Source of the DNA: Kordia sp.
GTDB lineage: Bacteria > Bacteroidota > Bacteroidia > Flavobacteriales > Flavobacteriaceae
Direction of reading: 5' to 3'
Length of the DNA stretch: 64,000 nucleotides
Assembly (NCBI RefSeq): GCF_022447245.1
Contig: NZ_JAKVBC010000023.1
Span: 1-64,000 of the forward strand
Shown here: one piece after another, positions 1 to 64,000 of the stretch
Position numbering within the stretch: position 1 is the first letter of the stretch
Layout of the letters: the number at the start of each line of letters is the position of its first letter
Translations under genes and position numbers: made by a program
Notes under the pieces: generated by a model
What the model saw: the letters and a program-made list of their open reading frames with translations, nothing else
Database searches by the model: none
Told to the model about the DNA's origin: nothing

Positions 1-699
1 GACACAGACGGAAAGCGCATGTATCGTTCAGGAGATATTGGACGCATGTTGCCAAACGGAGAAATAGAATTCTTAGAAAGAAAAGATACACAAGTAAAAT
101 TAAACGGATTACGAATTGAATTGGCAGAAATTGAATTCCAACTAGATAGAATTCCAACCATTGCAAAATCAGTTGTAGTATTAAAAGAACTTAATGGAAG
201 TTTACACATTGCAGCATACATTCAGAAGGAAGCAGAAATTTCTAATGACGAAATCTACCAAATTCTAAAAGAGCACTTACCAGCATACATGATGCCATCA
301 GTGTTTGTAAGTATGGACGAATTTCCGCGAACACGTACAGGAAAAATTGATAGAAAATCATTGCCAGCTTTAACTTCCATAGATGTGAAGAAAACAGAAT
401 ATGTAGCACCAACAAGCGAAGTAGAAAAGCAATTGGTAGCATTCTGGTCAGAAACACTAAATATTGCAGCGAGCAGTATTGGTGTACAAGATAACTTCTT
501 AGAACTCGGAGGAAACAGTCTGCAAGCAGTGATCTTAGTAAACAAAGTGAACAAATTCTTTGAGACATTCTTAACTATAGAATACTTATATGACACCTTG
601 ACAATAAGTGCTTTAGCTGAACTCATTGAATTCTCAATACAGCAAAAACACATTGACTTGATCAACGAAGATGTAGACCAAGACGAATTCATCCTGTAA
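1..699 (+). CDS. NRPS subunit N0, 3' end only (end of A domain plus T domain)
   Basis: The frame is open from base 1, so the gene begins outside the window; 232 residues are visible. They hold the end of an adenylation domain: a YRSGD motif (A7, residues 8-12), a LNGLRIELAEIE stretch (A8) and TGKIDRKSLP (A10, with the catalytic lysine). A thiolation domain follows, with LGGNSL; Ser173 would carry the phosphopantetheine arm. The specificity-determining part of the A domain is missing, so its substrate cannot be read. The protein ends in an acidic tail finishing DEFIL, which fits docking to the TubC-type domain that begins the next subunit. The ATG at 19 is internal (A7 begins right after it) and is not the start. 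There is no thioesterase, so the chain passes on to N1. Confidence 0.93.
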   Translation, partial: DTDGKRMYRSGDIGRMLPNGEIEFLERKDTQVKLNGLRIELAEIEFQLDRIPTIAKSVVVLKELNGSLHIAAYIQKEAEISNDEIYQILKEHLPAYMMPSVFVSMDEFPRTRTGKIDRKSLPALTSIDVKKTEYVAPTSEVEKQLVAFWSETLNIAASSIGVQDNFLELGGNSLQAVILVNKVNKFFETFLTIEYLYDTLTISALAELIEFSIQQKHIDLINEDVDQDEFIL

Positions 700-743
700 A
701 AGGAGAGCGAGGAAAATCTATAACTCATTAAAATTTTTAAGCC

Positions 744-3700
744 TTGGAAAAAACACTCTTACATACCTTGAATTTTCATAATGTTAAATTAAATGTGGTT
801 AACGGTCAGTTAAAAGTCAATGCGCCAAAAGGTGCATTGAGCACTGACCTACTTAACAAGATTAAAAGTAACAAAGAATACTTAATCAAGTTACTCACAT
901 CTAATTCGAGCATTCCAAAAACAGTCGTACAAGAAAGCTATCCAGTAACACCAGCACAGCAGCGTTTATGGATTATGAGTAACTTTGATGGAGGAAATCA
1001 AGCTTACAATTTAACCAATGAATTGGAGCTTACAGGAGATTTCAATACAGAATTCTTCTCAAAAGCATTCCAGGCATTAGTTGCAAAATATGAAAGCTTG
1101 CGTACCTACTTCAAGCAAACAGAAGCTGGTGAATTACGACAATATATAGCTTCAATAGAAGAAATAAACATTTCTGTTGAAGTTCATGATGTTAGCGCGC
1201 AACCAGATCGCAAAGATGCATTGGTTGCTGCACACTATCAACATAGATTCGATTTATCAAAAGCACCATTATTCAAACTCCAAATTGTAAAAACAGGAGC
1301 AGAGAACTTTTTGGTACTATTCAACCTACATCACATTATTGGTGATGGTTGGTCTTTAGAATTAATTTCGAAAGAATTGGTTGCCATGTATAACATGTTG
1401 GTAGAAGGAAAAACAATTAATACCAACAATACAGCTATACAATACAAGGACTATGCGGTTTGGCTTCAAGAAGAAAAACAGCAACAACAATTAGTAGCTT
1501 CTAAAAATTATTGGTTAAATCGCTTTGAAACAATTCCAACCTTGGAAATTCCAACAGTAAAAAAGCGTCCTAGCATCAAAACCTATAATGGAGCAGCAGT
1601 AAGTCATCAGTTTTCTGGAGATTTATACTCCAAGATGCAATCATACTGCAAAGAGCAAAGCATCAGTATGTTTATGGCGTTAATGGCGGGAATCAATGGT
1701 GTATTTTACAGATATACAAACACTACTGATATTGTTTTGGGAACTACAGTAGCAGGAAGAGAACATCCAGATGTAGAAAATCAAATAGGATTGTTTATCA
1801 ATTCCTTACCAATACGAACAACATTCAACGGAGCAGAAGGATTCAAAGCCTTAGTCAACGTACAAAAAGAAACCTTGGTTGACGCTTACAAACATCAATC
1901 GTATCCTTTTGATGAATTGGTAGCAGAATTGGATGTACAAAGAGAATTATCAAGATCAGCATTGTTTGATGTCATGGTGATTCTTCAAAATCAAAAATCT
2001 GTCATCAGCAACAAAACAGCAATGGCAGGAAACATTGAGCTCACACCTTACAAAAAAGAAAAAAAATACAGTCAATTCGACATCACATTCTCATTCATAG
2101 AAACGAGTGAAAATTTACAATTAACAGTAGACTATAATACAGACATCTATGCGGAAGAATTTATACAGAATTTAATACAACATTTGGATCAGTTTATACA
2201 AAACGGAATAGCAGATGATAAGGTACCGCTTTATGCGATTGATTATCTCACATTTGACGAAAAGCAAGAACTGACGAAAGGATTCAACAATACTTATACT
2301 GCGTACGACCAAACACAAACGCTGGTTTCACTCTTTCAAAATATGGTTAAAAATGAATCAAGTGGAATAGCGCTAGTAGCTGGAGACGAACGCTATACGT
2401 ATAAAGAATTGGATGAAATTTCCGATCGTATGGCAACTTTTCTGCTCAACGAATACAATGTTACAACTGGTAATCGCATAGGGATTCAGTTAGAAAGAGA
2501 TGAATGGTTACCAATATCATTACTCGCTATTTTAAAGACGGGAGCATCGTATGTTCCCGTTGATCCAAATTTTCCAGAAGATCGAAAAACATACATCTTA
2601 TCAAATAGCAATTGCAATTTGATGATCGATGAAGCATTCATACAATCATTTAAAAATTATAAAAACGAACAAACAGTACAATTACCAACAGTACAACCAT
2701 CAGATACGTGTTATGTAATCTACACTTCAGGCTCTACTGGAAAACCAAAAGGAGTGATGTTATCGCATCAAAATGTAACTTCTTTCTTGGCAAATACGGA
2801 AACAACCTTAGGATTTGGTGGAAGCAATAGAGTAGCCGCAACCACCAATGTAGTATTTGACATATCGGTATTAGAAATTTTTGGAGCGCTTTGTAGCGGA
2901 AGAACGCTCGTTCTCTTCTCTTATGACGAATTAATGTCTTCGGAATTGTTCGTAGAAAAAATAAAAACAGAAGCAATTGAAGTGTTGCAATTAACGCCTT
3001 CACGCTTTAGTTTAGTCGCTGATCAAATCAGTAAAAGAAACTTTCCAACGTTAAAAACTATTTTAATTGGAGGCGAGCCGTTCTCTAAAAGTATATTTGA
3101 AAATAAAAAGAAATACAAAGGAATTCAAGTCTTAAATGTATACGGACCTACAGAAACTACAATTTGGAGCACAGTAGCATCAATTCATGAAGCGGACTCA
3201 TTGCACGTAGGGAAACCATTGGCAAATGAAGAAGTATTCATACTATCGGATCATTTAGCTTTACAACCAAAGTGGTTAACAGGTGAACTTTGCATTAGTG
3301 GAGATGGCGTAGCGCAAGGGTACTTAAATAGAGAAGAATTAACAGCAGAAAAATTCATTCCGCATCCATTTAAAGAAAATGAACGCTTATACAAAACAGG
3401 CGATGTTGCCCGTTGGATTGACAATGGAAATATTGAATTGTTAGGTAGAAAAGACGATCAAATTAAATGGAATGGTTACCGAATTGAATTAGGAGAAATT
3501 GAAAGCGCAATTCGTCGTTATACTTCTGTAGAACATGTAGCTGTATTATTAAATATAACAGGAACGCAGAAACAATTAATCGCGTATGTTGTTGCAACAG
3601 AAACAGTAATCGCTAGTGAGTTGAGAGACTTTTTACGCACAATATTACCACAATACATGTTGCCATCGCATTATGTACAATTGGAAACATTACCTCTCAA

Positions 3701-4058
3701 TGCTAGTGGTAAAATAGATCGTAACGCTTTAAAACAAATTCAACCAGAAGAAGCTGCTGAAGAAACACCATACGAAGCACCAAGAAACGAATTGGAGCAA
3801 ACACTTGCTAACATTTGGGAAGCTGCTTTCGAAAGAGATGGCATTGGAGTGTATCACAATTTCTTCGATTTAGGCGGACACAGCTTACTAGCAATTAAAA
3901 TCATCTCAGAAATACAAAAACAACTCAATGTCCAAGTTGAGTTAACAGACTTATTCTTAGAGCCAACCATTGAAAAATTGGCAGAAGAAATAGAAGATAA
4001 ATCTTGGCAGCGACAAGCCATACAAGAAGAATTGGTTTCGGACAGAATAACCATTTAG
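744..4058 (+). CDS. NRPS subunit N1: docking-C-A(Gly)-T
   Basis: This 1104-residue single-module synthetase has an N-terminal TubC-type docking domain (about 1-55), a condensation domain with intact HHxxxDG (His196-His197), an adenylation domain (YTSGSTG from residue 660, YGPTE from 800) and a T domain with LGGHS (Ser1047). The eight-to-nine residue specificity code read by alignment to GrsA is DILQLGVIW, close to the classic glycine code, so glycine is the predicted substrate. The start codon is TTG, with no ATG available; the first residues align with the ATG-initiated docking domain of N8 (shared LHTL, NVK, APKGAL), which supports this start. The C-terminal tail ends RITI, matching the tail pattern of other subunits that precede a docking domain. 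Gly is inferred, not proven. Confidence 0.93.
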   Translation: MEKTLLHTLNFHNVKLNVVNGQLKVNAPKGALSTDLLNKIKSNKEYLIKLLTSNSSIPKTVVQESYPVTPAQQRLWIMSNFDGGNQAYNLTNELELTGDFNTEFFSKAFQALVAKYESLRTYFKQTEAGELRQYIASIEEINISVEVHDVSAQPDRKDALVAAHYQHRFDLSKAPLFKLQIVKTGAENFLVLFNLHHIIGDGWSLELISKELVAMYNMLVEGKTINTNNTAIQYKDYAVWLQEEKQQQQLVASKNYWLNRFETIPTLEIPTVKKRPSIKTYNGAAVSHQFSGDLYSKMQSYCKEQSISMFMALMAGINGVFYRYTNTTDIVLGTTVAGREHPDVENQIGLFINSLPIRTTFNGAEGFKALVNVQKETLVDAYKHQSYPFDELVAELDVQRELSRSALFDVMVILQNQKSVISNKTAMAGNIELTPYKKEKKYSQFDITFSFIETSENLQLTVDYNTDIYAEEFIQNLIQHLDQFIQNGIADDKVPLYAIDYLTFDEKQELTKGFNNTYTAYDQTQTLVSLFQNMVKNESSGIALVAGDERYTYKELDEISDRMATFLLNEYNVTTGNRIGIQLERDEWLPISLLAILKTGASYVPVDPNFPEDRKTYILSNSNCNLMIDEAFIQSFKNYKNEQTVQLPTVQPSDTCYVIYTSGSTGKPKGVMLSHQNVTSFLANTETTLGFGGSNRVAATTNVVFDISVLEIFGALCSGRTLVLFSYDELMSSELFVEKIKTEAIEVLQLTPSRFSLVADQISKRNFPTLKTILIGGEPFSKSIFENKKKYKGIQVLNVYGPTETTIWSTVASIHEADSLHVGKPLANEEVFILSDHLALQPKWLTGELCISGDGVAQGYLNREELTAEKFIPHPFKENERLYKTGDVARWIDNGNIELLGRKDDQIKWNGYRIELGEIESAIRRYTSVEHVAVLLNITGTQKQLIAYVVATETVIASELRDFLRTILPQYMLPSHYVQLETLPLNASGKIDRNALKQIQPEEAAEETPYEAPRNELEQTLANIWEAAFERDGIGVYHNFFDLGGHSLLAIKIISEIQKQLNVQVELTDLFLEPTIEKLAEEIEDKSWQRQAIQEELVSDRITI

Positions 4059-4071
4059 TACAACACCTCTA

Positions 4072-4098
4072 GCGCAGTAGCCATGCAAGTTACTGCGC
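4072..4098 (+). terminator. Hairpin after N1
   Basis: An inverted repeat GCGCAGTA / TACTGCGC (8 bp plus one G-U pair, 9-base loop) lies 13 bases after the N1 stop. There is no U-run, so it may stabilise or attenuate the transcript rather than terminate it fully. Confidence 0.4.
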
Positions 4099-4139
4099 AC
4101 ACCATACACTATTCACAAATCAAATTTTACAAAACAAAC

Positions 4140-4163
4140 AATCGATGGTACATGCCATCGATT
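4140..4163 (+). promoter_or_regulatory. Second hairpin before the hydroxylase gene
   Basis: A perfect 9-bp inverted repeat AATCGATGG / CCATCGATT with a 6-base loop TACATG lies about 30 bases before the hydroxylase ATG. It could be a weak terminator, an attenuator or an operator; its role is not known. Confidence 0.35.
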
Positions 4164-4193
4164 TATCATTAATTCTCATAAAGACGAAATCTT

Positions 4194-5792
4194 ATGGAAC
4201 AACAAAATTATTATTTAAAGTTAAATGTTGCTTTAGAAGCACTTATCGACAGATGGTACGCATGGTCTCACTTGGTTTCACCTGCAACGGCAGCGATGAA
4301 TATTAAAGAACGCCATTTGAAAATTATGCAATCATATATCAAAAGTCCAAAAACACATGCTGCGGCTGTAAAAAGACCAGAAATGTTAGGAGGACCTTTT
4401 ATTGATTACAATGGCGGAAGAGTAGAAGAAATCAAAGAATTATACGAAGACACACTCGATAAACGTCAGAATATGTTGGAATTATACGATTCCATTCACG
4501 AGCTTAACTCAATGCTTCAAAAGAATGCAATTGGGTATTCGTTGGATCCACTATATCGTGAAGTTCCAGAATCATTGCAAGGAATGGTTGAGTTGTATTA
4601 CGACCTAAACAACCGACCAAATTTCCGCTTTTTTGAATCATTGTTATACAACAGTAAGTTTCACGACGATTCTAGACAATCCGTATCATTGCAACTAGTG
4701 GATGCAGATGATGCACGTTCGTTTGTACTAAGCACACCGCGTTTGGATGATGAAAACTTAAATCATTTAGACTTGCGTTTCAAAGATCAATTGATTGACG
4801 AATTGTTCAAAATGAAGCGAATTCCTGGAAGCTATGTGGACATGATGAAGAAACTCAACATCAAGCCAGAACAGGAAGAATTATTCAAATCATTCTTTAC
4901 GACAGAAGCACCAAAGAAATACGAAAAATACACTGGCGAAGGTGTACGTACACGCTATTTCGGTCATGCATGCGTATTGGTTGAAACAAGCGAAACGTCT
5001 ATTTTGGTAGATCCTGTAATTAGTTATGACGGATATGAAACAGATGTAAATCGTTACACAATCAACGACTTACCAGAAGAAATAGATTATGTATTAATCA
5101 CACACAATCACCAAGATCACGTATTGCTTGAAACTTTAATGCAATTGCGTCACAGCATCAAAAACATTGTAGTGCCTTCTTCAGGAAAAGGAGACATTCA
5201 AGATCCATCATTAAAATTAATGTTTAACTCGATCGGTTTTGACAATGTAATCGAATTAGACGATATGGAAACGATCACTTTAGATCGTTGTACGATTACT
5301 GGATTGCCTTTTATCGGAGAGCATTCAGACATTGACATTCGTTCAAAACTATGCTATCACGTAGCACTTCACAACGAGTTCAAAGTATTATTTGCAGCAG
5401 ATTCTTGCAACGTAGAACCAAAAGTATACCAGCGAATTCACCAAATGGTAGGAGACATTGATATTCTGTTTTTAGGAATGGAATGTGACGGTGCGCCACT
5501 CAGCTGGTTGTACGGACCATTAATGTTTGAAAAACTACCTAGAGAAATGGATCAGTCCAGAAGATTGGCGGGTTGTGATTACAAACAAGGAGAAGCTTTG
5601 GTAGACATTTTCAGCCCGAAAAATGTATTTGTATACGCGATGGGATTAGAGCCATGGCTTGTATTTATCAGTTCATTGAAATATACAGATGAATCAAAAC
5701 CAATTGTAGAATCTAACAAATTGGTAGACCAATGTCGCGATCGCGGAATCGACGCAGAACGATTATTTGGAGAGAAAACAATCGAATATTAA
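4194..5792 (+). CDS. CmlA-like diiron beta-hydroxylase (metallo-beta-lactamase fold)
   Basis: The 532-residue protein has a metallo-beta-lactamase-type C-terminal half with H304-x-H306-x-D308-H309 (THNHQDH), a further GEHSD with Glu376, and FAADS with Asp403. The length, the N-terminal helical domain and a Glu where ordinary beta-lactamase-fold enzymes carry a metal-binding His recall CmlA, the non-heme diiron oxygenase that beta-hydroxylates p-aminophenylalanine while it is bound to a carrier domain in chloramphenicol biosynthesis. It therefore probably hydroxylates the beta-carbon of a T-bound residue here. It sits 25 bases upstream of N2, whose first A domain has a Phe-like code, so beta-hydroxyphenylalanine is the most natural guess; glycine (N1) has no beta-carbon. 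Family assignment is strong, substrate is inference. Confidence 0.85.
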   Translation: MEQQNYYLKLNVALEALIDRWYAWSHLVSPATAAMNIKERHLKIMQSYIKSPKTHAAAVKRPEMLGGPFIDYNGGRVEEIKELYEDTLDKRQNMLELYDSIHELNSMLQKNAIGYSLDPLYREVPESLQGMVELYYDLNNRPNFRFFESLLYNSKFHDDSRQSVSLQLVDADDARSFVLSTPRLDDENLNHLDLRFKDQLIDELFKMKRIPGSYVDMMKKLNIKPEQEELFKSFFTTEAPKKYEKYTGEGVRTRYFGHACVLVETSETSILVDPVISYDGYETDVNRYTINDLPEEIDYVLITHNHQDHVLLETLMQLRHSIKNIVVPSSGKGDIQDPSLKLMFNSIGFDNVIELDDMETITLDRCTITGLPFIGEHSDIDIRSKLCYHVALHNEFKVLFAADSCNVEPKVYQRIHQMVGDIDILFLGMECDGAPLSWLYGPLMFEKLPREMDQSRRLAGCDYKQGEALVDIFSPKNVFVYAMGLEPWLVFISSLKYTDESKPIVESNKLVDQCRDRGIDAERLFGEKTIEY

Positions 5793-5817
5793 AAAATACC
5801 ACGCATCAGTAAACATC

Positions 5818-8800
5818 ATGGAAAAAATAAAAGAAATCATACGAACGCTTAAAAAAGAGCAAGTAAAATTGGTGCTCAACGGAGACAATATTGAAGTTGT
5901 ATCATACAACAACAAGTTAACTCCTGAGCAAATCAATCTAATAAAGACTAACAAGGAAGACATCATTTCGTACTTAAAAGGCATGGATACCAACGATGAG
6001 GTTGAACAAATTCCTGCTCTGGAAGAAGCGAACAACTATCGTTTATCTGATGCGCAAAAACGAATGTGGATTATCTGTCAGTTGGAATCATCGTCAGTGG
6101 CATACAACATGCCACTGCAAATGCCTTTAGATGGTGAATACGACATCGACACATTCAAAAGAGCTATTGATGCTACGATTGATCGTCACGAAATATTACG
6201 CACCGTTTTCAAAGAAGACGAAAATGGAGAAGTACGTCAGTGGATTCTAGATCGCGAAACTTTAGGATTTGAAGTAAATCAGTTCGAATTACAAAATGAA
6301 AGCAATCCAGAAGCTGTTGCAAAACAATTGATAGAAGACGATACGTATCAACCATTCGATTTATCGAACGGACCGTTACTTCGTGCAAGCATCTTTCAAA
6401 TAGCAGCCAACAAATACATTTTTTACTACAACATGCATCACATTATCAGTGATGGTTGGTCGTTAAATGTATTGGCAAACGACGTAATGCACTATTACAC
6501 AAGCTTTATGTCGAACTCAACACCAACCTTGCCTGAGCTTCGAGTACACTACAAAGATTACAGTGCTTGGCGAGCTTCAACACAAGAAAATGGCGGAGAT
6601 GCAAAAGACAAAGCCTACTGGACAGAAAAGTTAGGTGGCGAATTAACCTTATTAGATTTACCAAGACAAAGTCAACGTCCGAAGTATAAAACCAACAACG
6701 GAAATAGTTTACAAACCTATCTTTCGGCTGACATTGCAGCAAAACTCAACGCTTACAATCAACAAGCGCAAGGAAGTCTTTTCATTGGAATTTTGTCTAC
6801 CTTAAACGTATTATTACAAAAATATACCAACAAAAAAGACATCATCATTGGTTCGCCAATTGTGGGAAGAGATCATCCAGACTTACAAAACCAAATTGGG
6901 TTTTATGTAAACAGTTTGGTGTTGCGCAACCAGGTAGATACGGAAAAAACATTCACAAACTTCTACAATGAAGTACGTGAAAATGTGTTTGAAAGCTTCA
7001 AATACAAATCCTATCCGTTTGATCGTTTAGTAGAAGATTTAAACGTTCCGTACGACATGAGCAGAACGCCAATCTTTGATATCTCATTGACCTTACACGA
7101 AACTATTCGCGGATTGGATACCAATACCTGTTTGGATGAAATTACTGAAAGAACGGGAACGGTAAGTAAAAACGATATCGAATTCCACTTCCAGCAAATA
7201 GAAGATGTCATCCTATTCAAAATCAATTACAATTCAGATTTATATGATAGCAAAACGCTTCAATTGTTCATGAAACACTTCAAGCAGTTGATCACAAATA
7301 TCTTAGAAAATCCGAACACACCAATTGATGAATTGCATTATCTAAATCAAGAAGAGCAACAACAACTCATCTACGATTTCAATGCGATTACTTTAGATTA
7401 TGACCGCAATGCAACCTTATTAACGGAGTTTGATAAGCAAGTTGAAAGCAAACCAGACGTACCAGCGTTGGTATTCAATAACACGACGCTTACCTATAAA
7501 GAATTGGATGCATTGTCTAATAAATTAGCGCGTTGTTTGATAAAAGAATACGAGGTTAAAAAAGGTGATTTTGTGGGAATTCATCTAGATAGAAGCGAGA
7601 TGGTACTCGTGTCTATGATGGCAATTCTAAAAGCAGGCGCGGCGTATGTGCCGATTGATCCTGCATATCCAGAAGACCGCAAGGAATACATGACAACCGA
7701 TTCAAACATTTCATTGCTAATCAGCAGTACGAATTATATGTTTGATTTGGATTTCTTTGAAGGAATCGTGTTCTCAATTGACGTAGAATTTGAAGCAGAT
7801 GAATTCAGCGCAGCAGCTTTAGATATTAATGTACAACCAACAGATGGCGCGTACATCATTTATACCTCAGGATCAACAGGAAAACCAAAAGGCGTATTAG
7901 TGCCGCACAAAGGAATTGTAAATACAGCATTAGCATGTATCAATACAATGTACTATGGCGAATGTAAAAAGAGCTTACAATTTGCTTCGTTCTCGTTTGA
8001 TGCCTCTGCGTTTGAAACATTCAATGCGCTATTGGCAGGTTCAAGCTTATACATAGCAGATGAAAGAGAGCGTAAAACACCTGAGTTTTTAACAGCATTC
8101 ATAGAAGAAAATGCGATAGAATCGGCTACGTTGCCACCGTCGTATTTCAAATTCATGGATACAGACAGACTAAATAGTTTGAAAGTACTCATCACGGCAG
8201 GAGAGCCGCCAGTACTAGAGCAAGTAAAAAAGTTCTTGGCAAACGGAGGCATCTTTTTTAACGCTTACGGACCAACTGAAACCAGTGTTTGTAGTTCCGC
8301 TTTCAAGATGACCTCTGAAAGTAATACAGACACAAACATTCCTATCGGATTTCCAATTCCGAATGCACAAATGTATGTATTGGACGAAAACAACAATCTC
8401 GTTGCGCCAGGTATCATCGGAGAAATCTGTATCGGTGGATTGGGCTTGGCAGATGGTTATCTAAACAGAGAACAATTAACAGCAGAAAAATTCATCAACA
8501 ATCCTTTTAGAACAGGTGAGAGACTATATAAAACGGGCGATTTAGGAATTTTATTGCCAAATGGAACCATAGAGTTCCAAGGTCGTAAAGACGATCAAGT
8601 AAAAATTAGAGGACATCGTATAGAATTGGGCGAAATCAGCGCAAGACTAGAAGCAAAAGAAGATATAGAAGAAGTAGTATTATTAGTAAATGAAGAAGAA
8701 GATGAAAAATTATTGGCAGCTTACATCGTCGCGTCCAAAACGCAAAAAATCACAGAATTACGTCAGTACTTACTCCAAACCTTACCAGAATACATGGTGC

Positions 8801-11800
8801 CAAACCACTTCATCCAAGTCGGTGCGATTCCATTAACGGTAAACGGAAAAGTAGATAAGAAAACACTATTACGACTAGGAAGTAACAAAGTAACCGACGA
8901 AAAAGAATACGTTGCACCACGCAATGACATTGAAAAACGCATTTCTGAAATTTGGGCGAAAAGTCTAAATGTTGAGAAGGTAAGCGTGGAAGACGACTTC
9001 TTCTTGTTGGGAGGACAAAGTTTAAAAGCAACCGCTTTAATCAGCACCTACGAACGTGAATTCCAAGTGCGTATCAGCTTGAAGCAATTGTTTGAAAATA
9101 CAACTTTAGAAGCACATTCAAAACTGATTGAAGACGGAAGAAAAGAAACATTTACCAACATTCCAACTGTATCGGAAGCAGAAAGTTACGCTATCTCAGA
9201 CGCACAGCGTAGATTATGGGTGTTGAGTCGATTTGACGGCGCTTCAGTAGCGTACAACATTCCATTCTCAATGCGATTGAACATTGAAGATGTAGCTAGT
9301 TTCAGAAAAGCGATCTTTACAGCAATTGAGCGTCACGAGATGCTGAGAACTATCTTCAAAAAAGATGCTTCGGGAGAAGTAAGACAATGGGTTGTGCCAA
9401 CGAACGAGTTGAACTTTACCATTCAAGAAGAAGATTTCAGATCACAAGACAATTCTGCGGAAGCGGTACAAAACTATATCACACAAGACGCATACAAACC
9501 ATTCGATTTAGAAAACGGACCATTACTACGCGCAAGTCTTTTACAAGTAGCCGAAGCGGAATATGTATTCTACTGCAATATGCATCACATTATCAGCGAT
9601 GGTTGGTCTATGGATGTATTGATGAAAGATGTAAATACCTATTACGAGACGTTACGCAACGGCGAAGAAGTAACGCAAGAAGCATTAAGCATTCAATACA
9701 AAGACTATGCAGCATGGCATTTAGATCAAATTGAAGGGGAAGCGTATGCAAAAGAAAGAAAATATTGGGCGAACAAATTACGCGGAACAATTCCAGCAAT
9801 CAATTTACCGTCTCAAAGACAACGTCCACAAATCAAAACCTATAACGGTAGAACCTTAAAAACTAATATCAACGCGGAGACTACGGAAGCAATTAGAGAC
9901 TTTATCGCTGAAAATGGCGGAAGTTTATTCACCTTTGCTTTGGCAGGATTCAACGCGATGATTCACAGATATACAGGCGAAAAAGATATCACGATTGGAA
10001 CGCCAGTTGCAGGAAGAAATCATGCAGACTTGCAAAACCAAATCGGATTCTATGTAAATACGTTAGCACTCAGAAATTCGGTAACTTCAGAAGAAGATTT
10101 CGAAACATTCTACAACAGAGTGAAAGTAGATACAATCGCAGATTTAGACAACCAAATGTATCCGTTTGATCGTTTGGTAGAAGACTTAGAAAGTACAATT
10201 GATACTTCGAGAAACGCCATTTTTGACATCATGTTGATTGTTCAAAACATTGGCGACATCAAGCAAGAAGTTGAATCGGTTTCTACAGCAGCAATTCAGG
10301 ATTTAGGTGTGACACGTGCAAAATTTGATTTGTCACTTACTTTAGAAGAACGCGTAGATACGATTGAAATGCACATTACATTCAATACGGATGTGTATGA
10401 GCAAAGCTTAGTAGAGCAATTTGTAATGCACTTTACAGAAATGCTTTCTGTAGTAACTACGGCTCCAAGCTTACCAATTGGAACATTTGACTTTTTACGT
10501 GAAGAAGATACTTTGCAATTAGCAGCATTCAATGAAACTGAAGTTGCATATTCAGAAGCAAACACTATTGTAGAATTATTTGCAGCGCAAGTACAAGCAA
10601 CTCCAGATAAAACAGCATTAGTATTTGAAGGAGAATCGCTTACATACAGAGAATTGGATGAAAAATCGAATCAACTGGCAAATTACATCAGAACCTTGTC
10701 ATTGGACAACAATCTGATTCCAATTTGTGTAGATCGTTCGTTGGAAATGTTGATCGGGATTTGGGCAGTTTTAAAATCAGGAAACGCGTATGTACCAATT
10801 GATCCAGCCTATCCACAAAGCAGAATCGATTACATTTTAAATGATATACAAGCAAACTACATCTTAACAAATGCAGCAAGCAATAACGTAACGCTTGAAA
10901 ATGTAGAAAGAGTAGAACTAGACAACTTTACATACAATGTATACAGCAAAGATGCAGTAAACGTTAACATAGACGAAAATACCTTAGCATATTGTATTTA
11001 CACATCAGGAACCACAGGAAATCCAAAAGGTGTATTAAATGCACACGCAGGATTGCGAAACCGTATTCTTTGGATGCGTGATGAACTCGCTGTCGATGAC
11101 AACGCTGTACTTTTACAAAAAACACCGTATGTATTTGATGTATCTGTATGGGAATTAACCATGCCATTTATTACAGGAGCTACTTTAGTTGTAGCACTTC
11201 CTGGCGGACATATGGATCCAGAATATTTACAAAATACTATTCAGGAACAAAATGTTTCTTTAGTACATTTTGTACCATCAATGTTAAACATTTTTATAGA
11301 TGTCGCAAAAGCAGAAAAATTAGCCAATCTCAATTACATTGTGTGTAGTGGAGAAGCATTATCATCCACAACCGTAGAAAAAACAAAAGCGTTGCTTCCA
11401 AACGTTCAGTTGTACAATTATTACGGACCAACGGAAGCTGCCATTGACGTTACATCTATCAACTTAACAGATATAAATACTGCTGAAGAAGGTGTAAGCA
11501 TCGGAAGACCAGTAGCAAATACACAACTATACATTGTCAATGACATGATGAATTTACAACCTGTTGGTGTTGTGGGCGAATTGCTCATTGGAGGAATTCA
11601 AGTGGCGAAAGGCTATATGAACAAGACATTGCTTACGGCAGAAAAATTCATCGAAAATCCATTTGAGGCAGAAGGAAACGTATACAAAACGGGCGATTTA
11701 GTTCGCTGGTTGCCAAATGGAACGATTGAATTTATCGGAAGAAAAGACAATCAAGTTAAAATTAGAGGAAACCGCATAGAATTGGGTGCAGTTGAAAATC

Positions 11801-12381
11801 AATTGTTACGAAAAGACAGCATTCAAGAAGCAGTGGTTAATGTATACACTGATGCCAAAGAAGAAAAACAATTGGTCGCGTATGTTGTATCTACTATTGA
11901 AGAAAACATTACAGATGTACGAACACATTTAGCGGCAAGTCTTCCACTGTACATGTTGCCAGAAGCTTTTGTTCAATTGGATGCGATGCCATTAACGGTA
12001 AATGGAAAAGTAGACAGAAAAGCATTGCCAGATCCAGTTGGAAACAGCTTGCAAGTAACTACGGTTTACGAAGCACCAACCAACGAAATGCAATCCACTT
12101 TAGTCAGCTTAATTGCAAATGAACTAGGCAGAGAAGAAGATGCAATTGGAGTTGCGGACAACTTCTTTGATTTGGGAATCAACTCTATGAAACTCTTAAG
12201 AATCTTAGAATTCTTTAATACAAAATACAGTCTATCTGTAGCACCAGTGGCGATGTTTCAATATCCAAACATCAAAAGCTTTGTGAGCAGTTTAGACAAT
12301 TCAAACGAAGCAACAAAAGTTGTTGCAAAAGAAGAAGAAAACTTATCGGAAGCAGTAGACGAATTGATCGATTTACTATAA
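5818..12381 (+). CDS. NRPS subunit N2: docking-C-A(Phe)-T-C-A(Ser)-T
   Basis: This 2187-residue dimodular synthetase begins at the ATG at 5818, where the TubC-type docking domain starts; an earlier in-frame ATG at 5767 lies inside the hydroxylase gene and adds 17 residues with no counterpart in the other docking domains. Module 1 has HHIISDG (about 6435-6455), YTSGSTG (about 7861), code DAFTIAAVC (Phe-like) and LGGQS (Ser1068). Module 2 has HHIISDG (about 9585-9605), YTSGTTG, code DVWHVSYID (Ser-like, compare DVWHLSLID) and an unusual T motif LGINS: Ile2121 replaces the second glycine, while the carrier Ser2123 is present. The C-terminus ends ELIDLL and lacks the usual docking tail, consistent with the next protein being a KS-first polyketide synthase rather than a docking-domain NRPS. 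Confidence 0.95.
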   Translation: MEKIKEIIRTLKKEQVKLVLNGDNIEVVSYNNKLTPEQINLIKTNKEDIISYLKGMDTNDEVEQIPALEEANNYRLSDAQKRMWIICQLESSSVAYNMPLQMPLDGEYDIDTFKRAIDATIDRHEILRTVFKEDENGEVRQWILDRETLGFEVNQFELQNESNPEAVAKQLIEDDTYQPFDLSNGPLLRASIFQIAANKYIFYYNMHHIISDGWSLNVLANDVMHYYTSFMSNSTPTLPELRVHYKDYSAWRASTQENGGDAKDKAYWTEKLGGELTLLDLPRQSQRPKYKTNNGNSLQTYLSADIAAKLNAYNQQAQGSLFIGILSTLNVLLQKYTNKKDIIIGSPIVGRDHPDLQNQIGFYVNSLVLRNQVDTEKTFTNFYNEVRENVFESFKYKSYPFDRLVEDLNVPYDMSRTPIFDISLTLHETIRGLDTNTCLDEITERTGTVSKNDIEFHFQQIEDVILFKINYNSDLYDSKTLQLFMKHFKQLITNILENPNTPIDELHYLNQEEQQQLIYDFNAITLDYDRNATLLTEFDKQVESKPDVPALVFNNTTLTYKELDALSNKLARCLIKEYEVKKGDFVGIHLDRSEMVLVSMMAILKAGAAYVPIDPAYPEDRKEYMTTDSNISLLISSTNYMFDLDFFEGIVFSIDVEFEADEFSAAALDINVQPTDGAYIIYTSGSTGKPKGVLVPHKGIVNTALACINTMYYGECKKSLQFASFSFDASAFETFNALLAGSSLYIADERERKTPEFLTAFIEENAIESATLPPSYFKFMDTDRLNSLKVLITAGEPPVLEQVKKFLANGGIFFNAYGPTETSVCSSAFKMTSESNTDTNIPIGFPIPNAQMYVLDENNNLVAPGIIGEICIGGLGLADGYLNREQLTAEKFINNPFRTGERLYKTGDLGILLPNGTIEFQGRKDDQVKIRGHRIELGEISARLEAKEDIEEVVLLVNEEEDEKLLAAYIVASKTQKITELRQYLLQTLPEYMVPNHFIQVGAIPLTVNGKVDKKTLLRLGSNKVTDEKEYVAPRNDIEKRISEIWAKSLNVEKVSVEDDFFLLGGQSLKATALISTYEREFQVRISLKQLFENTTLEAHSKLIEDGRKETFTNIPTVSEAESYAISDAQRRLWVLSRFDGASVAYNIPFSMRLNIEDVASFRKAIFTAIERHEMLRTIFKKDASGEVRQWVVPTNELNFTIQEEDFRSQDNSAEAVQNYITQDAYKPFDLENGPLLRASLLQVAEAEYVFYCNMHHIISDGWSMDVLMKDVNTYYETLRNGEEVTQEALSIQYKDYAAWHLDQIEGEAYAKERKYWANKLRGTIPAINLPSQRQRPQIKTYNGRTLKTNINAETTEAIRDFIAENGGSLFTFALAGFNAMIHRYTGEKDITIGTPVAGRNHADLQNQIGFYVNTLALRNSVTSEEDFETFYNRVKVDTIADLDNQMYPFDRLVEDLESTIDTSRNAIFDIMLIVQNIGDIKQEVESVSTAAIQDLGVTRAKFDLSLTLEERVDTIEMHITFNTDVYEQSLVEQFVMHFTEMLSVVTTAPSLPIGTFDFLREEDTLQLAAFNETEVAYSEANTIVELFAAQVQATPDKTALVFEGESLTYRELDEKSNQLANYIRTLSLDNNLIPICVDRSLEMLIGIWAVLKSGNAYVPIDPAYPQSRIDYILNDIQANYILTNAASNNVTLENVERVELDNFTYNVYSKDAVNVNIDENTLAYCIYTSGTTGNPKGVLNAHAGLRNRILWMRDELAVDDNAVLLQKTPYVFDVSVWELTMPFITGATLVVALPGGHMDPEYLQNTIQEQNVSLVHFVPSMLNIFIDVAKAEKLANLNYIVCSGEALSSTTVEKTKALLPNVQLYNYYGPTEAAIDVTSINLTDINTAEEGVSIGRPVANTQLYIVNDMMNLQPVGVVGELLIGGIQVAKGYMNKTLLTAEKFIENPFEAEGNVYKTGDLVRWLPNGTIEFIGRKDNQVKIRGNRIELGAVENQLLRKDSIQEAVVNVYTDAKEEKQLVAYVVSTIEENITDVRTHLAASLPLYMLPEAFVQLDAMPLTVNGKVDRKALPDPVGNSLQVTTVYEAPTNEMQSTLVSLIANELGREEDAIGVADNFFDLGINSMKLLRILEFFNTKYSLSVAPVAMFQYPNIKSFVSSLDNSNEATKVVAKEEENLSEAVDELIDLL

Positions 12382-12417
12382 GATCACACTACGCAAGTTA
12401 CCTAAACAAAACTAAAA

Positions 12418-12455
12418 CAATCCCAGTCATATTGATTGCAATATGATTGGGATTG
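12418..12455 (+). terminator. Strong hairpin between N2 and the PKS gene
   Basis: A 17-bp inverted repeat with one G-U pair and the 4-base loop ATTG occupies the N2-PKS gap, 36 bases after the N2 stop and 21 before the PKS ATG. It lacks a long U-run (TATTAAAT follows). It could attenuate transcription into the second half of the operon or set the NRPS:PKS ratio. Confidence 0.5.
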
Positions 12456-12476
12456 TATTAAATCGTATGAACTCTT

Positions 12477-15400
12477 ATGAAAAAAGAAATTAGAAAGAAA
12501 GATATCGCTATCGTAGGATTCGCAGGTAGATTTCACGGCTCTAAAGATGTTCGTGAATTCTGGGAAAACCTATTGCAAGGCAAGGAATTAGTTCAGTTTT
12601 TTGATGAAGACGAATTGCTAGCAAAAGGAGTTGATGCTACTACAATACAGCACCCAGACTATGTACCAGTTGAATCTATTGTGGACAAAGCAGAAAGTTT
12701 TGATTATGCATTCTTTGGATACACAAAAGAAGAAGCCAATGAAATGGATCCGCAAATAAGAATGATGCACGAACTTTCTTGGGCTGCCTTAGAAGATGCA
12801 GGTTGTAATCCAGACACATATTCAGGGAAAGTCGGTGCTTTTTTAGCTGCATCAGAGCATATGAATTGGTTGGCACATACTGCGTTGAAGAAATCGGAAA
12901 TCATAAATCCTTTTTACCAATCTAGATTAAGAAACAAAGACTTTGTAAGCACTTTAGTATCGTATAGCTTAAACTTAAAAGGACCAAGTTACCATACTTC
13001 TACAGCATGCTCAAGCTCGTTAGTTTCCACACATATTGCGTGTAGAAGTTTGCTATTGAGAGAATGTTCTGTAGCATTGGCTGGAGGCGTTAGCTTAACG
13101 ACAGATACAGCGACAGGTTATGTACATAAAGAAGGCGCGATTACTTCTAAAGATGGTCACAGTCGTAGTTTCGATCAAGAATCAACAGGTTGTGTAAAAG
13201 CAAATGGAGGTGCTATTGTAGTCTTAAAACGCATGGAAGATGCAATTAACGATAACGATCATATCTATGCAATTATTCGCGGAACCGCTACAAATAATGA
13301 TGGAAAAGACAAAGCAGGCTATACAGCACCAAGTGTGGACGGACAAGCAAATTGTATCAAACTTGCACAAAAATTTGGCAACGTTCCACACGATTCTATT
13401 AGCTATGTTGAAGCGCACGGAACCGCAACGCATTTAGGTGATGCCATTGAAGTTTCTGCCTTAAACGAAGCATTCAATAACGATACGACACATTCCTGTG
13501 CTATCGGATCTTTAAAATCTAATTTAGGACATTTAGACGTAGTTGCTGGTGTTGCGGGTTTGATGAAAACAGCATTCGCATTAAAAAACAGAAAAATCCC
13601 TGCAACATTGCATTACAACACGCCAAATGCAATGATCAATTTTGAATCAGGTCCATTTTATGTAAATACTGAACTCACAGATTGGTCTCCAAAAGATGGA
13701 GAAGCTTTGCGCGCAGGTGTTAGCAGTTTTGGAGTTGGAGGAACCAATGCACACGTAATCTTAGAAGAGTTTGTTGCAGAAAACACTTCCCTTTCTAAAA
13801 GATCATTTCAAGTATATCCAATATCTGCAAAAACAGAGACAGCTTTAGAAAATTATACTATCACATTTAAAGACTTTTTGAAAAATTCAGATGCCAACGC
13901 AGCAGATATAGCGTATACATTGGCAACTGGAAGAAAGCATTTTGAGAAAAGAACTTTCTTACTCACGGATAACAACAATCAACTTGTACAAAATGAAGTG
14001 CAAGCTGTTCAAGTAAGTAATGAACTTGTATTTGTATTCTCAAGTACAGCGAATACTTCGTTAGCACCATTACTAGCCATCAGTGAAGAAGAAACATACA
14101 TAAAAGAAATTGTAAATACTGCATTCCAAACATTGGAGCAACTTACAGGAAAGAAAGTTCAAGATATCATTGATGAAATTCAAAGCGAAGGAAATCAAAC
14201 ACCATATGCTGAACTTATTACATTTATAACAGAATATGCATTCGCAAAATATGCAAGGAATATTGGCATTGCCCCAACAAGTTTAATAGGAGATGGTATT
14301 GGTGAACTTACCGCTTTATGTGTTGCAGAAGCGTGTTCATTTGAAGATGGTTTACAAGTTTGTATCAATCGTGTAAATGCCTCTGAAAATATATCTTCTC
14401 TTACAGATGCATTAGCAACGATCAAAACACAAGAACCAAGTGTTCCTGTAATATCAGGAAAAGAAAATAGTAACAGAGCAAACGCTATTGAAGTGAATGT
14501 TGGTACAAGTGACTCACAAGTTTCTCAAACAACAGCAGCACTTTCAGTAAACCTAGTAAGTACGGCAGATACTTTACAAACATTAAGAACAGCAATTGGA
14601 ACTTTATGGAGCTGCGGCGTTGCCATTGATTGGCAAATGTATTACAATGGAGAAACTCGTTGTAAAACTTCGGTGCCGACGTATCAATTTGATTACAATG
14701 CTTTGGACTTTAAAGTGAATCCTTTTGCAACGATGTTTGCTGGTTCACTTTCTGCGGACACCGTACAACCTATTGAAAATTGGTTCTATCACAAAAGCTG
14801 GAAGAAATCAATACTCACAAGTAATACAAAATTTGACACCAAAGATGGAGTGCTCATTTTCTCTGAGAAAAACTCCTTGTCAAGTGTATTAAAGAACAAC
14901 TTGATCACTGAAAATCAGAATGTATTTGAAGTATTTAGAGGTGTACGATTTGAAAACTTTGAAAAATTACAATTTGGAATTTTACACGAAGAGGCATCAG
15001 ATTATGTACAGTTGTTTAATGCATTAAACTTAGAAAATGTTAGCTGCGGTCATATCATATATAATTGGAGTTTAGAAGGAACTACAAAAGAAGAAATTAC
15101 AACAGCATTTTTGCCATTATTCCATATTTGCAAAGCGCTTACAAGCTATAAGACTGATGTTAAAAAGAAATTGACCATCATTACCAACTTTGGGAATAAT
15201 GTACTTGGCAATGAGACGCAAAACATTTTAGCGACAACTATTGCTACAATTGCAAGGATTTTAGCAGATGAACATCCAACTATATTTACACAAATCATTG
15301 ATATTGATGTAGGAAAAACACATCCAGATAATTTACGTGTTATTTGTGATGAACTCAAATTCAATACTACCAACACAAGTGTCGCATACAGAAATAATCA

Positions 15401-16499
15401 ACGTTGGGTAGACTGTAACGAGAACCTTACGCTAATTGAAAAACCTAACATTGCTATTGATGCTAAGAAAGTATACTTGATTACAGAAGGATTGAGCGCA
15501 GTAGGAAGTGCTATTGCGAAATATTTAATCAAAACATACAATGCGCAAGTAGTTCTAACGGGTAAAGAAGCCTTACCAGAAGAAGATACATGGAATACAC
15601 ACTTAGAAAATGATAGCGTATTAGCACGAAAGATAGACAGGCTTAAAAAACTGAAAAAAGAAAGTAAGACGCTCTTATATGTTGCATTAGACACGGCTGA
15701 TATTGAAAGTTTTACAACTACAATTGCTAACATAGGAGCTGATGTAGGCACTATTTCTGGTGTCATTCATACCAAAGCAGATGCTGACAAACAAACAGCA
15801 GAAACCATTGCAGATATGAGCCTTGCAAGTGTTCAAATGCAATTAGACGCAAGCATACAGGAAATACAAAATCTAGCAGAAGCATTTGCGAATACTTCGT
15901 TAGACTTCGTATGGATACAATCGAGTGTAAGTACTATAATAGGAGGCGAAAATAAAACTATAGAAGCGGCTGCTAGTCAATATGTTGACGCTTTTATACA
16001 ACCATACAGAAACTGGATTTCGGTACACCTAGATGAAGCTGTGAATGAAGCAGATCTTGCAACTGTTTTTGAACAAACGCTGCATTATAAATCTTTAAAA
16101 CAATGTGTAGTTGCAACTAGAAATCCGAATGCACTTTTAAAAGCAAAAAATGCACTAAAAGAAGCAGAAGAAGTCATAGATCAACATGCCATTACAAGAA
16201 AGCAAAATTACATTCCGCCAGAAACAGAAACGGAGCAAAGCTTAGTAGGCATCTGGGAAGATTTTCTTGGATTTGATGACATAGGCGTCACCGAAAACTT
16301 TTTTGAATTAGGAGGCGATTCGCTCAAAGCAATGACACTCATTAAACGAATTCACAAGCACTACAACGTAGAGATAAGTCTACTTGACTTTTTCTCAAAA
16401 CCAACCGTAAAAGAACTAGCTGTTGAGATAGACATCGCGCTAGAAGTACATAAATCAACAATTGAAAACGAAAAGAGAACCAACATAATTAAAATATAA
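12477..16499 (+). CDS. Type I polyketide synthase module P: KS-AT(dead)-KR(dead)-ACP
   Basis: The 1340-residue protein begins with a complete ketosynthase (about 8-440): active Cys178 in TACSSS, His314 in EAHGTA and His352 in NLGH. Next comes a shortened acyltransferase-like region ending in the usual post-AT linker (PTYQFDY near residue 740); its GHSxGE active site reads GDGIGE (605-610), so the nucleophilic serine is Gly607, and the GQGSQ motif is absent. A ketoreductase-like region (about 750-1200) has TEGLSAVG (1003-1010) instead of TGGTGxLG, and Glu1163 where the catalytic Tyr is expected 13 residues after Ser1150. The ACP has LGGDS (Ser1282). The module should extend the N2 chain by a C2 unit without reduction, and needs an acyltransferase from elsewhere; none is in the window. 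The tail ends NIIKI, matching N3's docking domain. Confidence 0.9.
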   Translation: MKKEIRKKDIAIVGFAGRFHGSKDVREFWENLLQGKELVQFFDEDELLAKGVDATTIQHPDYVPVESIVDKAESFDYAFFGYTKEEANEMDPQIRMMHELSWAALEDAGCNPDTYSGKVGAFLAASEHMNWLAHTALKKSEIINPFYQSRLRNKDFVSTLVSYSLNLKGPSYHTSTACSSSLVSTHIACRSLLLRECSVALAGGVSLTTDTATGYVHKEGAITSKDGHSRSFDQESTGCVKANGGAIVVLKRMEDAINDNDHIYAIIRGTATNNDGKDKAGYTAPSVDGQANCIKLAQKFGNVPHDSISYVEAHGTATHLGDAIEVSALNEAFNNDTTHSCAIGSLKSNLGHLDVVAGVAGLMKTAFALKNRKIPATLHYNTPNAMINFESGPFYVNTELTDWSPKDGEALRAGVSSFGVGGTNAHVILEEFVAENTSLSKRSFQVYPISAKTETALENYTITFKDFLKNSDANAADIAYTLATGRKHFEKRTFLLTDNNNQLVQNEVQAVQVSNELVFVFSSTANTSLAPLLAISEEETYIKEIVNTAFQTLEQLTGKKVQDIIDEIQSEGNQTPYAELITFITEYAFAKYARNIGIAPTSLIGDGIGELTALCVAEACSFEDGLQVCINRVNASENISSLTDALATIKTQEPSVPVISGKENSNRANAIEVNVGTSDSQVSQTTAALSVNLVSTADTLQTLRTAIGTLWSCGVAIDWQMYYNGETRCKTSVPTYQFDYNALDFKVNPFATMFAGSLSADTVQPIENWFYHKSWKKSILTSNTKFDTKDGVLIFSEKNSLSSVLKNNLITENQNVFEVFRGVRFENFEKLQFGILHEEASDYVQLFNALNLENVSCGHIIYNWSLEGTTKEEITTAFLPLFHICKALTSYKTDVKKKLTIITNFGNNVLGNETQNILATTIATIARILADEHPTIFTQIIDIDVGKTHPDNLRVICDELKFNTTNTSVAYRNNQRWVDCNENLTLIEKPNIAIDAKKVYLITEGLSAVGSAIAKYLIKTYNAQVVLTGKEALPEEDTWNTHLENDSVLARKIDRLKKLKKESKTLLYVALDTADIESFTTTIANIGADVGTISGVIHTKADADKQTAETIADMSLASVQMQLDASIQEIQNLAEAFANTSLDFVWIQSSVSTIIGGENKTIEAAASQYVDAFIQPYRNWISVHLDEAVNEADLATVFEQTLHYKSLKQCVVATRNPNALLKAKNALKEAEEVIDQHAITRKQNYIPPETETEQSLVGIWEDFLGFDDIGVTENFFELGGDSLKAMTLIKRIHKHYNVEISLLDFFSKPTVKELAVEIDIALEVHKSTIENEKRTNIIKI

Positions 16500-16503
16500 A
16501 AAA

Positions 16504-19500
16504 ATGTTACAGCTTATAAACAAACTCAAAGAAGCTAATATTGATGTATTAGTTAAAGGGAACGATCTTGAATTACACTTTGATCAAGCTGAAATTAGTC
16601 CTGAATTGTTACAAGAATTAAAAGAAAACAAGCAGGAGTTAATTCAATTCTTAAAAAAATACAAAGTTGATGCTGAAAATAATGCCATTAAAGCAATTGA
16701 CGAAGCTGAAAACTATGAATTGTCTGATTCACAAAAAAGATTATGGATTGTGAGTCAAACAGTAGAAGGTTCTACAGCGTATAATATGCCAACGCATAAG
16801 CATGTAGCACGTATTGAAGATGTTGAAAGTTTCGAAAAAGCATTGACTACAGTCGTAGAAAGACATGAAATTTTACGTACGGTATTCAGAAAAGATACCA
16901 ATGGTGAAATCAAACAATGGATTTTACCAACAGCGCAAGTATCATGCACAGTAACGCAAAAAGACTTTAGTAACGAAGCCGATGCACAAACTGCTGCACT
17001 TGCGTATGCAAAAGAAGATGCTTTCAAACCATTTGATTTAGAAAATGGACCTCTATTTAAGGTAAGCTTATTGAAAGTTTCAGACAATCATACTATTTTA
17101 TATTATAATATGCATCACATCATTAGTGATGGTTGGTCAATGGATGTTTTAGGTAGAGAATTAATGGCAAGCTACCAAGCATTCAAAGCTGGAAAAACAC
17201 CAGAATTACCTGAACTTCCAATTCAATACAAAGACTATGCTGCATGGCAATTGACACAGTTGGAAGGTGAGTCGTTACAAGAAGATAGAGCGTACTGGAC
17301 CGATAAACTTTCGGGCCAATTACCAGTGCTAAACTTACCAAGTACACTCACAAGACCATTAGTAAAAACATTCAATGGGAACAGTTTAGGAACGTACATT
17401 AGTGAAAAAACAGTTCAAAAACTACGCAGCTACACCAAACAAGAAAATGGAAGTCTTTTCATGGGATTATTAGGTGTACTCAACGTTTTATTATACAAAT
17501 ACACAGGACAAAAAGACATCGTAATTGGTACAGCAACTGCAGGAAGAGAACACGCAGATTTAGAAAACCAAATAGGTTTTTACATCAATACTTTACCATT
17601 GCGAAGTCAAGTAAACGAGGATGCTTCATTTAGCTCATTCTTTACCGATGTAAAAGAAACAACGTTGACAGCGTACAAGCACCAATCATATCCGTTTGAT
17701 CGTCTAGTAAAAGACCTTGACGTGATGCGTGATGCTTCAAGAAGTATGGTGTTCGACACGATGATTACCTATCAAAACATCGGAGATCGTTCCAAAAAAG
17801 CAATCAGCAGTGACGTAGATATTGATGCCATTACAGACTTAGGTAGCTGTATTGCTAAATTGGATATCTCAATTTTCTTTGAAGAATTAGGAGATATGTT
17901 ATCTATGATGATTAGCTACAATGCGGATGTGTATGAAGCTTCTATGATTGAAAAATTCATGAGAAGTTTCAAAACATTATTAGATACTGTAGTTGAAAAT
18001 CCAGAAGCACAAATTAACAAACTACAATACATTTCAGAAAGCGAAGTACAAACCTTAGTAACTGCATTTAATGATACTGACGTTGCGTACGATACGCCAG
18101 AAACGTTCGTAGCTAATTTCCAGGCACAAGTTGCACAAACACCAGACAGTGTAGCCTTGTCATTTAAAGGGAAAGAGTTTACGTTTAGCGAATTAGATGC
18201 AAAATCAAATCAACTAGCAAACTGCTTAATAGAAGAACTTTCTATTGCAAAAGGCGACATCATTGGTGTACAAATGGATCATGACGAATGGTTAATGATT
18301 TCTGTACTTGCCGTTCTAAAAGCAGGAGCGGTATATGTGCCGATCAATCCAGAACTGCCAGAAGCAAGCAAAGAACACATTGCTACTGATACGAGTATGA
18401 GACTATTAATGTCTACGGCATACTACGCATTTGAATTGGATTACTTTGATGGTGACACTTTCATCATCGACTTAGAATATACAGAAGACGAATTTGAAAC
18501 TACTCCAGTTGCTGTTGAACTTACAAAAGACGACTTGGCATACATGATCTTTACATCAGGTTCTACAGGAAAGCCTAAAGGTGTAATGATTGCAAATGGT
18601 TCTTTTGTGAATTACCTAAATTGGGCAAAAGCAACCTATAAAACAAAAGAATTACAAAACTTTGACTTCGGATTCTTTACATCCATTTCGTTCGATTTGA
18701 CAATTACAAGTATGTTTTTACCTCTTGTAAGCGGAAGTGCGGTACGTGTATTGGAAAAAGAAACCAACGTATTAGAAACATTACGAACCTATTTGGAAAG
18801 CAATATTTCTTGCATCAAACTAACGCCTGCACACATCAGTCTATTAAAAGACGCGACAGATCTAAATACAAGTGTACAAATGGCAATTGTTGGTGGAGAA
18901 GCAATGCAAAATCATCACGTAGAAATTTTACGTTCGTTGAATCCTGAAATGAGAATTTACAACGAATACGGTCCAACAGAAGCAACAGTTGGATGTGTAG
19001 TACGTGAAATTACAACTACAGACGAAAAAATACTCATTGGAACACCAATTGCCAATACGCAGATCTTCATCTTAGATGAGAATAAAAATCTTGTGACCTC
19101 TGGAGTAGAAGGCGAAATGTATATCGGAGGAAAAGGTCTAGCAAAAGGCTATCTAAACCGTCCTGAACTTACCGCAGAAAAATTTGTACAAAGTCCTTTT
19201 GATGCAAATGAAACACTATACAAAACAGGTGATATCGCTAGATGGGATGAGACTGGAAATATAGATTACATCGGAAGAGTTGACAATCAAGTAAAAATCA
19301 AAGGATACCGAATTGAATTAGGTGAAATTGAAGCGAAAATGTCATCTAAACAAAATATCAAGCAAGCAGTTGTAACGGTATTGGAATATAAGTTCGAGAA
19401 AGTAATCGCAGCTTACTATGCGACTTCAGATACAACTGAATCCGTTGACAAGTCTGAATTACGTGAAGCGTTGAGCAAGGAATTGCCATCGTACATGCTT

Positions 19501-22500
19501 CCAAATTACTTTATCGAATTGGATGAAATTCCATTAACGTCAAATGGTAAAGTTGCTGTATCTGAATTGCCAGGCATCACAGAAGACGATGTTATCAAAG
19601 AAACATACATCGCACCAAACACAGAAGAAGAAAGAATATTAGCTTCTGTTTGGGAAGAGATTTTAGGAAGAGATCAAATCAGTATCAAAGACAATTTCTA
19701 CAATCTTGGAGGTGACTCTATTAAATCGATTCAAATTGGTTCTCGCTTGAATCAATTAGGATACAAATTAGGTGTAGAGCACATGCTGAAAAATCCAGTA
19801 TTGGAAGATTTAGCAAAATACTTAGAAGTAAATCTAAGAGTTGCAGATCAGGCGACGGTTTCTGGAGAAGTTGCATTGACACCAATTCAGCACTTCTTCT
19901 TCAGCGAGCCATCCATTCCAGTAGTGGAACATTTCAATCAATCAGTACTATTAAAAAGTCCAGATGCAGTAGATACCGAAATAATTTCGAGATGCATTGC
20001 AGACTTAGTATCACATCACGATGCCTTACGTATGGTATGTGGTCAAGAAGATGGCGTATGGGTTCAAACAAACAAACCAATGTCCGACGATGCGTATGAA
20101 GTACTATTCTACGATCTTACTGATACAGAAGATGCGTTGGCAGAAATGAGACGTTTAGGCAATGAAATACAATCTACTATTGACTTAGCAAACGGACCAT
20201 TATTAAGAGTTGGACATTTCAGACTTGCAGATGGAGATCGTTTCGCGTTTATCCTACATCACTTAGTAGTAGATGGTGTTTCTTGGCGAATCATTTTAGA
20301 AGACTTTACCACACTATTTGAAGCATATACGCAAGATGAAACAGCAGAATTGCCATTAAAAACAGATTCTTTCCAATTGTGGAGTTCAAAACTGCAAGTA
20401 TATGCGACCAGCGAAAAAATGCAAAAAGAACGCAGCTATTGGGAAGCTGTGTGTGAAAACGAAATTGCACCAATTCCAGCTAATGAAGGTGTAGATACAA
20501 GTCTATTCAAATATGATGATACCGTATCATTCGAATTAAATACAGAAATTACAGAATTGCTCTTATCAAGAGTACACGGTGTATACAATACAGAAATCAA
20601 CGATTTACTATTAGCTTCTTTAGGACTCGCCGTACAAAATACATTCGGACTTGACCAAGCCGTTGTAAAAATGGAAGGTCATGGTAGAGAAGATATCTTA
20701 GAAAATGTTGACATCAACAGAACGGTAGGTTGGTTTACATCAGTTTATCCTTTCGTAGTTGATGTTGCGAATTGTGAAGATAACAATGACGCTTTAATTC
20801 AAGTAAAAGAAGACTTACGCAAAATACCAAACAAAGGAGTTGGGTATGGCATCTTAAAATACTTAACTGAAGACTTTACAGCGAACATTCAGCCATCAAT
20901 CGTATTCAACTATCTAGGAGATTTTGGAGCGACACAGGAAAAATTCGAAAACAAAAAACTACAACAAGCCAATGAAAGTATCGGAATTGGAATTTCCAAA
21001 GAAAATGGAAGCGATACCTTGTTAAGTGTTTTTGGAATGATTGGTTCTGGTCAACTGCAAATTTCAGTAGATTTCCAAAAAGGAAGCATTGACAAAGACA
21101 AAGTGCAAGCGTTGATGGATGCATATAAGTTGAACTTAACAAAATTCATTTACGAATTATCAAAAGAAGAAAAATCGTATCTAACAGCATCTGATGTAAC
21201 CTATAAAAACTTATCAAAAGGAGTATTAGCAAAACTCAATGCAGAAAATACGCTTGAAGACATCTACGAACTATCTCCATTACAACAAGGTATGTATTAC
21301 CACTGGAAAAGAGATACAAGTACTACACAATATTTTGAGCAAATAACCTACCGATTAAAAACCAACAAATTGCCTATCGATGCGGTACAAGAAGCCTTTA
21401 AGCAATTGGTGGCTAGACATACAATTTTACGTACGAGTTTCACAGATGAATTCGATGGAACCTTATTACAAATAGTTCATAAAACAGTTGCAGAAGCATT
21501 CGAATTTGAACAATTTGACGGTGAAGCAACGACACAAAATATTGAAGCATACGTAAAACGTGTAAAAGCAGAAGACAATCAAAGAGGTTTTGCCTTAAAT
21601 GTGCCATCTCAAATGCGCTTAACACTATTACAACTCACAGAAGATTCATTTGAGTTTATCTGGAGTTTCCACCACATACTTATGGATGGTTGGTGTGTAA
21701 GCATGCTGATCAATGAGTTCTATCAAATACTCAATAGCATCATCAATGGACAATCGGTTGCACTATCAAAACCACTACCATATTCTGACTATATCAAGTG
21801 GTTAGACAATGTAGACAAAGAAACATCCTTAAGTTACTGGGATACTTATGTGTCTGGTTACAATGATATTGCAGAAGTTCCTTTCGAATTGCAAGAAGTA
21901 GATGAAACTGCCTTCAATAAAATTCACGAATTATTAATGTTTGAGGGCGAATCATACCAAAAAATCAAGGAATTATGTAGCACATTAGCAATCACGCAAA
22001 ACACATTCATTCAAGGAGTTTGGGGATATCTTTTATCAAGATATAACAATGCAAAAGATGTGATCTATGGAACGATTGTTTCTGGTAGACCAACAGATTT
22101 ACTAGGTGTAGAAAGCATGATAGGATTATTCATCAATACAATTCCTGTTCGTGTGCAATACGGAAGTGAAGACACACCTGAAAGCTTATTGAAAAAGCTT
22201 CAAATAACAGCGGCTGAAGGAAATTCGCATCACTATGTGGGACTTTCTGAAATTCTATCGCGTCAAACATCTATAGAAAACTTTATCAATCACATTCTCG
22301 TATTTGAAAACTATCCATTACAAGATACCATCAAAGAGGATTTGGAAAGCACAAAATCTGAAGCACTCGAATTAGAAGTAGAAGCAATGAATGTTTCGGA
22401 ACGTAGTAACTACGACTTTGAAATCATTGCTGCTCCAGGAAAAGATTCGTTAGGAATTAAATTTGAGTACAACTCAAGTAGATATGATACCGAACTCATT

Positions 22501-24393
22501 AAAGAATTAGCAAAACACTTTGCTACTGTAGCAAATCAGTTCTGTGAGGCGGCTTCGCAACCGTTAGAAGATATCAATATCATTTCGGTAGAAGAAGAAG
22601 CGAAATTGTTATATGAATTCAACGATACCAAAGTAGCATATCCATCTACAACAATCGAAGATGTATTTACGAAACAAGCAACTGAAACACCAGATGCGGT
22701 AGCGGTTTCTTATAAAGATACACAAGTAAGTTACAGCGAATTAGAATCACGTTCTAATGAATTTGCCAACTTCTTACAATCACAATACGATGTAGAAAAA
22801 GGAGATGTAGTAGCTGTATTATTGGAAAGAAGTGACAATTTGCCAGCAGTGATCTTAGGAACACTCAAAGCAGGTGCCGCATACTTACCATTAGATCCAG
22901 CATATCCACAAGAGCGATTGGATTTTGTAAAACAAGATAGCAACTTTAAAGTAGCAATTACGGATGAGGTGTTAACTGCTTTCCTTTCGGAAGAATCGCG
23001 AAGCGAGGAGAGACAAATGGTAGCTACTTCTCCAGAAGATGTAGCGTACATCATGTACACGTCGGGAAGTACAGGAACACCGAAAGCAGTATTAGTTCCG
23101 CATAAAAGCGTGGTGCGCTTGGTAAAAGGAGCAAACTACTATGAATTCTCAACTTCAGACAAGTTAATCTCAACAGGAGCTTTCTCCTTTGATGCAACAA
23201 CATTTGAATATTGGGGAATGTTACTCAATGGAGGTGAATTGATACTTTGCGATCAGGATACACTATTACAAAACAACGCTTTAGCAGAAGAAATCAAAAC
23301 GCGAGGCGTCAATGTGATGTGGTTTACAGCAGGCTGGGGCAATCAGTTAATTGACGACAACATCGAAATCTTTGAAGGATTAAAAACGGTGTTGATGGGA
23401 GGTGAAAAACTATCTCCAAGTCATATGCAAAAACTAAGAAGTCAATATCCAACACTTCAAATAGTAAACGGATACGGTCCAACAGAGAATACAACATTCT
23501 CATTAACCTATGACATCAAAGAAGTTACGGATATCATTCCTATCGGAAAACCAATCAGCAACAGTACAGCATACATCTTAAACGATAAACAGCAATTACA
23601 ACCTGTTGGAGTTATTGGAGAAATTTACTTAGGAGGTGACGGATTGGCAAAAGGGTATCTAAACGATGCTGAAAAAACTGCGAGTAAATTCATTGAAAAC
23701 CCATACAGAGAAGGAGAAAAAATCTATAAATCAGGCGATCTTGGTATGTGGCTTCCAGACGGAAACATTCTCTACATGGGAAGAAATGACAATCAAATAA
23801 AAATTAGAGGTCATAGAATTGAGCTTGGAGAAATAGAACAAGTTTTACAAGCACAAGAAACAATTGCACAAGTTGCGGTAGCAGTGAAAACGCTTGACCA
23901 AGACAAAACAATTGTGGCGTACATACTTCCACAAAGTGAATCCATTGATAAGGAAACATTAAAAAGCGAAATGAAAGCAATGTTGCCAGACTATATGGTT
24001 CCAAATCATTTTGTTGAAGTAACAGAAATGCCTTTAAACGCAAATGGAAAAGTAGATTACAAAGCACTTCCTGAATTGCAAGAAGCAGACATGATTCGCA
24101 CAGAATATGTGGAAGCTTCTACAGAAACAGAAAAGCAATTGGTAGATATCTGGAAAAACTTACTACAACTTGAAAAAGTAGGAATCAAAGACAACTTCTT
24201 CGATGTAGGTGGACACAGTATCAAAGCCATTAAAATGAGCCACGATATAAGTACTGTATTTGAACTAGAAGTAAGTATCAAAAACATATTCATATATCCA
24301 ACAATTGAGCAGTTAGCTGCACAAATTGACATTGCTAAAAAACAGCAAGAAGCCATTACTTCAAACACAGAATTAAACGAAATAGAAATATGA
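16504..24393 (+). CDS. NRPS subunit N3: docking-C-A(Asn)-T-E-C-A(Val)-T
   Basis: This 2629-residue protein starts 4 bases after the PKS stop with a docking domain. Module 1 has HHIISDG, A code DLTKIGEVG (Asn, compare DLTKLGEVG), T LGGDS (Ser1072) and a full epimerisation domain with His1252-His1253, Asp1257 (HHLVVDGVSWR), EGHGRE (1391-1396) and TVGWFTS, so D-Asn is expected. Module 2 opens with a condensation domain of the type found after E domains (ELSPLQQGM; FHHILMDG with His1723-His1724), then an A domain with code DAFWLGGTF (Val) and T VGGHS (Ser2572). The C-terminal tail NEIEI fits docking to N4, whose ATG overlaps the stop of this gene by four bases, so the two are translationally coupled. 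Confidence 0.96.
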   Translation: MLQLINKLKEANIDVLVKGNDLELHFDQAEISPELLQELKENKQELIQFLKKYKVDAENNAIKAIDEAENYELSDSQKRLWIVSQTVEGSTAYNMPTHKHVARIEDVESFEKALTTVVERHEILRTVFRKDTNGEIKQWILPTAQVSCTVTQKDFSNEADAQTAALAYAKEDAFKPFDLENGPLFKVSLLKVSDNHTILYYNMHHIISDGWSMDVLGRELMASYQAFKAGKTPELPELPIQYKDYAAWQLTQLEGESLQEDRAYWTDKLSGQLPVLNLPSTLTRPLVKTFNGNSLGTYISEKTVQKLRSYTKQENGSLFMGLLGVLNVLLYKYTGQKDIVIGTATAGREHADLENQIGFYINTLPLRSQVNEDASFSSFFTDVKETTLTAYKHQSYPFDRLVKDLDVMRDASRSMVFDTMITYQNIGDRSKKAISSDVDIDAITDLGSCIAKLDISIFFEELGDMLSMMISYNADVYEASMIEKFMRSFKTLLDTVVENPEAQINKLQYISESEVQTLVTAFNDTDVAYDTPETFVANFQAQVAQTPDSVALSFKGKEFTFSELDAKSNQLANCLIEELSIAKGDIIGVQMDHDEWLMISVLAVLKAGAVYVPINPELPEASKEHIATDTSMRLLMSTAYYAFELDYFDGDTFIIDLEYTEDEFETTPVAVELTKDDLAYMIFTSGSTGKPKGVMIANGSFVNYLNWAKATYKTKELQNFDFGFFTSISFDLTITSMFLPLVSGSAVRVLEKETNVLETLRTYLESNISCIKLTPAHISLLKDATDLNTSVQMAIVGGEAMQNHHVEILRSLNPEMRIYNEYGPTEATVGCVVREITTTDEKILIGTPIANTQIFILDENKNLVTSGVEGEMYIGGKGLAKGYLNRPELTAEKFVQSPFDANETLYKTGDIARWDETGNIDYIGRVDNQVKIKGYRIELGEIEAKMSSKQNIKQAVVTVLEYKFEKVIAAYYATSDTTESVDKSELREALSKELPSYMLPNYFIELDEIPLTSNGKVAVSELPGITEDDVIKETYIAPNTEEERILASVWEEILGRDQISIKDNFYNLGGDSIKSIQIGSRLNQLGYKLGVEHMLKNPVLEDLAKYLEVNLRVADQATVSGEVALTPIQHFFFSEPSIPVVEHFNQSVLLKSPDAVDTEIISRCIADLVSHHDALRMVCGQEDGVWVQTNKPMSDDAYEVLFYDLTDTEDALAEMRRLGNEIQSTIDLANGPLLRVGHFRLADGDRFAFILHHLVVDGVSWRIILEDFTTLFEAYTQDETAELPLKTDSFQLWSSKLQVYATSEKMQKERSYWEAVCENEIAPIPANEGVDTSLFKYDDTVSFELNTEITELLLSRVHGVYNTEINDLLLASLGLAVQNTFGLDQAVVKMEGHGREDILENVDINRTVGWFTSVYPFVVDVANCEDNNDALIQVKEDLRKIPNKGVGYGILKYLTEDFTANIQPSIVFNYLGDFGATQEKFENKKLQQANESIGIGISKENGSDTLLSVFGMIGSGQLQISVDFQKGSIDKDKVQALMDAYKLNLTKFIYELSKEEKSYLTASDVTYKNLSKGVLAKLNAENTLEDIYELSPLQQGMYYHWKRDTSTTQYFEQITYRLKTNKLPIDAVQEAFKQLVARHTILRTSFTDEFDGTLLQIVHKTVAEAFEFEQFDGEATTQNIEAYVKRVKAEDNQRGFALNVPSQMRLTLLQLTEDSFEFIWSFHHILMDGWCVSMLINEFYQILNSIINGQSVALSKPLPYSDYIKWLDNVDKETSLSYWDTYVSGYNDIAEVPFELQEVDETAFNKIHELLMFEGESYQKIKELCSTLAITQNTFIQGVWGYLLSRYNNAKDVIYGTIVSGRPTDLLGVESMIGLFINTIPVRVQYGSEDTPESLLKKLQITAAEGNSHHYVGLSEILSRQTSIENFINHILVFENYPLQDTIKEDLESTKSEALELEVEAMNVSERSNYDFEIIAAPGKDSLGIKFEYNSSRYDTELIKELAKHFATVANQFCEAASQPLEDINIISVEEEAKLLYEFNDTKVAYPSTTIEDVFTKQATETPDAVAVSYKDTQVSYSELESRSNEFANFLQSQYDVEKGDVVAVLLERSDNLPAVILGTLKAGAAYLPLDPAYPQERLDFVKQDSNFKVAITDEVLTAFLSEESRSEERQMVATSPEDVAYIMYTSGSTGTPKAVLVPHKSVVRLVKGANYYEFSTSDKLISTGAFSFDATTFEYWGMLLNGGELILCDQDTLLQNNALAEEIKTRGVNVMWFTAGWGNQLIDDNIEIFEGLKTVLMGGEKLSPSHMQKLRSQYPTLQIVNGYGPTENTTFSLTYDIKEVTDIIPIGKPISNSTAYILNDKQQLQPVGVIGEIYLGGDGLAKGYLNDAEKTASKFIENPYREGEKIYKSGDLGMWLPDGNILYMGRNDNQIKIRGHRIELGEIEQVLQAQETIAQVAVAVKTLDQDKTIVAYILPQSESIDKETLKSEMKAMLPDYMVPNHFVEVTEMPLNANGKVDYKALPELQEADMIRTEYVEASTETEKQLVDIWKNLLQLEKVGIKDNFFDVGGHSIKAIKMSHDISTVFELEVSIKNIFIYPTIEQLAAQIDIAKKQQEAITSNTELNEIEI

Positions 24394-27300
24394 TAGATTT
24401 TATTAAAAATCTTTCGGATCAAGGTATATATCTACGCTTAAAGGACGGCAAATTAAAGCTGTCCTTTGAGGGTGATATGAACCCTGATATTTTACAATCT
24501 GTAAAAGCAAAGAAAGAAGAAATAATTTCGTACCTAGAAAATCATAGCTTAGAAGCTGTTGCTGAAAGTAATACAATTGAATCAGTACAAACTGAAGACA
24601 ACAGCTACCCAATTTCTGACGCACAGCGTAGACTTTGGGTATTAAGTCAATATGATGGCGGATCGGTGGCGTACAACATCCCATCGAGCATTCCGATGCC
24701 AGGCGAATACGATATTGAAAGCTTACAAAAAGCAATCAATGCCGTAATAGATCGTCATGAAATTCTCCGTACCGTATTCAGAGAAGACGAAAATGGAGAA
24801 GTAAAACAATGGGTTTTAAACAGAGAAGACATTCACTTTAATATTGAATACAAAGATTTTAGAAATGAAACAGACAAGGCAATTGCAGTAGAGAACTATA
24901 TCAGAGAAAATTCTTCTAAAGAATTTGACTTGGTCAATGGACCTTTACTACGTGTAGCATTAATTCAAACGCAAGACAAAGAATATGTATTCTATTACAA
25001 CATGCATCACATCATCAGTGACGGATGGTCTATGGAAATCTTGCGAGAAAATATCATGGTATACTATGAAGCGTTTGTTTCTAATACAACACCAGCAATT
25101 GCTGACTTAAGTGTGCAATACAAAGACTATGCTTCGTGGCAATTAAAACAACTAGAAACAGAAACATTTCAAAAGCATAAATCGTATTGGCTCAACAGCT
25201 TATCAGGAAAACTTCCTGTATTAGATATGCCAAGCACGAAACTAAGACCAAAAATACAAACCTACAACGGATATGTATTAAACACATTTATAGACACTAA
25301 AACAAGTAACCTTTTAAGAGCATACTCCAAAGAAAATGGTGGAAGCTTATTTATCAGCTTACTAGCAGTATTTAAAGTCTTACTGTATAAATATACCAAT
25401 CAGAAAGACATTATCATTGGGAGTCCAGTAGCAGGAAGAGAACATACCAACTTACAAGATCAAATAGGATTCTATGTAAATACACTAGCATTACGAAATC
25501 AAATAGATCCAACGGAAAGCTTCAACACATTTTACAAACGTATCAAACAAAATACCTTAGAAGCTTACAACCATCAAATGTATCCATTTGACAGATTGGT
25601 TGAAGATTTAAAAATAAAAAAAGATGTTACCAGAGGAACCATTTTTGACTTAATGTTGGTACTTCAAAACAATGGAGAAAATCGTGTAGAACTTGGCTTT
25701 TCAGAAGAACAACTCAATACAGTCATTGAATTAGGACACTCAAGAGCAAAATTTGATCTCAGCGCTACGTTTGAAGAAATGGGCGTAAATATTTCGTTTG
25801 ATTTAGAATACAACACAGACATTTACGATAAAGAAATCATCGAGCGAATGATGCAGCATTACAAAAAGCTCATGCGCTCATTACTTACACAACCAAACGA
25901 AAGCATTTCTCAAATTGATTTTGTTTCAGAACAAGAAAAACAAATACTTACTTCAGTATTTAACAATACCGAAGCAGACTATCCAACCAATAATACCATT
26001 GTTGACGTATTCAAAGCACAAGTGCAAAAAACACCAAACAACATCGCACTTGTCTTTGAAAACTGTCAGCTGACCTACAAACAATTAGACGAAAAATCGA
26101 ATCAACTTGCACGTTTCTTAGCAGCAAACTATGAAATCAATACGGAAGATTTTATTTCAATTCAGCTAGACAGAAGCGAATGGATGATTGTCGCAATACT
26201 AGCCGTACTAAAAACAGGAGCAGCGTATGTTCCGGTACAACCAGACTATCCGCAAGAGCGAATCGATTACATAGAAAAAGACACGCAATGCAAAGCGATT
26301 ATCAATCAAGCCTTACTTGCTCAGTTTCAAGCAGGACAATATAGTTCAGCTCCTGTAGAAGTGACGGTACAGCCAGAAAATCTAGCGTATATCATCTATA
26401 CGTCAGGGAGTACAGGCACACCAAAAGGTGTTATGCTTGAGCACAAAACAGTTGTCAACTTAGCATACGCACAAATCCAAGAATTTGGCATCACCGCAGA
26501 AGAAAACATCTTACAATCATCAAGCATTACGTTTGATGCTTCGGTAGAACAAATGTTCATCGCATTGCTAAGTGGCGCTAAATTAAGTGTTGCGAGTAAA
26601 GCATTGCTCTTAGACACAGAACGTTTAGCTGATTACATAGAAAACAATGCCATCACACACATTCACAGTGTGCCAAGTTTCTTAAAACTCATTCCGAGAA
26701 GAAACTACAGTGCACTCAAAAGAGTAATTTCTGGTGGAGATAATTGTTCGGTCGAATTGGCAAAATCGTGGGCACAAAACAACGTACGTTTTTACAATGA
26801 ATACGGACCAACAGAAACAACAATCACAGCGATAGAATCATACTATACGGAAGATATGGTTGCCAGACGCGGTGATATGCCGATTGGAAAGCCATTATCA
26901 AACTATAGAGTCTATATCTTAGATGAATTCCTAAACATAGCACCTGTAGGTGTTATGGGAGAAATTTGTATCAGTGGCGATGTATTGGCAAGAGGATATT
27001 TAAACCTACCTGAAGTTACCGCAGAAAAATTTATAGACAATCCTTTTGAAAACGGGAAAAAGCTATACAAAACGGGCGATTTAGGAAAGTGGATGGACGA
27101 TGGCAGTATTGAATTTATCGGTCGAAAAGACAATCAAGTCAAAGTTAGAGGATACCGAATAGAATTAGGCGAAATCGAAGATGCATTAACGCAAATACAA
27201 ACCATCAAATCAACAGTTGTATTAGCTAAAGAAACGCTAGCTGGTGAAAAAGAATTGGTTGCTTACTTTACGTCAGATACTGAATTTACCTCAGAAGATT

Positions 27301-29123
27301 TGCGCGACGAATTAAACAAAAAGTTACCAAACTACATGATTCCTGCGTATTATGTACAACTAGAAGAGTTTCCATTAACTGCAACAGGAAAAATAGATCG
27401 TAAAAATCTACCAAATCCTAAAAATGCAAACCTTTCTAGCGGAGACGAATATGTTGCCCCTAGAAACGAAATGGAAACACAAATCGTTGACATATGGCAA
27501 GAAATATTACAGTTAGATAAAGTCGGCGTTGAAGAAGACTTCTTCCGACTAGGCGCTAGTAGTTTAAAGTCGATTCGACTGGTAAACATGTACAACAAAA
27601 TATTTGGCGTAAAAGTATCCTTAAAAGATATCTTCAGTTATACAGATATTGAGTCACATGTACGTTTGATCAAATCGTCGAAGCAAGAAAAATACATTGA
27701 AATAGAAAAAGTAGCCGAGGCGAAAAACTATCCAATCTCATTTGAGCAAAAACGAATTTGGTTACTATCACAAGACGATAAAGTATCCATCGCATACAAC
27801 ATGCCAACAACGCTTGAGTTTGAAGGCGAAATGAATTTGGAATACTTTGAAAGAGCAGTTAGAAAAGTGCTGGAACGACACGAAGCTTTGCGAACCGTAT
27901 TCAGAGAAGAGGAAGAAGGCGATGTAAAACAGTGGATTATTCCAATGGAAGAGTTCAAGTTTACAATAGACTATAAAAACTTACAAGAGGAAAAATACCA
28001 ATTCGTAGATGTAGAAGCCTATCTAAAAGCAAAGTTTTATACACCTTTCGATTTACAAAACGGACCGTTAGTACGTGTCGGATTTTTTCAGATAGAAGCC
28101 AACAAATTCATCCTATACTATTGCATGCATCACTTAATCAACGATGGTGCATCTATGGAAATATTGGGCGATGAAGTTTCTAGATACTATCAGCTTATTG
28201 AAGATGGAAAATCAATTGAAGAAACTCCACTGCGTATTCAATACAAAGACTATGTGGCGTGGCAATTGAAAATGTTTGAAACGGACGCTGTCAATGATAT
28301 CTCTGACTATTGGAAAGAAACCTTCCAAAACAAAGTCAACAAAGTGCATTTGCCATTTGAAAAGAAAAGACCAGAAAACTTTCAATCGAATGGAAACATT
28401 ATCCAATTTGAGCTGACTAAAGAAATCAAAGATGGTTTGCAACAAATGGCAACGAATTTTGATGGAAGTATGTATATCTCGTCTATATTCTTAATAAACA
28501 CCTTATTATATCAATATCTAGGCGATCAAAATATTATGGTTGGTTCTTCATTCTCAACTAGAACACACGAAGAACTCACTAGACAAATTGGTTTCTATGT
28601 AAATAATTTGCCAGTAGTGGCAAAAGCAGAAGCTTCATTGAGCTTGCAAGACTTTTACAATCAAATCAAAAATACGGTACTCACCATCAACTCAAACGCA
28701 TGGTATCCGTTAGAAAAAGTGATTGAAGATGCAAACTATACCTATGATGCATCCTACTCAGGATTGTTCAATGTATTGGTAGAATATCATACAAAAAATG
28801 GAACTACTGAACTCACGGATGAAGAAGTATTTTACAATGAAACTCAATACACGTACAATGTACCATGTCAATTTGATATCTCGTTAGAATTCTTTGAAAA
28901 CGATCAAAAAATATCGTGTGTGTTAACCTACAACAATACGCTTTATGACGAGTCTCAAATAGAATTACTAAAAGACAGACTCGAAAAAATCGCGGAAACA
29001 CTCACACAAAGTATCGAAACATTGGATACACTCACACTTGGAAGCTTCCAATACGAAGAGACATTCGAGCCAGACATGGATTTTTCAGATGCACTATTTG
29101 CATCCCTAGAAGAAAATTTCTAA
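24390..29123 (+). CDS. NRPS subunit N4: docking-C-A(unknown)-T-C
   Basis: The 1577-residue protein has a docking domain, a C domain (His206-His207 in HHIISDG), an A domain (YTSGSTG about 26399, NEYGPTE), a T domain with LGASS (Ala1056 for the usual Gly, Ser1058 intact) and a second complete C domain with HHLINDG that ends the protein. The A code reads DAEHIGEIT. The acidic residue at position 239 is seen in codes for basic residues (Orn, Lys, Arg), but I cannot match the whole code to a known one. Ending in a C domain means the acceptor module lies on another protein; the next synthetase, N5, starts with only half a C domain. The C-terminus ends SLEENF, without the docking tail, and N5 has no docking domain, so this junction uses another contact. 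Confidence 0.93.
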   Translation: MIDFIKNLSDQGIYLRLKDGKLKLSFEGDMNPDILQSVKAKKEEIISYLENHSLEAVAESNTIESVQTEDNSYPISDAQRRLWVLSQYDGGSVAYNIPSSIPMPGEYDIESLQKAINAVIDRHEILRTVFREDENGEVKQWVLNREDIHFNIEYKDFRNETDKAIAVENYIRENSSKEFDLVNGPLLRVALIQTQDKEYVFYYNMHHIISDGWSMEILRENIMVYYEAFVSNTTPAIADLSVQYKDYASWQLKQLETETFQKHKSYWLNSLSGKLPVLDMPSTKLRPKIQTYNGYVLNTFIDTKTSNLLRAYSKENGGSLFISLLAVFKVLLYKYTNQKDIIIGSPVAGREHTNLQDQIGFYVNTLALRNQIDPTESFNTFYKRIKQNTLEAYNHQMYPFDRLVEDLKIKKDVTRGTIFDLMLVLQNNGENRVELGFSEEQLNTVIELGHSRAKFDLSATFEEMGVNISFDLEYNTDIYDKEIIERMMQHYKKLMRSLLTQPNESISQIDFVSEQEKQILTSVFNNTEADYPTNNTIVDVFKAQVQKTPNNIALVFENCQLTYKQLDEKSNQLARFLAANYEINTEDFISIQLDRSEWMIVAILAVLKTGAAYVPVQPDYPQERIDYIEKDTQCKAIINQALLAQFQAGQYSSAPVEVTVQPENLAYIIYTSGSTGTPKGVMLEHKTVVNLAYAQIQEFGITAEENILQSSSITFDASVEQMFIALLSGAKLSVASKALLLDTERLADYIENNAITHIHSVPSFLKLIPRRNYSALKRVISGGDNCSVELAKSWAQNNVRFYNEYGPTETTITAIESYYTEDMVARRGDMPIGKPLSNYRVYILDEFLNIAPVGVMGEICISGDVLARGYLNLPEVTAEKFIDNPFENGKKLYKTGDLGKWMDDGSIEFIGRKDNQVKVRGYRIELGEIEDALTQIQTIKSTVVLAKETLAGEKELVAYFTSDTEFTSEDLRDELNKKLPNYMIPAYYVQLEEFPLTATGKIDRKNLPNPKNANLSSGDEYVAPRNEMETQIVDIWQEILQLDKVGVEEDFFRLGASSLKSIRLVNMYNKIFGVKVSLKDIFSYTDIESHVRLIKSSKQEKYIEIEKVAEAKNYPISFEQKRIWLLSQDDKVSIAYNMPTTLEFEGEMNLEYFERAVRKVLERHEALRTVFREEEEGDVKQWIIPMEEFKFTIDYKNLQEEKYQFVDVEAYLKAKFYTPFDLQNGPLVRVGFFQIEANKFILYYCMHHLINDGASMEILGDEVSRYYQLIEDGKSIEETPLRIQYKDYVAWQLKMFETDAVNDISDYWKETFQNKVNKVHLPFEKKRPENFQSNGNIIQFELTKEIKDGLQQMATNFDGSMYISSIFLINTLLYQYLGDQNIMVGSSFSTRTHEELTRQIGFYVNNLPVVAKAEASLSLQDFYNQIKNTVLTINSNAWYPLEKVIEDANYTYDASYSGLFNVLVEYHTKNGTTELTDEEVFYNETQYTYNVPCQFDISLEFFENDQKISCVLTYNNTLYDESQIELLKDRLEKIAETLTQSIETLDTLTLGSFQYEETFEPDMDFSDALFASLEENF

Positions 29124-29150
29124 TCAAAAAAACACATACAAATTGATGCG

Positions 29151-29194
29151 GTCATTTCACAAATGACAAGGGAAACCTTTCGCAAAACCGAAAG
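29151..29194 (+). promoter_or_regulatory. Two small hairpins before the aminotransferase
   Basis: The 103-base gap holds GTCATTT-CAC-AAATGAC (29151-29167) and CTTTCG...CGAAAG (29177-29194). Both are short and lack U-runs. They might modulate read-through into the aminotransferase gene; no clear promoter was seen. Confidence 0.25.
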
Positions 29195-29226
29195 AAAATT
29201 TATTAACTACAAAAAAGCTATTCATT

Positions 29227-30585
29227 ATGATTAAACCATTAATTCATTCAATGGCTGTGTGTCCTGATATGACTAGATCTTATCAAAAAATCACACATGG
29301 AAAAGGTGTCTACTTATACGACACCAACGGAAAAAGATATTTAGATGCCTCTTCAGGTTCTTCTTCAGTGTCTAATATTGGACATGGTAGAGAAGAAATG
29401 GTGGAAATCATGGCAGATCAAGTATCAAAAATTACAGTATTACCTACACATGCCTTCAACAGCGATGTTGTAGAAGGGTATTTGCAACGACTCACAGAGT
29501 TTGCACCAGAAGGCTTCACCAAAGCTTGGACCGTAATGAGCGGAACAGAAGCAGTGGAAAATGCTATCAAACTGGCGCTACAATACCATCAATTACGAGG
29601 CGATAATGCACGTTTCAAAATTATTTCACGCTGGAATACCTATCACGGAAATTCAGTCTTTACTTTAGATGTGGGTGGAATGAAAATGCGTCGCGGATTG
29701 TACGAACAATGGTTGCACAATTTCCCGCATATCTCTTCTGCGTATAGCTATCGAAAACCAGCAGACCTTTCGGAAGAAGAGTACACACAAACACTCTTAG
29801 AAGAGTTTGAAAACACGGTGATACGAACAGGGCCAGAAACAGTTGCAGCATTCATTGCCGAACCTGTAATTGCAGCCGCAATGGGCGCAGTACCACCACC
29901 GAAAAACTACTTCAAAGGTATCAAGTATATCTGTGAAAAATACGGAATCCTATACATCTCTGATGAAATCTTATCAGGATTTGGACGAACAGGTGAAAAC
30001 TTCGGAATCAATAACTTCGGAATTGTTCCAGACATCATTGCAGCAGGAAAAGGAATCAGCGGAGGCTACTTCCCACTATCTGCAGTCATTGCTTCCGAAA
30101 AAGTAGTACAGCCATTAATTGATACCAAATCAGCATTCTTGGGCGGACACACCTTTGCATGTAATCCAATGGGAGCTAGAGTTGGAAATCAAGTACTAGA
30201 CATCATGGAGCGCGAGCAATTAGTAGCACGATCAAAATACATGGGGAAACTATTCAAACAAAAACTAGAATCACTCTATGAATTTGACATCGTAGGCGAT
30301 GTACGCGGAGTAGGACTCCAATGCGGAGTAGAATTGGTACAAGACAAAGTTACCAAAGCACCTTTCCCACCAGAAATGAAACTCTCCAAACAAATTGGTT
30401 ACAAAGCCATTGAAAAAGGAGTGGTTTTATATCCTGGAAGTGGATCAGTAGACGGAAAAGCGGGCGATCACATCTTGATCACGCCGCCATTAACTATCAA
30501 AGAAGAACAATTAGACGAAATCGTAGATGTAATGAGAGACTGTTTAATAGAAGTAACAGTAGCATCTAAAAAATTAGCAATATAA
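29227..30585 (+). CDS. Class III PLP-dependent aminotransferase
   Basis: The 452-residue protein has the fold-type I class III signature: Asp246 in SDEILSGFGRTG (contacts the pyridine nitrogen) and Lys275 in AAGKGISGG (Schiff-base lysine). It most resembles the broad aspartate-aminotransferase-family / BioA-like group, which acts on terminal or omega-amino groups. It sits between N4 and N5, one base before N5, and N5's A domain has a code resembling those reported for 2,4-diaminobutyrate. A role making diaminobutyrate from aspartate semialdehyde, as PvdH does for pyoverdine, is therefore plausible. Its N-terminal region does not look like the EctB/DABA type, so another amine donor reaction, or an on-line transamination of the bound chain, remains possible. 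Confidence 0.88.
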   Translation: MIKPLIHSMAVCPDMTRSYQKITHGKGVYLYDTNGKRYLDASSGSSSVSNIGHGREEMVEIMADQVSKITVLPTHAFNSDVVEGYLQRLTEFAPEGFTKAWTVMSGTEAVENAIKLALQYHQLRGDNARFKIISRWNTYHGNSVFTLDVGGMKMRRGLYEQWLHNFPHISSAYSYRKPADLSEEEYTQTLLEEFENTVIRTGPETVAAFIAEPVIAAAMGAVPPPKNYFKGIKYICEKYGILYISDEILSGFGRTGENFGINNFGIVPDIIAAGKGISGGYFPLSAVIASEKVVQPLIDTKSAFLGGHTFACNPMGARVGNQVLDIMEREQLVARSKYMGKLFKQKLESLYEFDIVGDVRGVGLQCGVELVQDKVTKAPFPPEMKLSKQIGYKAIEKGVVLYPGSGSVDGKAGDHILITPPLTIKEEQLDEIVDVMRDCLIEVTVASKKLAI

Positions 30586-30586
30586 A

Positions 30587-33500
30587 ATGAACAGAGAGGG
30601 AATCTTACAGAAGGCAAAGACAGAAGAGTTTTGGGCAAAAAACATGCAAGAAATTGCACAGCTCAACGCATCTTCTTTCTTTGGAGGAGTTCAACTAAAA
30701 GGAGAAAAGGGCAAAACTAGTTTTAAGGTAAACCTAAATGCTTCTGATGTTGCGGCAGTAAAAAAACTGTGTAATAACTCAGAGGTGTTGATTTATAATT
30801 ACTTTTTAAATGTCATAAGTAAATTATTAATTGATTACAAAGAAGTCCCTTTTTTCCTTTCACCAGTTCAGCAATTCCAACAATTTAAGAACAGCGAAAA
30901 AATCTTTTTTGTCCAGCCAAAGATCAATTCAGATGAAAACTTCAAACAACTGTTTTCAACTCAAAAAAATGTACTGGTACAGCAATTACGCTATGTACTT
31001 TCTTGGGAAGAAATCACAGCACTAGTCGAAGACAAAAATACACTGAATACCCTCTCACAATTTGGTTTTGTGGTTAACACCAAAGAAATAGCGACAGAAC
31101 TTGAGGCGAATGTTCAAACACTCTTTCAATTTGTAGTAGACGGGGAACGTCCATATTTGAGGATACAACTAAAAGGAGAAATGTTTGCGCCGAAAGTTCT
31201 GGAGTTATTTGGAGAAAACTTCAACACCTTACTCAGCGATGTACTTGCCAATACGTACGAACCAATTAAAAACTTACGTAGAAGCAGCGAAGCAGAGCAA
31301 GCTATTTTAGAAGACATCAATACACCGAGATCGTACTTTTCATTAGAAAAAAACACACTCGAATTGTTTGATGAGCAAGCAAACGCAAACAGTACAAAAA
31401 TTGCCTTCAAACACAACGATCAAACCATTTCATATGGTGCATTAGCAGCAAGCTCCAATCAAATGGCGGCGTTTTTGCTAGATCAATACAATGCGCAAAA
31501 AGACATGCTCTTTGGAGTGATGTTATCACGTTCCATCCCAATGGTAGAAGCCATTCTTGGAATTTGGAAAGCAGGAAGCGCATATGTGCCAGTTGGAACG
31601 ACTTTGCCAGATGAAAATGTAGTACAAATCATTGAAAACTCTCAGTTTCAAGCGATTATTACAGATGATGAAGCAGTCGTAGCGCAGTTAGAAAGACTAA
31701 ATACAGGCGTTGCCGTTATCCACTTAAAAAAGGAGGCAGCAACAATCGCAAGTTATTCTACAGAAGCTGTACAAGTTCAAATTAACGACAACGATTTGGC
31801 ATACGTAATCTACACCAGTGGATCTACAGGAAAACCAAAAGGAGTGATGATTGAACACATCGGAATGTTGAATCACATGGGCGCAAAAATCACAGAAATG
31901 GGCATCACTTGTGATAGTATTATTTCTCAAAATGCACCACATACCTTTGACATCTCTGTGTGGCAATTATTTGCACCAATCGTAATTGGAGCGACTGGTG
32001 TGATTTACGACAATGAAACGATCATTGATATCAAAGAATTTGTATCACGATTAGAAGCAGATCAAATCACAATTTTAGAATTAGTGCCATCGTATCTGTT
32101 GGAAATGTTGTATCACATCGAGCAGCAAGAAGCAGATATTCAATTAGCGTTTACCATTTTAATTCTCAACGCAGAAACCTTAACAAAATCAATGGTGGCG
32201 CGTTGGTTGGCATTATATCCACAAATTCCAATTGTAAATACCTACGGAGCAACAGAAGTATCAGACGACACGTCGCACTACATCATGAACGAAGTGCCAA
32301 CAAGTTACTCAGTTCCGGTAATGGACAAGCCAATTCAGCACTTTGAAGTACACATTGTGGATGAAAATTTCCGCAAAGTACCAATTGGAGTACAAGGCGA
32401 AATCTTACTAGCAGGTCCATGTGTGGGACGCGGATACTTTAACGATCCGGAGCGTACAGCAAAAGCGTATTTGCAAGGACCGATTGAAGGTGTAACCAAC
32501 TGCGAAAGAGTCTACAAAACGGGCGATTTAGGACGTTATATGCCAGATGGAACGATGGAATTTGTCGGACGTAACGACAATCAGGTAAAAATCTCAGGGC
32601 ACAGAATAGAATTAGACGCTATCGAAAACATTACGGCGGGAATTGACGGCATCAAAAACGCAAAAGCCGTAGCGCATACCGATAAACAATTTATCGCTTT
32701 ATATTATTTGGCCGACACTGCCGTAGAAAAGTCTCTGATAGAAGAAACGATTCTGCAAAAGTTACCAAAATACATGTTGCCAGCGGCAATTATTCACATG
32801 GTTAACTTCCCATTGACAACCAATGGAAAGATTGACAAAAAAGCATTGCCGGAACCAACACAGTATTTACAAAGCGAAGGAACGGAATACGTAGCGCCAG
32901 AAACGGAATTACAAGAAAAAATAGCAGCAATTTGGTCAGCAGTACTCAATGTAGACAACGTAGGATTAAACGATCATTTCTTTGAATTAGGCGGACACAG
33001 CTTAAAGCTTATGCGTTTAAAGAACGAATATCACAAAGAATTCTCGGTAAACGTTAAAATTAAAGAATTCTTTGAAAACGCTACGCTAAAAGCACATGCC
33101 AATATCATAGAAGCAGCGGAAAACGATGTATATGTGGCAATTGAAAAAGTGCCAGAAGCAACAAGTTACGAAGTATCTAACGGACAAAAACGTTTGTGGA
33201 TCGTTAGTCAAATACCAAATGCTTCTTCCGCATACAACATGCCGTACAGAGTTTATTTAGACGGAAGTTACAACATAAACAATCTAGAAAAAGCTATACA
33301 TGCAACCATTGCAAGACACGAAACGTTGCGAACAGTTTTCAGAGTAGATGAAAGTGGCGAACTAAGACAAGTCATTCAATCACCAGAAAAACTCAACTTC
33401 AACATCACACAATTAGATTTTAGACAAATCTACGATGTGCAAGGCGCAGTAGAAGAATACATTTCGCATGACACACACCAAATGTTCGACATGGAAAACG

Positions 33501-34546
33501 GACCTTTGTTTAGAGCAACGTTCATCAGAACAACTGATGAAAACTATGTGTTCTATTACAACATCCATCACATTATCGGCGATGGTTGGTCTTCCAAAGT
33601 ATTGGTAGAAGATGTAATGCGTTACTATGAAGCATATCAAAGCGGAAGCGAAGCGGAAATGCCAGCATTAAACATTCAATACAAAGACTATGTACACTGG
33701 GAAAATCAGCAAGTAGCTTCTGGAAAATACCAAAGACATCAAACCTACTGGACGAAACAATTCTCAGGAAGAATTCCACAAATAGAATTTCCTGAACAGA
33801 AAAAACGTCCAATGACACGCTCGTATGCAGGCTATGCACTTGGGATGTATCTATCAGAAGAAAACAGCAACAAGTTAAAAGATTTCTGCAACGAAAACGA
33901 AGGAAGCTTATTTATGGGAATGCTTTCCGTTTGGAATGTATTGCTACATAAATACACCAAAGAAACAGACATCATCATCGGCTCGCCAGTTGTGGGAAGA
34001 GAACACGACGATTTAAAAAATCAAATTGGATTCTACATGAACACGCTAGCATTGCGAAATAACATCAATCCAAATGATGACTTTAACACGGTATTCCAAA
34101 AAGTAAAACGCAATACACTCGAAAGTTACGATCATCAAATGTATCCGTTTGATGCCATCATCGAAGACATAGGCTTACAAACAGAACGCAATCGAAATCC
34201 ACTCTACGATATTATGTTTTCTTATCACAATATCGAAGAACGCGACTCAGTTCAGGCATTTTCAAATGAGGTGATTGACTTAGGATTTGTAAAAGCAAAA
34301 ATCGATTTGCTCATCAACGGAATGGAAGTCGGCAATCAACTCTATCTAGAAATCAATTACGATAGCGATCTTTTTGACATGAGCCTAATGAAACGCATGC
34401 TGCGTAATTACGAACAATTACTCGCTGAATTGCTTTCCAATACCAACGAAAGCATTCAAAATGTAACATACGAGACAAAAGCAATCAAACAATTCAAAAA
34501 GAACAACCTTTTAAAACTTAAAAGCATTAAAGCCAACACAATATGA
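30587..34546 (+). CDS. NRPS subunit N5: half-C-A(Dab-like)-T-C
   Basis: The 1319-residue protein has no docking domain. Its first ~245 residues resemble only the C-terminal lobe of a condensation domain: they begin at a FWxxN stretch and contain no HHxxxDG. An A domain follows (YTSGSTG about 31811-31831, YGATE in place of YGPTE) with code DIWEINTDD, which from memory resembles codes assigned to 2,4-diaminobutyrate in pseudomonad synthetases. The T domain has LGGHS (Ser805), and a complete C domain with HHIIGDG (about 33567-33587) ends the protein. Since N4 already ends in a full C domain, the half C is not needed for bond formation and may be a protein-contact domain. The stop overlaps the oxygenase start by four bases (ATGA). 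Confidence 0.93.
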   Translation: MNREGILQKAKTEEFWAKNMQEIAQLNASSFFGGVQLKGEKGKTSFKVNLNASDVAAVKKLCNNSEVLIYNYFLNVISKLLIDYKEVPFFLSPVQQFQQFKNSEKIFFVQPKINSDENFKQLFSTQKNVLVQQLRYVLSWEEITALVEDKNTLNTLSQFGFVVNTKEIATELEANVQTLFQFVVDGERPYLRIQLKGEMFAPKVLELFGENFNTLLSDVLANTYEPIKNLRRSSEAEQAILEDINTPRSYFSLEKNTLELFDEQANANSTKIAFKHNDQTISYGALAASSNQMAAFLLDQYNAQKDMLFGVMLSRSIPMVEAILGIWKAGSAYVPVGTTLPDENVVQIIENSQFQAIITDDEAVVAQLERLNTGVAVIHLKKEAATIASYSTEAVQVQINDNDLAYVIYTSGSTGKPKGVMIEHIGMLNHMGAKITEMGITCDSIISQNAPHTFDISVWQLFAPIVIGATGVIYDNETIIDIKEFVSRLEADQITILELVPSYLLEMLYHIEQQEADIQLAFTILILNAETLTKSMVARWLALYPQIPIVNTYGATEVSDDTSHYIMNEVPTSYSVPVMDKPIQHFEVHIVDENFRKVPIGVQGEILLAGPCVGRGYFNDPERTAKAYLQGPIEGVTNCERVYKTGDLGRYMPDGTMEFVGRNDNQVKISGHRIELDAIENITAGIDGIKNAKAVAHTDKQFIALYYLADTAVEKSLIEETILQKLPKYMLPAAIIHMVNFPLTTNGKIDKKALPEPTQYLQSEGTEYVAPETELQEKIAAIWSAVLNVDNVGLNDHFFELGGHSLKLMRLKNEYHKEFSVNVKIKEFFENATLKAHANIIEAAENDVYVAIEKVPEATSYEVSNGQKRLWIVSQIPNASSAYNMPYRVYLDGSYNINNLEKAIHATIARHETLRTVFRVDESGELRQVIQSPEKLNFNITQLDFRQIYDVQGAVEEYISHDTHQMFDMENGPLFRATFIRTTDENYVFYYNIHHIIGDGWSSKVLVEDVMRYYEAYQSGSEAEMPALNIQYKDYVHWENQQVASGKYQRHQTYWTKQFSGRIPQIEFPEQKKRPMTRSYAGYALGMYLSEENSNKLKDFCNENEGSLFMGMLSVWNVLLHKYTKETDIIIGSPVVGREHDDLKNQIGFYMNTLALRNNINPNDDFNTVFQKVKRNTLESYDHQMYPFDAIIEDIGLQTERNRNPLYDIMFSYHNIEERDSVQAFSNEVIDLGFVKAKIDLLINGMEVGNQLYLEINYDSDLFDMSLMKRMLRNYEQLLAELLSNTNESIQNVTYETKAIKQFKKNNLLKLKSIKANTI

Positions 34547-35535
34547 AAAATCAATTATTAAAATTAAGAAATATGGGCGCTGTGCAGACCATGAGCGCAG
34601 ATGTAGTAAAGACTTCATTTCTAGATAATGGATTGAATTTTCCATTAGTGTTAGAATCTGCCATGAGCGATGTCATCCTTGAAAAATGGATGGTAGATAA
34701 CAGAACAGATTTCGAAGAAAAATTACGCAAACACGGCGGAATTTTATGTAGAGGTTTTGGAATTGATACGGTAGAAAAATTCCAAAGTTTGATGGACAAA
34801 TTTCCAAACGAACTTTTAGACTATGCATTTCGTTCCTCACCGCGATTTGAAATCACAAACAATGTATACGTTTCTACAACCTATCCGCCAGATGAAATCA
34901 TCAATATGCACAGTGAAAGTTCGTATGCGCCAACACATCCAAGTCGCATCGTGTTTTGCTGCATCATTGCTGCAGAAGAAAGAGGAGAAACACCAATTGC
35001 AGACAACCGATTGATTCTACAACACATGAGCGATGAATTGAAACAAAAGTTCATGGAAAAAGGCGTGCAGTACAGAAGATATCTCAACAGCTTTATGGGA
35101 CTTGGTTGGGAAGAAGTATTCCAAACAGAAGACAAAGCTGTAGTAGAAGCAGAGTGCAAAAAGAACGGAATGGACTTTACCTGGGTAAGTGACAAAGAAT
35201 TGGTGCTTACTTGGACGAAAAAAGCCATTTGGGAACATCCAGTAACTGGTGAATTGGCATGGTTCAATCACAGTTTATTCTTCAACAAGTACATGTTGCC
35301 AGACTCTATTTTGAACGCTGTAGAAAACGACGATCAATTACCAAACAATACATTCTTTGGAGACGGAACACCAATATCCAAAGAAGAAATCGAAGAAATA
35401 AAAACCGCTTACAAAAAGTCAACTGTAATGTTTCCTTGGGAAGAAGGAGACGTATTATTCTTAGACAATATGTTCGCGTCGCATGGAAGAAACTCATACA
35501 AAGGAGAGCGCAAAATCATTGTGTCCATGTCATAA
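34543..35535 (+). CDS. SyrP/TauD-like Fe(II)/2-oxoglutarate hydroxylase
   Basis: The 330-residue protein has the facial-triad residues of the TauD/SyrP family: His123-x-Glu125 (NMHSES) and His314 (ASHGRN), with Arg323 nine residues later suited to bind the 2-oxoglutarate carboxylate. In known systems SyrP-type enzymes beta-hydroxylate Asp-type residues on carrier proteins. Here the gene lies between N5 and N6, and N6 has an Asn-type A domain preceded by a condensation domain that has lost its active site, so beta-hydroxyasparagine on N6 is the most likely product. Translational coupling to N5 (ATGA overlap) supports equimolar production. The triad uses H-S-E rather than the more common H-N-E or H-x-D; this still satisfies the motif. 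Oxygenase identity is firm, substrate inferred. Confidence 0.88.
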   Translation: MKNQLLKLRNMGAVQTMSADVVKTSFLDNGLNFPLVLESAMSDVILEKWMVDNRTDFEEKLRKHGGILCRGFGIDTVEKFQSLMDKFPNELLDYAFRSSPRFEITNNVYVSTTYPPDEIINMHSESSYAPTHPSRIVFCCIIAAEERGETPIADNRLILQHMSDELKQKFMEKGVQYRRYLNSFMGLGWEEVFQTEDKAVVEAECKKNGMDFTWVSDKELVLTWTKKAIWEHPVTGELAWFNHSLFFNKYMLPDSILNAVENDDQLPNNTFFGDGTPISKEEIEEIKTAYKKSTVMFPWEEGDVLFLDNMFASHGRNSYKGERKIIVSMS

Positions 35536-35587
35536 AAAAGTAAGTAGTAATAAGCAATCACACAAAACCAAAAAATATAAAAACATT

Positions 35588-38500
35588 ATGGCTTCAAATG
35601 TCACAGATAACATAAATGGATATGAGTTCTCTGATAATCAGAAACGCTTGTGGAATGTAGCAAAAGAACAGTTTTCTACATTCTTCAACCAAATGGTAGT
35701 TTCGTTGCAAGGAAACCAGACTTCAGCAGATGTGTTACAAGCAATTCGCTCTGTATTCAACGCGCATGAAGTATTCACGTTCAGAGCGCATAAAAACGAT
35801 CAATATTACTATCCAATTCAATTTCAATACAATCAAGATACTATTGATTACAAAGAAGTAGATGGAAATTCAGCTACAGCTGAAAGCGATATCGAAAACT
35901 ATTTAGCTGCCCCTTTTCAACCTACTGAAAATGCAGCAGTACGTTTTTGTTTCTCCATGCAAAACGACTTTGTACAAACAATTCACATCCGATTGTTTAG
36001 TCTTTGGGGCGATACGTATAGCTTATTGTCTTTGGCAGAACGAATGACTGCACTTTTAAATACTACTGAAAACGCTGCTGCAGATGCAGATGCCATTCCA
36101 TACATCAACTATGCAGCTTGGCAAAATGATCTCATCAAAAATCCAGAAGATGATGCGGCTTCATTTTGGAGAACCTATGCAGATGAAAAAGGAAAAACAA
36201 TCATTCCTTTTGGAAATGCTACGACAAGAACATTTACTCCAGAAAGAAGACAAATTGCAGTGATTGAAGGAGATGCGAAAAGACAATTAGAAGCGGTATG
36301 TACTGATAAAAACGGAACATTGTCAGACGGATTGTTATTCCAGTATCTTTCATTTTTAGGAACCTTTACCAAAGAAAACATAACGCTTGGTTATGTACAA
36401 AACGATCGTACCTATGATGAGCTTAAAAATACATTGGGATGTGTAAACAAAACACTTCCTTTGGTACTAAATACTACTTCCATACTTGAAAATACGGCAC
36501 TCAATACCATTCAAAGTCAAGTAGCGCAAATCACGAATTGGTCAGACTATTACACAATCAAAAAGGACGAATCGCAATGCTTCAACTACTCGTTTGAATG
36601 TATTACAGCAGGCGATTCTGCAAGTATTTCGGATGTGTATTCTGTGCAAAACAGATTCAGATTAAAAATAAGCTGCGTAGTATTTACTGATAAAATTGTA
36701 GTAGATGCTTACTTTGATACAAGCTACTACACAGTAAGCGATATCGCTGTTATGGAAGCGCAACTAAAAAAGAACTTTACAAGTACAATAAAAGTAAATG
36801 CTTCACGTGAATTAAGCGAGATTGAAAGAAACATTATTGAAGCAGCAAACAATACTTCACAAGGTTTTGAAAGCTACAATGCCATCACAGATTTGATTGA
36901 TGCACAAGCAGCGAAAAATCCAGAAGCGATTGCGCTTGCTTATGATGTTGTTCAATACAGCTATGGCGAATTACAAGAAAAAGTAAACAAACTAGCCAAT
37001 TACTTAGTAAACGAATACAATGTTTCCAAAGGAGACGCAGTTTGCCTCTTATTAGAAAGATCAGAAACCTTTGTGGTAAGCTTACTAAGTGTCTTAAAAA
37101 TTGGTGCGTACTATGTGCCAATCAGCAGAGAATATCCATTAGAAAGAATCCGATTCATCTTAGAAGATACAGCTTGCAACCTATTATTGACAGACGTTGA
37201 TGTAAAAATGAGCGATGAAGCAATGCAAGTAGCGATCTTCAATCCGACTTTGGAAGAAACCTACAAAGGCGAATCGGCGACTTTTGAAACCAACATACAA
37301 AATACAGACACAGCATATTGTATTTACACGAGCGGATCAACCGGAAACCCAAAAGGTTGTTTGATCTCACATAAAAATCTACTGAACTATGTTTCTTGGG
37401 CAAATCAATACTATTTTGAAAATGAAGCTTATGGAAATTGGGGATTCTTTACAGCAGTCTCGTTTGATTTAAGTGTCACATCTATCTTCACGAGTTTGAC
37501 TAGAGGAAAGCGATTGACTATTGAAAAAGAAGGCGCGCATATTGCTGAATTGTTAAAGAAAAACTTCGAAGATTCTACAGTAGATACATTAAAACTAACA
37601 CCAGCACACTTATCGTTATTGGCAGAATTAGACATCCAAAACACAGCGATCAGAGTGCTTATCTGCGGAGGCGAACAATTGACTCCACAACAAGTAAACA
37701 TCGTAAAAGGCATTAGCTCTGAGATTACCATATTCAACGAGTATGGTCCAACAGAAGCTACGGTAGGTTGTATTACAAAAATAGTGGAAGCGGACGAAAA
37801 GATTCGCATTGGAACACCAATCGCAAACATGTCAGTTGCTATTGTAAACGATCAAAATGAAGCTTGTGAAATTGGCGCTACTGGTGAATTAATCCTTTCG
37901 GGAGAAAGCATCAGTAAAGGCTATCTCAATAGAGAAGAAAAAACTAGAGAGAAATTCCAAGACGAACTGTTAGGTGAATCTGGTCGTTACTACAGAACAG
38001 GCGATTTAGCACGCTGGACAGCAGATGGCGAAGTTGAATTCTTAGGTAGAATTGACGATCAAGTCAAAATAAGAGGCTATCGCATTGAATTGGCTGAAAT
38101 AGAAGACTGTCTCTCACAATCTGAATTAATTGATGAAGCAGTAGTCATCATTCGCGAAAACGAAGCACAAGAAAAAGAAATTGTAGCCTATGTTCGTGCC
38201 AAAGAAGCACTCAACGCAGGAACCATTCAAGAATTCTTAGGAACACGAATTCCAGAGTACATGTTGCCAGCGCATTATGTACAATTAGTAAGCTTCCCAT
38301 TAACCATCAATGGAAAAGTAGATAGAAAAGCATTGCCTGAACCATATGGAATGAGTTTAGGAACAGGTGCTGAATACAGAGAGGCTTCTACCGAAACAGA
38401 ACGCACACTCGTAGGACTTTGGGAAGACATCTTAAAAAGAGAACAAATTGGAGTGGATGACAATTTCTTCCTTATCGGAGGAAACAGCTTAAGAGCGATG

Positions 38501-38674
38501 ACAGTCATCAATCACATTCAAAAAACATTCGAGGTAAAATTACAGCTCAAAGACTTCTTTGAATCTGCAACCATTGCAGAAGTAGCAGAACAACTAGATG
38601 CATTGATCTCTCTACAATCTCTCAAAGAAGAAATGAATTCTGAAAAAGAATTTGAAAGCGAAATTATATTATAA
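35588..38674 (+). CDS. NRPS subunit N6: C(dead)-A(Asn)-T
   Basis: I chose the ATG at 35588 (1028 residues); an upstream in-frame ATG at 35483 lies inside the oxygenase gene. The N-terminal ~430 residues follow the condensation fold (start EFSDNQKRLW), but the HHxxxDG region reads RLFSLWG (135-141): both histidines and the aspartate are gone, so it cannot catalyse normally. The A domain has YTSGSTG, NEYGPTE and code DLTKIGEVG (Asn). The T domain has IGGNS with Ser967. N5 ends in a full C domain that can make the peptide bond, so the dead C may act as an interface domain recruiting the adjacent SyrP-like hydroxylase, as described for siderophore synthetases. The tail ends SEIIL and fits the docking domain of N7. 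Confidence 0.93.
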   Translation: MASNVTDNINGYEFSDNQKRLWNVAKEQFSTFFNQMVVSLQGNQTSADVLQAIRSVFNAHEVFTFRAHKNDQYYYPIQFQYNQDTIDYKEVDGNSATAESDIENYLAAPFQPTENAAVRFCFSMQNDFVQTIHIRLFSLWGDTYSLLSLAERMTALLNTTENAAADADAIPYINYAAWQNDLIKNPEDDAASFWRTYADEKGKTIIPFGNATTRTFTPERRQIAVIEGDAKRQLEAVCTDKNGTLSDGLLFQYLSFLGTFTKENITLGYVQNDRTYDELKNTLGCVNKTLPLVLNTTSILENTALNTIQSQVAQITNWSDYYTIKKDESQCFNYSFECITAGDSASISDVYSVQNRFRLKISCVVFTDKIVVDAYFDTSYYTVSDIAVMEAQLKKNFTSTIKVNASRELSEIERNIIEAANNTSQGFESYNAITDLIDAQAAKNPEAIALAYDVVQYSYGELQEKVNKLANYLVNEYNVSKGDAVCLLLERSETFVVSLLSVLKIGAYYVPISREYPLERIRFILEDTACNLLLTDVDVKMSDEAMQVAIFNPTLEETYKGESATFETNIQNTDTAYCIYTSGSTGNPKGCLISHKNLLNYVSWANQYYFENEAYGNWGFFTAVSFDLSVTSIFTSLTRGKRLTIEKEGAHIAELLKKNFEDSTVDTLKLTPAHLSLLAELDIQNTAIRVLICGGEQLTPQQVNIVKGISSEITIFNEYGPTEATVGCITKIVEADEKIRIGTPIANMSVAIVNDQNEACEIGATGELILSGESISKGYLNREEKTREKFQDELLGESGRYYRTGDLARWTADGEVEFLGRIDDQVKIRGYRIELAEIEDCLSQSELIDEAVVIIRENEAQEKEIVAYVRAKEALNAGTIQEFLGTRIPEYMLPAHYVQLVSFPLTINGKVDRKALPEPYGMSLGTGAEYREASTETERTLVGLWEDILKREQIGVDDNFFLIGGNSLRAMTVINHIQKTFEVKLQLKDFFESATIAEVAEQLDALISLQSLKEEMNSEKEFESEIIL

Positions 38675-38690
38675 AAATACAACCACCACC

Positions 38691-41600
38691 ATGTACAAAT
38701 TAGTTAAAACATTAGTAGCAAATAACATTCACCTTTCCGTAGAAAGCGGAAACTTGAAAGTAAAATTTGATGGGAAACAACTACCACAAGACTTGCTTTC
38801 ACAAATCAAAGCGAATAAAGAAGCATTGATCGCGTATCTTTCTCAAGAAGATGGCGCGGCAGATGATCGTATTGAAAAAGCAGCAACAAGTGTTTCCTAT
38901 CCGTTGTCTTCTGCACAAAAAAGATTGTGGATTCTACACCAAGTCGATCCAGGTGCCGTTGCGTACAATATGGCGGGACAAACAACGCTTGACGGCTCTT
39001 ACAATCTTAAAAACTTCGAACGTGCCATCAATGCTACAATTGCACACCACGAGATTTTAAGAACGGTATTTCGCGTGGATGAAAATGACGAAGCAAGACA
39101 GTGGATTTTAGCTGCAGAAGACATAAACTTCACAATCTCACACAAAGATTTCAGAGGTTTAGATGCAGCAACACAGCAAGAAAAAGTAAGCAACTACATC
39201 CAAGAAGATTCGGTAAAACCATTCGATTTCGAAAATGGTCCGTTATTGCGTGCGTCCATGCTGCAGGTGGCAGATGATCAATTTGTGTTCTACTACAATA
39301 TGCATCACATCATCAGCGACGGTGTATCTATGGACAATTTAGCCAAAAACATTATGATGGCGTACACGGCCATTCAAAGTGGAGAAGAAGTAGTATTGCC
39401 AGAATTGCGCATTCAGTACAAAGACTACGCAGTATGGCAATTAGCGCAATTGGAAAGTGAAGCGTCAAAAGCAGACAAAACATTCTGGTTAGATCAATTA
39501 GCGGGAGAATTACCAACACTAAATCTTCCATCTACCAAAAAGCGCCCAACTGTACAAACCACCAACGGGCAAAACTTAGCAACGTATATCGACAAAGAAA
39601 TTGCACAAAAATTTACTGCGTTTTGTCAGCAAGAAAACGGAAGTCTTTTCATGGGATTGGTGGCTGTGTTAAACGTATTATTCTACAGATATACCAATCA
39701 AAAAGACTTCATCGTAGGAACGCCGATTGCAGGAAGAGACAACGTCGATTTGGAAGATCAAATCGGGTTTTATGTAAATACCCTAGCATTGCGCAATCAA
39801 CTTACATCAGCGCAGTCTTTTGCAGATATTTTTGCCAATGTTCGTAAAAATACCTTAGAGGCGTATGCACACCAAAACTATCCATTCAACCAACTGATTC
39901 AGGATTTGGACATCAAAAGAGACGTGAGTAGAAATGCCATTTTTGATGTGATGGTAACGATGCACAACTTTGATAACAGTACGGTAAATCTTCAAGTTAA
40001 TGAAGACGAAGTAGATGTAATCATGGAATACGGTTCAGCACAAAGTAAGTTTGACTTGGAATTAAACTTCAAAGAAGTAGATGGTTATATCTACCTAGCT
40101 GTAATCTACAATGCAGATGTGTACGAAGGTGAGATGATGAAAAACTTCTTGCAACACTTCAAAAGCATTATGCAAGCAGTAACGGAAGTTCCAACTGAAA
40201 AAATTGGAAGGTTGAATATGTTACAACCGGCTGAAGTAGCTGTTTTAGAAGCATTCAACGATACAGATGTCGTATATGACGAAGCAAAAACGGTGTTAGA
40301 ATTATTTGCACAGCGCGTTGCTGAAAATCCAAACCAAATAGCGTTGCGTTTTGAAGATGAGTGTTTGACTTATAAAGAATTAGATGAAAAATCGAATCAA
40401 TTAGCCAATTATATCGCTTCCAAAAATATAAGCAATACGCTAATTCCAATCTGTGTAGATCGTTCTTTTGAAATGATGATCGGAATCTGGGGAATCATAA
40501 AATCTGGAAATGCGTATGTACCTGTAGATCCAGCCTATCCGCAAGAGAGAATGGATTATATTTTAGAAGATACCAACGCAACTTATGTAGTATCTACTTT
40601 GGAGTACGCTGAATTTTTCGAAAATGCGAAGGTAATTAATTTAGAAGGATCTGACTATGAAACCTATCCGACAACTGCACCAAATGTAACTGTAACCGAA
40701 GCAGAGTTGGCATATTGTATTTACACTTCAGGAACCACAGGAAAACCAAAAGGTGTAATGATTGCGCATGCTTCATTTGCAAATTATGTTCACTGGGCGA
40801 AAGCGACCTACAATACAGAGAACTTACAAAACTTTGATTTTGGACTCTTTACGTCAATTTCTTTTGACTTAACGATCACAAGTATGTTTTTGCCGCTTGT
40901 AAGTGGAGACACGTTACATATTATGAAAAAAGAGCAAAGCGTACTCGAAACCTTATTAAAATACTTTGAAAGTGGTATTTCATGTATCAAACTAACACCT
41001 GCACACATCAGTCTTTTAAAAGGTACAGAAGGATTACAAACAACCGTGCAAATGGCAGTGGTTGGTGGAGAAGCCATGCAAAACCAACATGTAGAAATTT
41101 TACGTTCGTTAAATCCTGAAATGAAAATCTACAACGAATATGGACCAACAGAAGCAACTGTTGGTTGTGTGGTACGCGAAATCGAAACTGTAGATGAAAA
41201 CATCGTGATTGGAACGCCAATTGCGAATACTCAAATCTACATTTTAGATGCAGACAAAAACTTAGTCGCACAAGGTGTAGAAGGCGAAATGTATATTGGA
41301 GGAAAAGGATTGGCAAGAGGATATGTCAACAAACCAGAATTGACTGCTGAGAAGTTCATACAAAATCCTTTCAATGCAGACGAACTTATATACAAAACAG
41401 GAGATGTCGCAAAATGGGATGCTAGCGGAAATATTGATTATGTTGGCAGAATTGACAATCAAGTAAAAATCAATGGATATCGTATTGAATTGGGAGAAGT
41501 GATCAATGCACTTGAGCAACTTGAAACTGTGCAACAAGCAGTAATGGTAGTTGATAAATCATTAGATAACAAACGTCTTGTAGGATATATAGTTTCAGAA

Positions 41601-44600
41601 AAACCAATTGAAAAACAAGCCATCAAGCAGCAATTAAAAGCAAGTTTGCCAGCATACATGATTCCTGTTGACTTCTTACAGTTAGAAAGCATTCCACTAA
41701 CAATCAATGGAAAAGTAAATTACAAAGCATTACCCGCGTTAGATGCTACTGCAATCGGTACAAACTATGTAGCACCTCGTAATGCAAAAGAAGAAGCGCT
41801 TGTTTCAATTTGGCAAGATGTTTTGGGTGTAGAAAAAGTAGGAATCTATGATAACTTCTTTTCTTTAGGTGGTGATTCTATCATTGCGATTCAATTCATA
41901 AGTAAAGCAAAAAGACAAGGAATTACACTAAAAGTAAAAGATGTATTTGAGTTTCAAACAATTGATGAATTAGCAACCAAAGTAAATCATAATATTGAAA
42001 TCATTAACGAGCAAGGAATCTTAGAAGGAAACTTCGGCTTGTTGCCAATTCAAACAGCATTCTTTGAAAAAGGATACAGCAAGCAAAACCAATACAATCA
42101 ATCTTTATTATTGACCTTGCCAAAAAGCATTACCAAAGCACAACTCAATGAGGCAGTAGCAGGAATATACAAAAAGCACGATATCCTTCGCACTCGATAT
42201 GAGCGTGTGGAAGATCAGTTTGTTGGTGTATACGAAACAGCAATTCCTGAAGTAGCAGTAGAAACGATCACTGAAACAGCAACTGTAGGAGCCGCGGTAA
42301 CAGAAATCTGTGCTGCTTACCAAGAAAAATTAAACATTTACGATGGCGTAATTGCAAAATTTTTGCTCATCAACACGCCAGAAAGCGAAGCAGCAAATCG
42401 TGTATTCATTGTAGCGCATCACTTAGTAATTGATGGTGTTTCTTGGAGAATTATTGCAGATGATCTAACTGCAAACTTGCAAAAAGTAACAAAAGGAGAA
42501 GCAGTTTCTATTGGAGAAAAAACAACTTCATTCAGACAATGGCAAGAACATTTAGTGGACTATGCAAATAGCGATCGTCTTCAAGAAGAATTCGCGTATT
42601 GGAAAGCAATCACAGAAAAAATTGAAGCTTTACCTCAAGACACTGCGTTTGACGGAAAAACAACCTATCAAGAAGTAGGCGCTTACAGTGTACAATTGTC
42701 TCAAGAACTCACAACAAGTTTACTGAGAGAAAGCAATCAAGCATTTTCTACAGAAATCAACGATCTATTGTTGGCAGCATTGGCAATGTCTTTTGCAAAA
42801 TGGACAAACCGGGACAACTTAGTTATCGGTTTGGAAGGTCATGGAAGAGAAGAATTGTTTGAGGATGTAGACATCACAGAAACAGTAGGATGGTTTACAT
42901 CACTCTATCCGGTATTGCTTGAAAATTTTCAAGATGATATAGAAGCTACTATTGTACAGGCAAAAGAAAACTTAAAAGCCATTCCAAACAAAGGAATCGG
43001 ATATGGCGCTTTACGCTATTTAGCTGCTGACGAAAGCAAAAGAGAAAGCTTACAGGCAAATATCGAACAAGTAGTATTCAATTACTTAGGGCAAGCAGGT
43101 CAGGGAAATTCGGAAACGGCGACACTATTCAACTTCACCAATGAAGGAAAAGGAGAAGACATTCATCCTCAAAATGAATATGATGGAAGAATTACCATCA
43201 ACAGTGTCATCTCTAACGGCAGTTTGAGCTTACGCTGGAATTATGATACCAATCGCTTTGCCGAAGAAAGCATTGCAACAGTTGCAGAAAACTATATCAA
43301 TGCCTTAGAAACAATCATAAACTACTGCAAATCCATCACAAAAACAGTAGCCACACCAGCGGATTATGGACTAAACGGATTGTTACCTTACGAAGATTTA
43401 AGAGCATTCAAAGCAACAAAGCAAGCAGAAAACATTGAAGATATCTACAGATTAAGTCCAATGCAGGAAGGAATCCTGTTTTACAGCTTACTCAACAAAA
43501 ACTCAAACGCATACATCAACCAAATCTGTTTCGATATTACAGGCGAATTAGATATAGAAAACTTTAAAGAAGCATGGAAAAAAGTCATTCAAAAACACGG
43601 CATTTTAAGGACGTCTTTTCACTTGGAAGGCCTTACTATCCCTGTGCAATGTGTACAAAAAAGTGTGCCGCTGCCAATAACTGTCCTCGATTATACCCAG
43701 AAAGATGACATTGAAGAAGCGGTACAAGCATACAAACATACAGATGCAAATACGGCATTTGATTTGGACAAAGCGCCATCATTCAGAATTACACTGATCA
43801 AACAATCAGCTAACTGTACCAAATTGATCTTTGCAATACATCACATCATTTCGGATGGTTGGTCAACGCCATTAATCTTCGGAGAATACCTAGAAAATTA
43901 CCAAACATTAATCGCGGGCAAAACCATTACCATCGGTGAAATTGACAATTACAAAGACTACATCACACACATTTCTGCCAAAAATGATGCAGAAGTTGTT
44001 CGTTACTGGAAAAATCAACTCAGCACGCTTACATCACCTAGTATTTTACCATTTGCAGATACTGCTAAAAATCTGAACAAAACCTTCGGAAATACAAAAT
44101 CAGTATTGTCAAAAGGAAAAGAATCTGTAATGGCATTAGAAGTCTTTGCGAAGCGAAATCGCATAACGATCAACACCGTAATTCAAGGAATATGGGCATA
44201 CTTATTGTCACAATATACCAACAATGAAACGGTTGTATTTGGTACAGTAATCTCTGGAAGACCTACCGAAATAAAAGATATTGAAAAACGATTGGGAATC
44301 TATATCAATACCATTCCGTTATGTGCTTCCGTACAGCCAGAAACTAACATCGTATCTTGGTTGACCGACATTCAAAGCAACTACGCAATTTCGAGAGAAG
44401 AATACGGATACTCGTCACTCGTTGAAATTCAAAAGCAAAGCAATATTGGAAGGGAATTGTTTGACAGTTTATTAGTGTTTGAAAACTATCCGTTAGATGC
44501 TATTGAAGAAGCAGAATCTGATGTATTGATCAACAATCTAGAAACCAAACAGCAAAACAATTATGTATTAACCATTTCAATTCGTCACGTCGCAGAAACC

Positions 44601-44789
44601 TTAATGTATATTGAGTACGAATACAACTCTGAAATTCTATCAAATGAAATCATCGCAATGATGAAAGGACATTTAGATACATTGTTAGAAGCGGTAGTTA
44701 AAAGCGAAACGATAGGCGATTTAGAATACCTAACAAAAGAAGAACACGGCAGTACTTTTAGATACAGTCAACAATGCAACTATCTCTAA
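38691..44789 (+). CDS. NRPS subunit N7, 5' part: docking-C-A(Asn)-T-E-C (gene broken by frameshift)
   Basis: The ATG at 38691 starts the docking domain; an upstream ATG at 38652 lies inside N6. Domains in order: docking (about 1-55), C with HHIISDG, A (YTSGTTG, NEYGPTE, code DLTKVGEVG, Asn), T with LGGDS, a complete epimerisation domain (His1243-His1244 in HHLVIDGVSWR, EGHGRE, TVGWFTS) and a C domain of the type that follows E domains (RLSPMQEGI; HHIISDG about 43838-43858). D-Asn is predicted for the first position. The frame then runs off in HGSTFRYS and stops at 44789, exactly where the next A domain begins. Removing one G at 44748-44749 restores HAVLLDTV and joins it to the following open frame as one 3697-residue protein. 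The A domain looks chimeric (see findings). Confidence 0.92.
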   Translation: MYKLVKTLVANNIHLSVESGNLKVKFDGKQLPQDLLSQIKANKEALIAYLSQEDGAADDRIEKAATSVSYPLSSAQKRLWILHQVDPGAVAYNMAGQTTLDGSYNLKNFERAINATIAHHEILRTVFRVDENDEARQWILAAEDINFTISHKDFRGLDAATQQEKVSNYIQEDSVKPFDFENGPLLRASMLQVADDQFVFYYNMHHIISDGVSMDNLAKNIMMAYTAIQSGEEVVLPELRIQYKDYAVWQLAQLESEASKADKTFWLDQLAGELPTLNLPSTKKRPTVQTTNGQNLATYIDKEIAQKFTAFCQQENGSLFMGLVAVLNVLFYRYTNQKDFIVGTPIAGRDNVDLEDQIGFYVNTLALRNQLTSAQSFADIFANVRKNTLEAYAHQNYPFNQLIQDLDIKRDVSRNAIFDVMVTMHNFDNSTVNLQVNEDEVDVIMEYGSAQSKFDLELNFKEVDGYIYLAVIYNADVYEGEMMKNFLQHFKSIMQAVTEVPTEKIGRLNMLQPAEVAVLEAFNDTDVVYDEAKTVLELFAQRVAENPNQIALRFEDECLTYKELDEKSNQLANYIASKNISNTLIPICVDRSFEMMIGIWGIIKSGNAYVPVDPAYPQERMDYILEDTNATYVVSTLEYAEFFENAKVINLEGSDYETYPTTAPNVTVTEAELAYCIYTSGTTGKPKGVMIAHASFANYVHWAKATYNTENLQNFDFGLFTSISFDLTITSMFLPLVSGDTLHIMKKEQSVLETLLKYFESGISCIKLTPAHISLLKGTEGLQTTVQMAVVGGEAMQNQHVEILRSLNPEMKIYNEYGPTEATVGCVVREIETVDENIVIGTPIANTQIYILDADKNLVAQGVEGEMYIGGKGLARGYVNKPELTAEKFIQNPFNADELIYKTGDVAKWDASGNIDYVGRIDNQVKINGYRIELGEVINALEQLETVQQAVMVVDKSLDNKRLVGYIVSEKPIEKQAIKQQLKASLPAYMIPVDFLQLESIPLTINGKVNYKALPALDATAIGTNYVAPRNAKEEALVSIWQDVLGVEKVGIYDNFFSLGGDSIIAIQFISKAKRQGITLKVKDVFEFQTIDELATKVNHNIEIINEQGILEGNFGLLPIQTAFFEKGYSKQNQYNQSLLLTLPKSITKAQLNEAVAGIYKKHDILRTRYERVEDQFVGVYETAIPEVAVETITETATVGAAVTEICAAYQEKLNIYDGVIAKFLLINTPESEAANRVFIVAHHLVIDGVSWRIIADDLTANLQKVTKGEAVSIGEKTTSFRQWQEHLVDYANSDRLQEEFAYWKAITEKIEALPQDTAFDGKTTYQEVGAYSVQLSQELTTSLLRESNQAFSTEINDLLLAALAMSFAKWTNRDNLVIGLEGHGREELFEDVDITETVGWFTSLYPVLLENFQDDIEATIVQAKENLKAIPNKGIGYGALRYLAADESKRESLQANIEQVVFNYLGQAGQGNSETATLFNFTNEGKGEDIHPQNEYDGRITINSVISNGSLSLRWNYDTNRFAEESIATVAENYINALETIINYCKSITKTVATPADYGLNGLLPYEDLRAFKATKQAENIEDIYRLSPMQEGILFYSLLNKNSNAYINQICFDITGELDIENFKEAWKKVIQKHGILRTSFHLEGLTIPVQCVQKSVPLPITVLDYTQKDDIEEAVQAYKHTDANTAFDLDKAPSFRITLIKQSANCTKLIFAIHHIISDGWSTPLIFGEYLENYQTLIAGKTITIGEIDNYKDYITHISAKNDAEVVRYWKNQLSTLTSPSILPFADTAKNLNKTFGNTKSVLSKGKESVMALEVFAKRNRITINTVIQGIWAYLLSQYTNNETVVFGTVISGRPTEIKDIEKRLGIYINTIPLCASVQPETNIVSWLTDIQSNYAISREEYGYSSLVEIQKQSNIGRELFDSLLVFENYPLDAIEEAESDVLINNLETKQQNNYVLTISIRHVAETLMYIEYEYNSEILSNEIIAMMKGHLDTLLEAVVKSETIGDLEYLTKEEHGSTFRYSQQCNYL
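44745..44752 (+). other. Single-base frameshift site in N7
   Basis: The bases read CACGGCAG. With one G removed the frame reads CAC GCA GTA CTT TTA GAT (H-A-V-L-L-D), the usual C-to-A linker sequence, and continues without a stop to 49785. No slippery heptamer was seen, so programmed shifting is unlikely; a sequencing error or a real mutation fits better. Confidence 0.85.
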
Positions 44790-47700
44790 AGATGAAACAT
44801 TACTATTAGATCGTTTCAAAGCACAAGTCGCAAAAACACCTGAGCAAGTAGCCGTTTCGTTTAACGGAGAAACGTTGACGTACGCACAACTAGAAGCAGC
44901 ATCCAATCAATTGGCAAACTGTTTGGTAAACGAGCATGGCATTCAAAATGGCGATGTTGTCGGAATCAAATTAGACAGAAGCAATTGGGTACTCATTTCA
45001 ATCTTAGCCATCCTAAAAACAGGAGCTGCGTATGTGCCAATTGATCCAGCGTATGGTTCTTCTCGTGAGGAGCATATCCTAAGCGATGCGAATTTAAGTT
45101 TGTTAATTACAGAGTCAAATTACATGTTTGATATGTTCGATTTTGACGGAAACATGCTTACGGTAGACATTGACTTTGAAGCAGAAGCATTCGCAACAAC
45201 GTTTGAAGCAACTGGAATCACAGAAGATACTTTGGCGTATATGATTTATACTTCAGGATCTACAGGAAAACCAAAAGGTGTTATGATTCAGCACGGTGCG
45301 TTGGCAAACTATTTAGATTGGGGAACAAAGCAATATCTAACCGAAAACAACTTAGAAAATGTTGACTTCGGATTGTACACATCATTGTCATTCGACCTAA
45401 CGGTAACAAGCTTATTCTTACCAATTTTAAACGGTGGAACGCTTCACATTTACAATCAAGGAGATATTTCGCAGACATTAAAAAATTACTTGAACAGTGG
45501 AATTTCTTGTATCAAATTAACACCTGCACACATTGCATTATTGAAAGAATTAGATATTCAAGAAAGTAAAGTTGCTGTTGCGGTTGTAGGTGGAGATGCT
45601 TTATTGCCACATCATGTGGAAACGCTGAGAAGCATCAATCCAAACATGAAAATCTATAACGAATACGGTCCAACAGAAGCGACTGTCGGTTGTATGGTTT
45701 TTGAAGTGGATTCAAAAGATAACATTACAATCGGAAAAGCGATTCAGAACACAGAAATATTTGTTTTAAACCGTAACAATCAACTCGTACCAAACGGAGT
45801 TTCAGGAGAAATTTGTGTAGGTGGCGAAGGATTGGCAAAAGGCTACTTAAATCGCGAGGAATTAACCGCAGAAAAATTCATTCCACATCCATTCATAAAA
45901 GGACAACGTTTATACAAAACAGGCGATGTGGGAACGTGGTTAGCGGATGGAAACCTAGCATATTTAGGTAGAAAAGACGATCAAGTAAAAATACGAGGTT
46001 ACCGAATTGAGTTAGGAGAAATTGAACAACAATTACTCAACAAAGAAAGCATTCAGGAAACAGTTGTATTAACACATACAATGGAAAACGGCGAAAAGCA
46101 ATTGATTGCGTATGTCGTATTTGAAGAAAAAGAAGAAACAGCTATCAACATTCGTAAATTCTTAGGTGAAAGTTTACCAGCATACATGATTCCTGCACAC
46201 TTTGTGCCTGTAGATCGTATGCCATTAACGGTAAACGGAAAAGTGGATAAAGATGCATTACTTAGCCTAAAAGACATTCAACTTGAAACAGGTTCAGAAT
46301 ACATCGCGCCACAAAATGAAATCGAAGAGAAAGTTGCTGAAATCTGGCAAAAAGACTTAGATCTTGATGCGGTAAGTATTCGCGATGATTACTTCCATAT
46401 TGGAGGAGATTCTATCCGAATGATTCGTTGCATCAGTGCCATCAACAAAGAATTTGGAATTGAAATTCCAGTAGCGACATTCTACGAAAATCCAACCATT
46501 GAAGGTGTATCGACATTCATTGCAGAAATAGAAAGTACAGGACAAGCAACCAATACTGAAAAAGCAGCCGTTGAAGCGGAAATTGAAGCAATTGCAGCTG
46601 CAGTATTGGCAAAACATCCAACACCTGAAAATGTAGAAAATGTATATCCAATCAGTGATGTGCAAATGGGAATGGTCTTAACAAGCCAACTCAGAAATGA
46701 CAAAGGAGAATTTGGTGTATACCACGATCAGTTCTTATTCCAATTAGGAGCGATTGATATGCCAACCTTGACACGTACCATGGAATTGATGGTGCAAAAG
46801 CATGAAACCTTGCGAACATCGTATCACTTATACGAATACGATCACCAAGTACAAATCATTCACAAAAATGTACCTGTAAATATCGGATACGAAGATATCA
46901 GTGCGTTAGGCAAAGAAGCGAAAGAAGCTTATATTGAAAACTTCATGGTGACGGAACGTAAGGAGCATCCTTTTGATACGTCAAAAGCGCCAATATGGAG
47001 AATCAATATCTTCCAAATTGGAGCGTCAGACATCATATTCGTATTGCAATTCCACCATGCGATGATTGATGGTTGGGGACAAAATAACTTTAAAGTAGAA
47101 TTATTTGAAACTTACGATCAGGTAAGCAAAGATAGCACGTATGTGCCAGCAGCATTAACATGTAGTATCAAAGACAGCGTAGTGTCAGACATGATCGAAT
47201 TGCGAAGAGAAGAAAACAGCATCTTCTGGCAACAGAAAATGGAAGACTACAAGCGTTTAGAAGTATTAAGCGAAGCATACTTTGATGCGAAATATGAAAA
47301 AATATATCCAGAAGCATATACGTCAAGAATCATTGAAAAATGTGAACAAGATCAAATCACGCCAAAGGCATTGTTCTTAAGTGCGTATCTATATGCCTTA
47401 TCTGCATTGTCTGGGAACGCTGATACAACCATCGGATTGGTGGCGCACAGGCGTCCAATTGTAGAAGATGGAGACAAATTATTAGGTTGTTTCTTAAACT
47501 CAATTCCGTTCCGATTTGACTTTATGAATACACAAGGAAAATCGTGGTTGCAATACATACAAGATATTGAAAACGAATTGAATATATTAAAAGGGAAAGA
47601 TCGTTTTCCTCTCAATGAAATCGCAGATTTAGTTGGAGAAAATTCGCAAGGAAATCCATTCTTCGACATTCTATTCAACTATATCAATTTCCATGTACTG

Positions 47701-49785
47701 GACGAATTACACAACAATGAAGAATTCAAAACACAGCAAGCACAACGTGAAGTAACAGACTTTGTTTTTGGTGATTTTGAAAGAACAAATACATACCTAG
47801 ATTTCACACTGGAGCGATTTACCAAAAATATAGCGATCTCATTGACACAAAGTCGTGCTTTCAAATCAGGTCATAGCATTGAAGACATTGCAGCGTATTT
47901 TGAAAACTTCTTGGCGAATTACTTAGAAAACGATCAAGAAGCAGTCAATACAGAACGTATTTTCTCTGAAGATGAACGTGCAAGGCTACTTGCATTTGCA
48001 GAAGGCGAAGTACAAGAAATACCAAGCAATCCAACATTTACAAGTCTCTTTGAAGCACAAGTACAAAAAACGCCAAACGTGGAGGCAGTCGTATTTGAAG
48101 AAAGATCACTTACATATGCGCAGTTGGACAAGCTATCAAATGCATTGGCACACTTCTTAATTCATGAATATGGAGCCACTAGAAACGATGTCATCGGAGT
48201 TCAATTGGATCGTAGCGAATGGGTTGTCGTAGCAATCTTAGCAACCTTAAAATCAGGTGCAACCTATGTTCCGATTGATATTGAATATCCTGAATCGAGA
48301 ATCGCATACATTCAAGAAGATAGCAACTGTAAACTTATGATTACGGAAGAAGTTCTTGAAGAATTCGTTGCAAATAGAGAAATAAACAATACAGCAGCTG
48401 TTGCACATCAAAGAGTTCCAGAAGATACCATGTATATCATTTATACATCAGGATCTACAGGAAAGCCAAAAGGAGTGATGATTCAAGATCGTGCTATTTT
48501 AAACACGATTCTTACTGAAATCAAGACACTTGGAATGGATGAAGGACAAAATATGTTACAATTTGCATCCTTCTCTTTTGATGCTTCTATTTGGGAAAGC
48601 TTTACATCATTGCTTTCTGGATCGACATTATTTGTAATCCAAGATGCATTGCGAAAAAATCCAGAAGCATTAGCAACATACATCGAAGAACAACAAATTG
48701 ACATTACGCTATTACCACCAGCATATCTAAACTTAATGGACATCTCAAAACTAAGAGGTCTAAAAACATTATTTACAGGTGGAGAAGCACCAATTATTGA
48801 AGATGTCAAAGCATTTTTAGAGTTGCGAAGCGGAAAGTATTACAATGCGTATGGACCTACAGAAGCCAGTGTATATGCGACAACGCATTATATTGAAAGC
48901 ATTGACGATTTCTCATCAGAAAACATTACCTCTGGAATGCCAATCGCCAACGCGTCTATTTATCTTTTAAATGATGTCAATCAATTACAACCAATGGGAA
49001 CTGTTGGAGAAATATGTATCGGTGGTGCAGGATTGGCAAAAGGATATTTAAATCGTCCAGAATTGACAAAAGAACGTTTCATACCACATCCATTCAAAGA
49101 AGATCAGTTGTTATACAAAACTGGGGATTTAGGAAAATGGTTGTCAAACGGACAATTAGAATTCCACGGACGTAAAGACGATCAAGTAAAAATAAGAGGT
49201 CACAGAATAGAATTAGGAGAAGTAGAGCATCGATTACTAGAAAGAGAAACCATCAACGAAGCTACCGCTATGGTAGTTGAAGATGCTGATGGAGGCAAAA
49301 AACTAGTGGTGTATTTCACTTCTACCCAAGAAGAAACGCTTTCTGAATTACGACAAGAATTACAGCAAAAGCTACCAGCATATATGATTCCAGATGGCTA
49401 TGTGCAACTAGAAGCAATGCCATTGACTATTAATGGAAAAATTGACAAAAAACAGCTATTACAACTCGAAGGTACGCAGCTACTCTCAGTAGAATATGTT
49501 GCGCCAAGAGACGAAATGGAAGAAAGACTCGCTGCCTTATGGAGTGAAATCCTCAAAAGAGAACGCATCGGAATCAAAGATTCGTTCTTCGAAATTGGCG
49601 GTAACAGTTTAAAAGCCATTCAGTTAATTGGGCGTATTCAGAAAGAATATAATGTACACTTTGAAATTACAGGACTGTACGAAACGCCAACCATTGAAGC
49701 CATTAAAGAAAAACTGGAAAATGTGCTTTGGCTTACCAATGAACTTGTAGAAGATGAAGAAAATATTGAAAGTTTTTCATTCTAA
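44749..49785 (+). CDS. NRPS subunit N7, 3' part: A(Asn)-T-C-A(Leu-like)-T
   Basis: This open frame has no proper start: the TTG at 44875 is simply the Leu of a GETLTYAQ stretch at the beginning of an A domain, so the frame is the continuation of the gene that begins at 38691. It encodes an A domain (YTSGSTG about 45250, code DLTKVGEVG, Asn), a T domain with IGGDS, a C domain with intact HHAMIDG (about 47053-47073), a second A domain (YTSGSTG about 48444) with code DAWLFGAVY, which suggests a branched hydrophobic residue such as Leu, and a T domain with IGGNS (about 49596-49612). The C-terminal tail IESFSF fits the docking domain of N8. If the break is real, the chain would stop here and the second half would be untranslated. 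Confidence 0.9.
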   Translation, partial: AVLLDTVNNATISKDETLLLDRFKAQVAKTPEQVAVSFNGETLTYAQLEAASNQLANCLVNEHGIQNGDVVGIKLDRSNWVLISILAILKTGAAYVPIDPAYGSSREEHILSDANLSLLITESNYMFDMFDFDGNMLTVDIDFEAEAFATTFEATGITEDTLAYMIYTSGSTGKPKGVMIQHGALANYLDWGTKQYLTENNLENVDFGLYTSLSFDLTVTSLFLPILNGGTLHIYNQGDISQTLKNYLNSGISCIKLTPAHIALLKELDIQESKVAVAVVGGDALLPHHVETLRSINPNMKIYNEYGPTEATVGCMVFEVDSKDNITIGKAIQNTEIFVLNRNNQLVPNGVSGEICVGGEGLAKGYLNREELTAEKFIPHPFIKGQRLYKTGDVGTWLADGNLAYLGRKDDQVKIRGYRIELGEIEQQLLNKESIQETVVLTHTMENGEKQLIAYVVFEEKEETAINIRKFLGESLPAYMIPAHFVPVDRMPLTVNGKVDKDALLSLKDIQLETGSEYIAPQNEIEEKVAEIWQKDLDLDAVSIRDDYFHIGGDSIRMIRCISAINKEFGIEIPVATFYENPTIEGVSTFIAEIESTGQATNTEKAAVEAEIEAIAAAVLAKHPTPENVENVYPISDVQMGMVLTSQLRNDKGEFGVYHDQFLFQLGAIDMPTLTRTMELMVQKHETLRTSYHLYEYDHQVQIIHKNVPVNIGYEDISALGKEAKEAYIENFMVTERKEHPFDTSKAPIWRINIFQIGASDIIFVLQFHHAMIDGWGQNNFKVELFETYDQVSKDSTYVPAALTCSIKDSVVSDMIELRREENSIFWQQKMEDYKRLEVLSEAYFDAKYEKIYPEAYTSRIIEKCEQDQITPKALFLSAYLYALSALSGNADTTIGLVAHRRPIVEDGDKLLGCFLNSIPFRFDFMNTQGKSWLQYIQDIENELNILKGKDRFPLNEIADLVGENSQGNPFFDILFNYINFHVLDELHNNEEFKTQQAQREVTDFVFGDFERTNTYLDFTLERFTKNIAISLTQSRAFKSGHSIEDIAAYFENFLANYLENDQEAVNTERIFSEDERARLLAFAEGEVQEIPSNPTFTSLFEAQVQKTPNVEAVVFEERSLTYAQLDKLSNALAHFLIHEYGATRNDVIGVQLDRSEWVVVAILATLKSGATYVPIDIEYPESRIAYIQEDSNCKLMITEEVLEEFVANREINNTAAVAHQRVPEDTMYIIYTSGSTGKPKGVMIQDRAILNTILTEIKTLGMDEGQNMLQFASFSFDASIWESFTSLLSGSTLFVIQDALRKNPEALATYIEEQQIDITLLPPAYLNLMDISKLRGLKTLFTGGEAPIIEDVKAFLELRSGKYYNAYGPTEASVYATTHYIESIDDFSSENITSGMPIANASIYLLNDVNQLQPMGTVGEICIGGAGLAKGYLNRPELTKERFIPHPFKEDQLLYKTGDLGKWLSNGQLEFHGRKDDQVKIRGHRIELGEVEHRLLERETINEATAMVVEDADGGKKLVVYFTSTQEETLSELRQELQQKLPAYMIPDGYVQLEAMPLTINGKIDKKQLLQLEGTQLLSVEYVAPRDEMEERLAALWSEILKRERIGIKDSFFEIGGNSLKAIQLIGRIQKEYNVHFEITGLYETPTIEAIKEKLENVLWLTNELVEDEENIESFSF

Positions 49786-49814
49786 TACCAGTAATTTCAA
49801 GTTATAAATGGTAT
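49785..49814. repeat. Palindromic ATACCA...TGGTAT element, copy 1
   Basis: An imperfect palindrome opening ATACCAGTAATTTC and closing TATAAATGGTAT begins on the last base of the N7 stop codon. A related 33-base element begins on the last base of the stop codon at 60666. Two copies at equivalent positions suggest a dispersed intergenic repeat, perhaps transcribed as a 3' stem-loop. Confidence 0.5.
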
Positions 49815-49834
49815 AAATCAACAATTACCTTATC

Positions 49835-52800
49835 ATGATTGAAACAATATTACATACACTCAAAATGCGCAATGTGAAAATTGACGTAGTGGATGAGCGC
49901 TTAGACGTAAAGGCTCCGAAAGGAGCTCTTACGGCTACGTTGATTGAGGATATTAAATCCAACAAACAAGCGTTGATCGATTTTATCAAAGAACACAAAA
50001 AGGATACAACGGCTGCGTATGAACTCATACCAAATGTGCCAACACAAGCACACTATCCGTTATCTTCTGCGCAAAGACGTTTGTGGATTCTATGTCAATT
50101 TGAAAAAGAATCTGTTGCGTACAATATGCCACAACACCGCGTATTTTCAGAAGATGTAGATATTGAAAATTTTGAAAAAGCAATTTTTCAAACGATAGAA
50201 AGACACGAAATCTTACGCACTGTTTTTAGAGAAGCTGACAATGGAGACGTACGTCAGTTTGTCCTTTCGTTAGATGAACTCAATTTTAAAGTTGAGCGAA
50301 AAGACGTTTCTACGGCGAAAAACCCACAGCAAGCAGCTGTACAGTTTATCAATTCGGATGCCATCATACCATTCGATTTGTCTAACGGGCCGTTATTGCG
50401 TGCAGCTATTATCAAAGTAGCGCAAAATGAAAGTGTTTTCTACTTCAACATACATCATATTATCAGTGATGGCTGGTCTATGAATGTATTGACGAACGAC
50501 GTAATGCACTTCTACCAAACCTTGCAAATGGGAACAGCGCCAATGCTTGATCCATTAGAGATTCAGTACAAAGATTTTGCAAACTGGCAACAAGAAAACT
50601 TACAGAGTGCCGCACAAAAAGCAGCAGCAAATCACTGGAAGCAACAATTTTCTGGTGAAATTCCAGTATTGGAATTGCCATCGCAAAAAAAGCGTCCGTT
50701 GCTTAAAACGACAAGTGGAAGAACCTTGTTAACCTATATTGACGCAGCGACTACGACAGCGTTAAAAGATTTTGCAAATCAGCATGAAGGAAGTTTATTT
50801 ATGGCATTAATTACCGTAATGAACTCTTTATTTTACCGTTACACATCGCAAGATGATTTTATCATTGGAAGTCCGTCTGCGGGAAGAGATCATGTGCAGT
50901 TAGAAAACCAAATTGGGTTTTATTTAAACACGATCGCGTTGCGAACTCAGGTGGCTGCGGAGGATTCGTTTAGCTCATTATTTACAAAAGTACGTAAGAC
51001 CACCTTTGATGCGTATAAGCATCAACAGTATCCTTTTGATCAATTGGTGGAAGAACTTAAATTGAAAAGAGACAACAGTCGCAACCCAATTTTTGATGTG
51101 ATGTTGTTATTGCAAAATTTCAACGAAAGTACTGCAGACATCGTGATTGAAAATACAGAAGAAATTAGTGTACAAGGCGAAGGTTTCTGTAAATATGACT
51201 TCCTGTTCACGTTTCAAGAAATAGGCGAGTACTTGTCTATGGAAGTAAACTTCAATACGGACATATATGAAGATGCTTTTGTGGAAGATTTCATAAAGCA
51301 CTTCAAAAATGTATTAGCAGCCGCATTACAAGCACCTGAAACGGCGATTGGAAAATTACCGTTTATCGCTCAGGAAGAAAAAGTAATCTTGTTAGAAACG
51401 TTCAACAATACAAAAACTAGCGATGTTGCAGCAATGCAAACGTTGGTAGAATCGTTTGAAGCGCAAGTGGAAAAAACGCCAAACAACATTGCGATTGAAT
51501 TTGAAAACATACGTTACACATACAAACAACTCAATGAACTCAGCAATCAGTTTGCGAGATTCATTCAAAAAAATTACAATAGTAAAGTAGGTGATATTGT
51601 TGGAATTCGTTTAGAACGCTCAGGTGATTACTTAATTTATTTATTGGGAATCTTAAAAACAAGAGCGTGTTGTTCGCCAATCAATATCAACATTCCGTTA
51701 GAAAAACTAGCACACATCACTAAAAACACTGATTTCGTCATTAAGGAAGAAGAAATTGAAGTGTTTGCTGTTGAAAAATCAAACTACAGTTCAGAAAATC
51801 TAGCGGAAGCATATTGCATAGAAGACTTAGCATACATCGTATACACATCAGGATCTACTGGTGTACCAAAAGGGTGTATGTTGCAACACAAAGGAATTGT
51901 AAATCACATTTACAGTAAAATTGAATTACTCGATTTAGATGAAAGCGACACCATTTGTCACACGTCTAAAATGTATTTTGTAGGTGGGATTTGGCAATTG
52001 TGGACACCATTATTCTTGGGAGGAAAAGTGTTATTGACAACCATGTCAGAACTCCAAAACATTCCTTCACTTATTGATAAAGCCTTAGCAAACAAGGTTG
52101 AAGTATTAGAAGTAATTCCATCACAGTTAAATGCTTTATTTGCGATTCAGGAAGAAGCAAAACTAAAAGGATTTAGAAAAATCATTCTAACAGGTGAGAA
52201 GTTGACAGTAAGTTATGTCAATAAGTTCTTTGACATTCACTCAACTATTGAATTGGTGAATACGTATGGACAATCAGAATGTTCGGATGTGACGACATTC
52301 TTCCAAATGAATTCAAAAATTGAAGATGGTAAAATCTTAATCGGAAAACCGATCAGAAATACACGCATGTTTGTATTGGATGCCAACAAGGAATTATGTC
52401 CAATTGGCGTAGTAGGAGAGTTATGTACTTCTGGTTTGGGCGTAAGTCCTGGTTATTTAAATCAACCAGAATTAACAGCAAAAAGCTTTGTTCAAAATCC
52501 AGTAAACACAAAAGAACGTTTATATAAAACAGGCGATTTAGGAAGATGGCTACCTGATGGAAATCTTGAAATTCTTGGTAGAAAAGATCATCAAATCAGT
52601 ATTCGTGGCTATCGAATTGAGATGGGCGAAATTGAAAGTACCTTACAAAAATATGCCAATGTTCGTAGAGCTGTAGTACAAGCAAAAGAACTCAAAGAAG
52701 GAGAAACACTATTAATAGCGTATTTAGAAACCAACGAAGCATTCAGTTTGCCTGAATTGCGTTCGTATTTAAAAACACGCTTACAAGAATATATGATGCC

Positions 52801-53152
52801 TTCGTATTTCATCATTTTGGATGAATTGCCACTGACACCAAACGGAAAGATTGACAAGAAAGCCTTGCCACATCCAAACACAGTAGAATTACAAACAGGA
52901 AACACCTTTGTAGCACCAAGCACAGAAACGGAACTACAGCTAGTTGAGATCATCAAAAACATCTTAGACGTTTCCAAAGTAAGTATCAAAGACAGCTTTT
53001 ATGATTTGGGCGGCGATTCCATCAAGCTTATTCAGTTATTACACGAGCTTAAAAAAGTAGGATACAACATTCGTCCTGAGCAAGTGTTAAAAGCAACTGA
53101 TATTGAAGCGATTGCAGCGGAATTAGCAGTAAGGTATTTCAGAAGCTTCTGA
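49835..53152 (+). CDS. NRPS subunit N8: docking-C-A(non-standard)-T
   Basis: The 1105-residue protein has a docking domain closely like that of N1, a C domain with HHIISDG (about 50458), an A domain and a T domain with LGGDS (about 53006-53020). The A domain is odd: Val716 sits where nearly all alpha-amino-acid-activating domains have Asp235 (GrsA numbering), the motif YGPTE reads YGQSE, and the code is VGWEITTDV. Loss of that Asp is known in domains for beta-alanine and other substrates without a normal alpha-amino group, so a beta-amino acid or hydroxy acid is possible. The A10 motif PNGKIDKKAL keeps its lysine. The protein ends RYFRSF directly upstream of a C-like frame without an ATG; deletion of one A at 53131-53132 would fuse them into one 1534-residue protein. 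Confidence 0.9.
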   Translation: MIETILHTLKMRNVKIDVVDERLDVKAPKGALTATLIEDIKSNKQALIDFIKEHKKDTTAAYELIPNVPTQAHYPLSSAQRRLWILCQFEKESVAYNMPQHRVFSEDVDIENFEKAIFQTIERHEILRTVFREADNGDVRQFVLSLDELNFKVERKDVSTAKNPQQAAVQFINSDAIIPFDLSNGPLLRAAIIKVAQNESVFYFNIHHIISDGWSMNVLTNDVMHFYQTLQMGTAPMLDPLEIQYKDFANWQQENLQSAAQKAAANHWKQQFSGEIPVLELPSQKKRPLLKTTSGRTLLTYIDAATTTALKDFANQHEGSLFMALITVMNSLFYRYTSQDDFIIGSPSAGRDHVQLENQIGFYLNTIALRTQVAAEDSFSSLFTKVRKTTFDAYKHQQYPFDQLVEELKLKRDNSRNPIFDVMLLLQNFNESTADIVIENTEEISVQGEGFCKYDFLFTFQEIGEYLSMEVNFNTDIYEDAFVEDFIKHFKNVLAAALQAPETAIGKLPFIAQEEKVILLETFNNTKTSDVAAMQTLVESFEAQVEKTPNNIAIEFENIRYTYKQLNELSNQFARFIQKNYNSKVGDIVGIRLERSGDYLIYLLGILKTRACCSPININIPLEKLAHITKNTDFVIKEEEIEVFAVEKSNYSSENLAEAYCIEDLAYIVYTSGSTGVPKGCMLQHKGIVNHIYSKIELLDLDESDTICHTSKMYFVGGIWQLWTPLFLGGKVLLTTMSELQNIPSLIDKALANKVEVLEVIPSQLNALFAIQEEAKLKGFRKIILTGEKLTVSYVNKFFDIHSTIELVNTYGQSECSDVTTFFQMNSKIEDGKILIGKPIRNTRMFVLDANKELCPIGVVGELCTSGLGVSPGYLNQPELTAKSFVQNPVNTKERLYKTGDLGRWLPDGNLEILGRKDHQISIRGYRIEMGEIESTLQKYANVRRAVVQAKELKEGETLLIAYLETNEAFSLPELRSYLKTRLQEYMMPSYFIILDELPLTPNGKIDKKALPHPNTVELQTGNTFVAPSTETELQLVEIIKNILDVSKVSIKDSFYDLGGDSIKLIQLLHELKKVGYNIRPEQVLKATDIEAIAAELAVRYFRSF
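53129..53133 (+). other. Possible single-base frameshift joining N8 to the terminal C-like domain
   Basis: The bases read GTAAG. Dropping one A gives an in-frame acidic linker (GISEASDDVDEF) leading into the C-like domain. As written, N8 stops at 53152 and the next frame has only a GTG start. Confidence 0.5.
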
Positions 53153-53156
53153 CGAT

Positions 53157-54440
53157 GTGGATGAATTTTGCACGGTAACGGCTTTTAATTTTAATAAAGA
53201 AACACTCGTTGAAATTTCAGAAAATCAAAAGCACATGATGAACTTCCCTGAATCTCAGGCAGTCATTGGTCCATTTGTATTACCACAAGATGTGGATGAA
53301 ATTTTAGGACAAGAAGTACAGCAGTTTTTAAGTTACTTTCCAGAGTTACACATAGAATTCATCGAGAAAGACGGAAAAATATACCAAAAGAAAAGTACGG
53401 ATAATACCATACAAATTGAAACAATATATAAGGAAGCAAACATCACCAATGAAGTATTAGAAACTTGGCAAGAAGAAATTGCATTACAAAAATTTGATAT
53501 TATCAACGGAGTTTCCACACGTTTACAAATCTTAAAAGATAGCATTAGCGATCGTACTTGGTTTTGTTTGGCAATGAGTCACGTTTTAATAGACTTGCAC
53601 TCAGCTCAAATCTTACACGATGTACTGCGAGATTATATTTTCAAGCGTACACTAACCAAACAGGAAACGATGTATTCAAGTTTGCACTTTGCAACTTGGC
53701 AACAGCATTTCTTGGAAAGCGAAACAGGGAAAGCATCGAGAGCATTTTGGAAATCGTTCTTAGTAGAAAACTTGCAGCACAATACACTCACTGAAAAGCT
53801 GAAGCAAACGAGTTATATCGCAGAAACATACACAATTATAGGTGATGAGTTTACAACATTACAAAACTATGCGAATCACATCAAAGTATCGCTTTCGGTA
53901 GTATGTATGGCATATCATGAATATGTAATGGAGCAGTTAAAAGACGAAGCCATTTCCATACAACTCATGCTTGTCAACGGCCGCGAACGCAGCTCAGAAA
54001 GTTTTGACGCTTCCAATGTCATTGGAGTTATCAACAATATGCTGCCATTACCGATCACACAAAAAGAAACAATTTCTTTTGAAGAACGATGTACGGCATT
54101 ACAACTCAAATACATTCAAGCAAGACAACATCAAAATATTCCTTTCGAAACCATTCGAAAAGATTTTATACAAGAAAGTGCAGTAGACATTGCGTCTGTA
54201 CGACAAGGAACTGTAAACTTTCAACCCTTAGGTGGAGAATTTGATATACAACCCAATCCCAACACTGTAGCAAAGAACATTAATATTAACAGAAAAATTT
54301 ATTTAGACATGACATGTAGGCAACGCACCAACGGAATTCAAATCGAATTTATTAGCACTCCTGAACTATCAGAAAAATTAGGAAAAGCTAATTTAAGTCC
54401 AAAAAACATACTAAAATTTTTACCAATAAACAAGGGTTAG
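53157..54440 (+). CDS. Terminal condensation-like protein (possible chain release), or 3' end of N8
   Basis: The 427-residue protein is the size of one C domain and contains SHVLID (141-146) at the HHxxxDG position: the catalytic second His142 and Asp146 are kept, while the first His is Ser and the final Gly is Leu. It has no A, T or TE domain. As the last synthetase element in a line that lacks a type I thioesterase, it could release the chain by cyclisation or by transfer to an amine. Its only near start is GTG at 53157; the first ATG (53235) would cut into the fold, and the frame is open back to 53133. So it may be the C-terminal domain of N8 separated by a one-base insertion. Release is inference. 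Confidence 0.75.
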   Translation: MDEFCTVTAFNFNKETLVEISENQKHMMNFPESQAVIGPFVLPQDVDEILGQEVQQFLSYFPELHIEFIEKDGKIYQKKSTDNTIQIETIYKEANITNEVLETWQEEIALQKFDIINGVSTRLQILKDSISDRTWFCLAMSHVLIDLHSAQILHDVLRDYIFKRTLTKQETMYSSLHFATWQQHFLESETGKASRAFWKSFLVENLQHNTLTEKLKQTSYIAETYTIIGDEFTTLQNYANHIKVSLSVVCMAYHEYVMEQLKDEAISIQLMLVNGRERSSESFDASNVIGVINNMLPLPITQKETISFEERCTALQLKYIQARQHQNIPFETIRKDFIQESAVDIASVRQGTVNFQPLGGEFDIQPNPNTVAKNININRKIYLDMTCRQRTNGIQIEFISTPELSEKLGKANLSPKNILKFLPINKG

Positions 54441-54456
54441 TTGGGAGGTGAAGTAG

Positions 54457-54475
54457 GAAAATAAGTCTTATTTTC
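54457..54475. promoter_or_regulatory. Palindrome upstream of the outer-membrane receptor
   Basis: GAAAATAAG and CTTATTTTC flank a single central T, a perfect 9+9 palindrome 39 bases before the receptor ATG and 16 after the C-like gene. It could be an operator or a stem-loop separating the synthetase and receptor transcripts. Confidence 0.35.
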
Positions 54476-54514
54476 GGCGTCAACTTTCAAACCAATACAC
54501 AAATTAGAATTATT

Positions 54515-56908
54515 ATGAAAAAAGTATTTTATGACACAAAAGCAAGCCTGATATGGTTGTTCATCATGTTGCCATGTTTAGTATTCGCACAAGTAGAACT
54601 AAGCGGTAGCGTAAAAGATGAAACAGGTCCACTTCCTTTTGCCAATGTTGTATTAAAAGATGCAGCAGGAACGGTAGTAACAGGAACAATATCAGATGAA
54701 AACGGAGCTTTCAAAATAACTTTAGATAAAGGAACCTACACTGTGGTTGTCAGCTTTATAGGGAGTAAAGACTGGACCAAACAAATAACACTTAACGAAA
54801 ATATGTCTCTTGGAGAAATATCACTGGAAGCCGATAGATTGGCAACCGTCGTGGTTACTGCAAGAAAGAAACTCATTGAATACAAACCTGATCGTTTGGT
54901 ATTGAATGTGGAAAACAATATTTCGGCAGCGGGAGGAAACGCTATCAATGCGTTGAGCGTGGCACCAGGAATCATTATTCAAAATGGAAGCATTAGCATG
55001 TTAGGGAAAGGCGCTTCTAGAGTAATGGTAGACGATCGCTTGATTGAATTGTCAGGAGCGGAATTGGTGAACTACTTAAACTCAATTTCTGCGGAAGACA
55101 TCAAAAGTATTGAAGTAATTACCAATCCACCAGCAAAATATGATGCTGCCGGAGAAGGCGGATTGATCAATATCGTTATGAAGAAAGGTAAACGAAACTC
55201 TTGGAGAAATTCAACTACCTTAAGTTTGGATCAAAACACGTTCAACTTTTATACCTTACGAAACAACTTCTTCTATAACAAAAACAAGTTCAGATTCACC
55301 TTAAGCGCAAGCGGTGTTACAGGAGATATCCGAAACAAAGCAGATTTGGATATTTTCTTTCAAGACGGACCTTGGAAATTAGATGGAGATGAAAAACAAA
55401 AGCGAGACGATTTAAGCGGAAGATTTACTGTCGATTACGATCTTACAGATAAAGTCACGATCGGAGTGCAATATCAAGGAAACAAAAGCAATCCTGACAG
55501 ACGCTATCGAAACGCAACGACTATCTTTGACAACAATAACAATGCAGATGCATTTATCATCAACAATGGAGCGGCAGATTTAGACAGAACAAGTCACTCG
55601 TTAAACGCACACTTAGAATCTACTTTAGATACCTTGGGAAGACGTTTATTTTTTGATATAGATTACTTTAATTACAATGCAGCCACTGACAACCAGTTTA
55701 CTGCAGATATCTTTGACGCAAACGGAGCTTTTGTTGCACTTGATCAAGCAGCGAGAAACATTTCGGATCAAGAAATCAACAACGTAAGTGTTCGTGCTGA
55801 TATGGAGCATCCAACAAAATTTGCAAACATTTCGTATGGAGCAAAATATAGTGTCATTAGAACCGACAGTGATATTGAGTTTTTTGATGAAAGCTCAGGA
55901 GCGCCTGTATTTGATCCAAATCAGTCAAACGTATTTGAATACGAGGAAAACAATCAAGCGGTTTATGTAAGTGCTTCCAAAAACTTAAACGAGCATTGGA
56001 GCATGCAATTAGGATTACGATTTGAAGCAACGCAAACTACTGGTTTTTCACAAACCTTGAATCAAACAAATGACAACGATTATTCAAAACTATTTCCAAC
56101 ATTCTATGTGAGTTATGCGAAAGAAAACAACTCGTTTTATTTCAACTACGGAAAACGAATCAATCGTCCAAGCTTTGCAGATTTAAATCCTTTTAGAACC
56201 TATATCAACAGTACAAGTTTCTCTGAAGGAAACCCGTTCTTACAGCCATCATTCACTGATAACTTTGAATTGAGTTATACCTACAAAAGAAAATGGAGAA
56301 CTTATGCATTTGCCAACATCTTAAGCGATGGTTATGGTTTGGTATTTAGAGCGAACGAAGCTTCAAACAATCAGGTAATTACAAGAGAGAATTACTATGA
56401 CGAATTTTTCTACGGAATTGGACAAAGTTATTCAACTGACATTACCAAATGGTGGCAATCGCAAAACTCAGTATACTTACTAGGATCTACCAGTGATTTT
56501 GACAATACACTAGCTGCGCGACCACAAAACGGCGTTCGTTTTTATGCAACCTCAAACAATACACTTTCGTTAGGAGAAAACACTAAAATGCAGGTGGATT
56601 ATGTATACAGTTCAAATTACAAAAGAGGATTGTATGAATTTGGACAAACTTCTGGATTAAACATTTCTTTTAGACAAAGTTTCTTAGACAACAAACTAAA
56701 CGCTTCTGTTCTTTTCAATGATGTATTCAACTCCAATTTCTTAAGAGATTATACTTCGGTAGTGAATAACATCCAACAAATATACAACGAGAACAACAGT
56801 AGCCGATTCGTACGTTTCTCATTGACGTATAACTTCGGAAACAACGAAATCAATGTGAGAAAACCAGGCTTCGGTAACAACGAAGAGCAAAACAGAAGTA
56901 AGCAATAA
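54515..56908 (+). CDS. TonB-dependent-receptor-like outer-membrane beta-barrel protein
   Basis: The 797-residue protein begins with a signal peptide (hydrophobic LIWLFIMLPCLVFA, cleavage probably before QVELSG). A carboxypeptidase-regulatory-like beta-sandwich follows (about 27-105), then a plug domain (about 115-225, with NALSVAPG and an INIVMKKG end) and a long region rich in aromatic and Asn/Asp residues ending in NFGNNEIN, typical of the OMP_b-brl_3 barrels of Bacteroidota. It should lie in the outer membrane. Placed directly after the synthetases and before the exporter, it may take up or sense the peptide product or a metal complex of it, or help it cross the outer membrane. Nothing in the sequence fixes the ligand. 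Confidence 0.88.
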   Translation: MKKVFYDTKASLIWLFIMLPCLVFAQVELSGSVKDETGPLPFANVVLKDAAGTVVTGTISDENGAFKITLDKGTYTVVVSFIGSKDWTKQITLNENMSLGEISLEADRLATVVVTARKKLIEYKPDRLVLNVENNISAAGGNAINALSVAPGIIIQNGSISMLGKGASRVMVDDRLIELSGAELVNYLNSISAEDIKSIEVITNPPAKYDAAGEGGLINIVMKKGKRNSWRNSTTLSLDQNTFNFYTLRNNFFYNKNKFRFTLSASGVTGDIRNKADLDIFFQDGPWKLDGDEKQKRDDLSGRFTVDYDLTDKVTIGVQYQGNKSNPDRRYRNATTIFDNNNNADAFIINNGAADLDRTSHSLNAHLESTLDTLGRRLFFDIDYFNYNAATDNQFTADIFDANGAFVALDQAARNISDQEINNVSVRADMEHPTKFANISYGAKYSVIRTDSDIEFFDESSGAPVFDPNQSNVFEYEENNQAVYVSASKNLNEHWSMQLGLRFEATQTTGFSQTLNQTNDNDYSKLFPTFYVSYAKENNSFYFNYGKRINRPSFADLNPFRTYINSTSFSEGNPFLQPSFTDNFELSYTYKRKWRTYAFANILSDGYGLVFRANEASNNQVITRENYYDEFFYGIGQSYSTDITKWWQSQNSVYLLGSTSDFDNTLAARPQNGVRFYATSNNTLSLGENTKMQVDYVYSSNYKRGLYEFGQTSGLNISFRQSFLDNKLNASVLFNDVFNSNFLRDYTSVVNNIQQIYNENNSSRFVRFSLTYNFGNNEINVRKPGFGNNEEQNRSKQ

Positions 56909-56932
56909 GTTAACCAATAAAATATACGTATA

Positions 56933-57676
56933 ATGAACAAACGCAAAGTACAATTATTTCTATTACACTTTGCGGGAGGAAGCAGATACTCTTTTGACTT
57001 TTTAAAAGAGTATCTGTCTAACTCAGTGGAATGTATTCCGCTAGAACTTCCCGGCAGAGGAAAACGATACGGAGAAACACTGATCAGAGATAAAGAAGCA
57101 GCCATACACGATTATTGTCAACAAATAAGAGCATTGCGCAACAAGCAACCTTTTGTCATTTATGGACACAGTATGGGCGCAACCTTAGGAGTCTCAGTAG
57201 CAAACTTTATGCAAAAAATAGGCGATCCGCCATCAGCATTGATTGTCACAGGGAATTCAGGTCCAGGAACGCTTCTTATCGATAATGAAGGAAACGAAAT
57301 GCCACAGAAAACGCGCTATCTTATGAACGCGATCGACTTTAAAAACGAATTGATCGAATTGGGCGGCGCACCAGATGAAGTACTCAACAATGACGAAATA
57401 TATAACTTTTTTGATCCGATATTAAGAGCTGATTTTGAAGTATTAGAAAAAGAATCAACCTATACAGAAGAAGGCATCTTATTACATGTTCCTATCATCG
57501 CCTTGATGGGCACGGAAGAAAAAACATCGCATCAAATTGACAACTGGCAACGATTTACCACAGAAAAGCTCGAATCTAATATCTTAGACGGAAATCACTT
57601 TTTTATTCACAATCATACGAGAGCAATCGCCAACGTCATTCGCAACGCTTCAAGCGTAGTATACGCAGCACTGTAA
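56933..57676 (+). CDS. Type II (editing) thioesterase
   Basis: The 247-residue alpha/beta hydrolase has the short TEII length, an N-terminal LLHFAGGSRYSF and LPGRGKR, the nucleophile Ser80 in GHSMGA and a catalytic His222 in DGNHFFIH. The acid is probably in the GTEEK stretch, where Glu replaces the more usual Asp. Such enzymes remove wrong or stalled acyl groups from carrier domains. It lies 24 bases after the receptor gene. It is the only thioesterase in the window and is not fused to a synthetase, so it is not the obvious release enzyme, though trans release cannot be excluded. Confidence 0.9.
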   Translation: MNKRKVQLFLLHFAGGSRYSFDFLKEYLSNSVECIPLELPGRGKRYGETLIRDKEAAIHDYCQQIRALRNKQPFVIYGHSMGATLGVSVANFMQKIGDPPSALIVTGNSGPGTLLIDNEGNEMPQKTRYLMNAIDFKNELIELGGAPDEVLNNDEIYNFFDPILRADFEVLEKESTYTEEGILLHVPIIALMGTEEKTSHQIDNWQRFTTEKLESNILDGNHFFIHNHTRAIANVIRNASSVVYAAL

Positions 57677-57816
57677 CAGACACAACCATACTTATAAAAC
57701 ATACCAATTTGCATTCTTTACAATGCGAACACACCTGCTATTTATCTATTGTTAACCAACACATAACATATAGAATGCTGAATTTTTCTTAGAACGAATT
57801 CATAAAACAAACCAAG

Positions 57817-58206
57817 ATGAATTATACAAACATTAACACGCAACCGATTCCTCAAGTAGCTTACGATATTAAAAATACCTACGTATACCTATTGGAATCC
57901 AAAACAGGTGTGCGTTACGACTATGACCAAGAAGTAGTAACTATTAACAAAATGACATTGTCAGAATCACTATCCATACGATTCAAATATACCTTAGGAA
58001 GTCTCAACTTTCTATATGAACAGGTTTCTGAAAAAGTGGTCAACATCAGCGAACGAAACGGATTATTAGACCGCATCTTAGAACTCTTTACGAGACTTCA
58101 AAATCAATTAACATTCATTACTTCCGAAAAGCATGTGGAAGAGTTGATTGGAGTCGTCAACAAAGAGAAACTGGATATCAAAATAAGAATTCCTAATTAC
58201 CTATAA
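57817..58206 (+). CDS. Unrecognised 129-residue protein
   Basis: I do not recognise this protein. It has no signal peptide or membrane segment, no cysteine, and an N-terminal part rich in Tyr and Asn. The C-terminal half looks helical (ERNGLLDRILELFTRLQNQL). It is too long for an MbtH protein and lacks its motifs. It starts 140 bases after the thioesterase and ends 33 bases before the exporter, so co-transcription with the exporter is likely. A small accessory or partner protein for the exporter or the synthetases is possible. Confidence 0.7.
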   Translation: MNYTNINTQPIPQVAYDIKNTYVYLLESKTGVRYDYDQEVVTINKMTLSESLSIRFKYTLGSLNFLYEQVSEKVVNISERNGLLDRILELFTRLQNQLTFITSEKHVEELIGVVNKEKLDIKIRIPNYL

Positions 58207-58239
58207 AATCAAACACAAACAAATTAAAAACTAGAAAAC

Positions 58240-59871
58240 ATGTTTAACATTAAACCAAAAAACATTATTTATATCGTACTGTACGCATTGCCAAATACGG
58301 TTTTAAGTTTTAGCATTGTATACATTATAAATAACGTACTCTCCGGAAATCCAGGATTTCTTCAAGCTCATATGGGGATTGTTTTTACGGCCTTAGTTGT
58401 ATATACGTATTTACTGAATATTGTATTTCAAAAATGGCTCAATAAGTTCTCATTTAACATTTTATACAGCAATGAGAAAAAAATATTCAATCAAATTTTA
58501 AAAGCGCCAATGTTAAGTTTGGAACGATTTGGACCGAAACGCTTTTTAACTGCTGTAGAAGATTTAAGAACCTTTTCAACCTTACCTTATACCGTAACGC
58601 ACACAGTAAACTCGGTATTAATGCTTGTCTTGTGTTTGGTATATATGTTTACACTTTCAGCATCTTCTGCACTAATCGTAATCGGATTAATTTTAGTTGT
58701 AGCAGCATGTTACTTTATTGTCGTAAACTCTATGTCGAAACAAGTAGCAACCTTGCGCGAATACAACGAACACTATTACCAGTACGTAGGTGATGTATTG
58801 GATGGTTTTAAAGAATTGAAAATTAGCTTCTTTAGAAGAGAAAACTTAATGAATAAGTTTTTAGCACCTAACCGTGATAAGGCTGAAGGTTTAGACTTTA
58901 AAATCAATTATATCTTCCTTTCAATCAACTTGATAAGTCAATATGGATTGTACTTTGTTATTGCAGTTATTTTGTTTGCATTACCAGCATTAAACCTGTT
59001 AGAAAGAGCCGATGTCATCTCGTATGTAGTGATTGTGATGTTTATTTCTGGACCGATCAACAATTTGATCAACTTGCAGCAAATGTATACGCGATTTATG
59101 GTAGCGAATATGCGAATTAACAATTTCTTGCGCGACTTTAAACTGCTAGACAACCACGACGAGTTACAAGAAGCACATGTAGATTCTTTTGATACCTTAA
59201 GTTTCGAGAATGTTCACTTTAACTATAGTGACGATCCTGAATCAGATTCTTTTGCTTTAGGACCAATTAACTTAGAAATTAAAAGTGGTGAAGTCGTATT
59301 TATAGTTGGAGGAAATGGTTCGGGTAAAAGTACTTTTATCAATACCTTGACGGGAATTTACACGCCATCCAAAGGACAAATACTCTTAAATGGAGAATCA
59401 GAAAATATCAAAGGGAAATTACAGAACATGATTTCTGCGGTATTTACAGACAACCACATCTTTACACACAATTACGATAATTATGTCCTTGAAGAAAATG
59501 CTATCTACAACGAATGGTTAAAAATCATGCAAATGGACAAAGTAGTGCCAGATGATTCAGATGCCTCTGTGCGACGCAACTTCTCTAAAGGACAAAGCAA
59601 GCGTATATCGCTCATATTTGCCATGTTAGAAGATAAACCATTATTGATTTTGGACGAATGGGCAGCAGATCAGGATCCACATTTCAGACGATTCTTCTAC
59701 GAGGAACTCATTCCAAAATTCAGAGAAGCAGGAAAAACAGTAGTTGCGGTAACACACGACGATGCGTATTTCCACAGTGCAGATCGTATCATCAAGTTCG
59801 ATTACGGAAGAGTAGTCAAAGATGTAAAAGTGATGAGCAAGCAAGAATTGACAGAAACCCTTTGGATATAA
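58240..59871 (+). CDS. Cyclic-peptide-type ABC exporter (SyrD/PvdE-like)
   Basis: The 543-residue protein fuses about six membrane helices (first 285 residues) to an ATPase domain: Walker A GGNGSGKST with Lys363, signature FSKGQSKR, Walker B ILDEW with Asp472 and Glu473, and an H-loop VTHDD. The LDEWAADQDP stretch, single-protein half-transporter layout and length match the cyclic-peptide exporter family that includes SyrD and PvdE. It probably moves the NRPS product from the cytoplasm to the periplasm. There is no N-terminal C39 peptidase domain, so it is not by itself a double-glycine leader-processing exporter for the small peptides encoded downstream. Confidence 0.92.
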   Translation: MFNIKPKNIIYIVLYALPNTVLSFSIVYIINNVLSGNPGFLQAHMGIVFTALVVYTYLLNIVFQKWLNKFSFNILYSNEKKIFNQILKAPMLSLERFGPKRFLTAVEDLRTFSTLPYTVTHTVNSVLMLVLCLVYMFTLSASSALIVIGLILVVAACYFIVVNSMSKQVATLREYNEHYYQYVGDVLDGFKELKISFFRRENLMNKFLAPNRDKAEGLDFKINYIFLSINLISQYGLYFVIAVILFALPALNLLERADVISYVVIVMFISGPINNLINLQQMYTRFMVANMRINNFLRDFKLLDNHDELQEAHVDSFDTLSFENVHFNYSDDPESDSFALGPINLEIKSGEVVFIVGGNGSGKSTFINTLTGIYTPSKGQILLNGESENIKGKLQNMISAVFTDNHIFTHNYDNYVLEENAIYNEWLKIMQMDKVVPDDSDASVRRNFSKGQSKRISLIFAMLEDKPLLILDEWAADQDPHFRRFFYEELIPKFREAGKTVVAVTHDDAYFHSADRIIKFDYGRVVKDVKVMSKQELTETLWI

Positions 59872-59889
59872 TACCTAAAACCTGAAATC

Positions 59890-60666
59890 ATGAAAAAAAA
59901 TAAAAAAAGACGCATGCAAAAAAATAGAAACAAGAATGTGAAAAATCCATCAGTTCTATTTTTTAGTTTCAAAAATACGCAAGCAGCTTCACCAGAAACT
60001 GTAGCGGTAAATCCTTTTGACAAAATAGTTGTAAGCCCACACATTCAAGCGGTTTTCAAACAAGGCGATCAAGAATCGATTACAATTGAAAATCTCACCA
60101 TTGCTTCTGACAAAATGAACATCGAAGTTGAGGACAAAGTTCTCAAAGTATTTTTACAAAATGCAGAAGCAGAAGTAAATTTAGACGATGAGCAATCTAT
60201 CAAGTGGGATGACAATTCGGTGTACAAAGGAACGATCGCAAAAATTGTCATTACCTATAAAGATTTGGGCAAAATTGCACTTGTTGGAGAAGAAAAATTC
60301 ACCTTTGAAGATGCCATGCAGCAAGAAAATCTCAAAGTAAAACTCATTGGAAATACAAAAATGTTTATCCAAGAAGCAGCAATTGAAAACTTAGATATCA
60401 CTTCGTTTGGTAAAAATTACTTAGAAGTAAGTTCTGGAACCATTCCGTATCAAAATGTTACTGCTTTTGGAGAAGACGAAATCAACTTACTAGGAGTTGA
60501 AAATAAAATCACCAAAGTAAAATCTTTAGGAAATGGAAAATTAAAATTCAACGTTTCCAAAAAACTCAGTGTTACAAGTTTGGGGGACGGACTCATTCAA
60601 TACAAAGGCAGTGCAAGAGTTTCCAAAGGTTTTATGTTAGGAAAATCGAAAGTAGAAAAACTCTAA
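59890..60666 (+). CDS. GIN-domain (DUF2807) protein with Lys/Arg-rich N-terminus
   Basis: The 258-residue protein has the head-GIN (DUF2807) pattern: NPFDKIVVSPHIQAVFKQGD near residue 41, then repeated beta-strand units (ITSFGKNYLEV, VTAFGEDEI, VKSLGNGKL, VTSLGDGLI), as in a right-handed beta-helix. Family members are common in Bacteroidota and usually exported. This one lacks a usual signal peptide: it opens with about 20 mostly Lys, Arg and Asn residues and only a short PSVLFFSF. The basic opening recalls the leaders of the small peptides that follow. It starts 18 bases after the exporter, so it belongs to that operon. Function unknown. Confidence 0.75.
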   Translation: MKKNKKRRMQKNRNKNVKNPSVLFFSFKNTQAASPETVAVNPFDKIVVSPHIQAVFKQGDQESITIENLTIASDKMNIEVEDKVLKVFLQNAEAEVNLDDEQSIKWDDNSVYKGTIAKIVITYKDLGKIALVGEEKFTFEDAMQQENLKVKLIGNTKMFIQEAAIENLDITSFGKNYLEVSSGTIPYQNVTAFGEDEINLLGVENKITKVKSLGNGKLKFNVSKKLSVTSLGDGLIQYKGSARVSKGFMLGKSKVEKL

Positions 60667-60698
60667 TACCAGTTATAATTTGAAATTGTAAATGGTAT
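60666..60698. repeat. Palindromic ATACCA...TGGTAT element, copy 2
   Basis: A 33-base imperfect palindrome opening ATACCAGTTATAATTT and closing AAATTGTAAATGGTAT starts on the last base of the stop codon of the GIN-domain gene. It is related to the element at 49785-49814 and more nearly self-complementary. It may end the exporter transcript. Confidence 0.55.
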
Positions 60699-60755
60699 GT
60701 TTCTAGTAGCGCACTCGCTACGCATTCAACAGAATTATTTATTGGAATTAGTTAA

Positions 60756-60798
60756 CTATCTGTAAAATAGCGACTTAAAAACCGCTATTTGCAGATAG
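60756..60798 (+). promoter_or_regulatory. Strong hairpin 40 bases before the peptide array
   Basis: CTATCTGTAAAATAGCG and CGCTATTTGCAGATAG pair over about 16 bp with one bulged A and one G-U pair, around a 10-base loop. GTGGGATTCC follows rather than a U-run. It separates the exporter transcript from the peptide array and may be a terminator or a leader structure for the array mRNA. Confidence 0.5.
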
Positions 60799-60838
60799 GT
60801 GGGATTCCTATGTCTAATCATAACAAACACAACACACG

Positions 60839-61009
60839 ATGAAGAAAAAAACAAACCAAACGAAGTTGCGACGACGAGTCATTTCAGCCTTAAATGAAAC
60901 TCACATTTTAGGTGGACTCCAAAGAGCAACACAAAGTGATCAAGCGCTGACAGGCTGCAACACCAACTGTAGAACAGATAACTGTCAGTCAGCACAAAAA
61001 AATAAGTAG
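60839..61009 (+). CDS. GG-leader precursor peptide 1 (56 aa)
   Basis: First member of the array. It has a basic leader with VISALN in place of the usual IS-N/D-L motif, Gly25-Gly26, and a 30-residue tail with Cys40, Cys44 and Cys49 (CNTNC and CRTDNC) among Thr and Ser. The tail motif C-x-T-D-N-C is related to C-x-S-D-L-C in peptides 4, 6 and 15. Probable substrate of a post-translational modification system not present in the window. Confidence 0.75.
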   Translation: MKKKTNQTKLRRRVISALNETHILGGLQRATQSDQALTGCNTNCRTDNCQSAQKNK

Positions 61010-61032
61010 TAACAATTAAAACACAATCAATT

Positions 61033-61212
61033 ATGAAAACAAAATCATTAAAAACACTAGCACTAAAAAAAGGAACTATTTCAAATTTAGAATTGGTCAA
61101 TGGAGGCGCAGCAGGAGCTGAACAAAAAGAACAAGCAAAGGCAGGCGGTTTAAGCTTTTTTTCACAATGTGCTGAATGCATGCCGCCAACTTCATACACT
61201 ACATTGATTTAG
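61033..61212 (+). CDS. GG-leader precursor peptide 2 (59 aa)
   Basis: The leader has LALKKGTISNLE and ends NGG (Gly24-Gly25). A second GG follows at 38-39, so the mature part could start at either point: the short 20-residue tail after the second GG carries Cys46 and Cys49 (CAEC) plus five Ser/Thr. The stretch between the two GG sites is Ala/Lys/Gln-rich and resembles a spacer. Confidence 0.75.
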   Translation: MKTKSLKTLALKKGTISNLELVNGGAAGAEQKEQAKAGGLSFFSQCAECMPPTSYTTLI

Positions 61213-61257
61213 CATTTTAAACAAATCAATTATTCATTAACCAAAAAGACACCAATT

Positions 61258-61398
61258 ATGAAAAGAAAATCACTAAAGTTTCTACCATTTAGAAGAACGC
61301 GAATTTCAAACTTTCAAGGGACAGAAACTCGAGAAGCCAAAAGTTGGGGACACTCCTGTTTTACTTCATTGAAAGTTCCGATTCCATTTCACCAATAG
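61258..61398 (+). CDS. Degenerate leader-type peptide 3 (46 aa), no GG
   Basis: The first 19 residues match the family leader (KSLKF, RISNF), but the Gly-Gly is lost and only one cysteine (Cys34, in GHSCFTS) remains. It may be a decaying member or one processed differently. Spacing to its neighbours (45 and 26 bases) is normal for the array. Confidence 0.6.
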   Translation: MKRKSLKFLPFRRTRISNFQGTETREAKSWGHSCFTSLKVPIPFHQ

Positions 61399-61424
61399 CT
61401 CTTTAAAGCAATAGAAGTTTGACT

Positions 61425-61577
61425 ATGAAAAACAACACACTAATCAGATTAAGCTTCAAGAAAAGAATCATTTCAAATATAGAAAATAGCCATGACGGAT
61501 TGCAGCAAAAAGGAGGTGGTACTTCAACGCCTTTGTACTGCTATAGTGATCTGTGCGCTACGCTTTATGGAAGCTAA
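61425..61577 (+). CDS. GG-leader precursor peptide 4 (50 aa)
   Basis: The leader has LSFKKRIISNIE; Gly30-Gly31-Gly32 sits slightly later than in siblings. The 18-residue tail has TSTP and CYSDLC (Cys39, Cys44), the same C-x-S-D-L-C motif as in peptides 6 and 15. Confidence 0.75.
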   Translation: MKNNTLIRLSFKKRIISNIENSHDGLQQKGGGTSTPLYCYSDLCATLYGS

Positions 61578-61586
61578 ATCTCAAAC

Positions 61587-61745
61587 ATGGAAATCATCAA
61601 AAAAAGAAGATCAAAAACATTAAACCTGAAAAAAGGAATTATTTCAGATCTAGAGAAAATCAATGGTGGTTTAAAACCATCTAGAACAGGCGATACAGTA
61701 CTATGTGTGACTAGAGCACCATACTGTCCTGAAGATCCTGTATGA
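61587..61745 (+). CDS. GG-leader precursor peptide 5 (52 aa)
   Basis: The leader has LNLKKGIISDLEKINGG (Gly27-Gly28). The tail LKPSRTGDTVLC...C has Cys40 and Cys47. It is a close paralogue of peptide 7, sharing GGLxPxxTGDTxLC and the six-residue Cys spacing. Confidence 0.78.
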   Translation: MEIIKKRRSKTLNLKKGIISDLEKINGGLKPSRTGDTVLCVTRAPYCPEDPV

Positions 61746-61774
61746 CCAAATTAAAACTTTTAAAACCAAAAATT

Positions 61775-61942
61775 ATGAAAAAAAGGAAATCATTAAAAAA
61801 GATGCGATTGAATAAAAAGAATATTTCTCGATTGCGTAAAGTTACCGGAGGAGTAGCGAGTAATTCATGGCCTATTTGTCAGAGTGATTTGTGCCCTTCA
61901 AACTTAACCTGCAAAACTTGCGATAAGTGTGAAATAAAATAG
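61775..61942 (+). CDS. GG-leader precursor peptide 6 (55 aa, five Cys)
   Basis: I place the start at 61775, where MKKRKSLKK matches the siblings; an earlier in-frame ATG at 61742 overlaps the previous gene. The leader reads LNKKNISRLRKVTGG (Gly25-Gly26). The tail has five Cys (35, 40, 46, 49, 52), including CQSDLC and a CxxCxxC run. It is the most Cys-rich member. Confidence 0.78.
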   Translation: MKKRKSLKKMRLNKKNISRLRKVTGGVASNSWPICQSDLCPSNLTCKTCDKCEIK

Positions 61943-61972
61943 GTAAAAGTATTCATTAACAAGATATGAGAT

Positions 61973-62107
61973 ATGAAAAAAAGAAAATCAAAAGCATTAG
62001 ACTTTAAAAAAGAAATCATTTCAGATTTAAAGAAAATTAAAGGAGGCTTATTACCATTTAAAACAGGAGACACAGCGCTGTGTATGAGTACGGATACATT
62101 TTGTTAG
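61973..62107 (+). CDS. GG-leader precursor peptide 7 (44 aa)
   Basis: The leader has LDFKKEIISDLKKIKGG (Gly24-Gly25), followed by a 19-residue tail with TGDTALC and a C-terminal Cys44. It is paralogous to peptide 5 and is the shortest complete member with a core. Confidence 0.78.
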   Translation: MKKRKSKALDFKKEIISDLKKIKGGLLPFKTGDTALCMSTDTFC

Positions 62108-62148
62108 TCATCTGTAGAACCAAATTAAAACTTTTAACATAGAAGATT

Positions 62149-62331
62149 ATGAAAAAAAAATCAATTAACAAGTTCAATTTGAAAAAGGCAACTGTTTCAA
62201 ACTTTAACCAACTCAAAGGAGGCGCTTCTTCTTTAAGTAGTTGTCATGCAGGTAATTGTCAAACAATTATAAACAACACATGTATTACTTGTGAAGCAAA
62301 AGAGAAAGACCCAATTTCACCAAAATCATAA
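62149..62331 (+). CDS. GG-leader precursor peptide 8 (60 aa)
   Basis: The leader has FNLKKATVSNFNQLKGG (Gly24-Gly25). The tail is Ser-rich at its start (ASSLSSC) and has Cys32, Cys37, Cys45 and Cys48 (CHAGNC, CITC), followed by a polar Lys/Glu/Pro end. It is a good layout for thioether rings between Ser/Thr and Cys, if a lanthipeptide-type enzyme acts on it. Confidence 0.8.
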   Translation: MKKKSINKFNLKKATVSNFNQLKGGASSLSSCHAGNCQTIINNTCITCEAKEKDPISPKS

Positions 62332-62338
62332 AATAAGT

Positions 62339-62503
62339 ATGAAAAAAAATAGATCAAAAAGCAAGTTACGCTTGCGTATGGAAAACATTTCGAACATGGA
62401 AAAGGTCACAGGAGGGAAAACAACAAATGTCTCTGCAACCGTTTGCGACACCGCACTTTTTATAAGCAGATTTGATGATTGTTCTCCACCGAAAAACCCA
62501 TAA
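62339..62503 (+). CDS. GG-leader precursor peptide 9 (54 aa)
   Basis: The start is at 62339, 7 bases after peptide 8; an earlier in-frame ATG (62291) lies inside that gene. The leader has LRLRMENISNMEKVTGG (Gly25-Gly26). The tail is Thr/Ser-rich (KTTNVSATVC) with Cys36 and Cys48. Confidence 0.78.
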   Translation: MKKNRSKSKLRLRMENISNMEKVTGGKTTNVSATVCDTALFISRFDDCSPPKNP

Positions 62504-62536
62504 TCGTAAATCATTAAAAACAAAAAAATAAAAAAC

Positions 62537-62692
62537 ATGAAAACAAAATCATTTAACAAATTCAATTTTAAGAAATCAAAAATCTCAAACTTAGAAAGTA
62601 TCAAAGCAGGATTCAAATCGCCAGTAGAAAGTGCGCAATCGTACGAAGATACTACATGTGCCAGCTTTTCAGGCTGTGATACTTTCCGTTAA
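62537..62692 (+). CDS. Leader-type precursor peptide 10 (51 aa, AG site)
   Basis: The leader has FNFKKSKISNLESIK and then Ala24-Gly25 instead of Gly-Gly. The tail is Ser/Thr-rich (DTTCASFSGCDTF) with Cys41 and Cys47. Ala-Gly is still accepted by some leader peptidases. Confidence 0.72.
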   Translation: MKTKSFNKFNFKKSKISNLESIKAGFKSPVESAQSYEDTTCASFSGCDTFR

Positions 62693-62744
62693 AGGAAAAT
62701 CAGCAAGGATACACTAACAATCATTTTTTAATCTAAATCAAAAC

Positions 62745-62789
62745 GAATTCAAACTTCCTTAGACCCTTTTCTGAGGAAGTTGAGAATTC
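62745..62789 (+). terminator. Long hairpin splitting the peptide array
   Basis: AACTTCCTTAGA and TCTGAGGAAGTT pair over 12 bp (one G-U) around CCCTTT, extended by outer GAATTC arms. TTTAAAA follows. It lies between the two leader subfamilies and probably ends the first transcript, at least partly. Confidence 0.6.
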
Positions 62790-62805
62790 TTTAAAAAACA
62801 ACACA

Positions 62806-62919
62806 ATGGAAAACAACAGAAATAACAAAGATCAAAGATATAGCAGATACAATCTTCCACACAGAAATGGAAATGCTAGAAAAACAAGACAAGAACTTGA
62901 AATGAAACAACAAAAGTAA
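62806..62919 (+). CDS. Small basic ORF inside the array (37 aa), not a leader peptide
   Basis: This ATG-initiated frame encodes an Asn/Arg/Gln/Lys-rich peptide without cysteine, GG or leader motif. It follows the hairpin and has the same kind of A-rich upstream sequence as the precursor genes. It could be a real small protein or chance coding in an AT-rich stretch. Confidence 0.35.
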   Translation: MENNRNNKDQRYSRYNLPHRNGNARKTRQELEMKQQK

Positions 62920-62945
62920 CATTCAAACCATAAAAACAAGAAGTC

Positions 62946-63110
62946 ATGAAAAATAATCGAAAAAACAGTAAGAAAAACGCATTGGAACTCAACAAAAAAT
63001 CGGTGTCAAAATTCAATGTTCAAGAGGTGACTGGAGGTGTTGCAAATACACAGAATACCTGTAGAAGAAGTGTTTGTGTAACATGTCACACCATTGACTG
63101 GTCAAAATAA
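62946..63110 (+). CDS. GG-leader precursor peptide 11 (54 aa)
   Basis: First member of the second leader subfamily, with LELNKKSVSKFN and VTGG (Gly30-Gly31). The tail has NTC, Cys44 and Cys47 (CRRSVCVTC) followed by HTIDWSK. The start context TCATGAAAAA recurs in the members that follow. Confidence 0.78.
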   Translation: MKNNRKNSKKNALELNKKSVSKFNVQEVTGGVANTQNTCRRSVCVTCHTIDWSK

Positions 63111-63136
63111 ATAGTATTAATCCAAAAACTGAAATC

Positions 63137-63232
63137 ATGAAAAAAACAAGCCATAGCAAGTTGAATTTTACAAAGGCAAAGCTTGCCTACTATAAAAAAA
63201 TGAAAGACGGATTTAAACCAATCAAAAACTAG
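63137..63232 (+). CDS. Coreless leader-like peptide 12 (31 aa)
   Basis: The peptide keeps the family opening (KLNFTKAKLAYYKKMK) but has Asp24-Gly25 instead of GG and only six more residues (FKPIKN) with no Cys, Ser or Thr. It could be a leader without a core, a truncated gene, or a decoy/regulatory peptide for the modification enzymes. The next gene starts 6 bases after its stop. Confidence 0.55.
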   Translation: MKKTSHSKLNFTKAKLAYYKKMKDGFKPIKN

Positions 63233-63238
63233 AAAATC

Positions 63239-63403
63239 ATGAAGAAGAACAAAAAAAACAAATCTTTAGAACTCAATAAAAAGTCTGTATCTGATTTAAA
63301 TGAAACAGCACTCAACGGTGGACATGCGGCTGACTCTATCAGCTTTCCTATACAAGCTTGCAGTTTTCCTTTAGATGCATGTAATATTCAACGCGCTAAA
63401 TAA
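63239..63403 (+). CDS. GG-leader precursor peptide 13 (54 aa)
   Basis: The leader has SLELNKKSVSDLNETALNGG (Gly27-Gly28). The tail is less polar than in siblings, with SISFP and SFPLD segments and Cys41 and Cys48 (six residues apart). A short T-run (CCCTTTTTT) follows the stop. Confidence 0.8.
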   Translation: MKKNKKNKSLELNKKSVSDLNETALNGGHAADSISFPIQACSFPLDACNIQRAK

Positions 63404-63463
63404 TTCTAGTGCCCTTTTTTATCACAATAGATTAAAAATTAACTACCAAGAAAAATAGAAATC

Positions 63464-63631
63464 ATGAAAAACAACAAAAACTCAAAATCATTACAACTCA
63501 ACAAAAAAGCAATTTCTGATTTAAACAGAAAAGAAATCAATGGCGGACGTGCTGCTTCAAATTTCACTGCAAATCTATATCAATGTTTATCAATTAAAAC
63601 GAATTGTGTAGGATGCAATAGAACGCGATAA
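63464..63631 (+). CDS. GG-leader precursor peptide 14 (55 aa)
   Basis: The leader has SLQLNKKAISDLNRKEINGG (Gly27-Gly28), nearly the same as peptide 15. The tail has Cys41, Cys48 and Cys51 with Ser and Thr upstream of each. A strong hairpin follows the stop. Confidence 0.8.
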   Translation: MKNNKNSKSLQLNKKAISDLNRKEINGGRAASNFTANLYQCLSIKTNCVGCNRTR

Positions 63632-63633
63632 CA

Positions 63634-63658
63634 ATTCCTAAAACACTTTTTTAGGAAT
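63634..63658 (+). terminator. Hairpin after precursor peptide 14
   Basis: ATTCCTAAAA and TTTTAGGAAT form a perfect 10-bp stem with the 5-base loop CACTT, three bases after the stop; ATACATTTTC follows. It is a probable terminator or transcript end, and the longer gap before the next gene (101 bases) could hold a promoter, which I cannot define. Confidence 0.6.
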
Positions 63659-63732
63659 ATACATTTTCAAGTGTACCAATGATTCTATTGATAAAATACA
63701 CATCAAAAAATAACCATCAAAATTAGAAGATC

Positions 63733-63909
63733 ATGAAAAATAAGAAAAATTCGAAGTCCTTAGAATTGAACAAAAAATCAATATCAGAATTAAATCGTAA
63801 AGAAATCAAAGGTGGATTAGCAGCCTCGGGTTCAGATTTTGTTTGTGGAAGCGATCTCTGCAATCTCACAAAAGAAGATCCGTGTAAAGCAAAAGAGAGT
63901 CCAGCATAG
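63733..63909 (+). CDS. GG-leader precursor peptide 15 (58 aa)
   Basis: The leader has SLELNKKSISELNRKEIKGG (Gly27-Gly28). The tail has ASGSDFVCGSDLC (Cys38, Cys43) and Cys51, then a Lys/Glu-rich end. CGSDLC repeats the C-x-S-D-L-C motif of peptides 4 and 6, although those belong to the other leader subfamily. Confidence 0.8.
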   Translation: MKNKKNSKSLELNKKSISELNRKEIKGGLAASGSDFVCGSDLCNLTKEDPCKAKESPA

Positions 63910-63923
63910 ATACTAAAGGAACC

Positions 63924-63940
63924 TAGCAATTCTTTTGCTA
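63924..63940 (+). terminator. Weak hairpin after precursor peptide 15
   Basis: TAGCAA and TTGCTA pair around TTCTT, 14 bases after the stop. The stem is only 6 bp, so this is a weak candidate. Confidence 0.3.
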
Positions 63941-63984
63941 CTAAACGCACCAAAAATTAATTAACAATCAAAACTCAGAAAATC

Positions 63985-64000
63985 ATGAAAAACAAGAAAA
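63985..64000 (+). CDS. Start of a further precursor peptide, cut by the window edge
   Basis: ATG AAA AAC AAG AAA in the same AATCATGAAAAA context as the preceding members indicates that the array continues to the right. Only five codons are visible. Confidence 0.6.

Follow-up and report, generated by a model that had tools for sequence, protein, structure and literature searches.

The right-hand end of this sequence poses a question. Does the row of small open reading frames (ORFs) among NRPS genes encode a genuine family of precursor peptides and, if so, which enzymes might act upon them? By "the window" we mean the whole stretch of DNA analysed, 64,000 nucleotides of contig C16 from the genome of a marine Kordia. 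The array lies within an NRPS gene string, with a cyclic-peptide exporter on one side and an NRPS gene on the other. The relevant features are as follows. E-values are from the leader HMM described below the list, and L157 is a second Kordia.

58240–59871 (+), cyclic-peptide export ABC transporter of the NRPS cluster, left flank of the array slot (TIGR01194, 324.7 bits, cut-off 286.2; L157 homologue 90.6% identical, left of the array)
59890–60666 (+), DUF2807 protein directly left of the array (PF10988, 6.3e-25; syntenic in L157)
60839–61009 (+), precursor 1, GG leader, core kept in the second Kordia (E=1.2e-4)
61033–61212 (+), precursor 2, GG leader (4.3e-9)
61258–61398 (+), precursor 3, leader without GG, L157 counterpart (1.2e-5)
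61425–61577 (+), precursor 4, ATG start at 61425 (2.2e-4)
61587–61745 (+), precursor 5, GG leader (1.2e-4)
61775–61942 (+), precursor 6, GG leader, ORF opens upstream at 61742 (4.1e-7)
61973–62107 (+), precursor 7, GG leader (5.5e-7)
62149–62331 (+), precursor 8, GG leader (4.1e-10)
62339–62503 (+), precursor 9, GG leader (0.0035)
62537–62692 (+), precursor 10, AG replaces GG, L157 counterpart (3.3e-6)
62946–63110 (+), precursor 11, GG leader (1.1e-7)
63137–63232 (+), leader-like ORF of 31 residues with a five-residue tail, probable remnant (from the sequence; missed by the leader HMM)
63239–63403 (+), precursor 12, GG leader (6.5e-10; NF038153, 21.3 bits)
63464–63631 (+), precursor 13, GG leader, L157 counterpart (8e-8; above the NF038153 cut-off with frame neighbours)
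63733–63909 (+), precursor 14, GG leader (7.5e-9)
63985–64000 (+), start of a 16th gene; 19 codons, frame closed at 64044 on the same contig (from the sequence)

The leader HMM was made from 108 leaders on other contigs and included zero C16 sequences. It ranks 15 ORFs of C16 at E<=0.0035, comprising 14 in the window and one past its end (64238–64423). The next-best C16 ORF has E=0.096. Among 3803 dinucleotide-shuffled ORFs, none scored at E<=0.01 and six did at E<=1. We conclude that the row of about 15 small ORFs, with a common leader and diverse tails, is real. An earlier, sequence-only reading had proposed the start at 60839, the tandem order, the common leader and the variable tails; all match the sequence, and the comparison of profile with decoys agrees. 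That reading also counted 15 complete genes and one partial gene. The complete ORFs are presumably the 14 supported by the HMM plus the probable remnant at 63137–63232. The frame at 63985 closes early, so the 16th gene is not intact in this assembly. The description of leaders as usually ending in GG suits most members, but not 61258–61398, which has none, or 62537–62692, with AG in its place. A further ORF inside the array, 62806–62919, was missed by the leader HMM. Beyond position 64,000, the array continues with 64238–64423 and then 64518–64661, which lacks both GG and Cys and has a counterpart in the second Kordia. A further NRPS gene begins at 64731. In the 14 array members with separable leader and core, mean identity is 45% for leaders and 25% for cores, the latter being the level of shuffled sequences.

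The same leader recurs throughout the genome. We identified 146 small ORFs with this leader, spread over 37 contigs at 94 loci. Note that these were drawn from 79 stretches picked by leader matches, so they neither sample the genome at random nor exhaust its precursors. No other cluster of the family is as large as the array, which holds about one tenth of it. The leader is basic, mostly 24–30 residues long, with the consensus MKKKxLKxLxLNKxxISNLxxxxxxGG, and GG is absent from the expected place in 24 precursors. Cores are 11.4% Cys, compared with 0.8% in larger ORFs. Of 132 cores that could be split from their leaders, 131 contain Cys with Ser/Thr; the other 14 precursors were unsplittable, and the profile spans the leader only. 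Start contexts are also alike. With a background A frequency of 0.45, dispersed genes have A at -3 in 113/131 cases and at -12 in 119/131; in the array, each position is A in 13/15. The dispersed precursors are singletons or in small groups, and 15 are in the NRPS gene string. Many scattered precursors look like separate transcription units, and the array probably shares transcripts with the surrounding NRPS genes. Searches for the Bacteroidetes -7 promoter motif were uninformative (24/129 dispersed genes, 17/129 shuffled controls and 0/15 array members).

What class of peptide might this leader specify? The earlier reading likened the array to class I lanthipeptide precursors with GG leaders. 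When ten array peptides were scanned with NF038153, the NCBI model for class I lanthipeptide leaders, five matched at E<=1 and five did not; none reached the cut-off of 22 bits, the best scoring 21.3. Genome-wide, the model gave 101 matches at E<=1, and 20 of these exceed the cut-off; within the array, only 63464 does so, when taken with its frame neighbours. For the same ten peptides, Pfam returned nothing useful, and neither NCBIfam nor Pfam gave a Nif11 leader match at E<=1. Leaders adjoining LanB at non-Kordia loci, used as a profile, retrieve 131 of the 146 precursors and 12 of the 15 array members, with no decoys, at E<=0.01. This comparison is partly circular, because those leaders were collected with the Kordia leader HMM. 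The class I likeness is upheld by this profile, with NF038153 scores near or below the cut-off. At the same threshold, leaders adjoining LanB in Kordia alone retrieve 80/146 precursors but only 4/15 array members. Hence, this LanB may not recognize the divergent array leaders. In the host's taxonomic family, a broad leader profile built from its own genome matches 6 of 149 genomes at E<=0.001, and all six are among the 15 with LanB (p=3.6e-7; without the host genome, 5/5 and p=3.6e-6).

The earlier reading placed the processing enzymes to the right of the array or elsewhere in the genome, and it is the second location that fits the candidate enzymes. Counting profile matches, we found one LanB_N domain (PF04738) in the genome. 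This LanB is split into two genes on contig C1 and is adjoined by LanC, HlyD and a C39-peptidase exporter. Pfam backs the identities of LanC, LanB_N, LanB_C, HlyD and C39-ABC, and PDB relatives of these proteins include NisB, which is a lantibiotic dehydratase, a LanC-like protein and ABC-type bacteriocin transporters. Of the 146 precursors, only one lies less than 10 kb from LanB, and it is not an array member. C1:234598, likewise adjacent to LanB, is a further precursor with a weaker leader and falls outside the 146. Profile searches of the genome for LanB and C39 gave no match on C16, which ends at 83331 and encodes, right of the window, NRPS, hydrolase, CmcI-like, ATP-grasp-like and PPTase proteins. 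The leader type, the Cys and Ser/Thr of the cores, and the presence of LanC and of LanB with glutamylation and elimination domains agree with class I. Clustering of enzymes with precursors, which is usual but not strictly defining for class I, is absent for the array. C39 domains occur at six places, four of them strong. Five are away from the LanB locus; three of these are strong, one of them interrupted by a stop. Radical SAM proteins, considered as general modifiers, were rejected: they occur at 18 places, but 11/146 precursors are within 10 kb of one, at four places. The three scanned are of PA0069 type, of a putative DNA modification or repair type, and peptide-maturase-like; the fourth place is C1:103137. 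The products of the other C39 places and the peptide-maturase-like protein could act on some precursors.

Other Kordia genomes share this arrangement. Each of 11, the host included, has one LanB_N, and leader matches number 91–137 per genome; these are lower bounds, as 150 candidates were scored in 10 of the 11. In L157, the array slot holds seven ORFs, five with clear counterparts in our array. The core of precursor 1 (60839) has amino acid identity of 0.81 with L157_5250, dN of 0.13 and saturated synonymous sites; it is under strong purifying selection. Precursor 3 is the best match of L157 6360–6494 (score 84, null maximum 40), while precursors 10 and 13 match L157 5890 (161, null maximum 49) and L157 5622 (132, null maximum 53). 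The slot and some of its members are kept between species, and purifying selection acts on a few cores; note that codon pairs were chosen for matching cores or places, so this sample favours conserved cores. In L165 the slot also has precursors, while seven of nine fetched clusters with the exporter–NRPS gap in view have none there. In the relative L171, five precursors have almost no core Cys. The sequence-only reading had made its survival depend on modification or peptidase genes nearby, or on transcription or conservation. C16 gave no LanB or C39 match, but conservation exists, and the reading is supported.

We consider that the array is probably the largest cluster of a dispersed class I lanthipeptide precursor family, which would parallel the prochlorosin system within class I. 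That the peptides are expressed, recognized, modified, cleaved and exported is what we infer. Each gene would yield a basic leader and a short core, mostly rich in Cys and Ser/Thr. The split dehydratase on C1 would bind the common leader and dehydrate Ser/Thr of any core behind it, with LanB_N glutamylating and LanB_C eliminating. The adjoining LanC would then close thioether rings and the C39-ABC exporter, with its HlyD partner, would cleave after GG and export the product. Precursor genes would follow a birth-and-death course in which copies arise, diverge and decay. Exchange of cassettes anchored at the leader was rejected: alignments at three slots (C78:53, C78:135 and C7:45), in the portions listed, gave no clean block in which conserved upstream and leader DNA meets a new core. 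The slots are better explained by duplication and loss with remnants left behind, and such remnants occur at two slots besides the array.

Logically, the GG leader could instead be chiefly an export signal. C39 exporters would cut and secrete the peptides, most of which would have no thioether and be bacteriocin-like or disulfide-bonded small proteins, and LanB would serve only the adjoining few. The six C39 places, the nearly Cys-free L171 precursors, and the distance of array leaders from those beside Kordia LanB all suit this explanation. Yet C39 is widespread (8/14 control genomes), whereas the leader profile matches only genomes with LanB. Furthermore, nearly all splittable cores contain Cys and, with the circularity mentioned above, the leaders that adjoin LanB in other genera belong to this family too. 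We regard this explanation as unlikely.

It is very improbable that other enzymes modify the array, be they NRPS-cluster enzymes or two ATP-grasp-like proteins to the right (71176–72552 and 73678–75072), making the peptides graspetide-like or linking them to the NRPS product. These two proteins share a strand and gene string with the array, which has precursors in its slot in L157 and L165. Nine of 12 aligned members of their protein family weakly match ATP-grasp Pfam models (best 0.0011), the host's own first member matches nothing, and PDB searches gave weak matches only. Conversely, the proteins are present in 10/11 Kordia, the gap is usually free of precursors, as described above, and the array leaders belong to the dispersed family. 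We find it scarcely credible that the array is a decaying graveyard of functionless, drifting tandem duplicates. The early-closed frame at 63985, the truncated 63137, members without GG and remnants at two other slots would be expected of one. However, the pattern of selection weakens this idea, since counterparts exist for five of the seven ORFs in L157 and the core at 60839 is strongly constrained; 14 open frames also keep the family's start context.

The preferred class I reading can be set against known systems. Bacteroidetes class I lanthipeptides have LxLxKx5L leaders that often end in GG (Walker et al. 2020, PMC7268733). Kordia resembles these, NF038153 and pinensin included, in its leader motif with a terminal GG, its split LanB, the C39 protease encoded nearby and a LanM-like LanC. 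The precursors there were mined in enzyme clusters, unlike those of Kordia. Prochlorosins and synechococsins (PMC10783134) are similar in that one synthetase has many substrates (29 for ProcM, 79 putative ones for SyncM), encoded as singletons or tandems of up to 16, with conserved leaders and variable cores. They differ in that they come from picocyanobacteria, belong to class II and combine a single LanM-type enzyme with leaders of the Nif11 family. In Kordia the enzyme set is of class I and comprises three proteins, the leaders are short and basic, and each genome has more leader matches; the gene counts, one LanB_N and many scattered precursors, would fit the one-to-many pattern. Kordia's wealth of predicted RiPPs is already published. 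The TrRiPP survey cites the genus for high RiPP potential, with rSAM-modified peptides and lanthipeptides, and reports as many as 176 predicted precursors in a Bacteroidota genome (PMC11118758). The portion of its text available has no single-LanB accounting, leader family, conserved slots or NRPS-embedded array.

Whether, in 11/11 Kordia, one split LanB/LanC/C39 set serves about 100 or more dispersed precursors with unrelated cores, slot contents being partly replaced between species and one subset wired into an NRPS operon so that lanthipeptides are made together with a non-ribosomal peptide, we consider evenly balanced. If true, this would be, to our knowledge, the largest known lanthipeptide substrate set. 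The LanB, which we take from its family to be tRNA-dependent, would then accept about 100 or more natural cores and offer a ready test of sequence tolerance in class I; in class II, ProcM and SyncM are described as comparably broad (PMC10783134). The eleven Kordia genomes supply large numbers of natural variants of both leader and core. Mining of enzyme neighbourhoods would miss nearly all of the precursors counted here, given that a single one is near LanB. The products may, at a guess, be secreted as a diverse mixture that serves competition or signalling and, with the array embedded among NRPS genes, joint production of ribosomal and non-ribosomal peptides is directly testable.

The sequence-only reading proposed a tandem array of precursor genes beside an NRPS cluster, with one enzyme set, elsewhere or to the right, processing all products. 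The genome (5.24 Mb, 82 contigs) has the following arrangement on contig C16, of which the window is positions 1-64000.

58240-59871, left of the array: cyclic-peptide ABC exporter
Between exporter and array: DUF2807 protein (Pfam)
From 60839, plus strand: tandem short ORFs (the array)
From 64731, right of the array: NRPS gene with condensation, AMP-binding and carrier domains

A leader HMM, built from 108 leaders on other contigs only, identified 15 ORFs on C16 at E ≤ 0.0035, 14 of them within the window. The next-best C16 ORF had E = 0.096, and none of 3803 decoy ORFs reached E ≤ 0.01. Hence, the tandem array is borne out. The ORF at 63137 is probably a remnant, and the frame opening at 63985 stops after 19 codons. 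Past the window end are two further ORFs, reaching 64661. The last ORF before the NRPS gene (C16:64518-64661) lacks both GG and Cys, and has a counterpart at the same place in L157, a locus of a second Kordia. Among the large ORFs scanned between 4194 and 56908 are NRPS/PKS genes with a CmlA-type hydroxylase, a class III aminotransferase and a TauD protein, as well as a lone condensation-domain protein and an outer-membrane beta-barrel protein. Further right, two paralogues of about 460 residues (C16:71176-72552 and 73678-75072; L009:7677-9053 and 10179-11573) belong to a family with weak ATP-grasp similarity. The family is present in 10 of 11 Kordia genomes and adjoins NRPS genes in the stretches studied. 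In three genomes, open frames exceeding 900 residues suggest fusion.

The array is part of something larger. A genome scan with the NCBI class I lanthipeptide leader model (NF038153) yielded 101 matches at E ≤ 1. When the profile was instead built from leaders of the array itself, 115 were obtained at E ≤ 0.01. An iterated leader HMM was applied to 687,624 bases, comprising 79 stretches around leader matches, C16 and the LanB locus. The 146 leader-bearing ORFs that it found are spread over 37 contigs and 94 loci, of which 62 hold a single ORF, 25 a pair, five a triplet and one a group of four; the remaining locus is the array of 15. Of the 146, 122 have GG where it is expected, and 132 can be split into leader and core. 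No two of these cores are identical. Random pairs of leaders are 47% identical (shuffled, 26%) and random pairs of cores 27% (shuffled, 26%). Cys makes up 11.4% of core residues, compared with 0.8% in ORFs of at least 200 residues, and all but one of the cores (131/132) contain Cys plus Ser/Thr. Note that five tandem GG-leader precursors in another genome (L171; G156 C7:92500-99500) have cores almost without Cys, unlike the rest of the family. At L079 (C1:105360-110362), five precursors are interleaved with two AraC-type regulators; similar precursor types occur within 8 kb of LanB at Aquimarina LanB loci.

The genome has one match to Lant_dehydr_N, the N-terminal part of LanB (LanB_N), on contig C1. 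Beside it are LanC (PF05147, 4.3e-44), LanB_C (PF14028, 2.3e-72), an AraC/TPR regulator, HlyD and a C39-ABC exporter. In alignment with NisB, LanB_N keeps an R-x-TPFGLF stretch. The best NCBIfam match of LanC is the LanM family, below cut-off; the accessible text of Walker et al. (PMC7268733) describes the same resemblance for LanCs found with pinensin-family precursors. Just one of the 146 precursors lies no more than 10 kb from this locus, and the NF038153 search found a second there, with a weaker leader (C1:234598). This LanB is 88-97% identical to eight Kordia LanBs, including those of K. algicida, K. zhangzhouensis, K. jejudonensis, K. periserrulae and K. aestuariivivens, and at most 68% identical to those of the other twelve loci. 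All 11 Kordia genomes, this one included, have exactly one LanB_N match (the count is of LanB_N, not LanC, LanB_C or LanM). Leader matches at E ≤ 0.01 number at least 91-137 per genome and at least 1291 in total; these are minimum counts, because scoring covered 150 candidates in 10 of the 11. Separately, 2.3 kb from precursor C8:7502, a radical SAM/SPASM protein resembling peptide maturases (C8:10065-11228; L094:5064-6227; best NCBIfam match PapB, 1.7e-49, below cut-off) is possibly a second modifying enzyme.

Leaders and LanB are also associated across the family Flavobacteriaceae. In 149 genomes, one per genus, LanB_N is present in 15. A broad leader profile that excluded array sequences matched six genomes at E ≤ 0.001, all within these 15; the other nine had no match. 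The hypergeometric p is 3.6e-7 or, recomputed without our genome because the profile was made from it, 3.6e-6, both uncorrected for kinship. NF038153 exceeded its cut-off in six genomes, all with LanB and five shared with the previous set. At a looser E ≤ 0.1 it matched 22 genomes, 13 of them without LanB. Ten of those 13 matches are in frames of at least 249 residues, and look like chance; three are in short frames. In another genus, one genome (G077) combines a single LanB with 13 leader matches spread over four contigs. Hence, scattering of precursors is not confined to Kordia. Leaders adjoining non-Kordia LanB recover 131 of the 146 precursors and 12 of the 15 array members. Those adjoining Kordia LanB recover 80 and only four, respectively; the low recovery of array members is the chief reason for caution, as it marks the leaders of the array as divergent. 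Neither set matched a decoy at E ≤ 0.01.

Upstream of the starts, position -3 is A in 113 of the 131 dispersed genes and position -12 in 119; among the 15 array members, each of these positions is A in 13. The background A frequency is 0.45. A hairpin with a T run, resembling a terminator, lies after 70 of the 130 dispersed genes examined (6 of 130 when shuffled) and after none of the 15 array genes. Hence, many dispersed genes seem to form transcription units of their own, and the array seems to share transcripts with the NRPS genes. In the right half of the array, intergenic hairpins lacking a T run are predicted (62693-62945, 63632-63732 and C16:64424-64517), and are possibly processing or stability elements.

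The array's slot is conserved in L157 (genome G158), where eleven flanking genes keep their order and are 60-91% identical. Five ORFs there were found by the leader HMM and two more by eye. Five of the seven have a clear best counterpart (60839, 61258, 62537, 63464 and 64518), scoring far above shuffles; several array members match the remaining two equally well. For 60839, the core (identity 0.81) is better conserved than the leader (dN 0.49); across the core, 7.5 nonsynonymous changes compare with 15.5 synonymous ones, the latter on 17.3 synonymous sites. In eight pooled pairs, dN and dS are 0.21 and 0.68 for leaders, and 0.25 and 0.95 for cores; these pairs were picked for similarity, use one of our genes twice and omit two LanB-adjacent pairs. 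In genome G156, the gap that separates the homologues of the exporter and the NRPS gene holds two precursors (L165). In seven other clusters studied, this gap has no precursors; at L161 and L167 it holds other genes. Nine further G156 stretches were chosen for their leaders, and five matched slots in our genome. Orthologues are in place at C44:19608 and C24:22729, the set at C7:45 kb is partly replaced, and cores differ at C78:53 kb and C78:135 kb. Precursor remnants occur at C78:135 and C7:45. The other four share at most one flanking gene with our stretches.

In the published text available to us, the leader type and GG end of Bacteroidetes class I precursors (PMC7268733), and the richness of Kordia in predicted RiPPs (PMC11118758), are already described. 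Among the accessible passages and listed titles covered by our literature search on lanthipeptides and Kordia, there was no genome-wide account of a single LanB. Scattered and tandem precursors served by one enzyme are described, in the portion available, for prochlorosins (PMC10783134), which are class II. We infer that the LanB set would act on these precursors on three grounds: the similarity of the leaders, their phyletic association with LanB, and the finding of one LanB in the genome. The data are best read as a class I system, with one enzyme set for many substrates.
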